Origin: Frankiaceae bacterium
GTDB taxonomy: Bacteria > Actinomycetota > Actinomycetes > BP-191
Direction: 5' to 3'
Length of the DNA: 64,000 nucleotides
Assembly (NCBI GenBank): GCA_035556555.1
Contig: DATMES010000042.1
Span: 62,001 to 126,000, forward strand
In this document: positions 1 to 64,000 of the stretch, one piece after another
Layout of the letters: each line of letters begins with the position of its first letter
How positions within the stretch are numbered: position 1 is the stretch's first letter
Position numbers and translations under genes: made by a program
The notes under the pieces: model-generated
Told to the model about the DNA's origin: nothing
Seen by the model: the letters and a program-made list of their open reading frames with translations, nothing else
The model's database searches: none

Positions 1-2731
1 CGGAGAGGTCGGCGAGGCGGCGCCGGTACGTCTCCGCCGCCGTACGGTCCAGCACCTCGCCCGCCGCCGAGGACCGCGCGGGCGAGCCCATGAGGTCGAG
101 CACGTGCACGTCCGCGCCCGGGCGCGCCACCAGCGCGGCGATGTCGGTGAGGCCCTTGCAGTGACCGACCGAGGCGGTCCGCCCGCCGTACGCGACCTCC
201 CACACCGGCCCGCGCCGCCGCAGCGCGGCAGTCGTGCCGCCGGCGGCGCGGCGGGCGCCGACCCGTTCGTAGACGGCCTCGGCCTCCGCCAGCAGCACGT
301 CCGCCGCCGGGTCGCCCAGGGCGCGCGCGAGCAGCCCGGCCGTCTCCGAGTGGCAGCCGGCGAACGCCACCATGGCACCGTTGACACCGCACGACCCGGC
401 CAGCGGGCGTACCTCCGCGAACAGCTCCGCGCAGAGCTCCGTGTCGGCCAGCGCCGTCGCCGCGAACGCCAGCTCGCGCACGAACACCGACCACAGGTAC
501 GAACGGTCCGCCCGCCAGGTCCCCAGGTCGCGTACCGCCGCGACGTGGTGCCGCGCGGCGTCGAGGTCGCCCGCCCGCGCCGAGAAGCCGGCCGCGACGG
601 CGTGCGCGTGTACCGGCGCCCCCGTCCAGTGCGCGACCGCCTCCGCCGCGAACGCCGCCAGCTCCTCCGGCACGCCCCGCGCGCGGACCAGTTCGAGGCG
701 CTGCGACATGCGGACGTTGCCGGTGTCGGGCTCGCGCAGCCGCTCGCCGAGCGTCGTCGCCTCGTCGATCCGCGACGCGGCCTCGTCGAGGTCGCCGCGC
801 AGCAGCGCGAGGCACGCGCGGCGCGTCTCGACGGTGTAGCGGTGCCGCGGCTGGCCGAGCGCCGACAGCAGGTCGAGGCACTCCTCCAACGCCGCCCTGA
901 ACGACGCGCTGCCGCTCTCCAGCAACGCGTTCGCCAGGAGCAGCAACGCCTCCGCGTGCCGTTCGGGATCGCCCGAACGCTGCGCCAGCGCGACCAGCTC
1001 GGCTGCCACCTCCGCGCGCGGACCCGCCCCGCCAGGGGTCCACAGGACGTCGTGACGCGCGAGCAGGCAGGCGGCCACGACGGCGGGGTCGCCGGTCTCG
1101 TGGCCGAGGTCGAGGGCGCGTTCGCTCAGCGGGCCGGCGCGCGCCCGCTGCTCGGGTACGGAGTGCTGCAGCTCGCGCGCCAGCGCCGCGGTGAGCGGCG
1201 CCTCGTGCCGAGGGTCGGAGACCATCGCGAGCGCGCTCTCCAGCTCGGCGATGACGTCGTCCCGCCGCGCCGCGAACCGCGACCCCAGCGCCGCCGCCGC
1301 GAGCGCCGCCCGCGTGATCCTGCCGGGGTCTCGCGCCCGGTCGGCCGCGTCCCGGCCGGCGCGGACGAGCCCCCGTGCGTCGGGCGAGCGCCCGGCCCGC
1401 GCCAGCGCGTCGGCCTCCGCGAGCAGCACGTCCGCGAGCAGGTCGTCGGGCAGCGCGAGACCCGCGTCGGCCACGGCGCCGCGAAGCCGCCGCAGGTGCC
1501 CCGCCGCCTCGGCCAGCGCCAGCGCCGCACGGTCCGCCTCGGCAGCGCGGAGCGCCCACACCACCGCGGGCTCGACCCCGCCGACGCTCACCGCCGCGCG
1601 GAAGTGCCGCGCCACCTCGGATGCCGGCACGTCGCCCGCCCGCTCGGCGCGGTCGGCCAGCGCCTGCCCGATCGCGAGGTGCAGGCCGGGCCGCGCCGCC
1701 GCGTCGACCCCCGCCGCGATCGTCTCCCGAAACAGGTCGTGCGCGAAGCGTTGCCGACCCTCCTCCGCCGCCAGCACCATGCCCGCGTCGACGGCCTCGG
1801 CGGTCGCGGCACCGACGTCCGCGACTGCCCGCCCGGTGACCGAGGCGAGGACGTCGGGCAGCAGCCAGGTCCCCGTCAGCGCGGCGACCCGCAGCACGTC
1901 CTGCGTGATCGGCGCCAGCGCGCGGACGCGGCGTTCGACCGCGTCGCGTACGGCCGCCGGCACCTCCTCGTCGGGCAGCCCGTCCGCCGCCGCCAGCGCC
2001 AGCTCGCGGGTGAAGAACGGGTGCCCGCCCGCGCGCTCGTACACCGCCTCGGCCGCCTCCTCCGACAGCCGCGCGACCTGCCGCGCCAGCCGCGCGGCGG
2101 CCGCGCGGTCGAGACCGCCGAGACGTACGTGGTCCGCTCGCGCCACCAGCGCCGCGAGCCGCCCCTGCCACGCCCGCGGCACCTCGTCGTCGCGGAACGC
2201 CGCCACGACGCAGACCGGCCCAGGCCGGGCGGCAACGATCTCCAGCAGCGCCAGCGACGACTCGTCCGCCCACTGGAGGTCGTCGAGGACGACGAGGACG
2301 GGGCGTACGGCGCCGAGCGCGTGCAGCCACGCGACCGTCGCGTCGAGCAGCAGCATCCTCGCCCGGTCCGACTCCTCGCCGTGCGGGTGCGCGCCGAGCG
2401 AGGGCGCGAGCGTGGCGAGCAGCGGGGCGTCCGCGCCCGCCGCGGCCAGTGCGCGGTCCTGGCCGGCGGCGCGGACGAGGGCGTTCAGGGCCTGCGTCCA
2501 CGGCCAGTAGCCCGGCGCGCCGCCCGCCTCGACGCACGTGCCCCAGCCGAGGTCGAGGTCGCGTGCCGCGCCGAGCGCGGCGCGGAGCAACGCCGTCTTT
2601 CCCATGCCCGCGGCGCCGCTGACGAACAGCGCCCCGCCCGTCCCCTGCCGCGCCGCGTCGACCGCGCGCGCCACCCGCGCGAGCGCGTCGTCGCGCCCGA
2701 CGAGCCCGCCGGTGGTGTCCACGCCCGACAT
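1..2731 (-). CDS. STAND/AAA-type ATP-binding transcriptional regulator-like protein, C-terminus cut by window edge
   Basis: The minus strand is open from an ATG at 2731 to the window edge, about 910 codons. The N-terminus carries an AAA/STAND NTPase: Walker A GAAGMGKT near residues 39-46 (K45) and Walker B VLVVLDDLQWAD further on. A long alpha-helical, TPR-like region rich in Ala, Leu and Arg follows, and the last visible part contains GLTDIAALVARPGADVHVLD, typical of large actinobacterial ATP-binding regulators. Such proteins usually act as cytoplasmic signal-integrating switches, often ending in a LuxR-type helix-turn-helix, but that end is outside the window so DNA binding is inferred. No clear ribosome binding site precedes the ATG. 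A methyltransferase is transcribed divergently. Confidence 0.75.
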   Translation of the reverse strand, partial: MSGVDTTGGLVGRDDALARVARAVDAARQGTGGALFVSGAAGMGKTALLRAALGAARDLDLGWGTCVEAGGAPGYWPWTQALNALVRAAGQDRALAAAGADAPLLATLAPSLGAHPHGEESDRARMLLLDATVAWLHALGAVRPVLVVLDDLQWADESSLALLEIVAARPGPVCVVAAFRDDEVPRAWQGRLAALVARADHVRLGGLDRAAAARLARQVARLSEEAAEAVYERAGGHPFFTRELALAAADGLPDEEVPAAVRDAVERRVRALAPITQDVLRVAALTGTWLLPDVLASVTGRAVADVGAATAEAVDAGMVLAAEEGRQRFAHDLFRETIAAGVDAAARPGLHLAIGQALADRAERAGDVPASEVARHFRAAVSVGGVEPAVVWALRAAEADRAALALAEAAGHLRRLRGAVADAGLALPDDLLADVLLAEADALARAGRSPDARGLVRAGRDAADRARDPGRITRAALAAAALGSRFAARRDDVIAELESALAMVSDPRHEAPLTAALARELQHSVPEQRARAGPLSERALDLGHETGDPAVVAACLLARHDVLWTPGGAGPRAEVAAELVALAQRSGDPERHAEALLLLANALLESGSASFRAALEECLDLLSALGQPRHRYTVETRRACLALLRGDLDEAASRIDEATTLGERLREPDTGNVRMSQRLELVRARGVPEELAAFAAEAVAHWTGAPVHAHAVAAGFSARAGDLDAARHHVAAVRDLGTWRADRSYLWSVFVRELAFAATALADTELCAELFAEVRPLAGSCGVNGAMVAFAGCHSETAGLLARALGDPAADVLLAEAEAVYERVGARRAAGGTTAALRRRGPVWEVAYGGRTASVGHCKGLTDIAALVARPGADVHVLDLMGSPARSSAAGEVLDRTAAETYRRRLADLS

Positions 2732-2855
2732 CGTGCCGTTCGCGCGGTATGCCGCGCACGCCCCGGCGAGTAGCGAATCGCCAGAAACCGCCTGCCGCTC
2801 CCGCGCGCCGTTCTGGCGCCTTCAGGGTGACCGACCCATCCCGAAGGAGAACGCC

Positions 2856-3704
2856 GTGAGCTTCGACCCGATCCAGTACAAGACGACGACCCGCCGCCAG
2901 TGGGAGGACGCCGCCGAGGCGTGGCACCGCTGGGGACCGACCCTCGAGACGTGGCTCGGCGAGGCCACCGAGCGGATGCTCGACGGCGCGGGCGTCACCG
3001 ACGGCTCCACGGTGCTCGACGTCGCCGCCGGCGCGGGCGGCCAGACGCTCGCCGCCGCCCGCCGCGCCGGCGCCGACGGCCGCGTCGTCGCGACCGACAT
3101 CTCGCCGACGATCCTCACGTACGCCGCCAAGCAGGCCGCCGAGGAGGGCCTCACCAACGTCGAGACCGTCGAGGCCGACGGCGAGCACCTCGGCGACGTC
3201 GGCGGCGGCTTCGACGCCGTCATCTCCCGGCTCGGGCTCATCTACCTGCCCGACCAGGCCGGCGCGCTGCGCGGCATCCACGCGGCACTGCGGGACGGCG
3301 GCCGTACCGCCGCGATCGTCTACTCCACGCCCGACCGCAACGGCTTCTTCTCCGTGCCCGTCGGCATCATCCGGCGCCGCGCCGGGCTGCCCGCGCCCGG
3401 CCCCGGCCTGCCCGGACCGTTCAGCCTCGGCGGCCCCGGCGTGCTGGAGCAGGCGCTGACCGACGCGGGGTTCCGCGACGTCGTCGTCGAGACCGTGGAC
3501 GCGCCGATCGCGCTGCCGTCGGCGGCGGAGTGCCTGCGCTTCGAGCGGGAGTCGTTCGGCGCGCTGCACCAGATGCTGGCCGGCGTGCCCGAGGCCGAGC
3601 GCGAGGACGTGTGGAACGAGGTCGAGGAAGGCCTGCGCCAGTACGAGTCCGCCGCCGGCTTCACCGGCCCGTGCGAGCTGCTCGTCGGGTACGGCACCAA
3701 GTAG
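2856..3704 (+). CDS. Class I SAM-dependent methyltransferase
   Basis: A 282-aa soluble protein. The GTG start was chosen because GAAGGAG lies just upstream; the open frame extends further back without a better start. The SAM-binding motif I is VLDVAAGAGGQTLAAA, followed by an acidic strand end (VVATDIS) and the FDAVISRLGLIYLPDQ post-motif typical of the UbiE/Methyltransf_11 group. The C-terminal half has a cap region ending in GPCELLVGYGTK. The substrate cannot be read from sequence. It stands alone and is followed by a strong hairpin at 3716-3755. It is distinct from the second methyltransferase at 51727. Confidence 0.85.
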   Translation: MSFDPIQYKTTTRRQWEDAAEAWHRWGPTLETWLGEATERMLDGAGVTDGSTVLDVAAGAGGQTLAAARRAGADGRVVATDISPTILTYAAKQAAEEGLTNVETVEADGEHLGDVGGGFDAVISRLGLIYLPDQAGALRGIHAALRDGGRTAAIVYSTPDRNGFFSVPVGIIRRRAGLPAPGPGLPGPFSLGGPGVLEQALTDAGFRDVVVETVDAPIALPSAAECLRFERESFGALHQMLAGVPEAEREDVWNEVEEGLRQYESAAGFTGPCELLVGYGTK

Positions 3705-3715
3705 GTCCGCGCCCC

Positions 3716-3755
3716 GAGGACGCCTTCGCCGCGCATAAGCGGCGGAGGCGTCCTC
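3716..3755. terminator. Strong inverted repeat, likely bidirectional terminator
   Basis: Two 17-base arms starting gaggacgcc pair with a single mismatch around a 6-base loop. It lies 12 bases after the methyltransferase stop. There is no long T-run, as is common in high-GC genomes. Confidence 0.6.
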
Positions 3756-3996
3756 CGGTGCGGGACGCCCTCGCCTTTGTTGATCACCGTGTCCGTTCAG
3801 CGACCGGCGCGAGCACGGGTTGGGGACACAGGTGATCGTTCAGCGGCAGGGGCGGAGCGGGAGGCCCGTCACCCCTGCGCCGTTCGCCACCGGTTGCGGG
3901 CCGTGCGGCGAAAGGACGCAGATCGCACCCCGACCCGTGCGGAGCCCGTCACGGGACCGCCGAACGTCCCGCCAATCCCGTGTCGCCAAACCCCTG
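3756..3996. other. Intergenic region with one copy of a dispersed repeat
   Basis: No convincing coding frame is visible. The stretch separates the convergent methyltransferase and secreted hydrolase genes and holds copy 1 (3891-3944) of a 53-54-base repeat whose second copy lies at 42550-42602. Confidence 0.5.
3891..3944 (+). repeat. Dispersed repeat family R2, copy 1
   Basis: This begins cggttgcgggccgtgcgg and contains cgcagatcgcaccccga. Both blocks recur exactly on the minus strand at 42550-42602, with 6-8 differing bases between and after them. Both copies are intergenic. Confidence 0.6.
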
Positions 3997-5625
3997 CTAG
4001 AAGTAGACGTCCTTCGTCAGGCGTCCCTCGACGACGGGCAGCGAGATCGACGTGCCACCGAGGCCGGTGTAGATCGTGACCACCGCGCCGGCCGCGAACG
4101 TCGGCACCTTGTCCGGGTGGTACGCCGACACGACGAGCCGGATGCGGTGGCCCTTCGGCAGCCGGTGCGCCTGCGCCATGCCGGGCAGCGTCATCTTCAT
4201 GACCTCGCCGGGGACGACGACCTCCGGCTTGTAGATGCCGTTGCGCAGCTCCGGCTGGATCGCCCAGGTCGCCTGCGCCATCGCCGTCGCGGTGCCGTAC
4301 GGGTCGACGTCGTAGAGGCTCGCGTTGACGTGCACGCGCTCGCCGAGGATCGACGTGACGAGGTTGAGCTTGGGGATGCCGGCGATCACGGTGTCGCGCG
4401 TCATCTTCGCCGACGTGAACGTCACCGCGCTGTTGGGCGCGCCCGCGGAGGGCGACGCGACGTACGACACCTCGGAGAGCTCCTCGCTGTCCGTGCCGAG
4501 GTCGCCGTCCTGCAGGGCGCGCAGCGTCATCGTCCGCGCCGGCTTCGGCGGCCAGGTCCCCTTCGGGGCGTAGACGAGGTCGTCGTTGAGGAACACCTCG
4601 ACCGGCGGCCCGGTCTGCACGCGCCGCTGCTGCAGGTGCTTGTCGAACCACGCGTGCAGCGCCGAGGTCCACTGCTCGTCGCGGTTGCCGCCCGGGTCGT
4701 GCTTCCACTGGCCGATCCACGCCTTGTCGCCGGGGCGGCGGCGCGCGTTGAACCAGTCCAGCGCCGCGATCCGCGCCGCACCGTCGAACAGGCCATGCAC
4801 CGCGAACATCGGGATGCGCGACTTCGTCGCGCCCGCGCGGAAGTCGCGGTCGCGATGCCAGTCGGTGCCCGCGCCGCTGAAGTACGCCTCGCCGGTCACG
4901 CCGGCCGACTGCGTCATGCCGCACCCGGCGTACGTGAGGTTGCGGCCCTGGCTGTCGCCGGCGTAGCGCTCGATGGCGAGCTGCTCGTACGCCACGAGCG
5001 GGCCCGCCCACTGCAGGTTGTACGGCACGCCGTACTGGAACTCGTGGTGGTACATCCACGCGAGCCCGGCGCTCGGCACGATCGTCTCGAGGTGGGGCGG
5101 GTTCTGCGCGGCCGCCATCTGCGGCGTCGACCCGACGTAGCTGTGACCGGTCATGCCGACGCGGCCGTTGGACCACGGCTGCTTCGCGGCCCACTCGACG
5201 ATCTGGTACGCGTCCGACTGGTCGAGCTTGCCCATGTGGTCGAGGCAGCCCTCGGACTTGCCTGTGCCGCGCAGGTCGGCGAAGACGACCGCGTAGCCGC
5301 GCGGGGCGAAGTACCCGGCCAGGCCGCCCTTCGGCCCTGGCAGGATGCGCGTGCCGGACCGGTCGGCGGCCGTGCCGTGGTACGGCGACAGCTCGAGGAT
5401 GGTGGCGTAGCGGCCCGGCCTGGTGGGGCGGACGACCTCGACGTAGAGCTTCACGCCGTCCTTCATCGGGACGTCGAACGTGTAGCGCTTCGTCGAGTAG
5501 GCCGGGCTCGACAGGCCCTTGACCTTCGTGTAGTCGAACGACTTCGCCGGGGCGGACGACGAGGGCGCGGCGAGGCCCGAGAGCGTGAGGACCGCCGCGA
5601 CGAGAAGGGAGAGCCGGGTACGCAT
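3997..5625 (-). CDS. Secreted CocE/NonD-family (X-Pro dipeptidyl-peptidase-like) hydrolase
   Basis: A 542-aa protein. A Sec signal peptide (MRTRLSLLVAAVLTLSGLAA) implies export. The S15/CocE alpha/beta-hydrolase core follows: FADLRGTGKSEG at about residues 115-126 and nucleophile motif GHSYVG with Ser162. The C-terminal part (RIRLVVSAYHPDKVPTF onward) fits the beta-sandwich PepX_C domain. Members hydrolyse ester or amide bonds, for example cocaine esterase, glutaryl acylases and X-Pro peptidases; the substrate here is unknown. The ATG at 5625 gives a proper signal peptide, although the frame stays open upstream. It is divergent from the DUF488 gene with only 54 bases between starts. Confidence 0.85.
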   Translation of the reverse strand: MRTRLSLLVAAVLTLSGLAAPSSSAPAKSFDYTKVKGLSSPAYSTKRYTFDVPMKDGVKLYVEVVRPTRPGRYATILELSPYHGTAADRSGTRILPGPKGGLAGYFAPRGYAVVFADLRGTGKSEGCLDHMGKLDQSDAYQIVEWAAKQPWSNGRVGMTGHSYVGSTPQMAAAQNPPHLETIVPSAGLAWMYHHEFQYGVPYNLQWAGPLVAYEQLAIERYAGDSQGRNLTYAGCGMTQSAGVTGEAYFSGAGTDWHRDRDFRAGATKSRIPMFAVHGLFDGAARIAALDWFNARRRPGDKAWIGQWKHDPGGNRDEQWTSALHAWFDKHLQQRRVQTGPPVEVFLNDDLVYAPKGTWPPKPARTMTLRALQDGDLGTDSEELSEVSYVASPSAGAPNSAVTFTSAKMTRDTVIAGIPKLNLVTSILGERVHVNASLYDVDPYGTATAMAQATWAIQPELRNGIYKPEVVVPGEVMKMTLPGMAQAHRLPKGHRIRLVVSAYHPDKVPTFAAGAVVTIYTGLGGTSISLPVVEGRLTKDVYF

Positions 5626-5679
5626 GCGCAACGCTTCGGCGCGGGGCGCCTCCGCACCTTCCCCTGCGAGGATGTCCGG

Positions 5680-6207
5680 GTGACCGGCTTGCTCACCGTC
5701 GGGCACGGCACGCACTCCGCCGAGGACTTCACGGCGCTGCTGCGCGGCGCGGGCGTGACGCACCTCGTGGACGTCCGCACCGCGCCGGGCTCGCGGCGGT
5801 ACCCGTGGTTCGCGCGCGACGCGCTGGCTGACTGGCTGCCGGAGGCGGGCATCGCGTACTCCCACGAACGCGACCTCGGCGGCTTCCGCAAGCCGGCCCC
5901 CGACTCGCCGAACATGGGCTGGCGCAACACGTCGTTCCGCGGCTACGCCGACCACCTCGCGACGCCGTCGTTCCGTGACGCCTTGGCCCGCGTGCTCGCG
6001 CTGCCCGGCATCGTCACCGTCATGTGCTCGGAGTCCGTGTGGTGGCGCTGCCACCGGCGGCTCATCGCCGACGCCGCCGTCGTGCTGCGCGAGGTGCCGG
6101 TCCACCACCTCATGCCGGACGGCCGTACGACACCGCACGCGCCGACGGCCGGAGCCGTCCGCGACGGCGACCGCCTCGTCTACCCGGGCGACCCGGCGCT
6201 GTTCTGA
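5680..6207 (+). CDS. DUF488 domain-containing protein
   Basis: A 175-aa soluble protein starting at GTG. The start is placed where the family typically begins, TGLLTVGHGTHSAEDF. Family signatures are visible: THLVDVRTAPGSRRYPWF near the N-terminus, then YSHERDLGG, and VMCSESVWWRCHRRLIAD, the conserved cysteine/arginine segment. The biochemical role of DUF488 is not settled; the C-x6-C-H-R-region suggests metal or nucleic-acid binding. It is transcribed alone, divergent from the secreted hydrolase. Confidence 0.85.
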   Translation: MTGLLTVGHGTHSAEDFTALLRGAGVTHLVDVRTAPGSRRYPWFARDALADWLPEAGIAYSHERDLGGFRKPAPDSPNMGWRNTSFRGYADHLATPSFRDALARVLALPGIVTVMCSESVWWRCHRRLIADAAVVLREVPVHHLMPDGRTTPHAPTAGAVRDGDRLVYPGDPALF

Positions 6208-6266
6208 ACGTGGACCGCTGACGGCCCCGGACTTGGTGAGAACCAGTGGCCCGCCGTGCCAGCCGT

Positions 6267-6356
6267 TCAGCGCCAGCCGGTGAGCGCCGCGAACGCCGTG
6301 AACGCCGCCGCCAGCACGGCGCCGACCAGCGAGACCCGCTCCATCGCCTTGCGCAT
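6267..6356 (-). CDS. Possible 29-aa single-TM microprotein
   Basis: A short frame starting ATG CGC AAG encodes a peptide with a basic N-terminus (MRKAMER) and one hydrophobic helix (VSLVGAVLAAAFTAFAAL) ending GWR. It lies 27 bases downstream of thrB on the same strand. A GGGGG stretch precedes the start. Too short to be sure it is translated. Confidence 0.35.
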   Translation of the reverse strand: MRKAMERVSLVGAVLAAAFTAFAALTGWR

Positions 6357-6383
6357 CCAAACCCCCGTTCGTCGTCGCTCAGG

Positions 6384-7259
6384 CTAGACGGCGAGCACCT
6401 GAGCGCCTTCGGTGTCGACCGGCAACGGCATCGCGGTCCAGCCGCGGCCCGCGTTGAACCCCTCCCCGCCGAACGCCAGCACCGTCGGCCCCGCACCCGA
6501 GATGACCGCGGGGATCCCGGCCTCGCGCAGAGACGACATCAGCGCGGCCGCGCGCGGCATCGCCTCCGCGCGGTACGGCTGGTGCAGCAGGTCCTCGGTC
6601 GCCGCCATCAGCAGGTCGGGCCGCCGCCCCAGCGCCTCGACGAGCAGCGCGGCGCGGCCGGCGTTGCGCGCCGCGTCCGCGTGCGGAACGACGTCCGGCA
6701 GCAGGCGACGCGCCTTCGCCGTGGACGACTTCGACCCCGGCACGAACGCCACCACGCCGATCGAGGCGTCCACCGGCAGCCGTACCGCGCCCGTCGCCGA
6801 GTACGCGAGCGTCAGCCCGCCGAGCAGGCAGGCCGCGACGTTGTCCGGGTGGCCCTCGAGCTCCGCGCACAAAGCGAGCACCTCCGCGTCGCCGAGGCCC
6901 CCCAGCACGAGCTCGCGCGCCGCCAGCACGCCCGCGACGATCGCCGCCGCCGACGAGCCGAGGCCGCGGCCGTGCGGGATGCGGTTGGCGCAGACGACCT
7001 CGATGCCGCGCGGCTGCCCGCCCATCGCGTCGAACGCCGCCCGCATCGCCTTGGCCACGAGGTTGCGCTTGTCGCGCGGCACGTCGTCGGCGCCCTCCCC
7101 CGCGACGTCCACGTGCACGCCGCCCTCGCCGATCCGCGCGACGACGTCGTCGTGCAGCCCGAGCGCCAGCCCGAACGCGTCGAAGCCCGGCCCTAGGTTC
7201 GCCGATGTCGCGGGAACGCGCACCCGGACCGGTGCCGCGCGGAACGAGGGTCCTGCCAT
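6384..7259 (-). CDS. thrB: Homoserine kinase
   Basis: A 291-aa GHMP-family kinase that phosphorylates L-homoserine with ATP, feeding threonine synthase. Visible motifs are VRVPATSANLGPGFDAFGLA at the N-terminus, the GHMP ATP-binding loop PHGRGLGSSAAAI, LEGHPDNVAA, and GAGPTVLAF near the C-terminus. Its ATG lies 2 bases after the stop of the MFS gene, so it is the last cistron of the argS-lysA-hom-thrC run. The length is normal for the family. Confidence 0.95.
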   Translation of the reverse strand: MAGPSFRAAPVRVRVPATSANLGPGFDAFGLALGLHDDVVARIGEGGVHVDVAGEGADDVPRDKRNLVAKAMRAAFDAMGGQPRGIEVVCANRIPHGRGLGSSAAAIVAGVLAARELVLGGLGDAEVLALCAELEGHPDNVAACLLGGLTLAYSATGAVRLPVDASIGVVAFVPGSKSSTAKARRLLPDVVPHADAARNAGRAALLVEALGRRPDLLMAATEDLLHQPYRAEAMPRAAALMSSLREAGIPAVISGAGPTVLAFGGEGFNAGRGWTAMPLPVDTEGAQVLAV

Positions 7260-7261
7260 AC

Positions 7262-8488
7262 CTAGACCTCCACCCGGAAGCGGCGCGTCGCGAACAGCCA
7301 GCCGACAGCGTAGAGAAGCACGAGCGACCCCAGCCCGAACGACACCCACCGCGGGTCCACCCGGTCCGCCAGCACGCCCGCGGTGACCTGGGACGCAGCG
7401 ATGACGACGGTCGAGAGCATGTAGTCGACCGAGAAGACGCGACCGCGTACGTGGTCCGGCACGATCGTCTGCAGGCCGTACGTCGAGAGGATCCAGTTGC
7501 CGCCGCCGCCGAGGTGCGCGACCGCCACGATCAGCGCGCCCGCCCACGCCCACGGCGCCGCCGCGAACGCCATGTACCCGACCGCGAACACGACCATCCA
7601 CGTGCCGAGCACGGTCCAGAGGTAGCGCTGGTTCCGCGCGATGACGCGCCGCCCGACGATCGGCCCGAGCAGCGCGCCGACGCCGCGCGCGGCGAAGAGC
7701 ATGCCCGTCGCGAACGCCACGTCGCCCGCGCCGTACCCCCACACCTGCGACGCGAAGACGGGGTAGAGCGCGATGGCGCCGTTGCCGATCGACGGCCCCA
7801 TCTTGCAGGCAAGCAGCCCCACCACGCGGGGCTCGGTCCGCGCGTACGCCACCGTCTCCCGCAGGTCCGCGCGCACCCCCGCGCGCGGCAGGTGCCGCCG
7901 GTCCTCGCCGAACGGCCGCGTCGTACGCCACGTGTAGATCCCCGACAGCAGGAACGACACCGCGTCGATCGCGAAGCACCAGTGCGCCCCGATCAACGAC
8001 GCCATGATGCCGCCGAGCCCCGCGCCGACGGCGAGCATCGTGCCCCACGTCGCGCCGTTGAGGACCGTCGCCGTCGGCAGGTCCTCGGGGTCGACGAGGT
8101 TCGGCAGCGCCGCCGCCGCGGCCGGCGAGTAGAACGCCTTCGCCCCCGCGACACCCGACAGCGCGACGAGCGCGATCCACGCCGTGCCCGAGGTACGGAC
8201 GAAGAGCAGCAGCGAGATCAGCACCGCGCAGACGACGTCGGCCGCGACCATGATCTTGCGCCGGTCGAGCCGGTCCACGATCGAGCCGGCGTACGGCGAC
8301 AGCAGCGCGAAGACAGCCGTGTCCGCCGCCAGCACCAGCCCGCCCCACATGCCGGAGCCCGTCAGCCGGGGCAGCAGAGCCAGCAGCGGTACGACCGCGA
8401 ACCAGTCGCCGCCGTAGCTCACCAGCTCCGAGGCGAAGACACGGCGGAAGTCCTTCTCGCGGCGGAGGAGGTCTATGTACTGGTTCAT
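7262..8488 (-). CDS. MFS transporter, MFS_3/EntS-like
   Basis: A 408-aa integral membrane protein with about 12 hydrophobic helices. The inter-helix loop AGSIVDRLDRRKIMV after TM2-3 is the MFS motif A, and a related sequence, GPIVGRRVIARNQR, occurs in the second half. It resembles enterobactin exporter-like and macrolide exporter-like MFS_3 proteins. Its position between thrC and thrB, 2 bases before thrB, means it is probably co-transcribed with threonine synthesis. An amino-acid export role is possible but only inferred from position. The substrate is not readable from sequence. Confidence 0.85.
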   Translation of the reverse strand: MNQYIDLLRREKDFRRVFASELVSYGGDWFAVVPLLALLPRLTGSGMWGGLVLAADTAVFALLSPYAGSIVDRLDRRKIMVAADVVCAVLISLLLFVRTSGTAWIALVALSGVAGAKAFYSPAAAAALPNLVDPEDLPTATVLNGATWGTMLAVGAGLGGIMASLIGAHWCFAIDAVSFLLSGIYTWRTTRPFGEDRRHLPRAGVRADLRETVAYARTEPRVVGLLACKMGPSIGNGAIALYPVFASQVWGYGAGDVAFATGMLFAARGVGALLGPIVGRRVIARNQRYLWTVLGTWMVVFAVGYMAFAAAPWAWAGALIVAVAHLGGGGNWILSTYGLQTIVPDHVRGRVFSVDYMLSTVVIAASQVTAGVLADRVDPRWVSFGLGSLVLLYAVGWLFATRRFRVEV

Positions 8489-8540
8489 CGCGGGGTCCCC
8501 GCGGCGGCGCGAGCGCAGCGAGCGGCGTCGTGGGGTGCGT

Positions 8541-9593
8541 TCAAGCGAGACCGAGCTCCGCGGCCGCGCGGTCGGGGTCGACGGGGATCACGACCGGCGC
8601 GGGCGCGCCGCTGATCGCCCACTCGGGGTCCTTGAGGCCGTGACCCGTGACGGTGCAGACGACCCGCGACCCGCGCGGCACGTCACCCGCCGCCGACGAC
8701 TGCAGCAGCCCCGCCACCGACGCCGCCGACGCGGGCTCCACGAACACCGCCTCGCGCCGCGCCAGCAGCCGGTACGCCTCGAGGATGCGCTTGTCGGTCA
8801 CCGCCTCGATCGTGCCGTGCGACTCGTCGCGCGCGAGGATCGCGGTGTCCCATGACGCGGGGTTGCCGATGCGGATCGCCGTCGCGATCGTCATCGGCGC
8901 GGCCACCGGCTTGCCGGTCACCAGCGGCGCCGAGCCCGCGGCCTGGTAGCCGCGCATGATCGGCAGCGACGTCGTCACGCCGTCGCGCTCGTACTCCCGA
9001 TAGCCCTTCCAGTACGCCGTGATGTTGCCGGCGTTCCCGACCGGCAGGCAGTGGATGTCGGGCGGCGAGCCGAGCGCGTCGCAGACCTCGAACGCCGCCG
9101 TCTTCTGACCCTCGATGCGGAACGGGTTGACGGAGTTGACCAGCGTCACCGGGTAGTTCTTCGAGAGGTCGCGCGCGAGGTCGAGGCACTCGTCGAAGTT
9201 GCCGGTGACCTGCAGCAGCGTCGCGCCGTGCACCAGCGCCTGCGCCAGCTTGCCGAGCGCGATCTTCCCCTGCGGCACGAGCACGGCGCAGACCAGGCCG
9301 GCACGGGCGGCGTACGCCGCGGCACTCGCCGACGTGTTGCCCGTCGAGGCGCAGATGACCGCCTTGCTGCCCTCCTCGACGGCCTTCGTGATGGCCATCG
9401 TCATGCCGCGGTCCTTGAACGACCCGGTCGGGTTCGCGCCCTCCACCTTGAGGTGCACGTCGCACCCCGTCTGCTCGGAGAGGTACGGCGCCGGCACCAG
9501 TGGCGTGCCGCCTTCGAGCAGCGTGACGACGCGCGCGTCACGGTCGACGGGCAGCCGGTCCCTGTACTCCTCGATCACGCCGCGCCAGGCCAC
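8541..9593 (-). CDS. thrC: Threonine synthase
   Basis: A 350-aa PLP-dependent fold-type II enzyme converting O-phosphohomoserine to threonine. The PLP lysine lies in [11 protein letters not shown], the [17 protein letters not shown] segment binds the substrate and cofactor phosphate, and [13 protein letters not shown] is the glycine-rich PLP-phosphate loop. This is the short, actinobacterial-type ThrC. The GTG start overlaps the hom stop codon by one base, indicating translational coupling. Confidence 0.95.
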
Positions 9594-10879
9594 TAGTCCC
9601 CGCCTTCCACGCGCATGACCGACGTGACCGCGCGCACGACGTCGAGCGAGCGCAGCGTCTCCACCGTCCGCCGCAGCGCCGCGTCCGACGCGGTGTGCGT
9701 CACGAGCACCAGCGTCGCGTCGTCGCCGTGCCCCTCCTGGCGGACCGTGCCGATCGACACGTCGTTGTCGGCGAACGCTGTCGCCACCGCCGCCAGCACA
9801 CCGGCCTTGTCGGCCACGTCGAGGTTGACGTGGTAGCGCGTCACGACGTCGTCCATCGACAGCGCGGGCAGCGAGGCGTACGACGACTCCCCCACTCCGC
9901 GCGAGCCCGACCGCAGGTTGCGCGCCACAGCGACGACGTCGCCGAGGACGGCGCTCGCCGTCGGCATTCCGCCGGCGCCACGGCCGTAGAACATCAGCTG
10001 CCCCACCGACTCGCCCTCGACGAAGACTGCGTTGTACGCATCGCGCACCGACGCCAGCGGGTGGTGCAGCGGGATCATCGCCGGGTGCACGCGGACGGAC
10101 ACGCCTGAGCCCGCACGCTCGCAGATCGCGAGCAGCTTCACGACCCGCCCCATCGCCTTCGCGCTCGCGATGTCGGCGGCGGTGACGTCGACAATCCCCT
10201 CGCGGTGTACGTCCTCCACGGTGACCCGCGAGTGGAACGCGATCGACGCGAGGATCGCCGCCTTCGCCGCCGCGTCGAACCCCTCGATGTCCGCGCTCGG
10301 GTCGGCCTCCGCGTAGCCGAGCGCGGTGGCCTCGTCCAGCGCCTCAGCGAAGCCCGCGCCCGTCTCGTCCATGCGGCTGAGGATGAAGTTGGTGGTGCCG
10401 TTGACGATGCCGATGACCCGCGAGATGCGCTCTCCCGCAAGGCTCTCCTTCAACGGCCGCAGCAGCGGGATGCCGCCCGCGACGCTCGCCTCGAAGTACA
10501 GGTCCACGCCCGCCGCCGCCGCCGCGTCGTGGATGGTCGCGCCGTCGGAGGCGAGCAGCGCCTTGTTGGCGGTGACGACCGGCTTGCCCGCGGCGAGCGC
10601 GGAGAGCAGCAGCGTCCGCGCGGGCTCGATGCCACCGATGACCTCGACGACGATGTCCACGTCGTCGCGCGTGACGAGCGCCGCCGCGTCGGTCGTGAAC
10701 AGCGCCGCGTCGACCTCGACGTCGCGCCTGAGCCCGAGCCGCCGTACCGCGATGCCCGCGATCTCGACCGGCGTCCCCACGCGGTGCGCGAGGTCGGCGG
10801 ACTGCTCCTGGACGAGGCGTACGACCGACGACCCGACGACGCCGCAGCCGAGCAGCGCGACGCGCAGCGGCCGCGTCAC
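9593..10879 (-). CDS. hom: Homoserine dehydrogenase with C-terminal ACT domain
   Basis: A 428-aa NAD(P)-dependent enzyme reducing aspartate semialdehyde to homoserine. It has an N-terminal Rossmann motif ([15 protein letters not shown]), the conserved GTTNFIL segment, and [20 protein letters not shown] in the catalytic domain. The last ~80 residues ([20 protein letters not shown] onward) form an ACT domain, commonly used for threonine feedback. The GTG start at 10879 overlaps the stop of the upstream small membrane gene in a GTGA. Confidence 0.95.
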
Positions 10880-11079
10880 GGCTGGTCCTTGGTGACGCGC
10901 TTCGTCAGCGCGCGGCCCATCGCGAGCGACCCCGCGACGGAGCCGAGGATGACGACTGCCGACAGCACTCCCCAGACGACGAGCGCACCGACGCTGCCGC
11001 CAGGACGGCTCGCCGCCCAGAGCAGCGCGACGAGCCACGCGACGAGGCAGCCGACGAGCGCGTTGCGCGTCATGGTCAT
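10876..11079 (-). CDS. Small two-TM membrane protein in the lysA-hom operon
   Basis: A 67-aa protein with two hydrophobic segments ([17 protein letters not shown] and [20 protein letters not shown]) and a basic C-terminus (TKRVTKDQP). Its ATG overlaps the lysA stop (ATGA), and its own stop overlaps the hom GTG (GTGA), so it is locked into the operon. I do not recognise the family. A membrane regulatory or transport accessory role is possible but there is no direct evidence. Confidence 0.8.
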
Positions 11080-12416
11080 CCGGGCCCCCCGCGGGCGCGC
11101 GTAGCGCGGTCGTGGGGTTCCGCCACGTCCAGCGCGAGCAGGTCCTCTTCCGTCTCGCGGCGCACGACGAGCCGCGCCTCGCCGTCGCGCACCGCGACGA
11201 CGGCCGGGCGAGGCACGTGGTTGTAGTTGCTCGCCATGGAGCGGCAGTACGCGCCCGTCGCCGCGACGGCGAGCAGGTCCCCCGGCTTCACGTCGGCGGG
11301 GAGCAGCGCGTCGCGCACGACGATGTCGCCTGTCTCGCAGTGCTTCCCGACGACGCGGGACGCGACCGGCGCGGCCGTCGACGTGCGCGAGGCGAGGACG
11401 CAGGTGTACTCGGCGCCGTACAGCGCGGTCCTGATGTTGTCGCTCATGCCGCCGTCGACCGAGACGTACGAGCGGATGCCGTCGACGTCCTTGACGGTGC
11501 CGACCTCGTACACCGTGATCGTCGGCGGGCCCGCGATGTGGCGTCCGGGCTCGACGGCGATGCGCGGGACGTTCAGGCCCGCGATGCGGCACTCGGTCTC
11601 GACGATCGTGCGCAGCTGCTGGGCCAGCGCCTTAGGCGGGATGGGGTCGTCGCCGGCGACGTACGCGATGCCGAGGCCGCCGCCGAGGTTCAGCTCCGGC
11701 AGCTCGATGCCGTGCTCGTCGCGGATGCGCACGAGCAGCGACATGACGCGGTGCGCGGCCACCTCGAAGCCGGCCGCGTCGAAGATCTGCGAGCCGATGT
11801 GCGAGTGCACGCCGACCAGCGCGAGCGACGGCGCGTCGAGCACCCTGCCGACCGCGTGCGCGGCCGCGCCGGACGCCAGCGAGAAGCCGAACTTCTGGTC
11901 CTCGTGCGCCGTCGCGATGAACTCGTGCGTGTGCGCCTCGACGCCGACCGTCGCGCGGACGAGGACCCGCTGTGTCACACCGCGTTCGGCGGCGATGGCG
12001 GAGACGCGGCCGATCTCCTCGAACGAGTCCACGACGATCCGCCCCACGCCCGCCTCGACCGCGGCGACGAGCTCGGCGTACGACTTGTTGTTGCCGTGGA
12101 AGCCGATGCGCTCGGGCGGCACGCCGCCGCGCAGCGCCAGCGCCAGCTCGCCGCCGGTGCAGACGTCGAGCGAGAGCCCCTCGTCGGCGACGATGCGGGC
12201 CATGGCGGAGCAGAGGAACGCCTTGCCGGCGTAGTAGACGTCGCTGTCGGGGAACGCCTCGCGCCAGGCCCGGCACCGGGCTCGTACGTCGGCCTCGTCG
12301 AGGACGAACAACGGCGTGCCGTGCTCCCGCGCGAGGTCGGTGACCGGCACACCGGCGACGGCGAGGACCCCGCCCTCGTCGGACGCGGTGAGCGGCCAGA
12401 CCGCGGCGTCGAGCAC
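11076..12416 (-). CDS. lysA: Diaminopimelate decarboxylase
   Basis: A 446-aa PLP enzyme of the alanine-racemase fold (type III) making lysine from meso-diaminopimelate. Features include [15 protein letters not shown] with the PLP lysine, [43 protein letters not shown], and the C-terminal GKHCETGDI and [12 protein letters not shown] motifs carrying catalytic Cys and Tyr. The GTG start lies 4 bases after the argS stop, the usual argS-lysA order of actinobacteria. Confidence 0.95.
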
Positions 12417-12420
12417 GCCG

Positions 12421-14064
12421 TTACATCCGTTCCGGGGCGGTGACGCCGAGCAGCGCCAGGCCGTTGGCGAGGACGGTGCGCGTGGCCTCGCAGAGCCAGA
12501 GCCGCGCGGTGGTCAGGTCGGGCGGCGGGCCGTTCTCCCCCGGCAGCACGCGGCAGACGTCGTAGAAGCGGTGGTAGACCCCGGCGAGCTCTTCGAGGTA
12601 GCGCGCGACGCGGTGCGGCGCGTCGAGCTCGGTCGCCGAGCGCACGATCCGCGGGAACTCGCCCAGCGCGCGCAGCAGGTCGCCCTCGCGTTCGTGGGTG
12701 AGCAGCGCGGCGTCGTACGTGCTCCCGCGCTCGATGCCCAGCTCGGCGGCGTTGCGCAGCACGGAGGAGATGCGCGCGTGCGCGTACTGGACGTAGAAGA
12801 CGGGGTTCTCGGCGTCGTGCCGGGTGACGAGGTCGATGTCGAGCGTGAGGTCGCTGTCCATCGAGGAGCGGACGAGCGAGTACCGCGCGGCGTCGTTGCC
12901 GACGGCCTCGATGAGGTCGTCGAACGCGACGAACGTCCCCGCGCGCTTGCTCATCTTCACCGGCTCGCCGCCGCGGGTGAGGTTGACCATCTGGCCGATG
13001 AGCAGGTGGAAGTCGCGCTCCGGGTCGTCGCCGTAGCAGGCGACCATGGCCTTCATCCGGCCGGTGTAGCCGTGGTGGTCGGCACCGACCTGGATGACGA
13101 CCTTCTCGGCGCCGCGCAGCCGCTTGTCGAGGTAGTACGCGCAGTCCGCGGCGAAGTACGTCGGCGTGCCGTCGCTGCGTACGAGCACCCTGTCCTTGTC
13201 GTCGCCGAAGTCGGTGGTGCGCAGCCAGATCGCGCCCTCCTCGTCGAAGACGCGGCCCTGCGCGCGGAAGCGTTCGATGGCCTGGCTGATCTCGCCCGAG
13301 GTGTGCAGCGCCTTCTCCGACGTCCACACGTCGAACTCCACGCCGAACGCCCGCAGCGTCGCCTGGATCTCGCCGAGGAGCACCGCGAGTCCGCGTTCCT
13401 TGAACCACGCCAGCGCCTCGTCCCGGGGCAGGCCGAGAACGTCGGGGCGCTCCGCGAGGAGAGCCTGCGCGGTCTCGTCCACGTAGTCGCCGTGGTAGCC
13501 GTCCTCGGGGACGTCCTCGCCGCGCGCGCGGGCGTACAGCGAGGCGGCGAGGCGGTCGGTCTGCGCGCCGGCGTCGTTGACGTAGTACTCGCGCGTCACG
13601 TCGTGGCCGGTCGCCTCCAGCAGCCGCGCGAGCGCGTCGCCGCAGGCCGCCCAGCGCGCGTGCCCGACGTGCATCGGTCCCGTCGGGTTGGCGCTGACGA
13701 ACTCCAGGTTGACCTTGCGCTTGCCGCCGGCGTCGGAGCGTCCGTACGCCGCGCCCTTCTCGACGATCGTGCCCGCGAGCGCGCCGAGCGCGTCGCCGGC
13801 GAGCGTGATGTTGAGGAAGCCGGGACCCGCGACGTCGACCTTGCTGATGCCGTCTGCCTCGGTGAGCCGTGCGGCGAGCAGCGCGGCGACGTCGCGCGGG
13901 GACCGCCCGAGCGGCTTGGCGAGCTGGAGCGCGACGTTGGTGGCGTAGTCGCCGTGCTCGCGCTGGCGGGGGCGCTCGACGACCACCGTGCCGGTCATCG
14001 CGTCGGGCCCGAACTCGGCCGCGACGGCGTCCGCGACGAGGCTCGCGAGGTCGGCGGGGGTCAC
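12421..14064 (-). CDS. argS: Arginyl-tRNA synthetase
   Basis: A 547-aa class I aminoacyl-tRNA synthetase. It has an N-terminal Add1 domain, the HIGH-type motif in [15 protein letters not shown], an intact KMSK loop ([11 protein letters not shown]), and the C-terminal DALR anticodon-binding domain from about [15 protein letters not shown]. It charges tRNA-Arg; a tRNA-Arg(CCG) gene lies 1.5 kb away at 15620. The GTG start at 14064 opens the amino-acid synthesis operon, and the receiver gene upstream ends 25 bases before it. Confidence 0.95.
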
Positions 14065-14088
14065 GTGGACGAGGCTATCGCCTTCGGT

Positions 14089-14460
14089 CTACGTGTTTGC
14101 GAGCCGCCGGACGGCCTCGACGAGGTCGTCGGGGTCGAACGGCTTCGTGAGGTACTCGTCGACGCCGATGCCCTTGCCGCGGCGGAGGTCGGCCTCCTGC
14201 GCGCGGGCGCTGAGCAGGATCACCTTGATGTGCGCGGTGTCGGGGTCGTTGCGCAGCTTGGCGGCGGTCTCCCAGCCGTCGAGCCTCGGCATCATGATGT
14301 CGAGCGTGATGACCGTCGGGTCGACGTGGCGGACCTTGTCCAGCGCGTCCTGGCCGTCCTCCGCGGTGTGCACCTCGAAGCCCTCGAGCTCCAGGTTGAC
14401 GCAGATGAGCTGGCGGATGACGGCGTCGTCGTCGACGACGAGCACGCGTTCGCCGGACAC
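14089..14460 (-). CDS. Stand-alone response regulator receiver protein
   Basis: A 123-aa protein that is essentially one CheY-like receiver domain. It shows the acidic pair VLVVDDD, the phospho-acceptor Asp in VITLDIMMPRLDGWE, the switch residue in VILLSARA and the conserved lysine in EYLTKPFDPDDL. There is no output domain. The GTG at 14460 was chosen for its GGAGG about 8 bases upstream, although the frame extends to 14523. It lies upstream of argS on the same strand. No histidine kinase is in the window, so its partner is unknown. Confidence 0.85.
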   Translation of the reverse strand: MSGERVLVVDDDAVIRQLICVNLELEGFEVHTAEDGQDALDKVRHVDPTVITLDIMMPRLDGWETAAKLRNDPDTAHIKVILLSARAQEADLRRGKGIGVDEYLTKPFDPDDLVEAVRRLANT

Positions 14461-14516
14461 CGGCCCCACCTCCGTTTCCTGACGCACGCTACATCCACAA
14501 ACCCGGTCAGACCCTC

Positions 14517-14545
14517 CTGACAACGGCGGAACACCGCCATACGAT
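14517..14545 (+). promoter_or_regulatory. Predicted SigA-type promoter of the M43 protease gene
   Basis: A -35-like ctgaca (14517-14522) and a -10-like tacgat (14540-14545) are spaced by 17 bases, 36 bases before the ATG at 14582. By eye only. Confidence 0.4.
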
Positions 14546-14581
14546 CAGCGTCCTTCGTCGTGCGTCCGAGAGGAGCGGCTC

Positions 14582-15463
14582 ATGCGCCGCCTGCTGTCCA
14601 CGCTGGTCACGTCCGGGATGCTCGCCGTTCCCGTCGTGGCGTACCCCCTCGCGGCCTGCCTGCCGGCGCACGCCGAGGAGTCACACGCGGCGCGCGGCTT
14701 CGACGGCGCGCGCGAGCCCTCGAACATGGCCGGCGGCGACGAGGTCCCCGACGGCGCCAAGCGCAACCCCAAGGGCTACACCGCGACCATCCCCGTGTAC
14801 GTGCACGTCATCAGCTCCGGACCGACCGCCGCCGAGGGCAACGTGCCGACGAGCCAGGTCGAGCAGCAGGTGAGCGTGCTGAACAAGTCGTTCCAGGGGA
14901 CGTACGGCGGCTACCGGACGCCGTTCTCGTTCCGGCTCGCCGGCATCACGCGGACGCAGAACGCCGCGTGGTTCGCGATGGGCTACGGCTCGCGCGAGGA
15001 GCGGGTCGCGAAGGCCGCGCTGCGCCAGGGCGGCGCCGACGCGCTGAACATCTACACGACCAACGGGGCGAACGACGCGCTGCTCGGCTGGGCGACGTTC
15101 CCGTCGGCGTACAAGAGCCTGCCCGACCGCGACGGCGTCGTCGTGCACTACGGCTCGCTGCCGGGCGGGTTCATCGACCGCTTCGACCTCGGCCTCACCG
15201 CGACGCACGAGGCGGGGCACTGGCTGGGGCTGTTCCACACGTTCCAGGGCGGGTGCAGCGCGAGCGGCGACCGGGTCGACGACACGCCGATGCAGCGCAC
15301 GCCGACCCGCGGCTGCCCCATCGGCCAGGACACCTGCTCCGCGCCGGGCCTCGACCCGATCCACAACTACATGGACTACAGCGACGACGCCTGCTACACG
15401 CAGTTCAGCGCGGGGCAGTCGCAGCGGATGACCGAGCAGTTCCTCCACTACCGCGCATCCTGA
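14582..15463 (+). CDS. Secreted M43-family (pappalysin-like) zinc metalloprotease
   Basis: A 293-aa exported protein with a signal peptide over residues 1-31 (MRRLLSTLVTSGMLAVPVVA). The catalytic site is HEAGHWLGLFHTF: H209, E210, H213 and H219 match the metzincin HExxHxxGxxH consensus, and NYMDYSDD further on is the Met-turn. Cysteines in GGCSASG, RGCPIGQDTC and DACYTQF probably form disulfides, as in ulilysin-type M43B enzymes. These cut peptide bonds outside the cell. A promoter-like sequence lies directly upstream and no operon partner is visible. Confidence 0.9.
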   Translation: MRRLLSTLVTSGMLAVPVVAYPLAACLPAHAEESHAARGFDGAREPSNMAGGDEVPDGAKRNPKGYTATIPVYVHVISSGPTAAEGNVPTSQVEQQVSVLNKSFQGTYGGYRTPFSFRLAGITRTQNAAWFAMGYGSREERVAKAALRQGGADALNIYTTNGANDALLGWATFPSAYKSLPDRDGVVVHYGSLPGGFIDRFDLGLTATHEAGHWLGLFHTFQGGCSASGDRVDDTPMQRTPTRGCPIGQDTCSAPGLDPIHNYMDYSDDACYTQFSAGQSQRMTEQFLHYRAS

Positions 15464-15487
15464 TCGGCCAGTTCTCGGTCGTCGCCC

Positions 15488-15541
15488 GCTCGTTCTCTGC
15501 GGTCCGCGCGCCGGTCCCACGCGTGGTGATCTTCAGAGAAC
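15488..15541 (-). repeat. Dispersed repeat family R1, copy 1
   Basis: On the minus strand this 54-base element begins gttctctgaagatcaccacg and ends cagagaacgagc, so its tips form an inverted repeat. Copies lie at 42648-42700 and 60507-60560. It sits between the M43 protease and tRNA-Arg. Confidence 0.65.
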
Positions 15542-15619
15542 CAGCGGAGCGCGGGGCCGCGACCGGGCAAAGGCCCGCGCGGCGTACGCGACCCGTCGGG
15601 TAGCATCGGCGGGTCCTGA

Positions 15620-15694
15620 GCCCCCGTAGCTCAGCGGATAGAGCACCGCCCTCCGGAGGCGGGGGCGCAGGTTCGATTCCTGCCGGGGGCACCA
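15620..15694 (+). tRNA. tRNA-Arg, anticodon CCG, CCA encoded
   Basis: The cloverleaf folds cleanly: 7-bp acceptor gcccccg/cgggggc, D-stem gctc/gagc, anticodon stem ccgcc/ggcgg around loop ctccgga (anticodon CCG, reading CGG), 4-base variable loop, and T-stem gcagg/cctgc with loop ttcgatt. The 3' CCA is encoded. A 15-base copy of the 3' end follows immediately. Confidence 0.95.
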
Positions 15695-15710
15695 CTGCCG
15701 GGGGCACCAC
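15681..15710 (+). repeat. Tandem duplication of the tRNA-Arg 3' end
   Basis: The unit tgccgggggcaccac occurs twice head to tail (15681-15695 and 15696-15710). The first covers the last 14 bases of the tRNA, including CCA, plus one base. It could be slippage or an attachment-site scar; no integrase gene is present. Confidence 0.85.
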
Positions 15711-15880
15711 TCATCGCGTGCCTGCGAGCCCGACGTGCGATCTTGGCCGCGCGCGTGGCACTATCCCGCTCCCAGCACAGTGATGGTCGTTCAGCGGTCG
15801 GTACACCGGCCCGCGATGCCCCGCGACCGCGCGTTCCGTCTGCCTGGGCGGCTCCCCTACTCACGTAAGGCAGCCAGCAC

Positions 15881-16729
15881 ATGAGGAAGACGTACGCCGC
15901 GGCGCTCGCCGCGGTCATCTCGCTGTCCCTGGGCACGTCGCCCGCCACCGCGGTCGAGTACCGCGTCGGGCCCGACCCGACGTCCGCCGCGATCGAGACG
16001 AACGGTCCGTTCGCCTACGCCTCGATCACCGTCGCCGACGCGGCCACGCCGGGCTTCGGCGCCGCGACGATCTACTACCCGACCGACACGACGCTGCCGG
16101 ACCTCGGCGCCGTCGCGATCTCGCCCGGCTTCACGGAGACGCAGTCGGCGATCTCGTGGTTCGGCCCGCGGCTGGCGTCGCACGGGTTCGTCGTCATCAC
16201 GTTCAACACGAACTCCGGCTGGGACCAGCCTGCCGCGCGCGGCACGCAGCTGCTCGCCGCGCTCGACTACCTCACGGGCACCAGCGCGGTGAAGGACCGC
16301 ATCGACGTCACGCGGCTCGCGGTCATGGGTCACTCGATGGGCGGCGGCGGCTCGCTGGAGGCGATCAAGACGCGCCCTGCGCTGCAGGCTGCGATTCCGC
16401 TGACGCCGTGGCACACCGACAAGACGTGGCCGGAGCCGAGCACGCCGACCCTGATCATCGGCGCGGAGAACGACTCCACGGCCCCGGTGTCGAGCCACGC
16501 CGAGCCGTTCTACGAGAGCCTCTCGGCCGCCCAGGACAAGGCGTACCTGGAGCTCAACAACGCCGGCCACAGCGTCACGAACAGCGCCAACGCCGCCACG
16601 TCGAAGTACTCGATCGCGTGGCTGAAGAGGTTCGTGGACAACGACACCCGCTACGACCAGTTCCTCTGCCCGGCACCCGCGCCGAGCTCGCAGATCCAGG
16701 AGTACCGCGCGACGTGCCCGCACGCGTAG
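15881..16729 (+). CDS. Secreted cutinase / polyester (PET) hydrolase-like alpha/beta-hydrolase
   Basis: A 282-aa exported enzyme with a signal peptide to about residue 24. It closely matches the Thermobifida cutinase/LCC/IsPETase family: HGFVVITFNT, nucleophile loop GHSMGGGGS (Ser152), TPWHTDKTW (Trp177), GAENDSTAPV (Asp198), AGHSVTN (His230) and WLKRFVDNDTRYDQFLCP. Cys263 and Cys279 can form the conserved C-terminal disulfide. The family hydrolyses cutin and other polyesters extracellularly. Phe84 replaces the oxyanion-loop Tyr. The residue after His230 is Ser, as in IsPETase, where most cutinases have Phe, while His206 and Phe210 are cutinase-like. The second disulfide of IsPETase is missing. 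It stands alone after tRNA-Arg. Confidence 0.9.
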   Translation: MRKTYAAALAAVISLSLGTSPATAVEYRVGPDPTSAAIETNGPFAYASITVADAATPGFGAATIYYPTDTTLPDLGAVAISPGFTETQSAISWFGPRLASHGFVVITFNTNSGWDQPAARGTQLLAALDYLTGTSAVKDRIDVTRLAVMGHSMGGGGSLEAIKTRPALQAAIPLTPWHTDKTWPEPSTPTLIIGAENDSTAPVSSHAEPFYESLSAAQDKAYLELNNAGHSVTNSANAATSKYSIAWLKRFVDNDTRYDQFLCPAPAPSSQIQEYRATCPHA

Positions 16730-16802
16730 GCGGCTGCCCGCGAGCCGAACGGGCGGGACATCGTTTACAGTGACGTCCCTTTCGTCCCCTCGAGGAGCCC
16801 CC

Positions 16803-16961
16803 ATGCCCCGCAAGCTCAACCTGAAGCGCGACGTCCTCCAGGAGCTCAGCTCCGACGAGCTCGGCGTCGTCGTCGGCGGTACGCGCGAGACGCTGTACAG
16901 CTGCTACGCGTTCGTCAGCTGCGACATCGTCAACTGCCTGCTGTCGGTCGAGAAGCAGTAG
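16803..16961 (+). CDS. RiPP (lanthipeptide-like) precursor peptide candidate 1
   Basis: A 52-aa peptide with a GAGGAG site upstream. The leader part, MPRKLNLKRDVLQELSSDEL then GVVVGG, fits the K-L-x-L-K-x-x-x-L-x-E-L-S-x-x-E-L-x-x-V-x-G-G pattern of many lanthipeptide-type leaders with a double-glycine cleavage site. The 26-residue tail after GG is rich in Cys, Ser and Thr (three Cys in YSCYAFVSCDIVNC), as a modifiable core would be. A second peptide with a related leader lies at 17838-17999 on the other strand. No dehydratase, cyclase or peptidase-transporter gene is within the window, so any modification is inferred. Confidence 0.65.
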   Translation: MPRKLNLKRDVLQELSSDELGVVVGGTRETLYSCYAFVSCDIVNCLLSVEKQ

Positions 16962-16972
16962 CACCGCACGAC

Positions 16973-17009
16973 CCCCGGCCCGGCTCCCGTAAGGGACGCC
17001 GGGCCGGGG
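16973..17009 (+). terminator. Rho-independent-type terminator after RiPP-like gene 1
   Basis: Arms ccccggcccggc and gccgggccgggg pair perfectly, and the inner tccc/ggga extends the stem. It starts 11 bases after the stop and is followed by catttcc. Confidence 0.7.
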
Positions 17010-17137
17010 CATTTCCGTACGGGTGAAGCACCCGGTGCCGGCGGCTTGCGGCGGCGCCGGCACCGGGCGGTCTCGAGGACGCGCTGGGTGACGCGTCACC
17101 CGAAGTACGCGCGAGCACCCCGGATCGGGACATACGA

Positions 17138-17173
17138 CGAGGGCGCCGCCCCGCGAACGGAACGGCGCCCTCG
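17138..17173 (-). terminator. Terminator hairpin downstream of the 17189-17593 gene
   Basis: Perfect 11-base arms cgagggcgccg and cggcgccctcg around a 14-base loop, 15 bases past the stop codon on the minus strand. Confidence 0.6.
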
Positions 17174-17188
17174 GCGAACGAGCAGGTG

Positions 17189-17593
17189 CTACGCGACGTA
17201 GTCGCTGACCTCGCCCCTGCCGCCGACGACCTCGAGCGTGATGGTGTCGCCCGGGGTGGTGTGGAAGTTCGTGCTGCACGTGGCGTTGCCCGAGTCGATG
17301 CACGACGCGGACTGGACACCGTTGACGTACGCGACGCAGCGGCCGCCGGTGAGCGTGCAGGTCAGGGTGACCGCGTCGGTCGCGGTGATGTACGAGCACG
17401 AGATGGCCGACGAGCTGTGGCCGATCGTGATCGGGTTGGCCCCGGTCGGCGTCACCGTGATGGTGACGTTGCTCGTGGAGCTGCCGGTGTTGTTGACCGC
17501 GCAGCCGTTGGCGGCCTGGGCCGGCGAGGCGAGCGCGAGGACGGGCGCCGCGGCGACCGCGGCGGCGGCGACGAGGCGAGCGAGCTTGGACAA
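17189..17593 (-). CDS. Secreted protein of unknown function (134 aa)
   Basis: The TTG start at 17593 is preceded by GGGAGGAG and yields a clean signal peptide (SKLARLVAAAAVAAAPVLAL then ASPAQA). The mature part is Thr/Ser-rich and beta-prone (SSTSNVTITVTPTGANPITI), with Cys residues in NGCAVNN, ISCSYI, LTCTLTGGRC, ASCIDS and ATCSTN, suggesting a small disulfide-stabilised beta-sandwich. I do not recognise the family. The leader between a promoter-like sequence near 17800 and the start is unusually long. It is flanked by the two RiPP-like peptide genes and ends before a good terminator. Confidence 0.75.
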   Translation of the reverse strand: MSKLARLVAAAAVAAAPVLALASPAQAANGCAVNNTGSSTSNVTITVTPTGANPITIGHSSSAISCSYITATDAVTLTCTLTGGRCVAYVNGVQSASCIDSGNATCSTNFHTTPGDTITLEVVGGRGEVSDYVA

Positions 17594-17778
17594 GGTGGAT
17601 CTCCTCCCACACGGGTGCCCGCCAGGGTCCTGGCCGGGCCTTGTACGGCGAACGGCACCCAGCGGGGGCGGTGGTACCCGCACGCACATGGCTGGGCCGC
17701 ATGGCGCACGGAGAACGCTGCCGGGCCACGTCCTGGGACGGGCTCGGCGCACCGCGGGGCATGCGGGCGAGTTGTCGG

Positions 17779-17807
17779 AGATTGTCACATTTCGAGCGGG
17801 TTGTAAA
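17779..17807 (-). promoter_or_regulatory. Possible promoter for the 17189-17593 gene
   Basis: Reading the minus strand, TTTACA (17807-17802) and CAATCT (17784-17779) are 17 bases apart in an unusually AT-rich patch. This would give a leader of about 180 bases. By eye only. Confidence 0.3.
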
Positions 17808-17837
17808 TAGCTGTTTTCGTTGGTGCAGACGGAAGAA

Positions 17838-17999
17838 TCAGCAGGGGTTGAGCGAGTAGTTGCCGGTGCAGCCGCAGGTCGGCAGCAGCGACTCGAACGT
17901 GTCGCACGGCAGGCCCGACGCGCCGGCGACGGAGACGAGCTCGCCGGTGGTGAGCTCGGTCAGTGCCTCGCCGCGCAGGGTCAGCTTGCGGGACGTCAT
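17838..17999 (-). CDS. RiPP (lanthipeptide-like) precursor peptide candidate 2
   Basis: A 53-aa peptide too short for usual ORF cut-offs. Its start is preceded by GAGGAGA. The leader MTSRKLTLRGEALTELTTGE then LVSVAGA has the same K-L-x-L-x-x-x-x-L-x-E-L-x-x-x-E-L pattern as candidate 1, with the GG replaced by GA. The tail carries Cys32, Cys42, Cys44 and Cys53 with interspersed Thr and Ser (LPTCGCTGNYS). It lies 39 bases upstream of nothing coding on its own strand and about 65 bases downstream of the livF stop, so it may share the ABC operon's transcript. No modification enzyme is seen. Confidence 0.65.
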   Translation of the reverse strand: MTSRKLTLRGEALTELTTGELVSVAGASGLPCDTFESLLPTCGCTGNYSLNPC

Positions 18000-18065
18000 G
18001 GTGTCTCCTCGAGGGGTAGGGGCGATGCGTACGGAGTTCGGCGCGGAGGCGGCGACTCCTGGCCG

Positions 18066-18796
<731 letters not shown>

Positions 18797-18797
<1 letters not shown>

Positions 18798-19276
18798 CAG
18801 ATCCCTGCCAGTACGCCGGAGATGGTGGCGGTGACCGACCCGCCGCACGGGTTGCCCACCGGTGACGTGACCGTGAACGTCCCCACGCCGCTGACGCCGA
18901 TGTCCGGCAGGGAGATGTAGAGCGCGTCGCCGATCTGCGTCCAGAAGAACCGTTGGTCGGGGTAGCCGAACGGCGTCGCGACGCTCAAGCGCCCGTCGGC
19001 GTAGCCAGGTCCGGCCGTGCACGTCGGACCGGCGGGCGAGCGCACGGCGAAGACCGCGCTGCCCGACGTGGCGACGTTGACGGCGTGGCCGTACAGGCCG
19101 GTCAGCGTGATGGACGCACTGTTGCCCGTCGGACCGTAGTCACCGCAGCCGAAGCAGCCGATCGTGACGGTGCCGGAGAACGTCGCCGCCACGGTCTCCG
19201 CCCGAGCCGGCGCGGGCCCGAACGCGACGGTGCTCGCCATCACGGCGGCCACGGCGAGGGGACGAAGAGCGCGCAT
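18797..19276 (-). CDS. Secreted protein inserted in the liv operon, paralogue of 26700-27164
   Basis: A 159-aa exported protein with signal peptide MRALRPLAVAAVMASTVAFG. The mature part begins with a GTVTIGCFGCG motif and ends TFTVTSPVGNPCGGSVTATI; both blocks recur in the protein at 26700-27164 (GTASIGCFGCP and VFVVTSPVGNPCGGPVTATV). This suggests an Ig-like beta-sandwich with two cysteine clusters. Start and stop are coupled by TGATG on both sides, between the LivHMG fusion and LivF, so it is made with the transporter. Function unknown; an exported partner of the transport system is a reasonable inference. A GTG 3 bases upstream is an alternative start. Confidence 0.8.
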
Positions 19277-22257
19277 CACGCCTCCACGAGCTCGTCGTCG
19301 GTGGAGCCGCTCTCGGGGGTCGTGGTGCCGAGGTACGCCGCGAGGACGCCGGCGTCGTTCGACACGACCTCGGGCGGGCCCTCGGCGATCATCGTGCCGC
19401 GGTCGAGCACGTAGACGTAGTCGCAGGCGGCGTTGACCATGCGGATGTCGTGCTCGATGAGCAGCACGGACACGCCGAGGCCGCGGACCAGCCCGATGAC
19501 GTCGATGAGGCGGTCGGTCTCGTGGTCGTTGAGGCCGGAGGCGGCCTCGTCGAGGAGCAGCAGGTTGGCGCCGGTGACGAGCGCGCGGCCCAGCTCGACC
19601 ATGCGCAGGATGCCGAACGGCAGCCCGCTCACCGAGCGGTCCGCGACGTCCTCGAGCTCGAGCAGCCGCAGCACCTCGCGGACGCGGTCGCGGCAGGCCT
19701 GCTCGTCGCGCACCGTGGCGGCGCTGGCGACGAGGTTGCCGACGGGCGTGCTCTCGTTGTGCTGGTGCGTCGCGACGAGCAGGTTGTCGAAGACCGTGAG
19801 GCCCTTGAACAGCTGCAGCACCTGGAACGTCCGCGCCACACCCATCTGCGCGCGGACGTGCGCCTTGGCCTTGGTGGCGTCCTTGCCGTAGAGGAGGACG
19901 CTGCCGGTCTGCGGGTCGTTGAGGCCGAGGATCGCGTTGAACAGCGTCGTCTTGCCGGCGCCGTTGGGGCCGATGAGGCCGACGACCTCCGCCTCGCGCA
20001 CCTCGAGGCTCGCGGAGTTGACCGCGGTCAGGCCACCGAAGCGGACCGTGACGTCACGCGCCTCGAGCCGGATCGGCGCGTCGAGGTCACGCTCGCGGCG
20101 GTACGTGCGCACGGGCTTCGGCGGCGACGCGGGCGCGGCCACCTGGTCCTCGACCGGCGCGTCGGCGATCGCGGCCTCGAGGAGCGCCGCCGGCGTGTCG
20201 GGCACCTCGGGCACGTCGCGCGCGGCCATCCAGTCCTCGGAGCCCGGCGTGGGCTTCGGCGCGCGGAACGTCTGGACCTTGGCAACGACGGCGCCGCGCG
20301 CGGTGCCGTACGTGCTCGCCGCCTTGACCTTGACGGGATCGAGCAGCTGGTCGGCGCGGTCCGCGACCTTCGCGAAGAAGACCCCGGCCTTGTCGAGCAG
20401 TCCGGCCAGGCCGGTCGGGTAGAGCAGGAGCACGCCGGCGAGCAGCAGCGCGGAGACGATCGGCAGCCAGCCCTCGAGCCAGCTCACCTCGAAGAAGAGC
20501 TGGCGCAGTGAGGCGAACAGCACGCCCGCGGCGACCGCGCCCGAGAGGCTGGACAGGCCGCCGACGACGGCGATCGCGAGGAACTGCAGCGACATCGTGT
20601 AGAAGAACTGGTCGGCGCCGACGGAGCGCTGCTCCGCCATGATCAGCCCGCCGCCGAGGCCCGCGAGGACGCCGCTGGCGGCGAACGCGACGAGCTTGTA
20701 CCGGACGACGTCGATGCCGAGCGAGGCGGCGGCAGCCTCGGACCCCCTGATGGCCGCGAACGCGCGGCCGGTCCTGGCGTCGCGCAGGTTGGACAGGCAG
20801 ACGTAGCACGTGACCACGATCACCAGGAACAGGATGAACAGCACGCGCCTGCTGGTCATGTCGAACGACGGCCACGCGCCCGGCGTGCCGATGTGCTGGT
20901 TCGGCTTGGTGGACGAGCCGCCGGACATGCCGAGGTAGGGGGACGTGAAGAGGAACGCGTCGCCCATCCACGCGAAGATCAGCGTCGCGACGGCGAGGTA
21001 GAGCCCGCGGACGCGCAGCGCGACCGCACCGAGCACGACTGCCGTGATGCCCGCGACGAGCGCGCCGACGACCATGTCGAACGGCGAGCCGATGCCCAGC
21101 TCGCGCGCGACCATCGCCGTGAGCAGCGAGCCGATCCCGACGAACGTCGCCTGGGCCAGCGAGATCTGCCCGACCCACCCGGTGAGGATGACGAGCGAGA
21201 ACGCGATGACGGCGTACTCGAGCGCGATGAGGGACGACCCGAGCAGCGAGTAGTCGACGACGAACGGGAACAGCAGCAACGCCGCGAAGACGACCACCGC
21301 GGAGGGGCGGAGCCGGTTGCGCTTGTACCCCTGCCGCCCAGGCGCGCGCTCGACCGCCAGGCCGGCCTCGTCCCTGTCGGCGCCCGAGATCCTGTTGCCG
21401 CGGACCGCGAGCAGCACCAGCGTCAAGATGGTGAGCACGAGCTGAGGCGCGCCCGGCAGGGCGAAGAAGTCGCCGACTCCAGGCCACGTCGACATCAGCG
21501 GCACCAGGCCGAACACGAGACCCGCCACGACCGCGCCGATCATCGCGCCGCCGAGGCTCTCCAGCCCCCCGAGCAGCGCGGCGACGAACGCCGGCAGCAC
21601 CTCGAGCGACAGGGTGTACGGGTTGAGGTTGGTCGCGGCGGCGAGCAGGACGCCCGCGAGGGCCGCGAGACCGCCACCGAGCGCCCAGGCGGCGGAGGCG
21701 GCGAGCTGCGGGTTGACGCCGACCAGCGTGGCGGCGGTGCGGTTCTGCGCGGCACCGCGCAGCGCGAGGCCGAACTGCGTGAACTTGAAGAACGCCAGCG
21801 TCGCCGCGGCCATGACCAGCCCGACGACGAGGATGCCGAGGTCGGCGTAGCGCACCGCGCCGCCGAGCTTGATCTGGCCCTCGGGGAAGATCGCGGGCAC
21901 CTGCAGAGCCGACGTGCCGTAGACCTTGCCGACGAGCGCGATGAGCAGGCCGGTGACCGCGACGGTGCCGACGGTCTGCGCCGTCGGACCCTGCGGGCGG
22001 AGGCGGCGTACGAACAGCGCCTCGACTCCCACGCCGAGCAGCGCGCCGAAGGCGACGGCCAGCACGAGCGCGACCGGCATGGGGAGGCCCCACTCGGTCA
22101 GCGAGTAGTACGCGTACGCGGGCGTCATCGCCATGGCGCCGTGCGCCAGGTTGAGCACGCGCGAGGACCGGTAGATGACCACGATGCCGATCGCGAACAT
22201 CGTGTACGCGCCGATGAGCGGGATCGACAGGAACGTGAACAGGAGCACGTTGCTCAT
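19276..22257 (-). CDS. Three-domain fused ABC transporter: LivH permease + LivM permease + LivG ATPase
   Basis: A 993-aa single frame. Residues 1-290 are LivH-like (VLNLAHGAMAM, then LGGLESLGGAMIGAVVAGL). Residues ~320-620 are LivM-like (VGQISLAQATFVGIG, LRVRGLYLAVATLIFAW, GGLSSLSGAVAAGV). A ~105-residue charged and Pro/Ala-rich linker follows. Residues ~730-990 are a LivG-type ATPase: Walker A GPNGAGKTT (763-771), signature-like LPFGILRMVELGRAL, Walker B LLLLDEAASGL and H-loop LIEHD. These are normally three proteins; here one chain carries both permease halves and one ATPase. It follows the binding-protein gene by 2 bases and overlaps the next gene by one base. Branched-chain amino acid or related amide uptake is the family role; the substrate is unproven. 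Confidence 0.9.
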   Translation of the reverse strand: MSNVLLFTFLSIPLIGAYTMFAIGIVVIYRSSRVLNLAHGAMAMTPAYAYYSLTEWGLPMPVALVLAVAFGALLGVGVEALFVRRLRPQGPTAQTVGTVAVTGLLIALVGKVYGTSALQVPAIFPEGQIKLGGAVRYADLGILVVGLVMAAATLAFFKFTQFGLALRGAAQNRTAATLVGVNPQLAASAAWALGGGLAALAGVLLAAATNLNPYTLSLEVLPAFVAALLGGLESLGGAMIGAVVAGLVFGLVPLMSTWPGVGDFFALPGAPQLVLTILTLVLLAVRGNRISGADRDEAGLAVERAPGRQGYKRNRLRPSAVVVFAALLLFPFVVDYSLLGSSLIALEYAVIAFSLVILTGWVGQISLAQATFVGIGSLLTAMVARELGIGSPFDMVVGALVAGITAVVLGAVALRVRGLYLAVATLIFAWMGDAFLFTSPYLGMSGGSSTKPNQHIGTPGAWPSFDMTSRRVLFILFLVIVVTCYVCLSNLRDARTGRAFAAIRGSEAAAASLGIDVVRYKLVAFAASGVLAGLGGGLIMAEQRSVGADQFFYTMSLQFLAIAVVGGLSSLSGAVAAGVLFASLRQLFFEVSWLEGWLPIVSALLLAGVLLLYPTGLAGLLDKAGVFFAKVADRADQLLDPVKVKAASTYGTARGAVVAKVQTFRAPKPTPGSEDWMAARDVPEVPDTPAALLEAAIADAPVEDQVAAPASPPKPVRTYRRERDLDAPIRLEARDVTVRFGGLTAVNSASLEVREAEVVGLIGPNGAGKTTLFNAILGLNDPQTGSVLLYGKDATKAKAHVRAQMGVARTFQVLQLFKGLTVFDNLLVATHQHNESTPVGNLVASAATVRDEQACRDRVREVLRLLELEDVADRSVSGLPFGILRMVELGRALVTGANLLLLDEAASGLNDHETDRLIDVIGLVRGLGVSVLLIEHDIRMVNAACDYVYVLDRGTMIAEGPPEVVSNDAGVLAAYLGTTTPESGSTDDELVEA

Positions 22258-22259
22258 GG

Positions 22260-23831
22260 CTAGCGCACCCCGACGCCGGGCCTGGGGTCCTTGACGATCG
22301 GCCCGAGCCGCCAGCCGCCGGGCGTGCCCTTGTACTGCATGGTGAACGCCTGCATGGTCGTGTTGGCGAAGCGGGTCTGCGGCGTGAACGTGAGCCGGCC
22401 CTGCAACGTGAGGCCGTTGTCGTACGTCATGTGGTCGAGCACGGCCTTGAGCCGCTGGCGAGTCAGCTCGGGGCCGACCCGCTTGAGCGCCTCGACGAGG
22501 AACTGCATGCCGACGTACGCGCTCTGCGTGAACTGGTTGAACTCGTCCGCCTGCCGGTACTTCGCCTTGAGCGCGCGGACGTACGCCGCGACCGCCGGGT
22601 CGTTGCGGTACTTCTCGACGTTCGGCTTGAAGCCGGACCACACGACCATCTGGTCGCACTTCTCACGGCACTGCGACTCGAACTGCTTCGTGAACAGCGG
22701 CTGCGCGCCGCCGTAGCCGTACTTGATCGCCTTGTCGGTGGCCGAGGGCGTGTTGGGGTCCTGCATCCACGTCAGCGCGGTCTCGGGCTCGAGGAACAGC
22801 GCGACGAAGTCGGGGTTGGACGCCTTGAACTTCGCGGCGTCGCCGCTGTAGCTGTTCTGGCCCGCCGCGATGCCGCAGAAGCGCTGGTTGCACGTGTTGT
22901 TGGTGTTGTAGCCCAGCACCGGCTTGCCCGTGAGCCGCTCGACCTCGGCGCTGTACGCGGCCGCGGCCTCCTTGCCGAAGTGGTAGTCGCGGTCGAAGAC
23001 GACGCCGAAGTTGCGGGCGCCGCGCTTGTACGCCTCGCTGGCCATGATGCGGGCCTCGGAGACGGTCGCGGTCGCGATGGGCCACACCCACGGCTGGGCC
23101 TGGCCCTGCTTGTTGAGGTACTGGTTGATCGCGAGGCCGTCGGAGCCGACGACCGGGAACTGCGCCTTGTCGAGGTCACCGCTGTCGATGACGACGCCGA
23201 GGCCCTCGGACGAGGCGCCGACGGGGATGCCGAACTTGCTGCGGTCGTTGATGTAGTTGCGCAGGTACTGCGCGCCGGTCGAGGCGTCCCAGCCGTCGTC
23301 GCGGGTCTCGATGACGAGCTTGCGGCCGCAGATGCCGCCCGCCCGGTTGACCTGCTCGGTGACGGCTTCCATGGCGTGCTTCATCTCGCCGAGGAACGCC
23401 GAGCCGATGCCGGACGCGACGATGGTCGTCGCGAGGCTGATCGAGTTGGCGGTCACGCCACGGTCGGTCGCGCCGCCGTTCTTGTCCGCGCGGCACTCGA
23501 ACTTCGACGGCGGGATGACGGGGCCGCTGGGGCCGCCACTGGCGCCGGGCGCGCCGCCGCCGTTGTTGGTGCCGCCGCCCCCGCCGCCGGGCGCGTTGGA
23601 GGCGCCAGGGGCGTTCGGGCCGCGGGTCTCGCCGGGCGCGAGCGACTCCTGCGGACCGCTGCCGGTGACCGTGCTGCCGGTGGTGCCGCCGGCCTGGAGG
23701 CCCTGGACGCGGTCGGAAGGAACGATCTCCACGAGCGCGAGCGCCATGACGAGCGCTCCGGCGGTGAAGCCGGCGATGACGGCGGGCACGGATGCCGCGC
23801 CGCGGTCACCAGTGGAGAGACGGCGGATCAC
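22260..23831 (-). CDS. Membrane-tethered ABC substrate-binding protein (LivK/Peripla_BP_6 type)
   Basis: A 523-aa protein. The GTG start overlaps the previous stop as GTGA. An N-terminal TM/signal anchor (VPAVIAGFTAGALVMALALV) is followed by a ~65-residue Gly/Pro/Asn-rich spacer. The binding domain then begins ITVNSI-like at GVTANSISLATTIVASGIG and runs through GGICGRKLVIETRDDGWDA and VFDRDYHFGKEAAAAYSAEV to YVGMQFLVEALKRVGP. Cysteine pairs (NNTCNQRFC, ESQCREKC) are unusual for the family. No lipobox is seen, so it is probably held by the uncleaved helix. It delivers substrate to the LivHMG fusion encoded 2 bases downstream. Confidence 0.85.
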   Translation of the reverse strand: MIRRLSTGDRGAASVPAVIAGFTAGALVMALALVEIVPSDRVQGLQAGGTTGSTVTGSGPQESLAPGETRGPNAPGASNAPGGGGGGTNNGGGAPGASGGPSGPVIPPSKFECRADKNGGATDRGVTANSISLATTIVASGIGSAFLGEMKHAMEAVTEQVNRAGGICGRKLVIETRDDGWDASTGAQYLRNYINDRSKFGIPVGASSEGLGVVIDSGDLDKAQFPVVGSDGLAINQYLNKQGQAQPWVWPIATATVSEARIMASEAYKRGARNFGVVFDRDYHFGKEAAAAYSAEVERLTGKPVLGYNTNNTCNQRFCGIAAGQNSYSGDAAKFKASNPDFVALFLEPETALTWMQDPNTPSATDKAIKYGYGGAQPLFTKQFESQCREKCDQMVVWSGFKPNVEKYRNDPAVAAYVRALKAKYRQADEFNQFTQSAYVGMQFLVEALKRVGPELTRQRLKAVLDHMTYDNGLTLQGRLTFTPQTRFANTTMQAFTMQYKGTPGGWRLGPIVKDPRPGVGVR

Positions 23832-26584
23832 AGAGCTGCTTCCTTCCGGGGAACGGTGACGAGCACTTCGACGAGCCGGCGGCGGCGCCACATCGTGCCC
23901 GCTCCGCCGAGCACCAGCCCGGAGAGCAGCACGAGCAGCGCGACGTCCTCGAGGCCGCGGCGCAGGAACAGGAACCCGCGGATGCCCGCGGTGGGGATGG
24001 CGTTGGTGTCCGTGCCGCCGGCCGCCTGCGGCGGGGGGTTGCCCGTGGTGTTCTCACCGCCGGCCTCCCCGTTGGTGCCGGGCGTGATGCCGGGGTCGCC
24101 GGAGTTCCCGCCGGGACCGCCGGTCGGGCCTGTGGTCGGGCCGTCGGTGGGGACGGGCGGGTACACGAACGGCGGGTTGGCCTCGAACACGGCGTTCGCC
24201 TGGGTCGCGGCGAGCGCGGTGACCGTACGCGAGCGCTCGGTCGTGTCGTTGTACGTCTCGGTCAGCATCGCCGGCGCAGGCCGGATGCCGACGGAGTCGC
24301 CGCGGTAGATGACGCCCTGGTCGTTGACGACGTTCTGCTGGAGGTACTGCGCCTCGGACTGCTCGACGCCGGCGAACGCGCCCTTGGGGGTGGCCGCGAC
24401 GTCGGGCATCGGGAAGAAGACCCGCAGCCGCGTCGGGGCGACCTTGTTCAGCGCGTCCGCGAGGGTGGCGCAGGTGTCGCTCGCCGTCCGCTTGCCGGAC
24501 TTCACCTCGATCCGCGACGTGCACCCCGGCAGGGCGAGCACGGTCTTGCCGAGGGCGTCGGTGATCCGGACACCCTCGATGGCGCGCGTCCAGACGGACG
24601 TGGCGGTGCCCGCCCGGCCGTGCGCGACCGAGGTCGACGTCGCGCTCACCTTGCCGAGCGAGAGCAGGTACGCCCCCGCGACCTCGAGGGTCACACCGTC
24701 CGCCGCGGCGGAGGTCTCGACGTACGCGCCCTTGGTGCGGTCGCGGGTCGCGGTGACGTCGTACGAGGACTTCTGCGCGGTCGCGCCGCCCGATCCGGAG
24801 GCGCCCATGCGCACGCGGGAGTGGACGCGCTGGCCGGCGAGGTCGCACTCGATGGTGTAGGTCGCGGCGGTCCGGCCGCTGTCGTCGCGCCACGTGTCCT
24901 TGACGGGCTTGTTCCGCGCGTCGAGACAGGACCCCGTCGGGTACGGCCATGGCTGACCCTGGCCCTCGAGCTCGCGGACGGTGTTGATGTCGCCGAGCGC
25001 CGCCTGCGCGGATGCGGCGGCACCGCCCGCGCGCAGGTCGATCGAACCGACGCGCGCGCTCATCGTCGCGCGCGTGCCGCCCGCGACGCCAGGGATGTTC
25101 GGAGTGCCGGGGCCGAGGAAGGTCAGCGGCGAACCGACTCCGCCGACCTGGACGGCCTGGACGCCGTACCCGGTCGCGCCGATGGCGTAGAAGATGTCGT
25201 TGGCCGGCGTGTCGGCACTGCCGCTCGTCTGGGCGTCGTAGTCGGGAGCCTCCGTGCCGTGCGTGACCGGCGTCGTGTCCTCGACGACGAGGTACGGCTT
25301 GCCGCCGTCGATGGGCCGGACGAACAGCCTGTTGGTCCTGGAGTCCGTGGGGATCAGCGAGCTCGTGATGAGCTGCTGGAACTCACCCGCGGGAACGGGG
25401 GTCTGCCGCACGTCCGCGACGAGCATCCCGTCGGTGGGCTCGACCGGGATCGCGCCGCGGTGGGTCCCGATGTAGAGGTGGCCGAGCCCCTCGTTGACGC
25501 CGATGAAGTAGTCGGCGTTGCTCGGCGACGAGACGAAGCCGACCCAGGAGGTCAGCCGGCCGTCGAACACGAACGCGCCCGGCGTCTTGTACGAGATGCT
25601 CTGCACGTAGAAGCGGTCGGTCGTCTCGTCGAACGCCGCGATGCCGCTGGCTTGGCCGCCGCCGTAGTAGCTGCCCGAGATCGCGAAGAACTCCGCGGGA
25701 AGCTGGAACGCGTTGGCGGTCGTCCCCTTGGGGTCGATGGGCAGCCGGACGAGGCCCGACTGGCCGGGGTAGGTCTGGCTGGACGCGGTGCCGCCGCTGA
25801 CGCACATGAAGTACAGCGCCTGGTGGACTCGGCTGCGGGAGACCAGCGAGCCGATGTTCTTGGAGTACAGCACCTGCTGGCACTCGGGGACCGAGCGCAC
25901 CCACTTGACGGAGCCGTCGGTCGGGCTGATCGCGACGACGCCGGCACCGGGGCCGACGAACTTGCCGCCCAGGACGACCGTGCCGTCGGCGATGTAGCGG
26001 TTGCCGGAGAACTCGCCGACCGCGTAGTAGAGGTCGTCGGCCGGGGAGTAGGTGAGCCCCAGGGCGTAGAACCCGGGCAGCACCTGGGAGAGGTTCCAGC
26101 GGTGGACGACCTTGCGCTTCGTCTCGCTGTACACGATCAGCGCCGCGGTGTTGGTCGGGGCGTCGTTGCCCTCGACGTTGACGATCGGCGAGACCATCGC
26201 GAGCTGCTTGCGCTTGCGGTCGTACGCCGTCGTGTACGACGTCGCGAGGGTGTAGTTGCTGACGGGCCCGATGGGTGCCAGCGCGATCGGCTTGGGGATC
26301 TTGGTGCTGATGTCGTACGTGACCATGCTCGCGACGGAGTCACCGCCGAGGTACAGGTAGAACAGCCGCCGCGAGGGCGCGTCGACCGCGACGACGGACC
26401 CGGCGCCGAACTCACTCGTGGCCAGTCCCTTGGGGAACGGGATCTCGCCGACGACCCGCAGCGGGTCGCCCGGCGCGCCGGCTGCCTCGGTCGCGCCGTT
26501 GCCGGGCACGACACCGCCGACCAGCGAGACACCGAGCACGGTGAGAACGACCGTGACGGCTAGGCGGCGAAGGCGACTCTTCAT
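23828..26584 (-). CDS. Large cell-surface protein, beta-propeller-like, C-terminal membrane anchor
   Basis: A 918-aa exported protein with signal peptide MKSRLRRLAVTVVLTVLGVS. Residues ~40-480 contain repeated strand-rich segments (RRLFYLYLGGDSVASMVTYD, DDLYYAVGEFSGNRYIADG, TDRFYVQSISYKTPGAFVFD), suggestive of a beta-propeller. The second half has Ala/Thr/Ser-rich domains, then a Pro/Gly/Thr-rich stalk (PTDGPTTGPTGGPGG). Near the C-terminus is one TM helix (VALLVLLSGLVLGGAGT) followed by RRRR, a type I anchor. It is the first gene of the coupled transporter run, its TGA overlapping the binding-protein GTG. It is not a known transport component; a surface sensor or substrate-capture role is inferred from position. 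Confidence 0.75.
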   Translation of the reverse strand: MKSRLRRLAVTVVLTVLGVSLVGGVVPGNGATEAAGAPGDPLRVVGEIPFPKGLATSEFGAGSVVAVDAPSRRLFYLYLGGDSVASMVTYDISTKIPKPIALAPIGPVSNYTLATSYTTAYDRKRKQLAMVSPIVNVEGNDAPTNTAALIVYSETKRKVVHRWNLSQVLPGFYALGLTYSPADDLYYAVGEFSGNRYIADGTVVLGGKFVGPGAGVVAISPTDGSVKWVRSVPECQQVLYSKNIGSLVSRSRVHQALYFMCVSGGTASSQTYPGQSGLVRLPIDPKGTTANAFQLPAEFFAISGSYYGGGQASGIAAFDETTDRFYVQSISYKTPGAFVFDGRLTSWVGFVSSPSNADYFIGVNEGLGHLYIGTHRGAIPVEPTDGMLVADVRQTPVPAGEFQQLITSSLIPTDSRTNRLFVRPIDGGKPYLVVEDTTPVTHGTEAPDYDAQTSGSADTPANDIFYAIGATGYGVQAVQVGGVGSPLTFLGPGTPNIPGVAGGTRATMSARVGSIDLRAGGAAASAQAALGDINTVRELEGQGQPWPYPTGSCLDARNKPVKDTWRDDSGRTAATYTIECDLAGQRVHSRVRMGASGSGGATAQKSSYDVTATRDRTKGAYVETSAAADGVTLEVAGAYLLSLGKVSATSTSVAHGRAGTATSVWTRAIEGVRITDALGKTVLALPGCTSRIEVKSGKRTASDTCATLADALNKVAPTRLRVFFPMPDVAATPKGAFAGVEQSEAQYLQQNVVNDQGVIYRGDSVGIRPAPAMLTETYNDTTERSRTVTALAATQANAVFEANPPFVYPPVPTDGPTTGPTGGPGGNSGDPGITPGTNGEAGGENTTGNPPPQAAGGTDTNAIPTAGIRGFLFLRRGLEDVALLVLLSGLVLGGAGTMWRRRRLVEVLVTVPRKEAAL

Positions 26585-26634
26585 AGAGGCTGGGACTCCT
26601 GTGTGATGGAACTGTACGCGCCTGGGATGGGACC

Positions 26635-26673
26635 GCCGTGGCGCGGGTCGATGCCCCCGACCCGCGCCACGGC
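26635..26673. terminator. Perfect 16-bp hairpin between secreted-protein gene and transporter operon
   Basis: Arms gccgtggcgcgggtcg and cgacccgcgccacggc pair perfectly around a 7-base loop, 27 bases past the stop of the 26700-27164 gene on the minus strand. It likely separates that gene from the 26584 operon or attenuates read-through. Confidence 0.7.
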
Positions 26674-26699
26674 GTCCGTCAAACGGTGTTGCGGGTGGA

Positions 26700-27164
26700 T
26701 CAGGTGCCGGCGACCGCACCCACGACCGTCGCGGTCACGGGACCGCCACACGGGTTGCCGACCGGGCTGGTGACGACGAATACCGCCGCACCGGCACCGT
26801 TGACCTCACCGGTGGTCGTGATGACCGCGGTGGCGCCGACGCGGAGCCAGGTGAAGCCGACGTTGATCGCACCGGTCACGCTGCCGGTGGCCGAGCCCGT
26901 GATGACGCAGGTCACGTCGGCGGGGTCCGTCACGGTGTACGTGGCGTTGGCGGTGCCGCTGATGACGTTGCCCTCGAGGGTGACGCCGGTACCGCTGAGC
27001 ACCGCGGTGCCGGGGCGGGGGCCCGGGCAGCCGAAGCAGCCGATGCTGGCCGTACCCGTGAACGCGACGACGCCACCGGGGGCGGCGGACGCCGGCGTCA
27101 TGCCGGCGATCATCGTCGAGGCCGCACCGGCCGCGACGATGGCACTGCGCAGGATTGCCTTCAC
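26700..27164 (-). CDS. Secreted protein, paralogue of 18797-19276
   Basis: A 154-aa exported protein whose GTG start has GAGGAG about 9 bases upstream. The signal peptide is KAILRSAIVAAGAASTMIAG followed by MTPASA. The mature chain has FTGTASIGCFGCPGPRPG near the start, VTCVITGSATGSV in the middle and VTSPVGNPCGGPVTATVVG near the end, the same frame of motifs as the paralogue nested in the liv operon. Length and low charge suggest a single beta-sandwich domain. Function unknown. It lies just upstream of the transporter run and is separated from it by a perfect hairpin. Confidence 0.8.
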   Translation of the reverse strand: MKAILRSAIVAAGAASTMIAGMTPASAAPGGVVAFTGTASIGCFGCPGPRPGTAVLSGTGVTLEGNVISGTANATYTVTDPADVTCVITGSATGSVTGAINVGFTWLRVGATAVITTTGEVNGAGAAVFVVTSPVGNPCGGPVTATVVGAVAGT

Positions 27165-27301
27165 TTGATTTTTCTCCTCATTGAGATGATGGGACCGATG
27201 TCTTCGGCCCCTCTATGGCGGTGGTTCCGACCGGTCTGCAGCCCGGTGCGGTTCCGCCGCGACTGACCGGCCTTGTGAGCCGGACAGGTCCCCCGATCAG
27301 G

Positions 27302-27967
27302 TCACGTGCCGCAGCCGCCGGCCTCCCTCCCGCCCACGGAGAACGGCACGTTGATGGCCCGCTGCTTCCCGTTCTTGCCGGCCGCGAGGATGACCCGCGC
27401 GGGCCCATGGGGCGCATTGGGTGTCACGGTCCAGCTGATCGTCCAGGAGCCGTCCGCGGACGCCTCCCCCTTGTCGTTGCCGCCGTAGCCCTCGCCCCAC
27501 GGCGGCGCCGCGCCGCTCTTCTCACCGTTGTAGACGGCCACGAATGCGAGCGTCGTCTTGGGCAGCGTCTTGACCGTGAGCGTCGCGAGCCCGCCGGCCG
27601 GCACGCAGGCGGGCGAGATGCTCGCCTCGATGGGCAGCTCCTTCTCGGTCGCCTGGTGATTGCCCGCGACGGTCGGCGCCGGTGGCATGGTGGGGCTCGC
27701 CGACGAGGCCGGCGCCTTCGAACCGCCCGGCGCGCCCGGCGCCGACGACTTCACGGCACCCGGTGCCCCGGTCGCCTGCGGCGCACCGCTGGCGGCCGGG
27801 CCCGTGGCAGGGGCGCCCGACGGCTGCTGCGCCGACGGAGTGGCCGAGGCCGACGCGGCACCGCCCGACACGGGGAGCGCGCCCGTACTGCCCGACGATC
27901 CGCCGCAGGCCGCGATGGTGGCTACGGCGGTCGCCGTGAGAAGCAGGTTCAGTGTGCGAAGACGCAT
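27302..27967 (-). CDS. Putative lipoprotein with disordered spacer and small C-terminal domain
   Basis: A 221-aa protein. The signal sequence ends in a lipobox (VATIAACGGSSG, Cys21), so lipid anchoring to the outer face of the membrane is expected. About 75 residues of Ala/Pro/Ser/Gly-rich spacer follow. The C-terminal ~110 residues (ISPACVPAGGLATLTVKTLP ... SWTISWTVTPNAPHGPARVI) look like an Ig-like beta domain with cysteines near both ends. The ATG directly abuts the stop of the upstream gene (TAGATG), so the two are coupled. Family not recognised. Confidence 0.8.
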   Translation of the reverse strand: MRLRTLNLLLTATAVATIAACGGSSGSTGALPVSGGAASASATPSAQQPSGAPATGPAASGAPQATGAPGAVKSSAPGAPGGSKAPASSASPTMPPAPTVAGNHQATEKELPIEASISPACVPAGGLATLTVKTLPKTTLAFVAVYNGEKSGAAPPWGEGYGGNDKGEASADGSWTISWTVTPNAPHGPARVILAAGKNGKQRAINVPFSVGGREAGGCGT

Positions 27968-28561
27968 CTACTTGCCGACCTTCACGCACGAGGGCCAGGC
28001 GTGGACGTACGAGGACTTGGTCTGCACGTCGTCGACGAGGCCGAGCGTGATGTCCTGGTTGGCGCCCCAGCGCCAGCTCGACGCACGCAGGTTGGTGATC
28101 TTCTCGTTCGCCTTGAGGGGGAACGGCAGCGCCGAGAACGGCACGTGCAGCCGGACCTCCTTCTTGGCGGGGTCGACGATCCCGCTGCCCTTGCCACGGT
28201 TCCACACGTTGCCGACGGGGTTGACGCGGGCGTCGACGGTCACGGTCGTACCGCGCGCGGTGAACGTGAGGTTGAACATGCGCCCTGTCGGAGCGGTGCT
28301 GGGCGTCGCCTCGAGCGCGGCGAGACGGAAGACAGCGGTCAGCATGTTCGCGTTGGTGGCGACGTCGGCGCTGACGATGTCGAGGGTCGGCTCGTTCGGC
28401 GTCGCGAAGATGCCGCTGCCGTTGCCGGTGGCGTCGTCCTTGGCGTCCTTGACGATGTTGCAGACGGGCTTCTTGGGCTTGGGCTTGGCAGCCTCGGCGG
28501 CGCTCACTCCGAGGAGCAGCGACACGGCCGCGGCGGCGGCGAGGGTCTTGGTCAGCGACAT
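27968..28561 (-). CDS. Secreted protein with DPAGD/DAKDDATG-type beta domain
   Basis: A 197-aa exported protein. The ATG at 28561 was chosen over 28570 because AAGGA sits 8 bases upstream of it. The signal peptide is SLTKTLAAAAAVSLLLGVSA. The mature region has VKDAKDDATGNGSG, LDIVSADVATNANMLTAVFR, a central strand-rich segment and a C-terminal VHAWPSCVKVG. The N-terminal D-x-x-x-D-A-x-G / DI-V-x-A-D-V layout is shared loosely with the pair at 41293-42498 (FADPAGDADG, FDVVRVRLAP), suggesting a common extracellular domain. It is coupled to the lipoprotein gene that follows. Confidence 0.75.
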   Translation of the reverse strand: MSLTKTLAAAAAVSLLLGVSAAEAAKPKPKKPVCNIVKDAKDDATGNGSGIFATPNEPTLDIVSADVATNANMLTAVFRLAALEATPSTAPTGRMFNLTFTARGTTVTVDARVNPVGNVWNRGKGSGIVDPAKKEVRLHVPFSALPFPLKANEKITNLRASSWRWGANQDITLGLVDDVQTKSSYVHAWPSCVKVGK

Positions 28562-28586
28562 GGGGCGCATCCTTAGGGCTGGGGTT

Positions 28587-30158
28587 TTACCGGGTGCGAG
28601 CCCGTAGGGGGGGCTGAAGGTTCGGTACGGCGAAGCGAACACTGAACGCTGCGTCATTCGACTCGAACTCAGCAGTACCTCCAATTTCGCGGATCCAGGG
28701 TCCGACAAGGTCGCTAACGCCCGTTTCGCCCGCCACCGCGGCGGGGTCGCGGAGCAGCCCGTTGGACGACAGTGAGCATTCGACGCCGTCCTGGGTGAAC
28801 GACAGCCGGACGGCGAGCACGCGGCCGCGGGATTCCCGAACGAGATTCGCGAAACGCAGCGCCGTACGCAGGCACGCGATTTCGGCCTCGGGGGCGACGG
28901 GGCGGGGCGCGCCCGCGGTCGTCCAGGCCAGCTCGTACGTCCGCGCGGGCACACCGTCGAGCAGCGCCTTGAGCGCGGGCGCGAGCGCGGGGCTGGTGGA
29001 CTGCGCGGCGAGCACCTGGCGTACCTCGTCGAGGTCCTCGAGGGCGCGGCGGGCGTGGTTGGTGGACGAGACCGAGAAGAGGCCGGGGCCGCCGGAGGCG
29101 TAGCCGACGCCGCGGAACGTGCGCAGCGCGCGCCCGATGGCCTGGCGGGCCAGGCTCAGGCGCACCGTGGAGTGCTCCATGTCGGCGGCGTGCGTAGCGG
29201 CGCGCTCGGCCGAGCCGACCTGCTCGATGGTCGCGGCGAACCGGTCGGCCACCTCGTGCACGAGGTCGAGGCGCTTGGCGGCGCTGCCGTGGGAACGCAG
29301 CACGAGCACGCCGATGAGCCCCTGTACGCCACGGAGCGGCACGAGCAGGCGGCCGTCGGAGGAGACGGCCTCCTCGGCGCCGTTCTTGAGCACGCGGACG
29401 GCGTCGGTGTCGTAGCCGGTGGTCGTGGCGACCTTGAGCGTGCGGGCGAGCCCGGACTTGCCGAGCGCGGCGCCGATGAGCTCGAAGCCGCTCGCGGTGA
29501 GGAGGAACGGCGCGACCCCGTCCACGGCCTCGGCGAGGTCGAGAGTGACGCCGAGGCGGGTGGCCGACTCGCGCAGGGCCGTCCGCAGCGCCGCCTCGGC
29601 GGCCGCGGCAGCGGCGCACTCGGTGGCGGAGATCGCGGTGGCGGCGAGGCCGGCCAGCTCGGCGAGCGTACGGATGTCGCGGGCACCGAACTCGTGCCGC
29701 GCGTCCGTGTCGTCGACGACGAGGGCGCCCCAGGGGCGGCCGTCCACGTGCAGCGGGGCGACGGCGAGCGAGGTCAGGCCGAACGCCGTACGCCACTCGG
29801 CGGGCACCAGCGGGGAGGTCTCGGCGTCGGGCACCACGACGACCGCCTCACGGCGGAGCGCGGCGACGGCCTCGCTGGACAGGTCGAGGGAGATGGGGCG
29901 CATGGTGCGGAAGCGCTGCCAGAGCTCGTCGTGCTCCTCGCGTGCCACGGAGACGGCCGGGACGAGCGTGGTCGGGTCCTCGAACACCAGTACGGTCGCG
30001 CGGCTCACCCCGAGCACGTCGCGCACGACGCGACAGAGCCGCCCGAGCAGCGCGTCGGTCTGGCCGGCGTGCGCGGGACGCGCTGCCGGAGCCTCCGTCT
30101 CCACGGCAGGAGCGACGTCGGCGACGGCCTCGGCCAACGCTGCCGCCCCTCGTGACAT
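28587..30158 (-). CDS. GAF-domain sensor protein with kinase-like C-terminal region
   Basis: A 523-aa soluble protein; GGAGGAG precedes the chosen ATG. Residues ~30-185 form a GAF domain (LCRVVRDVLGVSRATVLVFE ... LAVAPLHVDGRPWGALVVDD, then FGARDIRTLAELAGLAATAI). A second GAF-like region follows (~200-330: GRLLVPLRGVQGLIGVLVLR). The C-terminal ~150 residues have a helical segment and a beta-rich end (VLAVRLSFTQDGVECSLSSN ... FSVRFAVPNL) reminiscent of a degenerate HATPase fold, but no intact H-box or G-box is visible. It is probably a cytoplasmic signal-sensing regulator and is divergent from the sigma-factor gene. Confidence 0.7.
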   Translation of the reverse strand: MSRGAAALAEAVADVAPAVETEAPAARPAHAGQTDALLGRLCRVVRDVLGVSRATVLVFEDPTTLVPAVSVAREEHDELWQRFRTMRPISLDLSSEAVAALRREAVVVVPDAETSPLVPAEWRTAFGLTSLAVAPLHVDGRPWGALVVDDTDARHEFGARDIRTLAELAGLAATAISATECAAAAAAEAALRTALRESATRLGVTLDLAEAVDGVAPFLLTASGFELIGAALGKSGLARTLKVATTTGYDTDAVRVLKNGAEEAVSSDGRLLVPLRGVQGLIGVLVLRSHGSAAKRLDLVHEVADRFAATIEQVGSAERAATHAADMEHSTVRLSLARQAIGRALRTFRGVGYASGGPGLFSVSSTNHARRALEDLDEVRQVLAAQSTSPALAPALKALLDGVPARTYELAWTTAGAPRPVAPEAEIACLRTALRFANLVRESRGRVLAVRLSFTQDGVECSLSSNGLLRDPAAVAGETGVSDLVGPWIREIGGTAEFESNDAAFSVRFAVPNLQPPLRARTR

Positions 30159-30246
30159 GGCTCGACTCCTCCGGTTCATGTGTGACCCCCGAAGAAGTAC
30201 GCTCCACCAGGCGGGATCGGGACACTCCGTGTCGAAACTCTTGCCA

Positions 30247-30268
30247 CGTGGGGTTGCCCTGCCCCACG
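30247..30268. promoter_or_regulatory. Perfect 7-bp hairpin in the divergent GAF/sigma-factor intergenic region
   Basis: cgtgggg and ccccacg flank an 8-base loop. It lies between the two divergent starts (30158 and 30318) and could be an operator. A sequence, gcgggatcgggacactccg, 30 bases to its left recurs with two changes at 31951. Confidence 0.35.
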
Positions 30269-30317
30269 ATGCGATCACCCCCGCGCATCTCGCGCCGCTA
30301 CCCCGAAGGCCCGAGCC

Positions 30318-31373
30318 GTGACCATCGCAGCACTCGCGCCGTACCGCAGCGCGCCTGTACGCCGCCACGTCGAGGACGACACGTTCTCCGACCTGTACCG
30401 GCAGTACCGCCCGCAGCTGTTCCGCTACATCACGCACCACTTCGGCCCGCGGGACGCCGACGAGATCACGCAGGAGACGCTCACCCGCGCGCTGCGCGCG
30501 ATGGACAGGGACCGCACCGAGGCCGAGACGTGGGCCTGGCTGATCCGGGTGGCCCGCAACGTCGCGCACGACCTCGCCCGCGGCCGCCGCATCTGCGAGG
30601 CCACCGACGACGACACCGTGCTGGTCAACGACGTCGCCGACGACACCGTCCTGCCCGAGCCCGCCGCGCTGCTCAACGAGCGCCGCCGCCTCGTCCGCAC
30701 GGCCCTCAAGACCCTCCCGCCGAGCCAGCGCCGCATCCTGGTGCTGTACGAGGTGGACGAGCTCAACTGCCCCGCCATCGCCCGCCTCGTCGGCTCCACC
30801 GAGGACGCCGTCCGCAAGGCGCTGCAGCGCGCCCGCCGCCGGTTCGCGGCCGAGGTGCGCGCGCTCGGCGGCGGCACGGCGGGCTCCGTCGTGTTCTGGC
30901 TGCGCGGCCTGCGCCGGCGCTCGTTCAGCGCCGTCCCGGCGGCCTCGTCGGCGGCGCTCTGCGCGATCGTCGGCGGCGTGGCGCTCACCGTCACGGTGCA
31001 GCCCGCGGTGCCGCACGAGCTGTCGCCGCGCCTCGCGCCGCCGATGGCCGTGTCGACGCCGGAGTACGACGCCGCCGACGTGGCGTCCGTACGCCGCACC
31101 GCTCCGGTCCGCGTGCGCACCGCGTCCTCGGTCACGGCGACGGAGACGCGCGGCGACGGCCGTGGTGGCGACACCGGCAAGGCCGCGCCCAAGGTCGCGC
31201 TGCCGATCCCGGAGACGCCGTTCTCACCGGGCCAGCGCACGACGATCGTCACGCCTCGGGTGGAGACGCCCGTCGGTGACGTCTACACGGCGTACGAGAT
31301 GGAGATGGACCGCCGTCCCGGGCTGGTGTGCACCGTGGACGCGATCGAGTGCGAGTACGAGAGCGAGAGCTAG
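30318..31373 (+). CDS. ECF-type RNA polymerase sigma factor with C-terminal transmembrane tail
   Basis: A 351-aa protein with a GTG start. Residues ~20-90 are sigma region 2 (FSDLYRQYRPQLFRYITHHF, then WAWLIRVARNVAHDLARG), and ~125-180 are region 4 (LPPSQRRILVLYEVDELNCP, STEDAVRKALQRARRRF). A ~165-residue extension follows that is not part of the sigma core: one hydrophobic segment (SSAALCAIVGGVALTVTV, ~204-221) and a Pro/Thr/Arg-rich tail ending in CTVDAIECEYESES. This predicts a membrane-tethered sigma factor with its tail outside the cell, perhaps controlled by the tail or by proteolysis. It is divergent from the GAF gene; its stop overlaps a convergent secreted peptide gene. Confidence 0.8.
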   Translation: MTIAALAPYRSAPVRRHVEDDTFSDLYRQYRPQLFRYITHHFGPRDADEITQETLTRALRAMDRDRTEAETWAWLIRVARNVAHDLARGRRICEATDDDTVLVNDVADDTVLPEPAALLNERRRLVRTALKTLPPSQRRILVLYEVDELNCPAIARLVGSTEDAVRKALQRARRRFAAEVRALGGGTAGSVVFWLRGLRRRSFSAVPAASSAALCAIVGGVALTVTVQPAVPHELSPRLAPPMAVSTPEYDAADVASVRRTAPVRVRTASSVTATETRGDGRGGDTGKAAPKVALPIPETPFSPGQRTTIVTPRVETPVGDVYTAYEMEMDRRPGLVCTVDAIECEYESES

Positions 31374-31627
31374 GGGATCTCGCCGAACGGCTTGGGCAGG
31401 CACACCAGCGCTACCACGACGACCGGTCCCAGGCCCTGCTCCAGCGTTCCGCAGCCGGTGCCCGCGGGCCACGGCACGCAGACCGGCCCGGCACCGGAGT
31501 CGAACGGCGCGGTCGTCCAGACGCCATAGCAGAGCTGCGGGTCGGTCTCCTCGGCGTGCGCGGCGGGCGCGGGGACGAGCACCAGGGCGGCGGTCGCGAC
31601 CGCGGCACCGACAATCGTGCGGAACAT
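31370..31627 (-). CDS. Small secreted cysteine-containing protein (85 aa)
   Basis: The signal peptide MFRTIVGAAVATAALVLVPA ends before HAEETDP. The ~60-residue mature part has four cysteines (LCYGVW, VCVPWPAGTGCGTLE, ALVCLP). Its stop overlaps the sigma-factor stop by 3 bases on the opposite strand. It is not clearly related to the WDCPPY array. Function unknown. Confidence 0.7.
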   Translation of the reverse strand: MFRTIVGAAVATAALVLVPAPAAHAEETDPQLCYGVWTTAPFDSGAGPVCVPWPAGTGCGTLEQGLGPVVVVALVCLPKPFGEIP

Positions 31628-31970
31628 GGGTGGCCACCTTCGTCTGGGGGTCGAGCAGCCGGCGCACGACATACGCGCGGATGTGCGGGAACGGGACATC
31701 GCGCGGCGCGTTTCCTTCTCCCCCGGCCTGCCCTGGTCAACGAAATGCGGCGGCGGGAGGGTACGCGGCGAAGAGTGGATGACGGTTTTCCGTCACGCCG
31801 GCCGACCGGGGAGCAACGCGGTAATCGCGGCTCCCCGGCCGGCGGGCGCCGATCCGGCCGTAGGGGGACCGAATCGGAGAATCCGGGGGAGCGCGGGATG
31901 CCCCCCCGCGTTCCCCCGAGTCGGTGTCGTGATGACATACGGACGACCCCGCGGAATCGGGACACCCCGA
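31628..31970. other. Intergenic region, no gene recognised
   Basis: This 343-base gap holds no convincing coding frame. A hairpin with 14-base arms (gccgaccggggagc / gctccccggccggc, one mismatch) lies around 31801-31843. Near 31951 is gcggaatcgggacaccccg, a near-copy of a motif upstream of the sigma-factor gene at 30211. Confidence 0.5.
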
Positions 31971-34900
31971 CTAGTGAAAGTCTCGTGATGGTGTCGCCGC
32001 GGACAGGGTGAGGGGCTCGAGCCTGTCCGCGACGACGTTCGCGACGCCCTCGGCGTTCTCCAGCCGGCCGCGGACGAGGAGGCCCGGCGAGGTCGTCGCG
32101 ACCCGCCGGTACCGCGCCCAGACGCCGGGCGAGCAGATGACGTTGATGTGCCCCGTCTCGTCCTCGAGGTTGACGAACGTCGTGCCCCCCGCGGTCGCGG
32201 GCCGCTGCCGGTGGATGACCGCGCCGCCGACCCAGACGCGGGTGCGGTCGGGCATGCCGCGCAGGTCGCGGGCGAGCACGGCGCCGACCTCGTCGAGGCG
32301 GTCGCGGACGTACGACACCACGTGGCGTTCGGCCGTCACGCCGGTCGCCCAGACGTCGGCGACGGTGCGTTCGAGGTCTGTCATGGCGGGCAGCGGCGGC
32401 GCGTCGGCGCCGACGACGGCGTCGAGCCGGTCGGGCGTCCCTGTCGCGACCGCGCCGGCCGCCCAGAGCGCGGACCGCCGGTCGAGCCCGAAGCAGCCGA
32501 ACGCCCCCGCCGTGGCGAGCGCCTCTACCTGCCGGCCGGTCAGCGGCACGCGGCGGACGAGGTCGGACATGGAGTCGTACGGCCGCCCGGCCTCGATCCG
32601 CGCCGCCGTGGCCTTGGAGAGCGAGCGGACGTACGACAGCCCGAGGCGTACGGCGCCGTCGGGCTCGAGGCCGGCGTCGGCGGCCGACGCGTTGACGTCG
32701 ACGCCGCGGACGACGACGCCGTGCCGCTGCGCGTCGGAGACGAGCGACTGGGGCGAGTAGAAGCCCATCGGCTGGGAGTTGAGCAGCGCCGTGAGGAACG
32801 CCGCCGGGTAGCGCAGCTTGAGCCATGCCGAGGCGTAGACGAGATAGGCGAACGACACCGAGTGCGACTCGGGGAAGCCGTAGTTGGCGAACGCCACGAG
32901 CTTGGCGTAGATCTGCTCGGCGACGTCGTCGGAGACGCCGTTCGCGGCCATGCCCGCCATGAGCCGGTCGCGGAGGCGTTGCATCCGCTCCTTGGACCGC
33001 TTGGCGCCCATGGCGATGCGCAGCTCGTCGGCGTCGGCCGGCGTGAAGCCCGCGACGTCGACGGCGATCTGCATGAGCTGCTCCTGGAACAGCGGCACGC
33101 CGAGCGTCTTCTCCAGCGCGGGCTTCAGCAGCGGATGCAGATAGGTGACCGGCTCCTTGCCGTGCCGGCGGCGGATGTACGGGTGCACGCTGCCGCCCTG
33201 GATCGGACCCGGCCTGATGAGCGCCACCTCGATGACGAGGTCGAAGAACGTCCTCGGCCGCAGCCGCGGCAGCGTCGCCATCTGCGCGCGCGACTCGACC
33301 TGGAACACGCCGACCGAGTCGGCCGCGCAGAGCATGTCGTAGACCTCGGGGTCCTCCTGCGGGATCGTCGCGAGGTCGAGGTCGGTGCCGTGGTGGAGGC
33401 GCAGCAGGTCGAACGTCTTGTGCAGCGCGGTGAGCATCCCGAGCCCGAGCAGGTCGAACTTCACCAGCCCCGTCGCCGCGCAGTCGTCCTTGTCCCACTG
33501 GAGGACGGTGCGGCCCGGCATCCGCGCCCACTCGACCGGGCAGACCTCGAGGATCGGGCGGTCGCAGACGACCATGCCGCCGGAGTGGATGCCGAGGTGC
33601 CGCGGCGCCTGCTGCAGCGCCATCGCCTGCTCCATGACGTTGTCGGGGATGTCGCTGCCGGTCTGCTCGGAGAGCTTCCCCCAGTGGTCGAGCTGCCGGG
33701 TCCACACGTCGAGCCGCCCCTCGGGGAACCCGAACGCCCTGCCGACCTCCCGCACCGCCGACCGCGGGCGGTACGTGATGACGTTGCAGACCTGCGCGGC
33801 GCGGTCGCGACCGTAGCGCTCGTAGACGTACTGGATGACCTCCTCGCGGCGGCCGTTCTCGATGTCGAGGTCGATGTCGGGCGGGCCGTCGCGGTGCGGG
33901 GAGAGGAAGCGTTCGAACAGCAGCTTCAGGCGTACGGCGTCGACCGCCGTGATGCCGATGACGTAGCAGACGGCGCTGTTGGCGGCGGAGCCGCGGCCCT
34001 GGCAGAAGATGTTCTCGCGGCGGCAGAACTCCACGATGTCGTGGACGATGAGGAAGTAGCCGGCGAAGTCCATCTCCTCGATGACGCGCAACTCCTTGTC
34101 GAGCATCGCGTACGCGCCGGGGGCGGTCTCGGCGTCGCGGGTGCCGTACGGCTTCACGGCGCCGCGCATGGTCAGCTCGCGCAGCCAGGACATCTCGGTG
34201 TGGCCTTCCGGTACCCGGCAGTCAGGGAGCCGCGGGGCGACGACCGCGAGGTCGAACGCGCACTCCCTCGCGATCTCCACGGTGCGCTCGACGGCACCCG
34301 GCCAGCGTGCGAAGCGCCTGGCCTGCTCGTCTCCTGATCGCAGGTGCGCGGCGCCGCTGGCGGGGAGCCAGCCGTCGGCCTCGTCGAGGCTCTTGCGTGC
34401 CCTGATGGCGGCGACGACCGTGGCGAGGCGGTGCTCCCGCGGGGTGGCGTGGTGGACGTTGTTGGTGGCGACGTACGGGAGCCGGTGCCGCTGCGCGAGC
34501 GCGACGAGGGCGTCGTTGCGCTCGGAGTCGAGGGGGTCGCCGCGGTCGGTCAGCTCGACGTGGACGTGCTCGAACGCGTCGGTGATCTCGCGCAGCGCGT
34601 GGCTCGCCGCGTCGAGGCCGCCGGTGGCGAGGGCGCGGCGTACGGCACCCTTGCGGCAGCCGGTGAGGACCGTCCAGTCGTGCGCGCCCAGCTCGGCGAG
34701 GCGCGCCCAGTCGTACACCGGCCTGCCCTTCTCGGCGCCGGCGAGCTGGCCCTCGCTGATGGCGCGGGCGAGGCTCGCGTAGCCGCGCGCGCCGCGGGCG
34801 AGGACGAGCAGGTGGGTGCCCTCCGGGTCGGGGACGCCGTTCTGCGGCTTGGTGAGGCCGACCGACAGCTCGGCGCCGAACACCGTCGGCAGCCCTGCCG

Positions 34901-35213
34901 CCCGCGCCGCCTCGGCGAAGCGGACGACGCCGTAGAAGCCGTCGTGGTCGGTGAGCGCCAGCGCCTCCAGACCGAGGCGCGCGGCCTCCTCGGCCAGCTC
35001 CTCGGGACCCGAGGCGCCGTCGAGGAACGAGAACGACGAGTGGCAGTGCAGCTCGGCGTACGGCGTGCCGCCCTGTGCCCGGGTGACCTTCGGCTCGTAC
35101 GGCGCCCGCTTGTGCGACCACGCCGGGCTGTCGTTGCCGTCGGCGCCGGGGGGCCGGTCGGAGAGCCGCGCCTCCAGCTCCGACCACGGCATCGCCGGGT
35201 TGGTGAACCCCAT
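31971..35213 (-). CDS. dnaE2: Error-prone DNA polymerase III alpha subunit homologue
   Basis: A 1080-aa C-family polymerase. The N-terminal PHP domain reads AELHCHSSFSFLDGASGPEE and LALTDHDGFYG. The polymerase core includes GRGSAANSAVCYVIGIT and the catalytic acidic triad region PDIDLDIE, then FLTALLNSQPMGFYSPQSLV. The C-terminal part carries an OB-fold (GTTFVNLEDETGHINVI). Length and sequence fit DnaE2, the polymerase of the SOS mutasome with ImuA' and ImuB, rather than replicative DnaE1. It lies downstream of imuA'-imuB on the same strand but across a 311-base hairpin-rich gap. Confidence 0.95.
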   Translation of the reverse strand: MGFTNPAMPWSELEARLSDRPPGADGNDSPAWSHKRAPYEPKVTRAQGGTPYAELHCHSSFSFLDGASGPEELAEEAARLGLEALALTDHDGFYGVVRFAEAARAAGLPTVFGAELSVGLTKPQNGVPDPEGTHLLVLARGARGYASLARAISEGQLAGAEKGRPVYDWARLAELGAHDWTVLTGCRKGAVRRALATGGLDAASHALREITDAFEHVHVELTDRGDPLDSERNDALVALAQRHRLPYVATNNVHHATPREHRLATVVAAIRARKSLDEADGWLPASGAAHLRSGDEQARRFARWPGAVERTVEIARECAFDLAVVAPRLPDCRVPEGHTEMSWLRELTMRGAVKPYGTRDAETAPGAYAMLDKELRVIEEMDFAGYFLIVHDIVEFCRRENIFCQGRGSAANSAVCYVIGITAVDAVRLKLLFERFLSPHRDGPPDIDLDIENGRREEVIQYVYERYGRDRAAQVCNVITYRPRSAVREVGRAFGFPEGRLDVWTRQLDHWGKLSEQTGSDIPDNVMEQAMALQQAPRHLGIHSGGMVVCDRPILEVCPVEWARMPGRTVLQWDKDDCAATGLVKFDLLGLGMLTALHKTFDLLRLHHGTDLDLATIPQEDPEVYDMLCAADSVGVFQVESRAQMATLPRLRPRTFFDLVIEVALIRPGPIQGGSVHPYIRRRHGKEPVTYLHPLLKPALEKTLGVPLFQEQLMQIAVDVAGFTPADADELRIAMGAKRSKERMQRLRDRLMAGMAANGVSDDVAEQIYAKLVAFANYGFPESHSVSFAYLVYASAWLKLRYPAAFLTALLNSQPMGFYSPQSLVSDAQRHGVVVRGVDVNASAADAGLEPDGAVRLGLSYVRSLSKATAARIEAGRPYDSMSDLVRRVPLTGRQVEALATAGAFGCFGLDRRSALWAAGAVATGTPDRLDAVVGADAPPLPAMTDLERTVADVWATGVTAERHVVSYVRDRLDEVGAVLARDLRGMPDRTRVWVGGAVIHRQRPATAGGTTFVNLEDETGHINVICSPGVWARYRRVATTSPGLLVRGRLENAEGVANVVADRLEPLTLSAATPSRDFH

Positions 35214-35236
35214 CGCTCCTCAGGCCGCCCGGACAT

Positions 35237-35292
35237 CGTGATCTTGGCGACGTTCGTGCTGCCCGGCTGACACAAACGTTGCCAAGATCACG
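35237..35292. repeat. Long hairpin just upstream of dnaE2
   Basis: Two 22-base arms (starting cgtgatcttggc and ending gccaagatcacg) match at 20 of 22 positions around a 12-base loop. The structure ends 24 bases before the dnaE2 start, so it may be an imuB terminator, a dnaE2 leader structure or an operator. Confidence 0.65.
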
Positions 35293-35325
35293 AAAAGCGG
35301 CGGTCGGCGGCGGCCAGCCGCGGCG

Positions 35326-35394
35326 GTTACTGGTGAGTAGCGACGTCGCGGCTCACCAGTTCGTGCTCGGCTCAGGTCGCTACTCACCAGTAAC
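35326..35394. repeat. Palindromic element A (69 bp)
   Basis: Perfect 19-base arms, gttactggtgagtagcgac and gtcgctactcaccagtaac, enclose 31 bases. It is a sibling of element B at 35435-35503, which has the same overall length. Confidence 0.7.
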
Positions 35395-35434
35395 TCCCGA
35401 CGCCAGCGGCCACGCGCCCGCGGCGAGCGCGGAT

Positions 35435-35503
35435 GTTACCGGTGGGTACGGACGGCCGAAGTCACCGCGTGAGCACGGCCGCGAGGCCGTACTCACCGGT
35501 AAC
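35435..35503. repeat. Palindromic element B (69 bp)
   Basis: Arms gttaccggtgggtacgg and ccgtactcaccggtaac match with one difference. The arm core gttaCYggtgRgta is shared with element A, while the interiors differ. Confidence 0.7.
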
Positions 35504-35524
35504 TTCCGGAGGGCGCGTGGGAAC

Positions 35525-37075
35525 TCAGTCATACGCCGCCTCCACCCACCACAAGCCCAGCGAGCGGGAGAGCAGGCGGGCGGCGCCGTCGTCGGTCACG
35601 ACCTGCACGCGCGCGCAGGCGCGCGCCGTGTCGGCGTCCCACCAGCGCTCGTCCACGGGCCACGGCCCGGCCCAGTCGACGACGCCGGCCTCACGGTGCT
35701 TGTGCACGAGCAGCCGCGCGGGCGGCGCCGACAGCGCACCACGGTCGTCGACCGTGACGTCCTTGCCGGAACGGTCGAACACCTTGGCAGGCACCCCGTC
35801 CTCGAAGACGAGCGACGGCGACGGCGCGGGCAGCCGCCCTGGGTACGGCGGGGTGCCGTCGTACGGCTTCCCGCGCGGCTCGCCCCACGGCACGAGCCGC
35901 ACCATGTCGCGCGGCGCGCGGCCGCCGGACGGCACCGCCAGCGCGACCGCCTCGAAGCCGAGCAGGCCCTGGAGCCGCGCCAGCACGGCGCCGGCGCGCT
36001 CGTCGGCATCCGAAGGGCCGCCCCACAGCGGCAGCTGCTGGCCGCTGTCGCGGTGCACCTCGTCGGGTACGAGCCGCAGCAGCGTGATCCCGCCGGTCGG
36101 CCGTTGCGCGGCCGGGCCGGTGAGCCAGCCCGCGAGCTGCCAGCGGACCCGCTGCGCGATCTCGGCGGCGGACAGCGCGCCGTCGTGCCGCCAGAGCCGG
36201 CCGCGCCGCTCGCCGTTCTCGGTCTCGGCCTCGACGAGGACGCGCGTGCACACCAACCCGCGGTGCTCGAGAGCGGCGCGCAACGTGTCCGCCAGCGACT
36301 TCGCGACGAACGCCAGCGGCTCCACCTGCTCCGCCGGGGGGTCGAGCTCGGTCCGCACCGCGAGGTCCGGCGCGGGGACGCGGGTGGCGAGCGGGCGCTC
36401 GTCGAGGCCGCGGGCGAGCCGGTGCGCGAGCAGCCCGTCGGCGCCGAACCGCGACGCCACGCTGGCCGGCGGCAGCGCCGCGAACGACCCCAGCGTCTTC
36501 AGCCCGAGCCGCACCAGCAGGTCCACGAGGTCGGGCCGGTCGAGCAGCCCGATGGCGAACGGCGCGAGGTACGCCGCGCTCCCGCCCGCCGGCACGATCC
36601 CGCTCTCCCGCGCGGCGAGCCGCGACGCGAACACCCCGTCGGCGACGCCGACCTGGCACGGCGCCTGGGGTACGACGCCCGCCAGCGTCGCGAGCACGTC
36701 GTCGACCTGGCCGGCCACGAGACCCGCGAGCGCGACGTCGCCGCCGAAGTACCGCGACGGCCCCTTGGTCGCGAACACGCAGGTGCCAGGCCGGACCACC
36801 TCGACGCGCGGGCAGACGTCCTCCAGCGCCGCCGCCACCGGCTCGAACGCCCGCGCCTCCGCGGCCTCGTCACGCGGCAGCACCTGCAGCGACGGGCTGC
36901 GGCGCAGGGCCTCGCGGCGCCGGAGGCCGCGGCGTACGCCGTCGGCGCGGGCTGCCGCCGTACAGGCCAGCACCTCCTCCCCCACGACGACCGCGGCCGC
37001 GACGTCCGGCGGGACGGCAGCCGCGGCGAGCGGCCAGTCGGGCGCCCAGGCGGTGAGAGTGCGGACGCCGCTCAT
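35525..37075 (-). CDS. imuB: ImuB, catalytically inactive Y-family polymerase of the SOS mutasome
   Basis: A 516-aa protein. It has Y-family polymerase architecture: palm/fingers (~1-200), a little finger and a C-terminal extension. The metal-binding acidic residues expected in DinB (DFDAFF / DE) are absent; the matching segments read WAPDWPLAAA and PGTCVFATKGP, as in ImuB. A putative beta-clamp-binding motif, QQLPLWG, lies near residue ~360. ImuB scaffolds DnaE2 and ImuA' on the sliding clamp. The ATG overlaps the imuA' stop (ATGA). Confidence 0.9.
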   Translation of the reverse strand: MSGVRTLTAWAPDWPLAAAAVPPDVAAAVVVGEEVLACTAAARADGVRRGLRRREALRRSPSLQVLPRDEAAEARAFEPVAAALEDVCPRVEVVRPGTCVFATKGPSRYFGGDVALAGLVAGQVDDVLATLAGVVPQAPCQVGVADGVFASRLAARESGIVPAGGSAAYLAPFAIGLLDRPDLVDLLVRLGLKTLGSFAALPPASVASRFGADGLLAHRLARGLDERPLATRVPAPDLAVRTELDPPAEQVEPLAFVAKSLADTLRAALEHRGLVCTRVLVEAETENGERRGRLWRHDGALSAAEIAQRVRWQLAGWLTGPAAQRPTGGITLLRLVPDEVHRDSGQQLPLWGGPSDADERAGAVLARLQGLLGFEAVALAVPSGGRAPRDMVRLVPWGEPRGKPYDGTPPYPGRLPAPSPSLVFEDGVPAKVFDRSGKDVTVDDRGALSAPPARLLVHKHREAGVVDWAGPWPVDERWWDADTARACARVQVVTDDGAARLLSRSLGLWWVEAAYD

Positions 37076-37719
37076 GCCGGCGTCGCCAGGGGTGAGGGGC
37101 GCCGGGGAACGGGCCCGAGGTCGGGCAGCGTCGCCGCCACGCGCCGCTCCCGCGCGGCCGCGCCCCGGCCCTGGGCGGCGATGTTGGACAGGCGGGCGGC
37201 GATACGGCCGTAGCCGGCGTGCAGCCCCGCCCACTCGGTGTCGACGACGCGCAGCCGCAGGTCGACGGCGTCGGGCCACGAGCCCAGCGCGATGACGACC
37301 GCGCGCCGCTCCCGGGCGCGGGCGGCGAGCCGCCGCGCCTCCCCCGCCTTGACCTGCGCCGTCGGCCGGGCGAGGACGACGTCGAAGCCGTCGAGCAACG
37401 ACGCCACCGCCGTCGCCCACTGGGCGCCCGGGCTCGGGACGAGGACGAGGCGTTCGAGGTCCATCCCGGCCTCCTCGGCCGCGACGGCGCCGAGGTCGCG
37501 CTGGCCGACGACGGCGCACCACGACCCGGCCTGGCTGGCGCCGGCGGCCAGCGCGAGGGCGAGCCAGAGCGAGCCCTCGACGGCCACGACGGAGCCGCGC
37601 GACAGGGCGCCACGGGGGAACAGCGAGTCGAGCGGGGGCAGGACGGGCAGTGGCTCAGCAGGGAAGGCACCTTGCGGTGTACCGAGCCGCTCCCGAAGGT
37701 CCTCGAGGGCGGCGGGCAT
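37072..37719 (-). CDS. imuA': ImuA', SulA/RecA-like mutasome subunit
   Basis: A 215-aa protein with a RecA-like core: LPPLDSLFPRGALSRGSVVA precedes the degenerate P-loop region VEGSLWLALALAAGA, and AVVIALGSWPDAVDLRLRVV lies in the second half. It works with ImuB and DnaE2 in damage-induced mutagenesis. The ATG is only ~6 bases from a good -10 box, so the message is probably leaderless. A perfect LexA box lies inside the promoter. It is the first gene of a coupled imuA'-imuB pair. Confidence 0.88.
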   Translation of the reverse strand: MPAALEDLRERLGTPQGAFPAEPLPVLPPLDSLFPRGALSRGSVVAVEGSLWLALALAAGASQAGSWCAVVGQRDLGAVAAEEAGMDLERLVLVPSPGAQWATAVASLLDGFDVVLARPTAQVKAGEARRLAARARERRAVVIALGSWPDAVDLRLRVVDTEWAGLHAGYGRIAARLSNIAAQGRGAAARERRVAATLPDLGPVPRRPSPLATPA

Positions 37720-37725
37720 CCTCCC

Positions 37726-37754
37726 AGTATTCGAACATACGTTCGAACAGTCAA
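37726..37754 (-). promoter_or_regulatory. imuA' promoter with LexA (SOS) box
   Basis: On the minus strand, TTGACT (37754-37749) and AATACT (37731-37726) are 17 bases apart. The spacer holds tcgaacatacgttcga (37731-37746), a perfect match to the actinobacterial LexA palindrome TCGAAC-N4-GTTCGA. LexA bound here would block the promoter until DNA damage. The -10 ends 6 bases before the ATG, fitting a leaderless transcript. Confidence 0.85.
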
Positions 37755-37761
37755 GTAGCCG

Positions 37762-38178
37762 TTACGCCCAAGGTCCCACACCTCCGTAGCGTTCCGGTGT
37801 AATGCGCAGGACGTACCCCGGCGGCGGGTCCGGCATCGGCGGGAACGTCACGTCCGGACCCAGGTAGCCGTACGCCAGCCGCTGCAGCGTCTCCGGCGCG
37901 CCGCCCTCGGTGACGCGCCCGCGGCCGTGCACGACGAGGTACTCGCGCAGGCCGATCTCGTTGCTGCGCGGTGTCTCGAACGACACCGCGACCCGTGGGT
38001 CACGGAGCACGTTGCGCAGCTTCTGGCGCATGCCGATGGACCCGACGACGAGCTCGCCGTCCTCGACACCCACCCAGACGACGCTGACCTGCGGGGAGCC
38101 GTCGGCGTTGACCGTGACGAGGTGCCCGAGCGGGGACTCGCCGAGGACGTCGGCGACGGACTGCGGGATGGCTGCCAT
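37762..38178 (-). CDS. Pyridoxamine 5'-phosphate oxidase-fold (PPOX/F420-type) protein
   Basis: A 138-aa protein of the split-barrel flavin/F420-binding fold: LGHLVTVNADGSPQVSVVWV, RQKLRNVLRDPRVAVSFE and LVVHGRGRVTEGGAPE are characteristic. Such small actinobacterial proteins use FMN or F420 as cofactor to reduce diverse substrates; which one applies is not clear here. The ATG at 38178 fits the family's start. It is divergent from the acetyltransferase with 19 bases between starts and convergent with nothing; its stop lies 8 bases from the imuA' promoter. Confidence 0.85.
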   Translation of the reverse strand: MAAIPQSVADVLGESPLGHLVTVNADGSPQVSVVWVGVEDGELVVGSIGMRQKLRNVLRDPRVAVSFETPRSNEIGLREYLVVHGRGRVTEGGAPETLQRLAYGYLGPDVTFPPMPDPPPGYVLRITPERYGGVGPWA

Positions 38179-38197
38179 CGGCCTAGCCTGCACCCTC

Positions 38198-38719
38198 ATG
38201 GCAGTCCTGTACGAGACCGAGCGCCTGGTGGTCAGGGACCTCACCGACGACGACGCGCCGGCGCTGTACGAGATGCACCGGCACGACGAGGTCATGCGCT
38301 GGCTGGCCGGCAAGCCCTCCACCGGCGTCGACGAGGAGCTCGCGCGCCTCGGCTCCTGGCGCGCCCGCGGCGGCGACGGCTACGGGTTCTTCGGCATCGA
38401 GCTACGCGAGACGGGCGAACTGGTCGGGGTGCTGGTGTTCAAGCCGTTCGACGACCTCCCGTACTTCGACCTCGGCTGGCGGCTGCGGCCCGACGCCTGG
38501 GGTAAGGGGTACGCGACGGAGGCGGGACGGGGCGGGGTACGGCACGCGTTCGAGACGCTGGGATTGGACGAGATCGCGGCGACGACGCTGCCGGACAACG
38601 CGCGGTCGCGCGCGGTCATGGAGCGCCTCGGCATGACGTACGCGGGCGAGGTCGTGCACGCGGGCCTGCCGCACGTCCTCTACGTGCTGCGGCGCGAGGG
38701 CGTGTCTCCCAGCTCGTGA
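38198..38719 (+). CDS. GNAT-family N-acetyltransferase
   Basis: A 173-aa protein of the RimJ/RimL-like GNAT group. It begins LYETERLVVRDLTDDDAPAL, has GELVGVLVFKPFD and the acetyl-CoA loop region LRPDAWGKGYATEAGRGGV (Q/R-x-x-G-x-G/A type), then NARSRAVMERLGM. It transfers an acetyl group from acetyl-CoA to an amine; the substrate is unknown. The last codons lie in the left arm of a 22-base inverted repeat shared with the opposing gene. Confidence 0.9.
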   Translation: MAVLYETERLVVRDLTDDDAPALYEMHRHDEVMRWLAGKPSTGVDEELARLGSWRARGGDGYGFFGIELRETGELVGVLVFKPFDDLPYFDLGWRLRPDAWGKGYATEAGRGGVRHAFETLGLDEIAATTLPDNARSRAVMERLGMTYAGEVVHAGLPHVLYVLRREGVSPSS

Positions 38720-38832
38720 TCGTCGCGAGCGGCGTACGGGGTGGCGCATCGCAAGGCGGAGGACGCGACAACGCCGCGAGGCGCCGTCCGGGGCGTCGCG
38801 CGGCAGATCGACGAGCTGGGAGACACGCCCTC
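38696..38832. repeat. Perfect 22-bp inverted repeat between convergent genes
   Basis: gagggcgtgtctcccagctc + gt (38696-38717) recurs inverted at 38811-38832, flanking 93 bases. The left arm overlaps the end of the acetyltransferase gene, and the right arm overlaps the stop of the opposing small gene. It could act as a long-loop bidirectional terminator or a recombination substrate. Confidence 0.75.
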
Positions 38833-39031
38833 AGAAGCAGGTCTGGTCGACGTCGCTGTGGCCCCACCAGTCGAGGTGGACGCCGCTGTTGTTGGCGCTG
38901 AGCGCGTAGTCGCGCGTCGTCACGGTGACGTCGCAGTGGAGGAACGGCACGTGGACGGTCCGCGTGATCGCCTCGGCGGCGGGGGCGGCAAGGGCGGCAA
39001 TCGCGAGGGCGAGGGCGGCGATGCGTCGCAT
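38831..39031 (-). CDS. Small secreted protein (66 aa)
   Basis: The signal peptide MRRIAALALAIAALAAPAAE precedes a ~45-residue mature part (VHVPFLHCDVTVTTRDYALS ... HLDWWGHSDVDQTCF) with two cysteines. The ATG at 39031 has AGAGG upstream. The mature part is polar with Trp-Trp. No known family. It converges with the acetyltransferase gene. Confidence 0.65.
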   Translation of the reverse strand: MRRIAALALAIAALAAPAAEAITRTVHVPFLHCDVTVTTRDYALSANNSGVHLDWWGHSDVDQTCF

Positions 39032-39174
39032 AGGGGCACCTCTTCTGGGAACGCTGCTGGGGCGATATGGGTGGTACGCGAGGTTCATCCTGATAGGGAC
39101 CTTTGACCCGCGCTAGTCCCCGGCCGTAGTTTTTTCGCGAGCCGCCCCTCCCCCTCCCCCCTCAGGAGCCCCTC

Positions 39175-39327
39175 GTGCGCGCCGCCCGCCTCCTCCTCGC
39201 CGCCGCCCTCGTCGCCGGTGGCGTCGCCGCCTCCGCGGGCCCCGCCGCCGCCTGCGCGGGCCCCGTCTGCGAGGCGATCTGCGAGCTCACCACCCCTGCG
39301 GTGACCCGCAACTGCATCGTCAAGTAG
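39175..39327 (+). CDS. Small secreted cysteine-rich peptide (50 aa)
   Basis: The GTG start has AGGAG 7 bases upstream. The signal peptide MRAARLLLAAALVAGGVAAS is followed by a short mature peptide with four cysteines (ACAGPVCEAICELTT, RNCIVK). Too short for standard ORF cut-offs. Its end overlaps the start region of the DUF3052 gene in another frame. Function unknown; it resembles in style the peptides at 61340-62148 but does not share their C-x7-C motif. Confidence 0.6.
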   Translation: MRAARLLLAAALVAGGVAASAGPAAACAGPVCEAICELTTPAVTRNCIVK

Positions 39328-39728
39328 CCGGCTACTCCGGCACGCCGCTGGCCGCGAAGCTCGGCATCAAGCCTGGCTCCGCGGTCCGGCTCGTCGGCGC
39401 GCCGGAGGCGTTCGAGGACCTGCTGGCACCGCTGCCGGACGACGTCGCCGTACGCCGCCGCGGCCCGCTGCGCGGGGATGTCCTGATCGCGTTCGTGACG
39501 TCGTACGCCGTCCTCGCCCGCGAGGTGCCGCGGCTCGGCCGGGCGGTCTTCCCCGACGCGAGTCTCTGGGTGGCGTGGCCGAAGAAGGCGTCCGGCGTAC
39601 CCACGGACGTCACCGAGGACTCGATCCGCGAGGTCGCGCTGCCGCTCGGGCTGGTCGACAACAAGGTCTGCGCCGTGAGCGACGTATGGTCCGGTCTCCG
39701 GCTCGTCTGGCGTAAGGAGAGGCGTTGA
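39312..39728 (+). CDS. DUF3052 family protein, start codon not recognisable
   Basis: The coding signal begins at about 39324 with VAGYSGTPLAAKLGIKPGSA, typical of DUF3052 N-termini, and runs to a TGA at 39726. The family core LIAFVTSYAVLAREVPRL and VPTDVTEDSIREVALPLGLV is intact. No ATG, GTG or TTG precedes the conserved N-terminus in frame; the nearest candidates are CTG at 39312 or the GTA codon itself. The only canonical start (39495) would remove a third of the domain. Either a non-canonical start is used or a sequence error hides one. It couples to the next gene by TTGA overlap. Function of DUF3052 is not established. Confidence 0.65.
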   Translation: MHRQVAGYSGTPLAAKLGIKPGSAVRLVGAPEAFEDLLAPLPDDVAVRRRGPLRGDVLIAFVTSYAVLAREVPRLGRAVFPDASLWVAWPKKASGVPTDVTEDSIREVALPLGLVDNKVCAVSDVWSGLRLVWRKERR

Positions 39729-41236
39729 CCGACGTCGCCGTCATCGGGGCGGGGCACAACGCCCTCGTCGCCGCGACCCTGCTCGCCCGCGCGGGCCTGG
39801 CCGTCACCGTTCTGGAGGCCGCGGACGTCGTGGGCGGCGCGGCCCGCACGGAGACGCCGTTCCCCAAGGTGCCCGCGCTGCGGCAGTCGACCGGCGCGTA
39901 CCTCCTCGGCCTCATGCCACCCGAGCTGGTCACGACGCTCGGCATCGACTTCCCGACCCTGCGCCGCGACCCGCACTACTTCCTGCCGACGACGGGCTCG
40001 GCGTACCTGCTGCTCGGCTCCGACAGGGACGCCGTACGCCGCAACTACGTGGAGTTCTTCTCCCCCGCCGACTGGCGCGCCGACGAGGCGCTGCAGGCCG
40101 AGCTCGGGGCGCTGCGCGAGGACCTCGCGCCGGCCTGGCTGACCGAGGTCGGCAGCGTCGAGGACGTCGCGGAGCGGTACGTCCGCGCGCCGCTGCGCGA
40201 GGCGTTCGTCGACCTGTGCCGCGGGTCGGTCGCCGACTACCTCGCGCGCTTCGGCTTCGAGTCCGACCTCGTCGTCGCGATGTACGCCGTCACCGACGGC
40301 CTCTCCGGCCTCGCCGCCGGCCCGGACACGCCGGGGTCGGGCCACAACTTCCTCGTGCACAACATGTGCCGCCTCCCCGGCGCCGACGGCACCTGGATGA
40401 TCGTGCGCGGCGGCATGGGCACGGTCACCTCGCTCATCGCCGAGGAGGCCCGCAAGGCCGGGGCCGACATCCGGACTCGGTCACGGGTGGCCTCGGTGAT
40501 CGTCGAGAACGGCGCCGTCGCCGGCGTCGCCCTCGACAGCGGCGAGGAGGTCCGCGCCCGCGTCGTCGTCGGCGGCTGCGACCCGTACCGCCTCATGGCG
40601 CTCTGCGGCGACGCGTTCCCGGCGCCGCTGCGGGAGCGGATGGAGGGCGTCCGGCTGCCCGGCAGCACCCTCAAGGTCAACCTCGCGCTGCGCGACCTCC
40701 CCCGCTTCACCTGCCTGCCCGACGGCGCGGCGAGCCCGTTCGGCGCGACGATCCACCTGCTGCCCGACGGCGGTCTCGACGCGGTGCGCGCGCAGTGGGC
40801 GGACGTGCAGGCGGGGCGGCTGCCGGACTTCCCGACCATCGAGTGGTACGTCCACACGACGGTCGACCCGTCGCTGCGCGACCCCGAGGGGCACCACAGC
40901 GCGGCGCTGTTCGTGCAGTCGGTGCCGTACGGCGCGGACGTCGCGGCATACGTCCCGCATCTCCTCGAGATCTGCGACCGGTTCGCGCCGGGCACGTCGG
41001 CGCTGGTGGCGGACACGTTCGCGCTGCCGCCGCAGGGCATCGAGGCCCACTTCGGCATCACCGGCGGGCACATCCACCACGTCGACAACGGCGTCGCGTT
41101 CGCCGACCGGATGCCGTACGCCACCGGCCTCGACGGCCTCTACGCGTGCAGCGCCGGCTGCCACCCCGCGGGCTCGGTCATCGGCGCCGCGGGCCACAAC
41201 GCCGCCCTGCGCGTCCTCGCCGACCTCGGGACGTAG
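39725..41236 (+). CDS. FAD-dependent oxidoreductase, phytoene desaturase/PYROXD2-like
   Basis: A 503-aa flavoprotein. The TTG start has TAAGGAG 8 bases upstream and overlaps the DUF3052 stop. The dinucleotide-binding motif VAVIGAGHNALVAATLLARA is followed by VLEAADVVGGAARTE, as in amine oxidase/carotenoid desaturase-like enzymes. The C-terminus has GLDGLYACSAGCHPAGSVIG, the second FAD contact. Substrate unknown; no carotenoid genes are nearby. Likely co-transcribed with DUF3052. Confidence 0.88.
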   Translation: MTDVAVIGAGHNALVAATLLARAGLAVTVLEAADVVGGAARTETPFPKVPALRQSTGAYLLGLMPPELVTTLGIDFPTLRRDPHYFLPTTGSAYLLLGSDRDAVRRNYVEFFSPADWRADEALQAELGALREDLAPAWLTEVGSVEDVAERYVRAPLREAFVDLCRGSVADYLARFGFESDLVVAMYAVTDGLSGLAAGPDTPGSGHNFLVHNMCRLPGADGTWMIVRGGMGTVTSLIAEEARKAGADIRTRSRVASVIVENGAVAGVALDSGEEVRARVVVGGCDPYRLMALCGDAFPAPLRERMEGVRLPGSTLKVNLALRDLPRFTCLPDGAASPFGATIHLLPDGGLDAVRAQWADVQAGRLPDFPTIEWYVHTTVDPSLRDPEGHHSAALFVQSVPYGADVAAYVPHLLEICDRFAPGTSALVADTFALPPQGIEAHFGITGGHIHHVDNGVAFADRMPYATGLDGLYACSAGCHPAGSVIGAAGHNAALRVLADLGT

Positions 41237-41292
41237 CGAACCATCCGGTGCCCTCGGGAATCTCACGTACGACGCACTCCCGAGGAGGCCCC

Positions 41293-41874
41293 ATGCGCCG
41301 CATCCCCGCCCTCGCCGTCTCGCTCGTCCTCGCGACCGCCGCCACAGCCGGCGCCGCGCCCGCGAAGGGCGTGACGTTCGCCGACCCGGCCGGGGACGCC
41401 GACGGCGTGGACGGCCGCGCGGCCGCGGCGTCGCAGCCGGGGTTCGACGTCGTCCGCGTCCGCCTCGCGCCGTTCGAGCGCACCGCGAAGGGCTCCGGGA
41501 TCGCCGTCACCCTGACCCTCGCCGGCGCCCCGTCGACGGCACCCGGGTCGACGTACTACCTCGAGGGCACGCTGGGGCCCTGCGTCTTCACGGCCTGGCG
41601 CACGTTCACGACCGACGGCGTCGGCGACAGCGCGAACGTCGACTGCGGGGCCAGCGGAGGCCTGCAGCACCACGGCACCGGCTCGGGCATCACGCCCGTC
41701 CCCGGCGCGCGGACGCTGACGTTCAAGGTCCCCGCCGCGTGGCTCACGGGCCGCGGCACGACGCTGACCGGCATCGAGGCCGGCACCGCCACCGGCGAGC
41801 CCGCGGTCGGCGTCGCGACCGGCCCGACCGTGGACGTCGCGCGCTACGCGAAGGCGTACCGCATCGGCTCGTAG
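41293..41874 (+). CDS. Secreted protein, tandem paralogue 1
   Basis: A 193-aa exported protein; GAGGAGG precedes the ATG. The signal peptide MRRIPALAVSLVLATAATAG is nearly identical to that of the next gene. The mature chain starts VTFADPAGDADGVDGRAAAA, then FDVVRVRLAPFERTAKGSGI, and ends VDVARYAKAYRIGS. Two cysteines (GPCVFTAW, NVDCGASG) align with those of paralogue 2. It resembles extracellular beta domains such as the one at 27968-28561. Function unknown. Confidence 0.8.
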   Translation: MRRIPALAVSLVLATAATAGAAPAKGVTFADPAGDADGVDGRAAAASQPGFDVVRVRLAPFERTAKGSGIAVTLTLAGAPSTAPGSTYYLEGTLGPCVFTAWRTFTTDGVGDSANVDCGASGGLQHHGTGSGITPVPGARTLTFKVPAAWLTGRGTTLTGIEAGTATGEPAVGVATGPTVDVARYAKAYRIGS

Positions 41875-41913
41875 GCCCAGCTCCGCACTCGACCGCTCTC
41901 CGAGGAGACCCCC

Positions 41914-42498
41914 ATGCGCCGCATCCCCGCCCTCGCCGTCTCGCTCGTCCTCGCGACCGCCGCCGCCGCCGGCGCGGCACCCGCGCGCGGCGTGACGTTC
42001 ACCGACCCGGCGGGCGACGCGGATGCCGTGGACGGCCGCGCCGGCGCCACGTCGCAGGCGAGGTTCGACGTGGTGCGGGTACGGCTCGCGCCGCACGCCC
42101 GCACCGCGAAGTCCTCCGGCGTCGCGATCCGCATCGACCTGGCCTCCGCGCCGTCCACGTCGCCGGGGTCGAGCTACTTCTTCACCGCGAAGCAGGGCGC
42201 GTGCGACATCACCGTGTCGCGCACCGCCACCACCGACGGCATCGCCAACAGCACGCTCGTCATGTGCGGCCCGGTCGTCGGCGAGTACCACAGCACCAGC
42301 GTCGCCAAGGGCCTCTCGCCGACCGGCACGTCGATCTCGTTCACGGTGCCTGCCGACGCGCTGCCCAACCCCGCGCTCGGCGCCCAGCTCACCGCCATCG
42401 AGGTCGGCACGTCCGCCGGCGAGCCGGTCTCCGGGTACGCCTCCCCGGCCCGCATCGACCGCGCGGCGTACGCGAAGGCGTACCGCCTCGGCTCCTAG
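41914..42498 (+). CDS. Secreted protein, tandem paralogue 2
   Basis: A 194-aa sibling of the preceding gene, 39 bases after it and with the same GAGGAG site. The first ~17 residues are identical, and TFTDPAGDADAVDGRAGATS, FDVVRVRLAPHARTAKSSGV and RAAYAKAYRLGS match paralogue 1. Middle regions have diverged; Cys lie in GACDITVSR and MCGPVVGEY. This is a recent tandem duplication of a secreted beta-rich protein. Function unknown. Confidence 0.8.
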   Translation: MRRIPALAVSLVLATAAAAGAAPARGVTFTDPAGDADAVDGRAGATSQARFDVVRVRLAPHARTAKSSGVAIRIDLASAPSTSPGSSYFFTAKQGACDITVSRTATTDGIANSTLVMCGPVVGEYHSTSVAKGLSPTGTSISFTVPADALPNPALGAQLTAIEVGTSAGEPVSGYASPARIDRAAYAKAYRLGS

Positions 42499-42549
42499 CA
42501 ACGGACTGGCTGGTGACCGCGGGTGACCGTTCGCGTTCGCGAACGACCC

Positions 42550-42602
42550 CTCGGCACGATCGGGGTGCGATCTGCGCCTTGTCCCCGCACGGCCCGCAAC
42601 CG
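42550..42602 (-). repeat. Dispersed repeat family R2, copy 2
   Basis: Minus-strand copy of the element at 3891-3944, sharing exact blocks cggttgcgggccgtgcgg and cgcagatcgcaccccga. Confidence 0.6.
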
Positions 42603-42829
42603 GGAGCCTTGTCCATCCTGACGGCGTGGTCGGCGCCGGCCTCGGTCGTTCTTTGAAGATCACTACGCGTGAGACCGGCTGCTGGGCTGCAGGGTTGGGC
42701 CGACGCGGGTGCGCGGGCGCCGCTCGTCCGGGGTCGACCGTCGTTCTGGTGGTGGTCCACCGCCAAAGGGGCTCCTGCCCAGCACGATCCAGGCGCAGCG
42801 CGAGCCAGATGGAAAAGGCTCCCGGTTGC
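42596..42829. repeat. 22-bp inverted repeat with one mismatch
   Basis: gcaaccgggagccttgtcca + tc (42596-42617) pairs with gatggaaaaggctcccggtt + gc (42808-42829), enclosing 190 bases that include the R1 copy. Confidence 0.6.
42648..42700 (+). repeat. Dispersed repeat family R1, copy 2 (right half degenerate)
   Basis: The left 24 bases (gttctttgaagatcactacg onward) match the other copies with one extra change; the right tip, normally cagagaacgagc, reads cagggttgggc. Confidence 0.55.
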
Positions 42830-42890
42830 GGACGTGTCACGGCGGCGCCGTCACCGCGGGTGACCGCGGGCGGCGTTACGTCACGCCCTT

Positions 42891-45278
42891 CTAGGGCAGC
42901 GGCACCTCGACGCCGGTCGTCACGTCGGCGGCGTCGGTCTGCGCGGCGTCGATGCCGTCGCCACCGCGCACGGTGTCCGGCGTGAGGTCGCGGGCGTAGA
43001 GCAGGTCGATCCCGGCGCCGCCGTCCAGCAGGTCGGCGCCGGGTCCGCCCGTCAGGCGGTCTGTGCCGGGGCCGCCGAGCAACGCGTTCGGTCCCCAGCT
43101 GCCGGTGATGGTGTCGTTGCCGGCGCCGCCCGTGACGTTCTCGACGTCGAAGCGCACGACGTCGCCCTCCCCCTCCTCGCCGTCGCCGGCCGGGGCATCG
43201 ACCGTCACGGTCACGGCGGCGACGCGCAGCCCGTAGTCGACCGTGTCGAACCCCGCGCCGCCGCTGAGGTCGTCGCCGCCGTTCGCGAGCGCGCCCTCGG
43301 CGAACGTGTCCGACCCGCCCTCCCCGAACGCCCGGTCGGCACCCGTGCCGCCGGTGAGCACGTCGTCGCCGTCGCCGCCGTACAGCCAGTCGTCGCCGTC
43401 CGCGCCGGACAGCGCGTCGGTGCCGCCGTGCCCGAGCAGGTCGTTCGCCGCGCCGTCGCCGGTGAGGACGTCGGCGTACGCCGTCCCCGCCACCGCCTCC
43501 GCGGCGACCCGGTCGCCCTCGCCCGCCTCGCCGTCGTTCGCTGCGCCGTCGAGCGTCACCGCGACGCCCGCCCCGCGGCCGAGGTACGTCACGCGGTCGC
43601 GACCGAAGTCGCCGAGCAGGACGTCGGCACCGTTGCCGGGGTCGCTCTCGTCGAGGACGTCGTTGCCGTCGCCGCCGCGCACGACGTCGTCACCGCCGAG
43701 GCCGCGCAGGGTGTCGTTGCCCGCGCTGCCCGAGAGCCGGTCCGCGCCCGCGGTGCCGAGCACGACGTCGTCGTACGGCGTCCCCGTCACGCCCTCGCAC
43801 GCGTCGAGCGTCACGACGCCGGGACCGCCGGCGAGGTCGATCGTGCCGCCGTGGTACGCCGTCGAGAAGTCGACCGAGTCGTCGCCCGTGCCGCACTCCG
43901 CCGTGTCGTACGACCCGAGCGTGATGGTGTCGTCGCCCCCGCCGGCGACGACCTTCGTGACCCGGTCGCCCGGCATCGTGAACGTGTCGTCGCCCGGCGT
44001 GCCGATCCAGACGTCGAAGTCCTGCACCCGGTCCACCTCGCCGCTGTGGAGGCCGCCCTCGACGGACTGGTCCGAGCCGACCAGCGTCATCCCCGCGCCT
44101 TCGGGGGTGCGCGCCAGGTAGGAGATCGTGTCGACGCCGTCCTGGCCGCTGAGGATGTCCCAGCCGTAGGTCCCTGCGGTGCCGGGCAGAGCCGTGCCCG
44201 CCAGGTGCAGCGACCAGCCGGCGAGCGTTGCCGCCACGCCGTCCGCGGCGGGGTCGGTCACGGACAGCGTCCAGTCGCCGCGCGCGTCCTCGCCGAGCAG
44301 CGCGGCCAGCGTGCCGGCCGCCGGCCGCGCCCTGCCGGGGACCGCGGCGGCCTCGTCGTCGAACAACGTCGCCACCGACCCCGGCGAGCCGAGCACCACC
44401 GACGCCGCGCCGCGCGACAGCGTCAGCGTGAGCGACGACGGGTCGGGGTGGACCACCGTCGCGCGCACCTCCACGTCGAGCGCGCGCTCGCCACTCGTGA
44501 CCGTCACGGTGGACGTCGCGGCGCCCGCGTCGGGTACGGCGGCGCCGCCGCCGGGCACCTGCGCGGTCGCGGTCTCGAGGAGGACGTCGTCGCCCGCCCC
44601 CAGCAGCACGTAGTCGCCGCCGTGGCCGCCGGCGACCCGGTCGGCGCCGTCCCCGCCGAAGACGCCGTCCGAGATCTCGGTGCCCCGGACGAGGTCGTCC
44701 CCCGCGCCCGCGTACACGTCGTAGACCAGCGACGAGGACGGTGCCCCGGCCTGCGGCGACAGGTCGACGACGTCGTCGCCGTCGCCTGCCTCGATCCGCG
44801 CGGAGGCCGAGCCGTCGATCGTCACCGACAGGTCGCTGTCGGCGTCGCCGTTGAGGTGCAGGCCGCCCAGGCTCCGCCGGATGTCGTCGGGCCCCGGCCC
44901 GCCGGCGATCCAGAGGGAGGCGAACCAGCGGACCAGCGTGATCTCGATCTCGGGCAGGCCGTCGGCCTCGGGCGTCGCCCCCGGCGCGAACGGCCTGCTC
45001 ACGTCGACGCGCACCGTCGTGCCGCGGGCACTGCCGGCGACGGAGTCGGTGGTGGTCACCGTCGCGGCGCCGCACGGCACGCCGGCGAGGCGGATCGCTC
45101 CCGCCGGGTCCACGTCGAGCGTGACCGGGGGGTCGTCGTGCCTCCCGGAGACGTCGAACGTCACGACGCCGGCGTCGTACGAGCAGCTCGTCCGGACAGC
45201 GGCGGACGCCGTCCCCGGCAGCAGCGGCACGGCCAGCGCCGCGGGCAGCACGGCAAGGACGGCACGGCGAAGCCTCAT
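42891..45278 (-). CDS. Secreted RTX calcium-binding protein with P-domain-like module
   Basis: A 795-aa exported protein with signal peptide MRLRRAVLAVLPAALAVPLL. Residues ~25-200 are beta-rich. A first RTX-like block (GDGDDVVDLSP, GGDGADRVAGGHGGDY) precedes a segment at about 230-350 that fits a proprotein-convertase P-domain (VTSGERALDVEVRATVVHPD ... DWTLSVTDPAADGVAATLAG, then WSLHLAG). The second half is a long series of GGxGxDxLx-type nonapeptides (YGGDGDDVLTGGTGADRAFG, GGPGTDRLTGGPGADLLDGG) expected to bind Ca2+ as beta-rolls. No protease domain is present. Adhesion or surface structure is possible. Confidence 0.85.
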   Translation of the reverse strand: MRLRRAVLAVLPAALAVPLLPGTASAAVRTSCSYDAGVVTFDVSGRHDDPPVTLDVDPAGAIRLAGVPCGAATVTTTDSVAGSARGTTVRVDVSRPFAPGATPEADGLPEIEITLVRWFASLWIAGGPGPDDIRRSLGGLHLNGDADSDLSVTIDGSASARIEAGDGDDVVDLSPQAGAPSSSLVYDVYAGAGDDLVRGTEISDGVFGGDGADRVAGGHGGDYVLLGAGDDVLLETATAQVPGGGAAVPDAGAATSTVTVTSGERALDVEVRATVVHPDPSSLTLTLSRGAASVVLGSPGSVATLFDDEAAAVPGRARPAAGTLAALLGEDARGDWTLSVTDPAADGVAATLAGWSLHLAGTALPGTAGTYGWDILSGQDGVDTISYLARTPEGAGMTLVGSDQSVEGGLHSGEVDRVQDFDVWIGTPGDDTFTMPGDRVTKVVAGGGDDTITLGSYDTAECGTGDDSVDFSTAYHGGTIDLAGGPGVVTLDACEGVTGTPYDDVVLGTAGADRLSGSAGNDTLRGLGGDDVVRGGDGNDVLDESDPGNGADVLLGDFGRDRVTYLGRGAGVAVTLDGAANDGEAGEGDRVAAEAVAGTAYADVLTGDGAANDLLGHGGTDALSGADGDDWLYGGDGDDVLTGGTGADRAFGEGGSDTFAEGALANGGDDLSGGAGFDTVDYGLRVAAVTVTVDAPAGDGEEGEGDVVRFDVENVTGGAGNDTITGSWGPNALLGGPGTDRLTGGPGADLLDGGAGIDLLYARDLTPDTVRGGDGIDAAQTDAADVTTGVEVPLP

Positions 45279-45332
45279 GACACGGAGTAACGGCGCGGGC
45301 ACCCTTTCGTCGCCCCGCCTACGATCCGCGAC

Positions 45333-46511
45333 ATGGACTTCGCCGTTCCCGACGAGCTCGTCGCGCTGCGGCGGTCGTTCGCGGCGTTCCTCGACAGGGA
45401 CGTACGACCCCGCGAGGAGCGCGTGCTCGACCGGATCCGCGAGGGCGTCTTCGACGACACCGTGCGGGCCGCCGCCGCGGAGGTGAAGGCGCGGTCCTGC
45501 GCGGAGGGCTTCTACGCCGCGCACCTGCCCGAGTCGGTCGGCGGCTGGGGGCTGTCGACGCTCGGCATGACGTTCCTCGTGGAGGACGCGGCGGCGTCGG
45601 GGCTGCGGCTGGCGATGTACGCCGTCGGCCCGCCCAACCCCGAGGCCCCCACGCCGCTGCTGCTCGACCTGCCCGAGCACCTGTGGGACACGTACCTACG
45701 GCCGCTGGTCCGCGGCGAGCAGACGATGTGCTTCGCGCTGACCGAGCCCGAGGCCGGCAGCGACGCGCAGGCCATCAAGACCCGCGCCGTCCTCGACAGC
45801 GGTGCGGGTGGGTCGGGTGACTGGGTCCTCAACGGCCGCAAGCACTACATCACCAACGCCGACCGCGCCGACTTCGCGATCGTCTTCGCCGTCAACGACG
45901 CGGAGAAGCGCGCGGCGGGCGGGATCACGGCGTTCGTCGTGCCTCGGTCGCAGTGGTCGCCGGGCAAGAAGCAGCTGACCATCGCCGACACCCACCCGTC
46001 CGAGCTGGTGCTCGACGACGCGCGGGTGCCGGCCGACCACGTCATCGGCGAGGTCGGCATGGGCTTCTTCGCCGCCATGAAGTTCCTCAACGCGGGGCGG
46101 GCGTTCATCGGCGCGCAGTGCCTCGGCCTCGCCGAGTGGTGCCTCACCGCGGCGGTCGAGCACGCGAAGTCGCGGACGGCGTTCGGCAAGCCGCTCGGCA
46201 AGTTCCAGGGCGTGTCGTTCCCGCTCGCGGAGTGCAAGGCGGAGATCGAGGCGATGCGCTGGCTGACATACCACCTCGCGTGGGCCGTCGACCAGGGCGA
46301 GACGCCGATGCTCGACGCGTCGATCGTGAAGTACTACGACACCGAGCGCGCGTACGCCGTCGCCGACCGCTGCCTGCAGGTGTTCGGCGGGATGGGTCTG
46401 CTCAAGGAGGGGCCGGTCGAACACGTGCTGCGGCACCTGCGGATGCTGCGCGTCGTCGAGGGCGCCAGCGAGGTGCAGAAGCTCGTCATCGCCAAGTCGC
46501 TGGGGCTGTAG
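45333..46511 (+). CDS. Acyl-CoA dehydrogenase family protein
   Basis: A 392-aa flavoprotein with N-terminal helical, central beta and C-terminal helical ACAD domains. Visible motifs are MCFALTEPEAGSDAQAIKTR (FAD/substrate contact), DWVLNGRKHYITNA, TAFGKPLGKFQGV and the C-terminal QVFGGMGLLKE ... RHLRMLRVVEGASEVQKLVI. It oxidises an acyl-CoA with FAD; chain length cannot be told. A -10-like tacgat ends 7 bases before the ATG, suggesting a leaderless message. It stands alone, and its stop directly abuts the end of the opposing tandem array. Confidence 0.9.
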   Translation: MDFAVPDELVALRRSFAAFLDRDVRPREERVLDRIREGVFDDTVRAAAAEVKARSCAEGFYAAHLPESVGGWGLSTLGMTFLVEDAAASGLRLAMYAVGPPNPEAPTPLLLDLPEHLWDTYLRPLVRGEQTMCFALTEPEAGSDAQAIKTRAVLDSGAGGSGDWVLNGRKHYITNADRADFAIVFAVNDAEKRAAGGITAFVVPRSQWSPGKKQLTIADTHPSELVLDDARVPADHVIGEVGMGFFAAMKFLNAGRAFIGAQCLGLAEWCLTAAVEHAKSRTAFGKPLGKFQGVSFPLAECKAEIEAMRWLTYHLAWAVDQGETPMLDASIVKYYDTERAYAVADRCLQVFGGMGLLKEGPVEHVLRHLRMLRVVEGASEVQKLVIAKSLGL

Positions 46512-47054
46512 CTACTCGTACGGCGGGCAGTCCCAGACGAACGTGTCCGCGACGTAGAGGTCGCCGCCGAGTACCGGGCAGACCGTGGCGTCGATCCACT
46601 CGTAGGTGAACGGCTCCTCGTACTCCATCGTGTACGGACCGCACGTCGCGTCCGGGTCCGTCGACCACGCCTTGTCCGCGGTGTCGTAGTAGTACGTCCC
46701 CTCGCCGTCGACCTCGACGGCCGTGCAGACGACCCACGGGTCCGACGTGTCGAAGATGACGGACGACGGCGGCAGCGCCGCGACGCCCGGCGTCGTGGCC
46801 GACGTGACGCTGGCGAGGTCGGGGTCGGCGTGGGTGCCGTATCCCTGGACGGAGCAGGTGACCCGCCCGCCGCGCGCGTCCGTGGCCTCCGCGAGGACCA
46901 CCGCACCCTGGAGCGTCCCCTCGACGCGACCCTCGAACGTCGGGCCGGCGAGCAGCGTCGAGTGGTCGCAGAGCGAGGCCAGCACCGGCTCGGCGGCGTG
47001 CGCCGTCGGCGCGAGGCCGGCCCCGGCCAGCGCGAGCACGAGGAGCGCGCGCAT
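46512..47054 (-). CDS. WDCPPY-family secreted protein, array member 8 (last)
   Basis: A 180-aa exported protein (signal peptide MRALLVLALAGAGLAPTAHA). It shows the array pattern: CDHST, GGRVTCSVQGYGTHADPDLA, VTSATTPGVAALP, VVCTAVEVDGEGTYYYD, a fourth Cys in DATCGPY, TVCPVLGG and the terminal GDLYVADTFVWDCPPYE. Six cysteines sit at conserved places. It is the shortest member; the DPVVCPLLAG linker is reduced. Its ATG shares a base with the previous stop (TGATG). It converges directly on the acyl-CoA dehydrogenase gene. Function unknown. Confidence 0.8.
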   Translation of the reverse strand: MRALLVLALAGAGLAPTAHAAEPVLASLCDHSTLLAGPTFEGRVEGTLQGAVVLAEATDARGGRVTCSVQGYGTHADPDLASVTSATTPGVAALPPSSVIFDTSDPWVVCTAVEVDGEGTYYYDTADKAWSTDPDATCGPYTMEYEEPFTYEWIDATVCPVLGGDLYVADTFVWDCPPYE

Positions 47055-47665
47055 CAGCGGCTCCCGTACGGCGGGCAGTCCCAGAACGGCTCGCCGGCGA
47101 CTTCGGCGTCACCGCCGAGCGCGGCGCAGAGCGGCGGGTCGACGTGCTGGACGACGAGGTCGTCCGCCGTGCGGACCGCCTCGTCGACGACGTCGAACAC
47201 CGGGTCGAGGTCGTCGTCCCACATGTCGTAGCAGAGCACGTCCGGGTCGGCCGACCATGTCTCGGCGGCGTCGTCCCAGTAGAACGTCCCCCCGCCCTCG
47301 ACCTCCACCGTCAGGCATACGGTGAGCCAGTCGAGCAGCGGAGGCACCGCGTGCTCGACCAGGGTGTACGGCACCGCCGCGACACCCGGCGTCGTCAGCG
47401 ACGACACGGCGACGAGGGCCGGGTCGGTGTGGTTGTGGCCGTTGCGAGCGGTGCAGGTGACGCGACCGGCGCGCGGGTCCGCGCCGTCGGCGACGGGGAC
47501 CGCCGCGCCGCCGATGTAGGCGATGACGCGGCCGTCCGCGAACGGGCTCGTGGCCCACGAGTACGAGCAGTTCTCGACCGGCCGGCCGGGGCCGGCGGCG
47601 GCGCGGGCCGGCGCGGGCAGCGCCGCCAGCGCGCTGAGCGCGACGGCGAGCAGAGCTCTGGTCAT
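47054..47665 (-). CDS. WDCPPY-family secreted protein, array member 7
   Basis: A 203-aa exported protein starting MTRALLAVALSALAALPAPA. Array motifs are NCSYSWATSPFADGRVIAYI, GADPRAGRVTCTARNGHNHT, VSSLTTPGVAAVP, CLTVEVEGGGTFYWDDAAET, DVLCYDMWDDD, PPLCAALGG and FWDCPPYGSR. It has a longer acidic insert (DDLDPVFDVVDEAVRTADDL) before the fifth cysteine. ATGA overlap joins it to member 6. The mature protein is clearly acidic. Confidence 0.8.
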   Translation of the reverse strand: MTRALLAVALSALAALPAPARAAAGPGRPVENCSYSWATSPFADGRVIAYIGGAAVPVADGADPRAGRVTCTARNGHNHTDPALVAVSSLTTPGVAAVPYTLVEHAVPPLLDWLTVCLTVEVEGGGTFYWDDAAETWSADPDVLCYDMWDDDLDPVFDVVDEAVRTADDLVVQHVDPPLCAALGGDAEVAGEPFWDCPPYGSR

Positions 47666-48231
47666 GGCGTTCCTCCGGAGGGCGGGCAGTCCCAGACGCG
47701 CTCGTCCGCGACATACAGGTCCTCGTCGTGCGGCGCCGCGCAGACCGCGGGGTCGACGACCTCCTCGAGGAGCGCGAGGACGGGGTCGTCGGGATACCAG
47801 TCGACGCAGGTCACCAGGGGGCTCGCGGACCACGACTCCGCGATGCCGTCCCAGTAGAACGTCCCCGCGCCGTCGATCTCCACCGACAGGCACAGCGCGA
47901 ACGGGTCGATCGGGCCGATGGCGTACTCGACGACCCTGCCCGGCGCCACCGCGACGCCCGGGGTCGTCAGCGAGGTCACCGCCGCGAGAAGCGCACCGGT
48001 GTGGTCGTCGCCCCTGCGCAGCGCGCAGGTGACGCGGCCGGTCCGCGGGTCCTGTCCTTCGTCGAACACCACGGCGGCGTCGCCGAGGTACGCCACCTGA
48101 CGGTCGTTCGCGAACGGGTTGGTCACGCTGCCGAAGCTGCAGGTCGTCATCGGCTCCGCGGGGCCCGCCGCGGCGCGCGCCGCGCCAGGCGCGAGCAGCG
48201 GGAGCGCGGCGAGAGCGACGAGCGCGCGCAT
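47662..48231 (-). CDS. WDCPPY-family secreted protein, array member 6
   Basis: A 189-aa exported protein (MRALVALAALPLLAPGAARA). It has TCSFGSVTNPFANDRQVAYL, DPRTGRVTCALRRGDDHTGA, VTSLTTPGVAVAP, CLSVEIDGAGTFYWDGIAES, VTCVDWYPDD, PAVCAAPHDEDLYVADERVW and then DCPPSGGTP, where Tyr of WDCPPY is replaced by Ser. Its ATG overlaps the stop of member 5 (TGATG). Confidence 0.8.
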   Translation of the reverse strand: MRALVALAALPLLAPGAARAAAGPAEPMTTCSFGSVTNPFANDRQVAYLGDAAVVFDEGQDPRTGRVTCALRRGDDHTGALLAAVTSLTTPGVAVAPGRVVEYAIGPIDPFALCLSVEIDGAGTFYWDGIAESWSASPLVTCVDWYPDDPVLALLEEVVDPAVCAAPHDEDLYVADERVWDCPPSGGTP

Positions 48232-49118
48232 CAGCGGCTCGCGTCGTACGGCGGGCAGTCCCACACGAACGTGTCCGCCGCGTAGACGTCGCCCTCGGGC
48301 TCGACGACCACCGGCCCCGCACCGGGCGCCAGGCCCGCGAGCAGCGGGCAGACGACCGGATCGACCTCCTCCTCGATGAATGCGTTCAGGTCGGAGAAGA
48401 CCGGATCCACCTCCTCGTCGACGAACTCGTTCACGTCGTCGGTGACCCGGTCGAGATCCAGATCCGTCAAGTAGGCGTCGTCGTACGGCGGGCAGTCCCA
48501 CACGTCCCACGTCGACACCGACAAGTCCCCGTCGGGCTCGACGGCCACCGGCCCCGCGCCGGGCGCCTGGCCGGCGAGCAGCGGGCAGACGACCGGGTCC
48601 ACCTCGTCCTCGACGACGTAGTACACGCCGTACGACTCGATGACGTCGAACGGCCAGTTGTCGCCGTAGCCGAGAAACCTGCAGGACGCGAGCGGGCTGG
48701 TGGTCCAGCGGCGGGTCTCGGCGTCGAGGTAGAACGTCCCCGCGCCGTCGATCTCCACAGCGGTGCAGACCCTGGGGAGGTACCCGAAGTCGTCGTCGTG
48801 CACGTACTCGAAAGGCATCGCGGGCATCGTGACGACGCCCGCCGTCGTGGCCGAGGTGTGCGACACCAGGTCCGGGTCGGCGTGCCGGAGGCCCCACTGC
48901 ACCGAGCAGACGAGCCGGCCCGTCCGCGGGTCCGCGCCGTCGGCGATGACGACGGCCGCTCCGCCGAGGTAGCCGACCTGGCGCTCGGTGTCGAACTGGT
49001 TGGTGACGCTGGTGTAGTCGCACGGCACCGCGCGTCCCGGCCCGGCGGCCGCGTGCGCGGCGTTGCCCGGCAAGGCGAGGGAGAGGGCAGTAGCGACGAG
49101 AGCGACGAGCGCGCGCAT
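48231..49118 (-). CDS. WDCPPY-family secreted protein, array member 5, with duplicated C-terminal module
   Basis: A 295-aa exported protein, the longest of the array. After the standard six-cysteine unit ending VSTWDVWDCPPYDD, a hinge (DRVTDDVNEFVDEEVDPVFS) leads into a second copy of the C-terminal module: EEEVDPVVCPLLAGLAPGAG then GPVVVEPEGD and TFVWDCPPYD. This gives eight cysteines. The signal peptide is MRALVALVATALSLALPGNA. The duplicated module is nearly identical to the end of member 4, suggesting recent unequal exchange between neighbours. Its ATG overlaps the previous stop (TGATG). Confidence 0.82.
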   Translation of the reverse strand: MRALVALVATALSLALPGNAAHAAAGPGRAVPCDYTSVTNQFDTERQVGYLGGAAVVIADGADPRTGRLVCSVQWGLRHADPDLVSHTSATTAGVVTMPAMPFEYVHDDDFGYLPRVCTAVEIDGAGTFYLDAETRRWTTSPLASCRFLGYGDNWPFDVIESYGVYYVVEDEVDPVVCPLLAGQAPGAGPVAVEPDGDLSVSTWDVWDCPPYDDAYLTDLDLDRVTDDVNEFVDEEVDPVFSDLNAFIEEEVDPVVCPLLAGLAPGAGPVVVEPEGDVYAADTFVWDCPPYDASR

Positions 49119-49771
49119 CAGCGGCTCCCGTCGTACGGCGGGCAGTCCCACACCTGCCAGGTCGGTACCGACAGGTCACCCTCGGGCTCGACGACCACAG
49201 GTCCGGCTCCGGGTGCCAGGCCCGCGAGCAGCGGGCAGACGACCGGGTCGACCTCCTCCTCGATGTACTCGTTCACGTCGTCGTACGTCTCGAGGATCGT
49301 CGTGACCGGCTCGCCGTCGTCGCCGAAGCTCTGGATGTCGCAGTAGGCGAGCGCGCTGGTGGACCACTCCTCCGCCAGGTCGTCCCAGTAGAACGTCCCG
49401 GCGCCGTCGACCTCGACGGACGCGCACGTGTTCGGCAGCCGGTAGTCGGAGGCGTACTCGAACGGCGTCGCCGGCAGCGTGACGACGCCGGGCGTGGTGA
49501 CCGACGTGGCCGACACGAGGTCGGGGTCACCGTGCCGGGCGCCCCACTGCAGGGAGCAGGACATCCGGCCGGTACGGAGGTCGGTGCCGTCGGCGATGAC
49601 GTAGGGCCCGCCGTCGAGGTATCCGAGCGTGCGGCCGTCGGCGACCGGGTTGTCCATGGTGGCCCAGCTGCACAGGAACCCCGTGAGCGGCGGCGGGCCC
49701 GCCGCGCCGGCGGGCTGCGGCGACACCAGTGCCAGCGCGGTCGTCGCGCCGGCGAGCACGATGCGGATCAC
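49118..49771 (-). CDS. WDCPPY-family secreted protein, array member 4
   Basis: A 217-aa exported protein; the GTG start overlaps the stop of member 3 (GTGA). The signal peptide is IRIVLAGATTALALVSPQPA. Array motifs are FLCSWATMDNPVADGRTLGY, DLRTGRMSCSLQWGARHGDP, ATSVTTPGVVTLP, CASVEVDGAGTFYWDDLAEE, LAYCDIQSFGDD, DPVVCPLLAGLAPGAGPVVV and VWDCPPYDGSR. The N-terminal half is closest to member 5 (shared QWG and TPFEY/MPFEY segments). Confidence 0.8.
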   Translation of the reverse strand: MIRIVLAGATTALALVSPQPAGAAGPPPLTGFLCSWATMDNPVADGRTLGYLDGGPYVIADGTDLRTGRMSCSLQWGARHGDPDLVSATSVTTPGVVTLPATPFEYASDYRLPNTCASVEVDGAGTFYWDDLAEEWSTSALAYCDIQSFGDDGEPVTTILETYDDVNEYIEEEVDPVVCPLLAGLAPGAGPVVVEPEGDLSVPTWQVWDCPPYDGSR

Positions 49772-50385
49772 GACGTTGCCCACTCGTAGGGCGGGCAGTC
49801 CCAGACGAAGGTGTCCGCGACGTAGAGGTCGCCGTCCTCCTCGATCCGCACCGGTCCCGCGCTCGGCGTACCCGCGAGCACCGCGCAGACCACCGGGTCG
49901 ACGTGCTCCTCGATCACGTCGAGCTCGTCGTCGTCCGGGGTCCAGTCGTAGCAGGTCACCAGCGGGCTGGCCGACCACGCCTCCTCGATGTCGTCCCAGT
50001 AGAACGTCCCCGCGCCGTCGACCTCGACCGAGAGGCAGACGGTGAACCACTCGTCGGGCTCGAGGACGAACTCGACGACGGTGGCCGGCACCGCCACGAC
50101 GCCGGGGGTCGTCAGGGAGGTCACCGACGCGAGGACGGGGCCGTCGTGGGTGAATCCCTGCCGCAGCGTGCAGGTGACGCGGCCCGTGCGCGGGTCGGCC
50201 CCGTCGTTGATCGCGACGACCGCGTCGCCGAGGTAGCCCATCTGGCGTTCGTCGGTGAACGGGTGGGTGATGGTGCTGAAGCCGCAGTTGTTCACCGGGT
50301 CGGCGGGGCCGGCGGCGGCGTGCGCGGCACCCGGAGAGAGCAGGGCGAGCGCGGTCATCGCGGTGGCGAGCAGGGCGCGGGTCAC
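49768..50385 (-). CDS. WDCPPY-family secreted protein, array member 3
   Basis: A 205-aa exported protein (GTG start; TRALLATAMTALALLSPGAA). It has NCGFSTITHPFTDERQMGYL, ADPRTGRVTCTLRQGFTHDG, VTSLTTPGVVAVP, CLSVEVDGAGTFYWDDIEEA, LVTCYDWTPDDD, VDPVVCAVLAGTPSAGPV and DTFVWDCPPYEWATS. Closest to members 6 and 7 in signal peptide and central segment. GTGA overlaps on both sides. Confidence 0.8.
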   Translation of the reverse strand: MTRALLATAMTALALLSPGAAHAAAGPADPVNNCGFSTITHPFTDERQMGYLGDAVVAINDGADPRTGRVTCTLRQGFTHDGPVLASVTSLTTPGVVAVPATVVEFVLEPDEWFTVCLSVEVDGAGTFYWDDIEEAWSASPLVTCYDWTPDDDELDVIEEHVDPVVCAVLAGTPSAGPVRIEEDGDLYVADTFVWDCPPYEWATS

Positions 50386-50981
50386 GGCGTTCCTTCCTTG
50401 TACGGCGGGCAGTCCCAGACGAACGTGTCGGCGACGTACACGTCGCCCTGCGGTGGCGCCACCGCGGCGAGCAGCGGGCAGGCGAGCGGGTCGACGTGCT
50501 CGAGAACGAACGGGTCGACGACCTCGAACAGGTCGCCGACGGGGTCCCACACCTCGGGATCCGAGATCCACGGCCCGCAGTACGTCGCCGGGTCGAGTGA
50601 CCAGCCGCCGCCCTCGTTCCGCCAGTAGTACGTGCCCTCGCCGTCGGTCTCGACGGACGTGCAGACCGCGACGTCGGTGTCCGGAGGGGCGTCGGTGACG
50701 GTGGCCGTCGCGACGAGCGCGACGGCTCCCGCGGTCGTCGGCGAGGTGGCCGACGCGAGGTCGGGGTCGGAGTGCGGACCCCACGGCTGCAGCGAGCAGG
50801 TGAGGCGCCCCGTCCGCGGACCGATCGAGATGGGCCCGCCGGCGAACACGCCCGTCCGCTCACCGGAGCCGGGCGTGGCGGCACGGCACGAGCCGTCGGT
50901 GGCCGGGCCCGGCTCGGCGTGCGCGCCGGGGGCAGGCAGCGCGACGAGGAGAGCGGCCAGGACCGCGAGGCGGCGCGTCAC
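50382..50981 (-). CDS. WDCPPY-family secreted protein, array member 2
   Basis: A 199-aa exported protein. The GTG at 50981 was chosen over 50987 because it overlaps the preceding TGA, like its neighbours; the signal peptide is TRRLAVLAALLVALPAPGAH. Motifs are GSCRAATPG, GPRTGRLTCSLQPWGPHSDP, TSPTTAGAVAL, VCTSVETDGEGTYYWRNEGG, ATYCGPW, DPLACPLLAAVAPPQGDVYV and TFVWDCPPYKEGTP. It is the most divergent member in the first cysteine region. Confidence 0.78.
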   Translation of the reverse strand: MTRRLAVLAALLVALPAPGAHAEPGPATDGSCRAATPGSGERTGVFAGGPISIGPRTGRLTCSLQPWGPHSDPDLASATSPTTAGAVALVATATVTDAPPDTDVAVCTSVETDGEGTYYWRNEGGGWSLDPATYCGPWISDPEVWDPVGDLFEVVDPFVLEHVDPLACPLLAAVAPPQGDVYVADTFVWDCPPYKEGTP

Positions 50982-51607
50982 GACCACTCGTACGGCGGGC
51001 AGTCCCAGACCGTGCTGCCCGCGACGGAGACGTCACCCTCGGGCGCTACGGCCACCGGACCGATGCCCGGCGACGCCGCCGCGAGCAGCGGGCAGAGCAG
51101 CGGGTCGACGACCCGCTCCCATAGCACCCTGTCGATCGGGTCGTCTACCGGGGCCTGCAGCGCGCCGTCGCACTCGGCGTAGGGGCTCGTGGACCACTCG
51201 TCCACGTCGTCGTCCCAGTAGAACGTGCCCGCGCCCTCGATCTCGACCTGCGCGCAGAGGTAGACCGTGTCGTCCACCGCCGCGTCGTACTCGATCGTCG
51301 TCGGCGGCAGCACGGCGACCCCCGGCGTCGTGACCGACGCGACGGACACCAGGTCCGCGTCCGCGTGTCGGTTCCCGTTGAGCTGGAGCGTGCAGCGGAT
51401 GCGCCCCGCGCGGGGGTCGGCGCCGTCCGCGACGACGACCGGGCCTCCGTCGAGCGTCCCGCTGTGCCGGCCGTCGCCGAACGGGGCGGTCAACGTCGTG
51501 AACCCGCACCGCAGACCCTCCGCGGGACCGGCCGCCGCGTGCGCAGTGCCGGGGCCGAGCGCGGCGAGGGCGAGCAGCGCGACCGCCGCCGGAACGGTGC
51601 GTCGCAC
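50978..51607 (-). CDS. WDCPPY-family secreted protein, array member 1 (first)
   Basis: A 209-aa exported protein. Its GTG has AGGAGG about 6 bases upstream, the best ribosome site in the array, consistent with being first in the operon. The signal peptide is RRTVPAAVALLALAALGPGT. Motifs are RCGFTTLTAPFGDGRHSGTL, DPRAGRIRCTLQLNGNRHAD, VASVTTPGVAVLP, LCAQVEIEGAGTFYWDDDVD, YAECDGAL, DPLLCPLLAAASPGIGPVAV and STVWDCPPYEWS. All eight cistrons run from here without a gap. Confidence 0.82.
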   Translation of the reverse strand: MRRTVPAAVALLALAALGPGTAHAAAGPAEGLRCGFTTLTAPFGDGRHSGTLDGGPVVVADGADPRAGRIRCTLQLNGNRHADADLVSVASVTTPGVAVLPPTTIEYDAAVDDTVYLCAQVEIEGAGTFYWDDDVDEWSTSPYAECDGALQAPVDDPIDRVLWERVVDPLLCPLLAAASPGIGPVAVAPEGDVSVAGSTVWDCPPYEWS

Positions 51608-51726
51608 GGGAACCTCCTGGGACTGGGTGCGCGGATCGTCCGGGTTCGTCCGGATGCGCGTCAACGGAGGTGGGTGGCGGACTCCGGTCCCTGACGGAAG
51701 GCGCTCGGCGTGGCAGGCTGCGGCGG

Positions 51727-52563
51727 GTGACGACACCTACCCCGCACCAGCGCAAGGCCGCGATCGCCGGCGTGTTCGACCGCTCGTCGGAGACGTACGA
51801 CTCGGTCGGCGTCGAGTACTTCACGGCGTTCGGCCGTCGGCTCGTCGACCACGCCGGGCTCCGTCCTGGCGAACGCGTCCTCGACCTCGGCTGCGGGCGC
51901 GGCGCGGTGACGTTCGCGGCGGCGGAGGCCGTCGGCGCGGACGGCGAGGTGCTCGCGGTCGACCTGGCGCCCGGCATGGTGCGGCGCACCGCCGAGGAGG
52001 CAGCCGCGCGCGGGCTGGACCACGTGACCGTACGGCTCGGTGACGCCGAGGCGCCGGAGGTTCCCGAGGGCACGACGTACGACGCGGTGCTGCTCGGGCT
52101 GGTGATCTTCTTCCTGCCGGACCCGCAGGGCGCGCTGGTGACCTACCGCGGCCTGCTCGGCGACGGCGGACGGCTCGGGCTGACGACGTTCCCGCCGCAG
52201 CCGGACGGCGGCTGGGGCAGGGTCGGCAAGGTCTTCCAGCGCTACCTGCCGGGCGGCCGCAACGTCGCCCGTCCCGACGAGGGGCCGCTCGCCTCACCGG
52301 ACGCGCTGGCCGCAACGCTGCGCGAGGCAGGGTTCGCGGACGTGCGGTCGGAGACGGAGTCGTTCGACACGGCGTTCCGCGACCTGGACCACTGGTGGCA
52401 GTGGGCGTGGTCGCACGGCCAGCGGGCCGCGCTCGAACGCGTCCCCGCCGACCAGCTCGACGACCTCCAGGCAGAGTGCTACGAGATCCTGCGCGGCGAG
52501 AGCGACGACACGGGCGCGCTGCGCCTGCGCCAGTACGTCACCTACACCGTCGCGTCCGTCTGA
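51727..52563 (+). CDS. Class I SAM-dependent methyltransferase
   Basis: A 278-aa soluble protein with a GTG start (frame open upstream). UbiE/COQ5-like features are IAGVFDRSSETYDSVGVEYF, motif I RVLDLGCGRGAVTFAAAEAV, VLAVDLAPGMVRRTAEEA, and the post-motif YDAVLLGLVIFFLPDPQGAL. The C-terminal region has a WWQWAWSHGQR segment. Substrate unknown. It is transcribed away from the secreted array and overlaps the 3' end of the opposing TM gene by 22 bases. Confidence 0.85.
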   Translation: MTTPTPHQRKAAIAGVFDRSSETYDSVGVEYFTAFGRRLVDHAGLRPGERVLDLGCGRGAVTFAAAEAVGADGEVLAVDLAPGMVRRTAEEAAARGLDHVTVRLGDAEAPEVPEGTTYDAVLLGLVIFFLPDPQGALVTYRGLLGDGGRLGLTTFPPQPDGGWGRVGKVFQRYLPGGRNVARPDEGPLASPDALAATLREAGFADVRSETESFDTAFRDLDHWWQWAWSHGQRAALERVPADQLDDLQAECYEILRGESDDTGALRLRQYVTYTVASV

Positions 52564-53615
52564 GGTGGGTCCCGGGGCGTCGCGGGGCGGACCCGCCTGG
52601 CGATCTCCGTGATCTCGCGCAGGACGAGGACCGCGGGCACGCCGGCAGCCGCGAGCAGCCGCCACCCGTCGTCGGGCGCCACGAGCGCGACCGCCGCGAC
52701 GACCAGCACCAGGAGCAACGACTTCCGCTCCGTCAGGCTCGCCGTGCTGCGGGTCGCCGCCACGACGGCAACCGTGCCGAGCACCACGAACACCAGCACC
52801 GCCTGGCGCACAGGCCACGACCCCGCGAGGACGAGCGCTCCGGCGACCAGCGGGGCGACGACCTGGAGCACGCCGAGCTCGCGAGCCCGCTCCCTGGCGA
52901 CGTCCGGGTCGATCCGGTCGCGCTGGAGCCACTCGTCCCTGCGTGAGATGAGGATGAGCGCGGCGGTGTAGGCCACGACGTACAGCCCGAGCGACCAGCG
53001 CAGCGCGGTGCCGAGCGGGACGGGCGCGCCGTCGGCCGGGCGCGTCGCGGCGACCCCGCAGGCGAGGACGACGGCCGCCCCGAGGCAGAACAGCGTGAAC
53101 GACAGCACGGCCGCGGCCTCGTTGGTACGGAGGTACTTGTGGTTGGCGCGGCGGGCGATGTTGAACGTCTCGTCGACGTAGTCGCCGTAGAGGTCGCGTT
53201 CGAGGTCGTCCGCGGACGCGTCCCAGCGCCGCCGCCAGGTGTCGAGGTCGCCGTGCTTGACGATGGAGTGGAAGTACAGCAGCGACTCGCGGTCGCGCGG
53301 CCCGCTGCGCGGCCGGCCCGGCAGCGTGAGGCCCGTGGTCAGGCTGCCGAGGAGCAGCACGACGGTGGCGACGACGCCGAGCACGAACCCCGCGACGGCG
53401 TACGCCAGCAGCGGGCGCTCCGCGCCGTCGACCACGAACCGGCGGGTGATCGTGATGCCCGACATGTTGGCGAGCGTCAGCGACGCCGCGATGAGGAACG
53501 ACACCGCGGTGACGATGCGGCCGATCTTGTCGTCCTGGTGCTTCGTCGCGTCGAGCACCTCGCCGTATGACGTCGCGGCGATCGCCCGCTTACGACTGTC
53601 CTGCGTGTCCCCCAT
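52542..53615 (-). CDS. Multi-TM protein resembling Pycsar-TM/SLATT-type membrane effectors
   Basis: A 357-aa integral membrane protein. A helix with paired charges (SYGEVLDATKHQDDKIGRIV) leads into TM1 (~34-54) and TM2 (~70-95). A cytosolic helical stretch follows (SLLYFHSIVKHGDLDTWRRR ... DYVDETFNIARRANHKYLRT) and runs into TM3 (~166-188). This two-helix, long cytosolic segment, helix pattern with the K-Y-x-x-L/R entry recalls Pycsar TM and SLATT effectors. A further ~5 hydrophobic helices (205-345) are extra. Its ATG lies 26 bases inside the end of the enzyme gene, so the two are tightly coupled. Toxic-pore function is inferred from architecture and coupling, not shown. Confidence 0.55.
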   Translation of the reverse strand: MGDTQDSRKRAIAATSYGEVLDATKHQDDKIGRIVTAVSFLIAASLTLANMSGITITRRFVVDGAERPLLAYAVAGFVLGVVATVVLLLGSLTTGLTLPGRPRSGPRDRESLLYFHSIVKHGDLDTWRRRWDASADDLERDLYGDYVDETFNIARRANHKYLRTNEAAAVLSFTLFCLGAAVVLACGVAATRPADGAPVPLGTALRWSLGLYVVAYTAALILISRRDEWLQRDRIDPDVARERARELGVLQVVAPLVAGALVLAGSWPVRQAVLVFVVLGTVAVVAATRSTASLTERKSLLLVLVVAAVALVAPDDGWRLLAAAGVPAVLVLREITEIARRVRPATPRDPPQTDATV

Positions 53616-54510
53616 GCCCGCTCCCCTCGACGTGGCCGCTCGGATGGCCGGGCTCGGGCAGCGGCCCGTGCACCCGGATGACGCTCTCTGTCAGCCCGCA
53701 CGCGGTCGCCGTGAACTTGGCGAGCGCCTGCCGGCCGTTGGGGGTGTCGAGCCCGAGCACCCCCGCGCGGTGGAAGTAGTTGAGCAGCTGGCGCCACCAC
53801 CAGCCGTCCTGGCGGACGCCGTCGGCGCGCGTGTGCTCGTCGTCCTGCGCGACGCCGAACTTCCGCAGCTGGTAGTTGCGCTCGCGGATGAGCCACGAGA
53901 ACACCTGCATGGCGTCGTACTCCGGTGGCCGCTCGCCGTGCGCCGCGGGCTCGGTCACCTCGACGTCGAGGCCCGGCAGCACCGCGCCGGGGTCGAACCC
54001 CCACTCCGCCAGGCGCGCGTCGGCGGCGTCGCGCTGGGCGGCGAGGTCGGCGGCGGTGAGGTAGGTCCCGTCGAGCGTCAGCACCGGCAGGTCGCGGCGC
54101 AGGGCGAGCGCGATCTCGACCCGCGCGCCGCGGCTGTACGCCCACTCCGGCGTCGCCACCACCTTGGCGGGGAACGTCTCGAGCAGCGCCGTCCAGAGCT
54201 CGTCGTAGTGCCGCTGGCTCCAGTGGTCGCGCTGGAGGCGCCCTGGGTTGACGACGAGGTGGCCGAGGCCGACGCCCTCGCTGAACGCCTCCGTCCACAG
54301 CAGGGCGTCGCGCTCGTTGGGGCGGACGACGTCGTCGAGCCACCGCTCGCGGTGCGACACCCGCAGTGCCTCGCGCTCGACGCCCAGCTCACGCATCAGC
54401 GCGAACTCCCTGCGCCCCGTCGTGATCGGGACGCTGAGGTAGAACAGCCCGCGCTCCGCCCCCGCGGCGGCGAAGCACTGCAGCGCGGTGTCGAGCTCGG
54501 ATGACGCCAT
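53590..54510 (-). CDS. Nucleoside 2-deoxyribosyltransferase-like enzyme with C-terminal NTP-PPase-like helical domain
   Basis: A 306-aa soluble protein. Residues ~20-150 fit the deoxyribosyltransferase/DUF4406-type Rossmann-like fold: LFYLSVPITTGRREF, LVVNPGRLQRDHWSQRHYDE, then AYSRGARVEIALALRRDLPV. Here Glu132 in S-R-G-A-R-x-E matches the catalytic glutamate of the family. Residues ~205-285 (MQVFSWLIRERNYQLRKFGV ... WWRQLLNYFHRAGVLGLDTP) resemble all-alpha (MazG/dATPase-like) NTP pyrophosphohydrolases. It is the first gene of a coupled pair with the TM protein. Cleavage of a nucleotide or NAD-like ligand, or sensing one, is inferred. Alternative start GTG 54516. Confidence 0.6.
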   Translation of the reverse strand: MASSELDTALQCFAAAGAERGLFYLSVPITTGRREFALMRELGVEREALRVSHRERWLDDVVRPNERDALLWTEAFSEGVGLGHLVVNPGRLQRDHWSQRHYDELWTALLETFPAKVVATPEWAYSRGARVEIALALRRDLPVLTLDGTYLTAADLAAQRDAADARLAEWGFDPGAVLPGLDVEVTEPAAHGERPPEYDAMQVFSWLIRERNYQLRKFGVAQDDEHTRADGVRQDGWWWRQLLNYFHRAGVLGLDTPNGRQALAKFTATACGLTESVIRVHGPLPEPGHPSGHVEGSGHGGHAGQS

Positions 54511-54535
54511 GACCACACGGTATTGCGGGGGTGTG

Positions 54536-54570
54536 ACAAAAACGCGGAGCGCCGCTCGTGCGCGGCTCAG
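54536..54570 (-). terminator. Possible terminator between the 54567-54989 gene and the enzyme-TM pair
   Basis: On the minus strand, gagccgc and gcggcgctc pair around gcacga with a small bulge, followed closely by TTTTT. It separates the lipoprotein-like gene from the two-gene module. A -10-like taccgt lies 6 bases before the module's ATG. Confidence 0.4.
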
Positions 54571-54989
54571 AAGCGCCCGTCGTCCCTCGTGCGGTGGGCG
54601 TCCACGCCGACCTCGTACGTGTGCACGGGCGCCTCGACGTTGTCGGCGTTGACGCTGACGCTCTCGTCGCCGCGCAGGAACGACGCGACATCCAGCCCGG
54701 CACAGCAGCCGGGGTCCGGCGTCCAGCCGGGCAGGTTGTCGCGGTAGTAGCCGAGGACCTGCTCGACGGTCACGCCGGGGGGCAGCGTGTAGATGGCGCG
54801 CAGCGTCCACCCCGCTTCGTGCTCCTCGACCGTACGGACGGCGTCCTCCCGCTCGATCTCACGTGCGCCCGGGTAGACCGGGATCGTCGCGAGCAGGGCC
54901 TTGTTGTCGGCCTGGTACGCCCCGTCGTCCGCGCAGGCGGGTGCCAGCGCCACCGCGAGCGCGACGAGCACCGCGCCGAACGCCTTCAC
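54567..54989 (-). CDS. Small exported protein, probably a lipoprotein (140 aa)
   Basis: The GTG start gives signal peptide KAFGAVLVALAVALAPACAD with Cys19 in a weak lipobox. The mature part has NKALLATIPVYPGAREIERE and PPGVTVEQVLGYYRDNLPGW, a pattern seen in small actinobacterial proteins that start with a Y-P-G-A segment, then PDPGCCAGLDVASFLRGDES and a C-terminal VHTYEVGVDAHRTRDD. No assigned function. Divergent from the small membrane protein at 55035. Confidence 0.7.
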   Translation of the reverse strand: MKAFGAVLVALAVALAPACADDGAYQADNKALLATIPVYPGAREIEREDAVRTVEEHEAGWTLRAIYTLPPGVTVEQVLGYYRDNLPGWTPDPGCCAGLDVASFLRGDESVSVNADNVEAPVHTYEVGVDAHRTRDDGRF

Positions 54990-55034
54990 GGCGCAGACGG
55001 TAGCGCGCGCCCAGAAGGGGGCAGGCTCCGCGGC

Positions 55035-55469
55035 GTGACCACGACGGACGCCGCTCCCGTGAAGGCTCCGGGGCGCTGGCCGTACGTCGTCACCTTCCTG
55101 CTCATGGCGGACGTCGGCGCGGCGCTGGCGTGGATGCGGTTCAGGAAGTCCGACGCGCTCGGCTCGACGGAGGCGTGGGCCGGTGCCGTGGCCGCCGTCG
55201 CCGGGCTCGCGGCCGGATGGCTGCTCGGGCGCGCGCTCTGGCGCCGGGTCCTGGAGGAGGCGCGGGCGCGCGCCGCCGACCCGAACGCGTTCGCGAAGGA
55301 GCCGACGTTCCGGCAGGCGGCGCGGATGTTCGGGACGTACTTCGCCGTCCACGTGTCGCTCACCCTCGCGAGCAACGGTCCGGACGTGCTTGCCGCCGCG
55401 GTGATGATCGGGCTCTGCGCCGGCTGCCTCGGCGTGGCTTTCAGCGTGCTGGTCTACCGCCCGTCGTAG
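55035..55469 (+). CDS. Small membrane protein (144 aa)
   Basis: It has a GTG start. There are about four hydrophobic helices: WPYVVTFLLMADVGAALAWM, TEAWAGAVAAVAGLAAGWLL, then TYFAVHVSLTLAS and VLAAAVMIGLCAGCLGVAFS. A cytosolic charged segment (RVLEEARARAADPNAFAKEP) lies between the second and third. I do not recognise the family. The end overlaps the opposing BNR-repeat gene by 16 bases. Confidence 0.7.
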   Translation: MTTTDAAPVKAPGRWPYVVTFLLMADVGAALAWMRFRKSDALGSTEAWAGAVAAVAGLAAGWLLGRALWRRVLEEARARAADPNAFAKEPTFRQAARMFGTYFAVHVSLTLASNGPDVLAAAVMIGLCAGCLGVAFSVLVYRPS

Positions 55470-56770
55470 CGCCGTAGCAGCCCGCGGCCCGACTCCTGCC
55501 GCGCGATCGTCGCCTTCGCCAGCCGCGTCGCCCGGGTGCAGACCGCGCCCGGGCACCCGTCGGCGAACGCCGCCAGCACCCGTCCGCGCCCGTCGATCAC
55601 CAGGTCGTTGAAGTCGAGGAGGTTGCGGTCGGCGCCGCACAGCGCGCCCGACGTGCAGATCGTGCCGGCCTGCACCGGCGGCGTCGCCTCCACCGTCGTC
55701 CAGTGCCTGCCGCGGTCGTAGGTGAACGACACGTACTGCCGCCACGTCCCCATGAACGCCGCGTCGGAGCCGTCGCCCCCGGTCTTCGAGCCGAGGTACG
55801 CCACCGCCGCCCGGTCGCCGTCGCCCGCGACGGTCGTCACGAAGCGCGTGTTGACGATGCCGTGCTCCGCGCCGAGGCGGACGGGCTTGGTCCACGTGCC
55901 CGCGCGGTCGCGCGAGACGGACGCGTACGGCGGCCCGCCGGCCTGCCCGGGCAGCCGCCCGCCCCACGCGAAGTAGACGGTGCCGTCCGACCCGACGCCG
56001 ACGGAAGGGTGCATCGCGTCGCCGACGGTCGAGCCGGGCACCGTACGCACCTGCCAGGACTTGCCGTTGTCGGTCGTCCGCGCGAGGCCCGCGCGATCCC
56101 CGCAGGCCCACGAGGGGAGGTACGTCGTGCCGTCCGGACCGGACTTGAGGTGCCCGTGCGACGTCGTGCAGTCGTTGATCGAGAACGCCGGCACCGCGGG
56201 ACCGAACGTGTCCCCGCCGTCGGTGCTCACGCCGCACATCGCCGTGACGCCGGTCTGCGCGCAGTAGTAGACGGCGTTCGGGTACGCGTCGGGGTCGCCG
56301 CCGATCAGCTTGCCCACGCCGACGCTCTGGTGGTCGAACGTCGCGCCCGGCGAGCAGCCGAGCGGCACCTGCGTCCAGTTCCTGCCGGCGTCGTCGGTGT
56401 ACGCCATCCGGGAGCAGTAGAGGTCGAGCTGCGACGTGAACGTCCGCCCGGTCCCGACGTCGGTCTCGAGGATCGGGTCGAACGTGTAGAGGCCGGGGAG
56501 CAGCGGCGTCACGTCGGTCCACGTCGCGCCGCCGCGGCCGTCGAAGCCGGTGACGCGCAGGACGTTCTGCGCCGACTGGAACAGCACCGCGCCGGTCTTC
56601 GGGTGCACCCCGAGCGTCGGCTCGCCCGCGTCGTCTCCCATGCCGGGCGGGGCGGCGTACGACGCGAACGTGGTCCTGGCGGGGCGCGGCGCCGCACCGG
56701 CCCCCGAGACGGCTCCGGCGACGGCGGCGACGGCGACGCAGGCGGACAGCAGGACGGTGGCGCGGCGCAT
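55454..56770 (-). CDS. Secreted sialidase/BNR-repeat-like beta-propeller protein
   Basis: A 438-aa exported protein ([20 protein letters not shown]). Repeated Asp-box-like motifs are visible: [48 protein letters not shown] and [12 protein letters not shown], i.e. S/T-x-D-x-G-x-x-W blades of a sialidase-type propeller. Multiple cysteines ([40 protein letters not shown]) suggest disulfides. The catalytic Arg triad and Tyr/Glu of true sialidases could not be assigned, so it may be a binding propeller. Divergent from kgd. Confidence 0.8.
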
Positions 56771-56875
56771 CGTGCGCTCCCCTCGTCGGGGGTAGGGACC
56801 CCGGCACGCCCCGCGCGGGCGGGCGAGCGTAGCCTAGAGCGGCCACTCACCCCGTGTCAGGAGACGATTTCCCGC

Positions 56876-59800
56876 ATGTCCGCCCAGTCCGACCGCCTCG
56901 CCGAGTTCGGCACCAACGTCTGGCTCGTCGACGAGATCTACCAGCAGTACCTCGCCGACCCCAACTCCGTCGACAGGGCGTGGTGGGACTTCTTCGCCGA
57001 CTACTCGCCGGGCGAGTCGCCGGCGGCGGATCGTACGGAGCCGCTGCCGCCCACCGAGGCGACCGTCGTCACCGAGAAGGCGGCGGGCACCGTCGTCGAG
57101 CCGAAGCCGGTCGAGGCCGCGCCGAAGCCGAAGGCCGCCCCCGACGGCACGCCGCTGAAGGGCGCCGCCGCGCGCGTCGTGCAGAACATGGAGGCCTCGC
57201 TCGGCGTTCCCACGGCGACCAGCGTGCGCGCCGTTCCGGCGAAGCTGCTCGAGGACAACCGCACCGTCGTCAACCGCCACCTCGCCCGCAACCGCGGCGG
57301 CAAGGTGAGCTTCACGCACCTCATCGGCTACGCCGTCGTGCAGGCCTGCAAGGCCATGCCGGAGATGAACAACGGCTACGCCACCGACGACAAGGGCAAG
57401 CCGGTCCTCGTCACGCCGGAGCACGTCAACCTCGGCCTCGCCATCGACCTCCAGAAGGAGGACGGCTCGCGCCAGCTCGTCGTGCCGAGCGTCAAGAACG
57501 CCGAGACGATGGACTTCGCGACGTTCTGGGCGGCGTACGAGGACGTCGTCCGCAGGGCACGCAACAACAAGCTCACCGCCGACGACTTCGCCGGCACGAC
57601 GATCTCGCTGACCAACCCCGGCACCATCGGCACCGTCCACTCCGTGCCGCGGCTCATGCAGGGCCAGGGCGCGATCGTCGGCGTCGGCGCGATGGAGTAC
57701 CCCGCCGAGTACCAGGGCGCCGCGCCGCACACGCTCGCCGAGCTGGCCGTGAGCAAGGTCATCACGCTGACGAGCACGTACGACCACCGGATCATCCAGG
57801 GCGCGCAGAGCGGCGACTTCCTGCGCACGCTCGCCAACCTGCTGCTCGGCGAGGAGGGCTTCTACGAGCAGGTCTTCTACAGCCTGCGGATCCCGTACGA
57901 GCCCGTCCGCTGGGTGCGCGACATCACGACGACCCGCGAGGGCCAGATCGAGAAGCCGGCGCGCGTCGTCGAGCTGATCCACGCGTACCGCGTCCGCGGC
58001 CACCTCATGGCCGACGTCGACCCGCTCAACTACCGCTCCCGCAGCCACGCCGACCTCGACATCCTCAACCACGGCCTGACGTTGTGGGACCTCGACCGCG
58101 AGTTCCCGACGGGCGGCTTCGCGGGCCAGCAGACGATGAAGCTGCGCGAGGTCCTCGGCGTGCTGCGCGACTCGTACTGCCGCACCACAGGCATCGAGTA
58201 CATGCACATCCAGGACCCCGCGCAGCGGCAGTGGATCCAGGAGCGCGTCGAGCGGCCGCACGAGCAGGTGGACCGCGACGAGCAGCTGCGCATCCTCGAA
58301 CGCCTCAACGCCGCGGAGGCGTTCGAGAACTTCCTGCAGACCAAGTACGTCGGCCACAAGCGCTTCTCGCTCGAAGGCGGCGAGAGCGTCATCCCGCTGC
58401 TCGACGCGGTGCTCGGCGAGGCCGCGACGGCGGGGCTCGACGAGGTGTCCATCGGCATGCCGCACCGCGGCCGGCTCAACGTCCTCGCCAACATCGTCGG
58501 CAAGTCGTACGGCCAGATCTTCCGGGAGTTCGACGGCGACCTCGACGCCAGCACCACGCAGGGCTCGGGCGACGTGAAGTACCACCTCGGCGCGGAGGGG
58601 ACGTTCAAGGCGCAGGACGGCGGCTCCGTCGCGGTCTCGCTCGCGTCCAACCCGTCGCACCTCGAGGCCGTCGACCCGGTGCTGGAGGGCATCGTGCGGG
58701 CCAAGCAGGACCGCATCAACAAGGGCGAGGCCGGCTACACCGTGCTGCCCGTGCTGCTGCACGGCGACGCGGCGTTCGCCGGCCAGGGCGTCGTCGCCGA
58801 GACGCTCAACCTCTCGCAGCTCTCGGGCTACCGCACCGGCGGCACGCTGCACGTCGTCGTCAACAACCAGCTCGGCTTCACGACCGCCGCGACGGCGGCG
58901 CGTTCGTCCGTCTACTGCACCGACGTCGCGCGGATGATCCAGGCGCCGATCTTCCACGTGAACGGCGACGACCCCGAGGCCGTCGTCAGGGTGGCGCGGC
59001 TGGCGTTCGAGTTCCGCCAGCGGTTCCACAAGGACGTCGTCATCGACATGATCTGCTACCGCCGCCGCGGCCACTCCGAGGTCGACGAGCCGTCGTTCAC
59101 GCAGCCGCTGATGTACGACCTCATCGACGCGCACCGTTCGACGCGCAAGCGCTACACCGAGGCGCTGATCGGCCGCGGCGACATCACCGTGGCCGACGCC
59201 GAGGAGGTCCTGCGCAACTACCAGGGTCACCTCGAGGCGGTGTTCGTGCAGACCCGCGACAGCGAGTCGCGGCCCTCTGTCGAGCCGCCCATGGAGCCGG
59301 CCGAGGCGGGGCCGCTCGACACGACCACCGACGACGAGGTGCTCAAGCGGGTCGTCGACGCGCAGCTGTCGGTCCCCGAGGGCTTCACCGTCCACCCGCG
59401 CCTGCTGCCGCAGCTGCAGCGGCGCGCGCAGATGCTCTCCGACGACGCCGTCGACTGGGCGCTGGCGGAGCAGTTCGCGTTCGGCGCGCTGCTGCTCGAG
59501 GGGCACCCCGTCCGGCTCGCCGGGCAGGACTCGCGGCGCGGCACGTTCGGCCAGCGGCACGCCGTCGTCGTCGACCGCAACACCGGCGCCGAGTACGTCC
59601 CCCTCTGCCACCTCGGCGAGCAGGCACCGTTCTGGGTGTACGACTCGTTGCTGAGCGAGTTCGCGGCGCTCGGCTTCGAGTACGGCTACGCCGTCGAACG
59701 CCCCGACGCGCTCGTCTGCTGGGAGGCGCAGTTCGGCGACTTCGTCAACGGCGCGCAGTCGATCATCGACGAGTTCATCGCCGCCGGGGAGGCGAAGTGG

Positions 59801-60460
59801 GGCCAGCACAGCGGCCTCGTCCTCCTGCTCCCCCACGGCTACGAGGGCCAGGGCCCCGACCACTCGTCCGCGCGGATCGAGCGGTTCCTCACGCTCTGCG
59901 CCGAGGACAACATCACGGTGTCCGCGCCGAGCACGCCGGCCAACTACTTCCACCTGCTGCGCGCGCAGGTGAAGCGCCCGAAGCGCCGACCGCTCGTCGT
60001 CTTCACGCCGAAGTCGATGCTGCGCAACAAGGCCGCCACCTCCACCGCCGCCGACTTCACGACGCGCGGCTTCCAGCCGGTCATCTCCGACGGCACGACC
60101 GGCGCCCGCCGGGTCCTCCTCACCGCCGGCAAGGTGCACTACGACCTGGCGGCGTACAAGGCCAAGCACTCCCACGACGACGTCGCGCTGCTGCGCGTCG
60201 AGCAGCTCTACCCGCTGCCGATGGACGCGATCCGTACGGCGCTCGCGGAGACCGGCGCCAAGGACGTCGTGTGGGTGCAGGAGGAGCCCGCCAACCAGGG
60301 CGCGTGGCCGTTCATGGCGCTCAACCTCACCGAGGCGCTCGGCGACGGACAGACGCTGCGGCGGGTCTCGCGCAAGGCGTCGGCGTCCCCCGCGTCGGGG
60401 TCGTCGAAGGTCCACGAGGTCGAGCAGGCGACGCTGGTCGAGACGGCCTTCGCGGAGTAG
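56876..60460 (+). CDS. kgd: Multifunctional 2-oxoglutarate dehydrogenase E1/E2 (alpha-ketoglutarate decarboxylase)
   Basis: A 1194-aa actinobacterial-type fused enzyme. The N-terminal E1 segment is [21 protein letters not shown] Pro/Ala/Glu-rich linker leads to a succinyltransferase (E2) domain without a lipoyl domain ([20 protein letters not shown] ... [19 protein letters not shown], with the active-site His). The ThDP-dependent E1 domain follows: [36 protein letters not shown], and [19 protein letters not shown] in the C-terminal part. It works in the TCA cycle with a separate lipoyl-bearing E2 and E3. AGGAGA lies upstream of the ATG. No frameshift; length is as expected. Confidence 0.96.
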
Positions 60461-60506
60461 CCCGTCCGCAGGGACGCGCGCCGGCCCCCGCCCCGCGGGC
60501 ACTCGC

Positions 60507-60560
60507 GTTCTTTGAAGATCACCACGCGTGAGAGGGGCGGCTGGACGTCAGAGAACGAGC
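60507..60560 (+). repeat. Dispersed repeat family R1, copy 3
   Basis: A 54-base element, gttctttgaagatcaccacg through cagagaacgagc, the same length as copy 1 and matching it at the first 24 and last 12 bases with two changes. It lies between kgd and the DUF6104 gene, 22 bases before the latter's ATG. Confidence 0.65.
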
Positions 60561-60582
60561 AGGGCCGCAGCCGGAGGAGCGG

Positions 60583-60756
60583 ATGTACTTCACCGACAAG
60601 GGGATCGAGGAGCTGGCCGAACGCCGCGGCGACGACCAGGTCACGCTGGCCTGGCTCGCCGAGCGGCTTCGGGACTTCGTCGACCTCAACCCGGAGTTCG
60701 AGACGCCGGTCGACAGGCTCGCGACGTGGCTCGCGCGGCTCGACGACGAGGAATGA
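60583..60756 (+). CDS. DUF6104 family small protein
   Basis: A 57-aa soluble protein below usual ORF cut-offs. GGAGGAG sits 4 bases before the ATG. The sequence MYFTDKGIEELAERRGDDQV ... TLAWLAERLRDFVDLNPEFE ... PVDRLATWLARLDDEE matches the actinobacterial DUF6104 family over its whole length. Acidic, helical, function unknown. It lies 123 bases after kgd, a frequent neighbour arrangement in the phylum as far as I recall. Confidence 0.85.
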   Translation: MYFTDKGIEELAERRGDDQVTLAWLAERLRDFVDLNPEFETPVDRLATWLARLDDEE

Positions 60757-60797
60757 TCTTGGCCGCCTGCGCCTTGCCGTAGGCAGGGAGGACAGCC

Positions 60798-61343
60798 ATG
60801 AGGAAGTTCTCGTTCAAGCCCGCGCTGGTCGTGAAGGGTCGCAAGTTCAAGGGCCTGCGCGGCTACGCCGGCAAGCCGTTCCACCCGCCGCTCACCGACA
60901 TCCCCGTGGCGGCGTACGTCTTCGCTGCGGCGTTCGACGTGCTGTCGGCGCTGCAGGACTCGGCATCGCTGCGCGAGGCGGGGACGTACGTCCTCGTCGG
61001 CGGCGCCGTCGTCAGCGTGCTGGCGATGCTCACCGGCTGGGCCGACTGGCACCGTTCGAGCCAGGTCGGCACCCAGGCGCGGCGGACCATCAACGCGCAC
61101 GCGGTCCTCATGATCGGCGCGGCGGTCTTCGTGCTGGTGGACATCGCGGTGCGGCTGGGCGCGGACGGCGCCGCCACCGGAGCGATGGTGCTGCTCTCGG
61201 TGGCGGCGGCGTCGCTCACGTCCGTCGGGGCGACGTACGGCGGCTCCCTGGTCTTCGACTACGGCTTCAACGTCGAGACCTCAGGCGACCACCCGGTCTG
61301 GCACGAGTCCGAGACCGACGTGTTCCCCGGCGACCCGCACTAG
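60798..61343 (+). CDS. DUF2231-like membrane protein
   Basis: A 181-aa integral membrane protein. It begins MRKFSFKPALVVKGRKFKGL, then GKPFHPPLTDIPVAAYVFAA, the HPPLTD/IP motif of DUF2231, and has four TM helices with GWADWHR after TM2 and RRTINAHAVLMIGAAVFVLV entering TM3. The histidines are spaced like cytochrome-type or metal-binding sites. AGGGAGG precedes the ATG. Function of the family is not firmly known. It may be co-transcribed with DUF6104. Confidence 0.85.
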   Translation: MRKFSFKPALVVKGRKFKGLRGYAGKPFHPPLTDIPVAAYVFAAAFDVLSALQDSASLREAGTYVLVGGAVVSVLAMLTGWADWHRSSQVGTQARRTINAHAVLMIGAAVFVLVDIAVRLGADGAATGAMVLLSVAAASLTSVGATYGGSLVFDYGFNVETSGDHPVWHESETDVFPGDPH

Positions 61344-61534
61344 ATGCTGAACTCGACCTGGCAGCCGCGGACGCTGACGACGCAGAACCGGATCGTGCAC
61401 ACGTCGGGGTAGCACGGGTTCTCCGACTCGCACGCGACGTCGACCGTGTAGTCGCACTCGCCGAACGGCTCCGCGACGGCCGGCGTCGCGAACGCCGCCG
61501 CCGCCAGCGCCGCGGCTGCGATCAGGCGCGTCAT
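61340..61534 (-). CDS. Secreted cysteine-rich peptide, array member 5 (last)
   Basis: 64 aa. The signal peptide is MTRLIAAAALAAAAFATPAV; the ~42-residue mature peptide, ECDYTVDVACESENPCYPDV then CTIRFCVVSVRGC, has six cysteines beginning with the family's C-x7-C. A 4-base ATGA overlap joins it to the previous gene, and its stop overlaps the DUF2231 stop on the other strand. Unknown function. Confidence 0.75.
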   Translation of the reverse strand: MTRLIAAAALAAAAFATPAVAEPFGECDYTVDVACESENPCYPDVCTIRFCVVSVRGCQVEFSI

Positions 61535-61719
61535 ACGACGCACTTCCCGACCCAGACGAGGCAGATGTTGATGGTGCACGGGTAGTCGGGCTGACAGGGG
61601 GTCTCGTTGCAGGCGACGTCGACCTTGCCGTCACAGCCGCCGCCGATCGCGGCGGAAGCGGGGGTCGTGACACCGAGAGCGGCCGCACCGAGGACGGCGG
61701 CCAGGAGCAGGCGCTTCAT
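61531..61719 (-). CDS. Secreted cysteine-rich peptide, array member 4
   Basis: 62 aa; signal peptide MKRLLLAAVLGAAALGVTTP. The mature peptide GGCDGKVDVACNETPCQPDY then PCTINICLVWVGKCVV carries six cysteines (C-x7-C-x4-C-x5-C-x4-C-x6-C). It is separated by 22 bases from the previous gene and has GAAAGG-type sequence upstream of the ATG, so it has its own ribosome site. Closest to member 3 by the PDYPC segment. Confidence 0.75.
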   Translation of the reverse strand: MKRLLLAAVLGAAALGVTTPASAAIGGGCDGKVDVACNETPCQPDYPCTINICLVWVGKCVV

Positions 61720-61741
61720 GAGGGGATCACCTTTCGAGGGG

Positions 61742-61930
61742 TTAGAGGCAGTCGGGCTTGACGTAGATCACGCAGAGCTGGAGCCCGCACGGGTAGTCGG
61801 GCACGCACTCCCCCTTGACGCATAGGACGTCGACGGTGCCCGAGCAGTCGCCGACCGGGCCGGCCTGGGCCGGAGCCGGGACGCCGAACGACGCCGCGAC
61901 CAGCAGGCCGGAGATCAGGAGGCGCCTCAC
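61742..61930 (-). CDS. Secreted cysteine-rich peptide, array member 3
   Basis: 62 aa. The GTG start overlaps the stop of member 2 (GTGA). The signal peptide is RRLLISGLLVAASFGVPAPA. The mature part GDCSGTVDVLCVKGECVPDY then PCGLQLCVIYVKPDCL has the same six-cysteine layout as member 4, with a leading C-x7-C and shared PDYPC. Confidence 0.75.
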   Translation of the reverse strand: MRRLLISGLLVAASFGVPAPAQAGPVGDCSGTVDVLCVKGECVPDYPCGLQLCVIYVKPDCL

Positions 61931-62148
61931 AGCACGCACCCCGAGGTCCAGACCCAGAGCAGGCAGGGCGGGATCATGCCGCAGTCGAGGTCGTCGGGAC
62001 CGCAGACGAAGTCGCGGCACAGCGTGTCGACGACGCCGTCGCACTGGCCGCCGGGGAGCCCGGGCTTGGGCAGGTCCGGTGCGGCGGAGGCCACGGGAGC
62101 GAGGGCGGCGACGGCGAGAGCCGCGGCCGCGAGCACGCGGCGGGTCAC
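61927..62148 (-). CDS. Secreted cysteine-rich peptide, array member 2
   Basis: 73 aa, GTG start in a GTGA overlap. The signal peptide is TRRVLAAAALAVAALAPVAS; a short Pro/Gly-rich extension (PDLPKPGLPGG) precedes the cysteine core QCDGVVDTLCRDFVCGPDDL then DCGMIPPCLLWVWTSGCVL. Six cysteines match the family. Family unknown. Confidence 0.75.
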   Translation of the reverse strand: MTRRVLAAAALAVAALAPVASAAPDLPKPGLPGGQCDGVVDTLCRDFVCGPDDLDCGMIPPCLLWVWTSGCVL

Positions 62149-62324
62149 GGCGCGGGCCAGGTCGGCGTGCAGTAGTTGATGCGCTCGCCGGTGAGCGGGT
62201 GGTAGAGGCCGGTCCAGGTCTCGACCCACGGGTGCCGGCACTCGACGCTGTCGGCAGAGGCGGCGGGGGCGAGGGTGACGCCGAGGGCGGCGGTCGCGGC
62301 GGCGACCAGGGCAAGACGGATCAT
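62145..62324 (-). CDS. Small secreted peptide, first gene of the five-peptide array
   Basis: 59 aa; too short for standard cut-offs. GGGAGAT precedes the ATG. The signal peptide MIRLALVAAATAALGVTLAP leads to a ~35-residue mature part SVECRHPWVETWTGLYHPLT then GERINYCTPTWPAP with only two cysteines and several Trp and His. It does not share the six-cysteine core of the four genes that follow, but its stop overlaps the next GTG (GTGA), so it is part of the same unit. Confidence 0.7.
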   Translation of the reverse strand: MIRLALVAAATAALGVTLAPAASADSVECRHPWVETWTGLYHPLTGERINYCTPTWPAP

Positions 62325-62355
62325 GCGATCTCCCTGAGGGGGTGGGGGCGCTGAC

Positions 62356-63483
62356 TCAGCAGTCTTCGCCAGCCGCCGCCAGGACCCTCCCGGCCGCGTG
62401 GTCCGGCCCGAGCCCCTCGGCGGTGGCGGCGAGGCGGCGCGCGGCGGCGGCGTACGACGGGTCGCCCAGCACCCGATCGACCGCCGTACGCAGCCCGCCC
62501 GGCTCCGCGACCAGCCCCGCGCCGAGACGGGCGACGCGCAGGGCGTTCTCCCTCTGGTCGCCGGGGCCTGGCACGACCACGAGCGGCAGGCCGCGCACGA
62601 GCGCCTTCGCGACCATGCCGTGCCCGCCCGCGCAGACGACGACAGCGGCGCGGTCGAGCAGCGGCGCCTGCCGCCCGGGCCCCGCCACGAACCCCTCGGG
62701 CAGCCCGGTCACCGGCTCCCCGAACTTCGTGCACGCCACCCGCAGCCCGCGCAGCTCCTCGGCCGCGCTCGCGAGCAGCGTCTGCGGCCGCCCGCCCGCG
62801 GAGGAGTCCGCGAGGAACACCAACGGCCCCTCCCCCGGCGGCTCCGCGAGGTCGTTCGCCGCGGGGTCCCACTCCATGGGCCCGGTGACGTACGTCCGCT
62901 CCGGCCAGTCGCGTCGCGGCGGCTCCAGCCCCGGCAGCGTCGCCACGAGCGTCGCGATCGGCGGCCCTTCCGGTGGCAGGCCGAGCGACTCGCGGGAGGC
63001 GCGGCAGGCGGCCATGCCGATCTCGTACGACCTCATGTGCTGCCTGCGCATGACGCTGTCCCGCAGCCACCCCAGCGGCCCGCGTCCAGGCGCGAGACCG
63101 CTGCCCGGCGGCGGCAGGTGCTTGGAGGGGACCTGGAGGCCGTGCGGCACCAGCTCGACCCTCGGCACCCCGGCGAGGTCCGCCGCGAACCACCCCGGCA
63201 CCGTCAGCGTGTCCACGACGGCGAGGTCCGCGCGCCACTCGCGCAGCGACTCCGCGATGCCGGGCGCGAGCTGCTTCGGCCGCTCCCAGAGCACCCAGCC
63301 GAAGTCGGCATCCTCCGGCTGCGCCGGCGTCGCGCCGATCGGGATGAACTCCAGCGGCACCGACTCCCACTGCGTCCCGCTGACGAACACCACCGCGCAG
63401 CCCCGCCGCCGCAGCGCGAGCCCCAGCGCGATCGCGGGGAACGCGTGCCCCGGGTCAGGGCCCGCGACCACCGCCACTCTCAC
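62356..63483 (-). CDS. UDP-glycosyltransferase-like (GT1/MGT-type) protein
   Basis: A 375-aa GT-B-fold protein. The GTG start overlaps the stop of the upstream gene (GTGA) and gives the usual N-terminus RVAVVAGPDPGHAFPAIALG. The donor-binding C-terminal domain has VVVCAGGHGMVAKALVRGLP and VVVPGPGDQRENALRVARLG, where the H-G-M and D-Q-x-x-N-A residues match the GT1 signature. Acceptor unknown. It lies between a sugar dehydrogenase-like gene and the peptide array, on the same strand as both, 31 bases before the first peptide gene. Confidence 0.85.
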   Translation of the reverse strand: MRVAVVAGPDPGHAFPAIALGLALRRRGCAVVFVSGTQWESVPLEFIPIGATPAQPEDADFGWVLWERPKQLAPGIAESLREWRADLAVVDTLTVPGWFAADLAGVPRVELVPHGLQVPSKHLPPPGSGLAPGRGPLGWLRDSVMRRQHMRSYEIGMAACRASRESLGLPPEGPPIATLVATLPGLEPPRRDWPERTYVTGPMEWDPAANDLAEPPGEGPLVFLADSSAGGRPQTLLASAAEELRGLRVACTKFGEPVTGLPEGFVAGPGRQAPLLDRAAVVVCAGGHGMVAKALVRGLPLVVVPGPGDQRENALRVARLGAGLVAEPGGLRTAVDRVLGDPSYAAAARRLAATAEGLGPDHAAGRVLAAAGEDC

Positions 63484-64000
63484 CGGCGCGCGAACGCCAT
63501 CCGGTAGACGCTCCCGTTGTCCGCGAGCAGGTAGAGCTCGCCGGCGTTGCTGCGCCCGAAGGCGAGGATGTTGCCGGCGAACGTCCCCACCTGGCTCGTG
63601 CGCCGTACGCCGCCCGAGTCGAGGCCGGTCAGCCAGAGCCGGCCCGAGCAGTAGTCGCCGTAGAGGTAGTGGCCCTCGACGAGGGAGGCGTAGCGGCCGC
63701 CGCGATACGTGTAGCCGCCGATGACCGCGCAGCCGAAGTCGTGGCTGTACTCCACCAGCGGCGGCGTGTAGCCGGAGGACTTGCAGTACGACCCGCCGTA
63801 CTGCGTCGCGGTGTTCAACGTGCCCTCGCGGCAGTCCCAGCCGAGGTTGCGCCCCGGCGTCGAGATGCGGTCCACCTCCTCGCGCGCGCCCTGCCCGACG
63901 TCGCCGATGTAGAGGTGGCCGTTCCCCTTGTCGAACGAGAACCGCCACGGGTTGCGCAGCCCGCTCGCCCAGATCTCCGCGCGGCCCGGCGTGCTGCCGT
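63480..64000 (-). CDS. Glucose/sorbosone dehydrogenase-like (GSDH) protein, N-terminus beyond window
   Basis: The frame is open from the window edge to a TGA at 63480; about 173 C-terminal residues are visible. The segment LRNPWRFSFDKGNGHLYIGD then VGQGAREEVDR is characteristic of PQQ-dependent GSDH/YliI-like beta-propellers, followed by NLGWDCREGTLN, HDFGCAVIGGYTYRGGRYAS and GHYLYGDYCSGRLW. These are usually exported soluble aldose dehydrogenases. Three cysteines are present. The signal peptide and active site lie outside. Its stop overlaps the glycosyltransferase GTG. Confidence 0.85.
   Translation of the reverse strand, partial: GSTPGRAEIWASGLRNPWRFSFDKGNGHLYIGDVGQGAREEVDRISTPGRNLGWDCREGTLNTATQYGGSYCKSSGYTPPLVEYSHDFGCAVIGGYTYRGGRYASLVEGHYLYGDYCSGRLWLTGLDSGGVRRTSQVGTFAGNILAFGRSNAGELYLLADNGSVYRMAFARR

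Follow-up and report, generated by a model that had tools for sequence, protein, structure and literature searches.

A dispersed family of predicted class I lanthipeptide precursors and a single LanBCT locus on another contig

Two small peptides with related leaders and Cys-containing tails are encoded in the window (the whole 64,000-nucleotide stretch of DNA analysed here), with no lanthipeptide enzyme beside them. Here, we ask what these peptides are and which enzymes would act on them. The features concerned, in window positions, are as follows.

15881..16729 (+): PET-hydrolase-like secreted esterase directly upstream of precursor 1 (Pfam PF12740, E 1.5e-107)
16792..16797 (+): GAGGAG ribosome site of precursor 1
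16803..16961 (+): precursor 1, a predicted lanthipeptide precursor of 52 aa, whose leader (16803-16880) ends in VVGG and whose core (16881-16958) has 3 Cys
17189..17593 (-): small secreted protein encoded downstream of precursor 2; each of the two sister species has a homologue (35-39% identity) at the equivalent place in the gene order
17838..17999 (-): precursor 2, a predicted lanthipeptide precursor of 53 aa, whose leader (17919-17999) ends in VAGA and whose core (17841-17918) has 4 Cys
18005..18010 (-): GAGGAG ribosome site of precursor 2
18066..18797 (-): livF-like ABC ATPase, last of a branched-chain amino-acid transporter gene run; context kept in three species

Precursor 1 reads MPRKLNLKRDVLQELSSDELGVVVGG (leader) and TRETLYSCYAFVSCDIVNCLLSVEKQ (core); precursor 2 reads MTSRKLTLRGEALTELTTGELVSVAGA (leader) and SGLPCDTFESLLPTCGCTGNYSLNPC (core). 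The particulars given in the initial annotation (coordinates, shared leader, VVGG and VAGA junctions, 3 and 4 Cys, and GAGGAG sites) were all located in the sequence, and the tails are indeed rich in Cys, Ser, and Thr, with no relationship between the two. Window positions 16600-18200 contained no sigma-70-like promoter or terminator-like site, and the small secreted protein had no Pfam match. A secreted M43-type metallopeptidase (pappalysin family; Pfam, E 9.4e-16) lies at 14582-15463 (+), with a tRNA-Arg (CCG) at 15620-15694 (+) between it and the esterase.

Both leaders match K-L-x-L-x4-L-x-E-L-x3-E-L and scored 44.6 bits (precursor 1; profile E-value, 4.8e-12) and 41.1 bits (precursor 2; 4.8e-10) with a leader hidden Markov model (HMM). 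When the 15,300 candidate ORF starts were shuffled, 7 matched at E<=10 (best, 10.6 bits), and when they were reversed, 3 did (best, 7.1 bits), which rules out chance resemblance.

The peptides had been described as two orphans; no enzyme adjoins them, as stated, but the number was understated, about 60 such precursors being present in the same genome (G000; 3.98 Mb, 71 contigs, 99.9% complete). Single-peptide searches (E<=1) of 60 genomes, including this one, gave 51 and 52 matches in G000 with precursors 1 and 2, respectively, 24 and 22 in G001, and 42 and 45 in G002, G001 and G002 being the two other species of the genus. A leader profile of 42 rows (A2), counted per genome at E<=0.01, matched 60 places in G000, 27 in G001, and 54 in G002. 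Of 148 leader HMM candidates, the 10 scoring below 25 bits were set aside as not belonging to the family, and the other 138 precursors were read out from the retrieved stretches (57, 27, and 54, respectively). The three extra matches in G000 are intact precursors on contigs C62 and C36 and one precursor cut by the start of contig C48.

In G000, the 60 precursors occupy 25 loci on 18 contigs, with 8, 7, and 7 members in the largest. Across the three genomes, 76 precursors stand first in an array and 62 begin <=100 nt after another precursor, the distance being <=0 for 19 of them. A common promoter or operator for the arrays was considered and set aside, since a 7-mer count over the 76 first-in-array upstream regions returned weak C-rich words only (e.g., CCCCTAC, 12 seen against 1.1 expected). 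With A2 at E<=1e-4, 393 genomes of the class gave matches in the 3 genus genomes and none in the 390 others; the weak single-peptide matches beyond the genus, in 4 and 25 genomes with a best E of 0.01-1, were therefore taken as chance. This class-wide search scored at most 21 candidates in the genus genomes, and the counts per genome used here are those obtained at E<=0.01. A viral link was likewise discarded, as the one IMG/VR match (L089) falls within a 257-aa ORF, not a GG-leader peptide.

Genome-wide searches put no LanB, LanC, or YcaO gene in the window, in agreement with the initial annotation, and no C39 gene either. YcaO was absent from all three genus genomes (control positive), and a search for LanM via DUF4135 gave 0 matches in the same genomes, with its control likewise silent. 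The proposed search of the whole genome for lanthionine synthetases yielded one LanB, two stand-alone LanC whose zinc motifs are intact, and one C39-type LanT; in total, G000 has one LanB, one C39 protein, and four LanC-like matches, the last either stand-alone or LanKC associated. One LanC, the LanB, and the LanT lie together on contig C2 (positions in stretch L073).

9490-10713: LanC, genomic neighbour of LanB
10710-13718: LanB, with a 4-nt overlap with LanC
14146-16344: LanT, with Pfam Peptidase_C39, membrane, and ATPase domains

This LanBCT locus is flanked on the opposite strand by five precursors that carry the common leader (two to one side, three to the other), an arrangement that supports the earlier suggestion that the window peptides are modified in trans by a distant enzyme. 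With enzymes found and the leader kept in relatives, the genome shows the opposite of what the initial annotation had named as evidence against itself (no RiPP enzyme and no conservation of the leader). The cluster also adjoins a 2112-aa RHS/YD-repeat-like secreted protein, named by eye (L073:2556-8894, -).

LanB has both Pfam dehydratase halves (glutamylation and elimination) above cut-off. Its HMMER alignment with NisB (4wd9) shows R464, R784, R786, E823, R826, and H961 to be identical, these positions including those that we take to be the elimination residues. Alignment with MibB and 9g04 pairs R71, R75, T77, and D111 with the same letters, giving R..R.T plus D at the glutamylation site. 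In PMC7296275, R87, T89, D121, D299, and R464 are essential in NisB. Both stand-alone LanC proteins keep the AHG, WCYG, and CHG motifs (zinc Cys and Cys-His) in comparison with NisC or the 8byk cyclase, and LanT, which is full length, aligns over nearly all of it with the C39 transporter 4ry2. By domain content and alignment, the C2 locus holds the whole enzyme set of a class I lanthipeptide system, its catalytic residues being conserved.

LanB identity is 66-68% within the genus and <=46% outside it (GTDB scan, best 80 of 313). G001 has a second LanB, a contig-end fragment 86.6% identical to its full copy, and G001 and G002 have two C39 genes each; the description "one machine" is cleanest for G000.

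We consider it highly probable that the two window peptides are class I lanthipeptide precursors belonging to a dispersed, 60-member family served by this one machine on another contig. Most of the family lies far from the enzymes, so the dispersed precursors are assigned to LanBCT through leader likeness.

Leaders and cores differ sharply in conservation. Mean pairwise identity is 56% for leaders (last 26 residues, 91 leaders long enough) and 9% for cores (first 20 residues), and the cores are no more alike than chance. Among the 138 precursors, L-22 is present in 138, L-20 in 137, E/D-17 in 138, L-15 in 137, and L-12 in 137; in the C-terminal half, E/D-8 is present in 131, L-7 in 133, and V/I-4 in 132, and the junction is GG in 74 and GA in 53. 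The average core has 33 residues (12.5% Cys, 14.3% Thr, 6.4% Ser, 1.2% Lys), with 4 Cys in 52 of the 138. Every core has one or more Cys and no fewer Ser/Thr than Cys, and a Ser/Thr lies upstream of each of the 563 core Cys.

This anatomy bears on the strongest alternative, related to the secreted peptide class that the initial annotation named as its second possibility, namely, that these are double-glycine peptides that the C39 transporter just cuts and exports with no rings, as happens with unmodified bacteriocins or pheromones, LanB and LanC acting on the five adjoining precursors only. The C-terminal half of the genus leader is a C39 recognition motif, fitting the substrate rule L(-12)-x3-E(-8)-L(-7) plus V(-4) and GG/GA/GS, as given in PMC6363468, and weak matches to peptide families such as BlpC and VP1 were obtained below cut-off. 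We nonetheless judge this alternative improbable: precursors adjoining LanBC and dispersed precursors have the full leader in common, including its N-terminal L-x-L-x-x-E block, for which we propose a role as the LanB handle; Ser/Thr at least equals Cys in every core; and G000 has a single LanB and a single C39 protein.

The result with NCBI's own leader model weighs against the favoured reading. NF038153 (NCBIfam class I lanthipeptide leader L1a) scored precursor 1 at 15.5 bits (curated cut-off, 22) and one family member at 23.8 bits, with precursor 2 not listed, and the genus leaders appear to be a divergent branch of the NF038153 layout. Neither window peptide matched a Nif11 leader.

Other LanC-type loci exist in G000. 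The second stand-alone LanC (C1:35281; L069:16823-18500, about 35 kb) has its own adjacent precursor and may serve a subset of the family. That precursor is divergent and contains the internal repeat VSDGSCVC twice. At about 75-80 kb of C1 (L071:68-2595 and the end of L070), a LanKC-like gene, a further LanC-like gene, and two ABC transporter genes probably form a class III lanthipeptide locus, named by eye and apart from this family. Modification by the LanKC-like enzyme of this locus, or by a radical-SAM enzyme, could be imagined, given the presence of these genes and of one precursor that matches an rSAM-modified leader family below cut-off. It is very unlikely, since A2 found no leader homologue beside the LanKC-like locus (nearest, C1:62903), while five flank LanBCT and one adjoins the second LanC, and the genus genomes lack YcaO.

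Conservation across the three species was assessed by grouping cores at a score cut-off of 65 with single linkage (shuffled maximum, 49 in 4,000 draws). Of the 138 cores, 85 fell into 17 groups, which are loose families that single linkage chains at lower cut-offs; 14 groups occur in at least two genomes and 7 in all three, and 53 cores are single. Precursor 1 has a relative in G002 (L108:7143), TKETLYSCLAFQSCRIVNC, with which it keeps T[RK]ETLYSC-AF-SC-IVNC; the neighbourhood, including the esterase, is not kept there. Precursor 2 has syntenic relatives in G001 (L093:10645) and G002 (L105:9993), with SGLPC...CTGxY...PC in common. In all three species, the gene order is the substrate-binding protein, permeases, and ATPases of the branched-chain amino-acid transporter, then the peptide, and then the small secreted protein. 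Precursor 2 lies 66 nt downstream of the livF-like ATPase on the same strand in the window, and the corresponding gaps in L093 and L105 are about 50 and 35 nt, estimated from BLAST ends. Common neighbours were also seen for the LanBCT locus, for L082/L100/L114, and for the arrays L069/L091/L106 and L072/L109.

Among related precursors, 27 independent pairs gave a pN/pS of 0.60 for leaders and 0.83 for cores; these pairs show only mild constraint, and cores on the whole are free or weakly constrained. That the precursors are decaying duplication leftovers without present function, as the freely varying cores, their pN/pS, and the array sizes differing between species might suggest, is scarcely credible, since all 138 read-out frames are intact, 115 of the 138 have a Shine-Dalgarno-like site, and the position and core motif of precursor 2 are kept in three species, with other loci and arrays syntenic too.

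For the favoured reading, a family served by one LanBCT machine, the following steps are predicted. LanB would bind the N-terminal half of the leader (L-22, L-20, and E/D-17), glutamylate core Ser/Thr with Glu-tRNA, and eliminate glutamate to leave Dha/Dhb. The clustered LanC, and perhaps the second stand-alone LanC, would then add Cys thiols to form (methyl)lanthionine rings. The C39 domain of LanT would bind the C-terminal half of the leader (L-12, E/D-8, L-7, and V-4) and cut after GG/GA, and LanT would export the ringed core. A constant leader joined to free cores would let one machine handle many unrelated sequences.

Core net charge is mostly -2 to 0. TPGC (nisin) and CTxTxEC (mersacidin) are lipid II motifs, and motifs of these types were found in none of the 138 cores. 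The neutral-to-acidic charge and the lack of both motifs argue mildly against nisin-like killing. Our guess is that the small, ringed, neutral-to-acidic products form a library that is secreted for interaction with other cells, and are not nisin-type lipid II killers.

The arrangement was also sought in other lineages with related LanB proteins. A2, applied to 45 of the best-80 LanB genomes, matched 10 at E<=0.01, with a maximum of 8 places in a Phycisphaerae metagenome-assembled genome (MAG). NF038153, applied to 49 of the best-80 genomes and the 3 genus genomes, gave 30, 18, and 27 places in the genus (the 30 in G000 at E<=0.05, against 60 with the genus profile); outside the genus, large counts were found in four Kordia species (74, 62, 51, and 36) and a Cytophagales MAG (21). 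Kordia matches are dispersed over several contigs or the chromosome, and each of the four Kordia genomes has one LanB; the Cytophagales MAG has three. A loose regular expression applied to nine stretches picked out 16 Kordia ORFs that look like GG-leader peptides, most with Cys-rich and variable cores and one lacking Cys. In Kordia algicida and K. aestuariivivens (L220 and L224), GG-leader peptides contain eight or nine Cys and tandem CPIDT/CPIET-like core repeats, resembling repetitive substrates of lanthipeptide enzymes. Like the genus, Kordia thus combines a single LanB per genome with 36-74 leader-family matches, which argues for a recurrent arrangement and against the genus being unique. 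Kordia differs in lineage (Bacteroidota, Flavobacteriaceae), in leader wording (LxLNKK-x-I/V-SNL), and in its LanB, where an N-terminal-domain frame of only 755-770 aa makes the dehydratase look split, whereas the genus LanB carries both halves. For Kordia, passages of PMC7477175 and PMC10734526 mention a lanthipeptide cluster and RiPP clusters only.

On balance, we lean toward the broader view that one class I LanB/LanC/LanT set naturally processes about 60 unrelated, dispersed precursors. This would be a Glu-tRNA-dependent counterpart of the prochlorosins, with separate origins in at least the genus and Kordia and with some precursors long held at particular operons, as precursor 2 is beside the branched-chain amino-acid transporter. 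If so, a class I LanB/LanC pair with about 60 native substrates would be a naturally broad tool for making peptide libraries, and the use of such repertoires could be compared between two lineages that are far apart. In the literature searched at the level of abstracts, from which subscription papers are mostly missing, no class I system was described whose precursors are dispersed and number in the dozens, an absence that such sources do not prove.

Among known systems, natural one-enzyme-many-substrates lanthipeptide making is that of class II (ProcM and SyncM), the prochlorosins being the known example of the pattern in PMC10783134 and PMC12328550. In marine picocyanobacteria, one enzyme (ProcM/SyncM) is accompanied by 29 to 79 genome-scattered precursors with hypervariable cores (PMC10783134) and double-Gly leaders (PMC6363468). 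The genus resembles the prochlorosins and synechococsins in having one machine, dozens of dispersed precursors (count and dispersal being the features compared), and hypervariable cores; it differs in that those systems are class II, with Nif11 leaders and one LanM, whereas the genus has a leader of about 26 aa with no Nif11 match and has LanB and LanC as its enzymes. NF038153 has the same leader layout, with several genus members below its curated cut-off. Nisin-type systems (NisB/NisC/NisT) have the same LanB and LanC catalytic residues, but each of their clusters has one precursor, whose cationic core bears a lipid II motif, and LanP serves as a separate protease, whereas the genus has a C39 LanT and mostly neutral-to-acidic cores. 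Cluster-based mining beside LanC misses most precursors in G000, where 5 of the 60 lie at LanBCT and 1 beside the second LanC. In PMC7268733, precursors were mined near LanC, a design that, according to that study, under-counts the prochlorosin precursors lying far from their LanM.

Follow-up and report, generated by a model that had tools for sequence, protein, structure and literature searches.

The window analysed here is a 64,000-nucleotide stretch of contig DATMES010000042.1 from a Frankiaceae bacterium. Its minus strand carries eight consecutive genes at positions 46512-51607 (coordinates of the array genes include stop codons), each encoding a protein with a hydrophobic signal peptide that ends in an AxA-type site (8/8), and the other members are 44-51% identical to gene 1. 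The reading frames and these identities bear out an earlier note on this DNA, which had described the genes as one family with signal peptides. Gene 1 (50978-51607, 209 aa), gene 2 (50382-50981, 199 aa), gene 3 (49768-50385, 205 aa) and gene 4 (49118-49771, 217 aa) start with GTG, and gene 5 (48231-49118, 295 aa), gene 6 (47662-48231, 189 aa), gene 7 (47054-47665, 203 aa) and gene 8 (46512-47054, 180 aa, with a TAG stop) start with ATG. Gene 1 displays the full plan of signal peptide, a core with Cys1-Cys4 and a tail with Cys5-Cys6; gene 2 lacks the ADGADP loop that precedes RTGR, the tail is shortened in gene 6, and gene 8 has the shortest tail of the array. The GC content at the three codon positions (∼0.7/0.5/0.95) identifies the frames as ordinary coding genes of a GC-rich genome.

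From gene 1 to gene 8 the genes overlap by 4, 4, 4, 1, 1, 4 and 1 bases, in agreement with the 1- or 4-base overlaps previously noted at all seven junctions. An alternative start of gene 2 lies at 50987, while the GTG at 50981 yields the 4-base coupling. Since such overlaps are also frequent at other operon junctions in the window, those of the array show an operon, nothing unusual, and say nothing on stoichiometry; the proposal that the proteins are made as a set is therefore not supported beyond the operon structure itself. Three of the junctions are near-identical in DNA (GGGAGCCGCTG-ATG-CGCGCGCTC, or one base off), which fits head-to-tail duplication of a unit. The operon promoter is probably located in the short gap 5' of gene 1 (51608-51669), a putative position in which no sigma-70-like site was found. 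Across this gap lies a methyltransferase gene on the plus strand (start 51670 or 51772, end 52563), and the other neighbours of the array encode an acyl-CoA dehydrogenase and a secreted 786-aa protein with RTX calcium-binding repeats and a P-domain of the proprotein convertase type (42894-45251, minus strand).

Several further features of the window are recorded here in their own right. Two adjoining, very similar genes for secreted proteins of ∼194 aa with a PAGDADGVDGRA motif (41293-41871 and 41914-42495, plus strand) represent another recent tandem duplication near the array. A second overlapping secreted array (61343-62324, minus strand) consists of five tandem tiny cysteine-rich genes of 59-73 aa (e.g. 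...GGCDGKVDVACNETPCQPDYPCTINICLVWVGKCVV) with three 4-base junctions, and a similar trio is present at L071 11810-12554 in the related genome BP_191. Positions 16803-16958 (plus strand) and 17841-17999 (minus strand) encode short peptides that combine a RiPP-like leader (M-x-RKLxLxxExLxELTxxELxxVVGG) with a cysteine-bearing tail. Such leader peptides are scattered over the genus (L061 12799-13183, L080 2721-3362, L073 7294-7455 and L132 689-868), and no modifying enzyme was found beside them among the genes inspected.

The family, termed C6 here, is built from two modules, a four-cysteine core of ∼130 residues and a two-cysteine tail ending in WDCPPY. All eight array proteins contain the six invariant cysteines that had been described for them, and gene 5 contains eight, because its tail is present twice. 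The duplicated unit comprises ∼80 residues including a spacer, is matched separately in profile searches, extends approximately over 48231-48470 (minus strand; spacer plus EEEVDPVVCPLLAG...VWDCPPYDASR), and is accompanied by direct repeats (D3/D5; 48242-48394, 48479-48631 and 49129-49281). The motifs proposed earlier hold as a consensus but were idealised: DPRTGR is in fact RxGRxxC, TTPGV reduces to a TTxG core, and VVCPLLAG is found in some members only. Likewise, the terminal VWDCPPY is present in six genes, while gene 7 ends in FWDCPPYGSR and gene 6 in VWDCPPSGGTP. Strong variation of the loops is weakly supported: variability is highest in a few loops (mature residues 53-56, 85-89 and 109-112) and in the acidic linker before Cys5, but in the predicted strands it is not significantly below that of other positions (p = 0.16).

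In a survey of 80 C6 sequences from six genomes, Cys1, Cys2 and Cys3 are present in every member aligned over the region, and Cys4 is near-invariant in the genus of the window and slightly displaced in a second genus. Cys5 and Cys6 are lost jointly in tail-less members (13 of type CCCC--) and are both retained in tail-only proteins (L061, L067 and L068). The simplest reading of this joint loss, and of the existence of tail-only proteins, is a four-cysteine core combined with an independent Cys5-Cys6 tail, in which Cys5 would pair with Cys6 and the core cysteines Cys1-Cys4 would pair among themselves. The core is also joined to other secreted regions in some relatives (L064, L128 and L133). A second cysteine-containing secreted domain (GTYVAGGTAVGR...LCLPFGGGDAV...CVDNNGDG), fused to or near a C6 core, was observed at L133 6575-9072, L064 5446-7029 and L065 1481-2101, and the copies of L133 and L064 have no Pfam match.

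None of the eight window proteins matches Pfam-A, NCBIfam, PHROGs or PADLOC above the curated cut-offs, and alignments of 33 and 19 C6 members likewise give no match above cut-off in Pfam-A and NCBIfam. Matches to PraB, XylB and protease inhibitors fall far below cut-off and were disregarded. Profile searches of all PDB sequences returned nothing meaningful (one match with E = 0.07 covers ∼45 residues of a scaffold construct), and the literature yielded nothing on 'WDCPPY' or on BP_191. These searches support the earlier statement that no named family carries this signature, and the strong match to a characterised family that was to count against it did not appear in Pfam-A, NCBIfam, PHROGs, PADLOC or the PDB. 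As judged from sequence, C6 is a new family with a signal peptide, a Cys1-Cys4 core and usually a Cys5-Cys6 WDCPPY tail, a definition that fits 80 sequences from six genomes.

AlphaFold predictions, built on alignments of 15-16 sequences, were obtained for the mature part of gene 1 (pLDDT 84.5, pTM 0.65) and for a member from another species (pLDDT 78.4, pTM 0.67). Both models contain eight to nine strands, a helix bearing Cys5, a short hairpin and the WDCPPY end. Foldseek comparison with solved and viral structures gave no match with E at or below 1e-3; the best matches (E = 1.6e-3 with a TM-score of 0.34 for the gene 1 model, and 3.3e-2 for the second model; TM-scores < 0.5) are generic beta-sandwiches, including GH2 sandwich domains, C2, CBM21 and Ig domains. 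The core is likely to be an Ig-like or similar beta-sandwich, a model-based assignment of fold class only and not of exact topology. C6 proteins resemble the Big, MPT63-like and neocarzinostatin-like sandwiches in being secreted and, as predicted, all-beta, with core cysteines located in strands (Cys2 and Cys3 in the gene 1 model), but differ from them in the lack of a profile match, in Foldseek E-values above 1e-3 with TM-scores below 0.5, and in the two-cysteine WDCPPY tail, which is unique to C6.

Actinomycetes use small acidic disulfide-bonded beta-sandwich proteins as inhibitors and carriers, and this precedent suggests that C6 proteins could be protease inhibitors or carriers of the neocarzinostatin type, in which a stable sandwich binds one enzyme or compound each. 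An M36 metallopeptidase gene in one C6 locus (L071) is consistent with such a role. However, the known inhibitor and carrier families are unmatched in Pfam and NCBIfam (the neocarzinostatin-type Pfam model is matched by no C6 member), no protease gene or biosynthetic cluster is consistently linked to C6 genes, and the tail module is left unexplained, so that we consider this role improbable. The C6 proteins showed no recognisable ligand site, enzyme motif or anchor.

A C6 profile search gives 38 matches on 16 contigs in the genome of the window and 14 and 13 matches in two congeners, one of them the metagenome-assembled genome 'Frankiaceae bacterium BP_191'; these three represent the single genus of their order. 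In a second genus, belonging to another order of the same class, three genomes have 7, 7 and 20 matches. These counts are of profile matches rather than genes, since certain genes give two partial matches and others are truncated at the end of a contig. A joint profile found no C6 match in 384 other genomes of the class, and a phylum-wide genome sample had none either; both searches capped the candidates scored in each genome and leave room for single distant members elsewhere. In an exact-pattern scan of ∼85,000 species genomes BP_191 is the sole match, and the eight window proteins as queries gave no match in a genome collection. C6 relatives are also absent from viral, phage and plasmid collections, and nothing accordingly points to a mobile or viral origin. 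A 66-aa frame in the window (38834-39031) was rejected as a member, its match (E = 8e-4) covering the signal peptide and first strand only.

The eight window genes group as a single clade (support 0.978) in a tree of 71 cores, and the remaining clades are mostly restricted to a single species or genus. The window array represents a single tandem expansion that is specific to its lineage. Further arrays of the family comprise 5 genes (contig C50), 6 (BP_191) and 7 (second genus, L116), and the last two answer the earlier suggestion to look in related genomes. Short contigs (C48, C65 and C66; loci L059, L058 and L057) end in near-identical C6 sequences, where recent copies evidently broke or collapsed the assembly, and the copy number found in the genome of the window is therefore probably a minimum. 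Tandem arrays, species-specific clades and fast protein change are likewise typical of lineage-specific tandem secreted or surface families of bacteria, from which C6 differs in having had no name or model in the searched libraries and in being found in two genera only.

Close C6 pairs have dN/dS of 0.5-0.9, high yet below 1. Between window genes the synonymous differences are saturated (pS 0.33-0.48, equal to those between unrelated clades), and since the GC3 bias (GC3 ∼0.95) saturates these sites, dN/dS of the window genes is unusable and positive selection is not demonstrated. Of the diversifying pattern recognised earlier, tandem expansion and rapid amino-acid change are thus upheld, while selection for change is not. 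The raised ratios could also reflect relaxed, largely non-functional amplification, in which copies multiply and decay, and truncated members, partial tails and a frameshifted BP_191 member are in line with this. The latter, at L110 5639-6330, is a C6 gene across two frames and may be a pseudogene or an assembly error. Decay is nevertheless very improbable, as none of the eight window frames is interrupted, their signal peptides are intact, their cysteines invariant and their GC3 of the coding type, and the cysteine pattern is maintained in two orders.

All-against-all comparison of the genes around 41 C6 loci identified four recurring secreted families: a VWA protein, P415 (∼415 residues, with Ig-like repeats), P200 (∼200 residues) and BNR-only proteins. 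In the VWA protein (∼900 residues) the N-terminal part is BNR-like, the VWA domain carries a DTTxSM motif and has an Integrin_beta/VWA Pfam match, and there is a proline-rich stretch as well as a C-terminal membrane helix with RRR after it. A four-gene VWA-P415-P200-C6 module is present at seven loci and in both orders. Of the 35 VWA genes in the six genomes, 11 have a C6 gene within 3.5 kb (∼1 expected, P ∼1e-8), as found with a VWA profile (A5) that was derived from C6-linked VWA genes and favours their close homologues. A suggestion that nearly all VWA genes adjoin C6 genes was wrong, having arisen from scoring two candidates per genome; the ratio given here covers all candidates. None of the four partner families is nearby at 24 of the 41 loci.

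The VWA protein also occurs without C6 in related genera, and C6 therefore seems to have been added to a surface system that is older; a search beside the VWA genes of further genera in the second order found no C6 relatives. The window array is not beside a VWA gene, its nearest associated gene being of the BNR type (55457-56770, minus strand) at a distance of 3.85 kb, and is an offshoot expansion. A P200-family member is also present in the window (27971-28570, minus strand). The VWA protein, carrying DTTxSM, resembles VWA surface adhesins with a C-terminal membrane anchor, and C6 genes are its conserved neighbours in two orders. C6 proteins are neither VWA proteins nor equipped with a membrane anchor, and their proposed partnership with the VWA protein is read from gene neighbourhood.

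The mature window proteins are strongly acidic (pI ∼4, charge -18 to -39) with hardly any lysine, and this composition bears on two other possible roles. Secreted, acidic, lysine-poor and present in many copies, the C6 proteins might be structural or matrix proteins of an envelope, sheath or extracellular matrix, for which copy number and acidity outweigh specific binding. Coupled translation of eight similar proteins would yield a bulk product, and the RTX-repeat protein is encoded close by. This role is rather unlikely, given that most C6 members lack internal repeats or an anchor, that strong divergence among copies is unexpected for a bulk structural protein, and that family-profile searches found no S-layer or cell-wall-binding domain in them.

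Tandem, fast-changing, cysteine-rich secreted proteins also look like an antimicrobial or toxin array, with one diffusible effector per gene directed against competitors and variation that tracks targets, an option raised in the earlier note and to which the dN/dS of close pairs would conform. No immunity gene lies between or beside the members, all eight genes being of one family, and no effector domain and no toxin, phage or defence match was detected. The C6 proteins are moreover large and very acidic, unlike most cationic antimicrobials, and their synteny with surface proteins is conserved. A toxin role is accordingly of low probability.

The alternative of surface ligands, also offered by the earlier note, is favoured by two features unseen at that time, the dispersal of C6 genes over the genome and their link to a VWA/beta-propeller surface protein. 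We suggest, with a probability of roughly 0.4, that C6 proteins serve outside the cell as diversified subunits, binding or accessory, of a system for cell-surface adhesion or recognition. The genes, the export signals as predicted from sequence, the family, its modularity, spread and expansions and the gene-neighbour link are computed results, whereas extracellular location, disulfide pairing, physical association with the VWA protein and a binding function are inferences. The array would then be an operon-sized tandem expansion of taxonomically restricted, exported, probably disulfide-linked and strongly acidic proteins that act outside the cell. Their partner, older and still conserved, would be the VWA protein, which combines a BNR-type beta-propeller with an integrin-beta-like VWA domain and a proline-rich stalk and is anchored in the membrane by its C-terminal helix. 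New C6 copies may arise by tandem duplication and then scatter, with core and tail varying as units, so that a species would carry a repertoire of surface-binding variants. A more specific version, in which C6 proteins are dedicated exchangeable binding subunits of the anchored VWA/beta-propeller receptor and generate surface-recognition diversity in this uncultured order through tandem duplication and core/tail swapping, is speculative and unlikely as it stands.

Lineage-expanded secreted proteins are a recognisable kind, and C6 is an undescribed family among them whose two-module anatomy is unusual. Without a previous name or profile, it accounts for nearly 1% of the genes in an uncultured lineage of order rank, with an independent expansion in each species. 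The C6 alignment can serve as the seed of a new family model, and the link to the VWA protein, conserved in two orders, provides a testable guess at function. If this link holds, C6 would represent a bacterial case in which a diversified set of ligands is tied to a single class of surface receptor.
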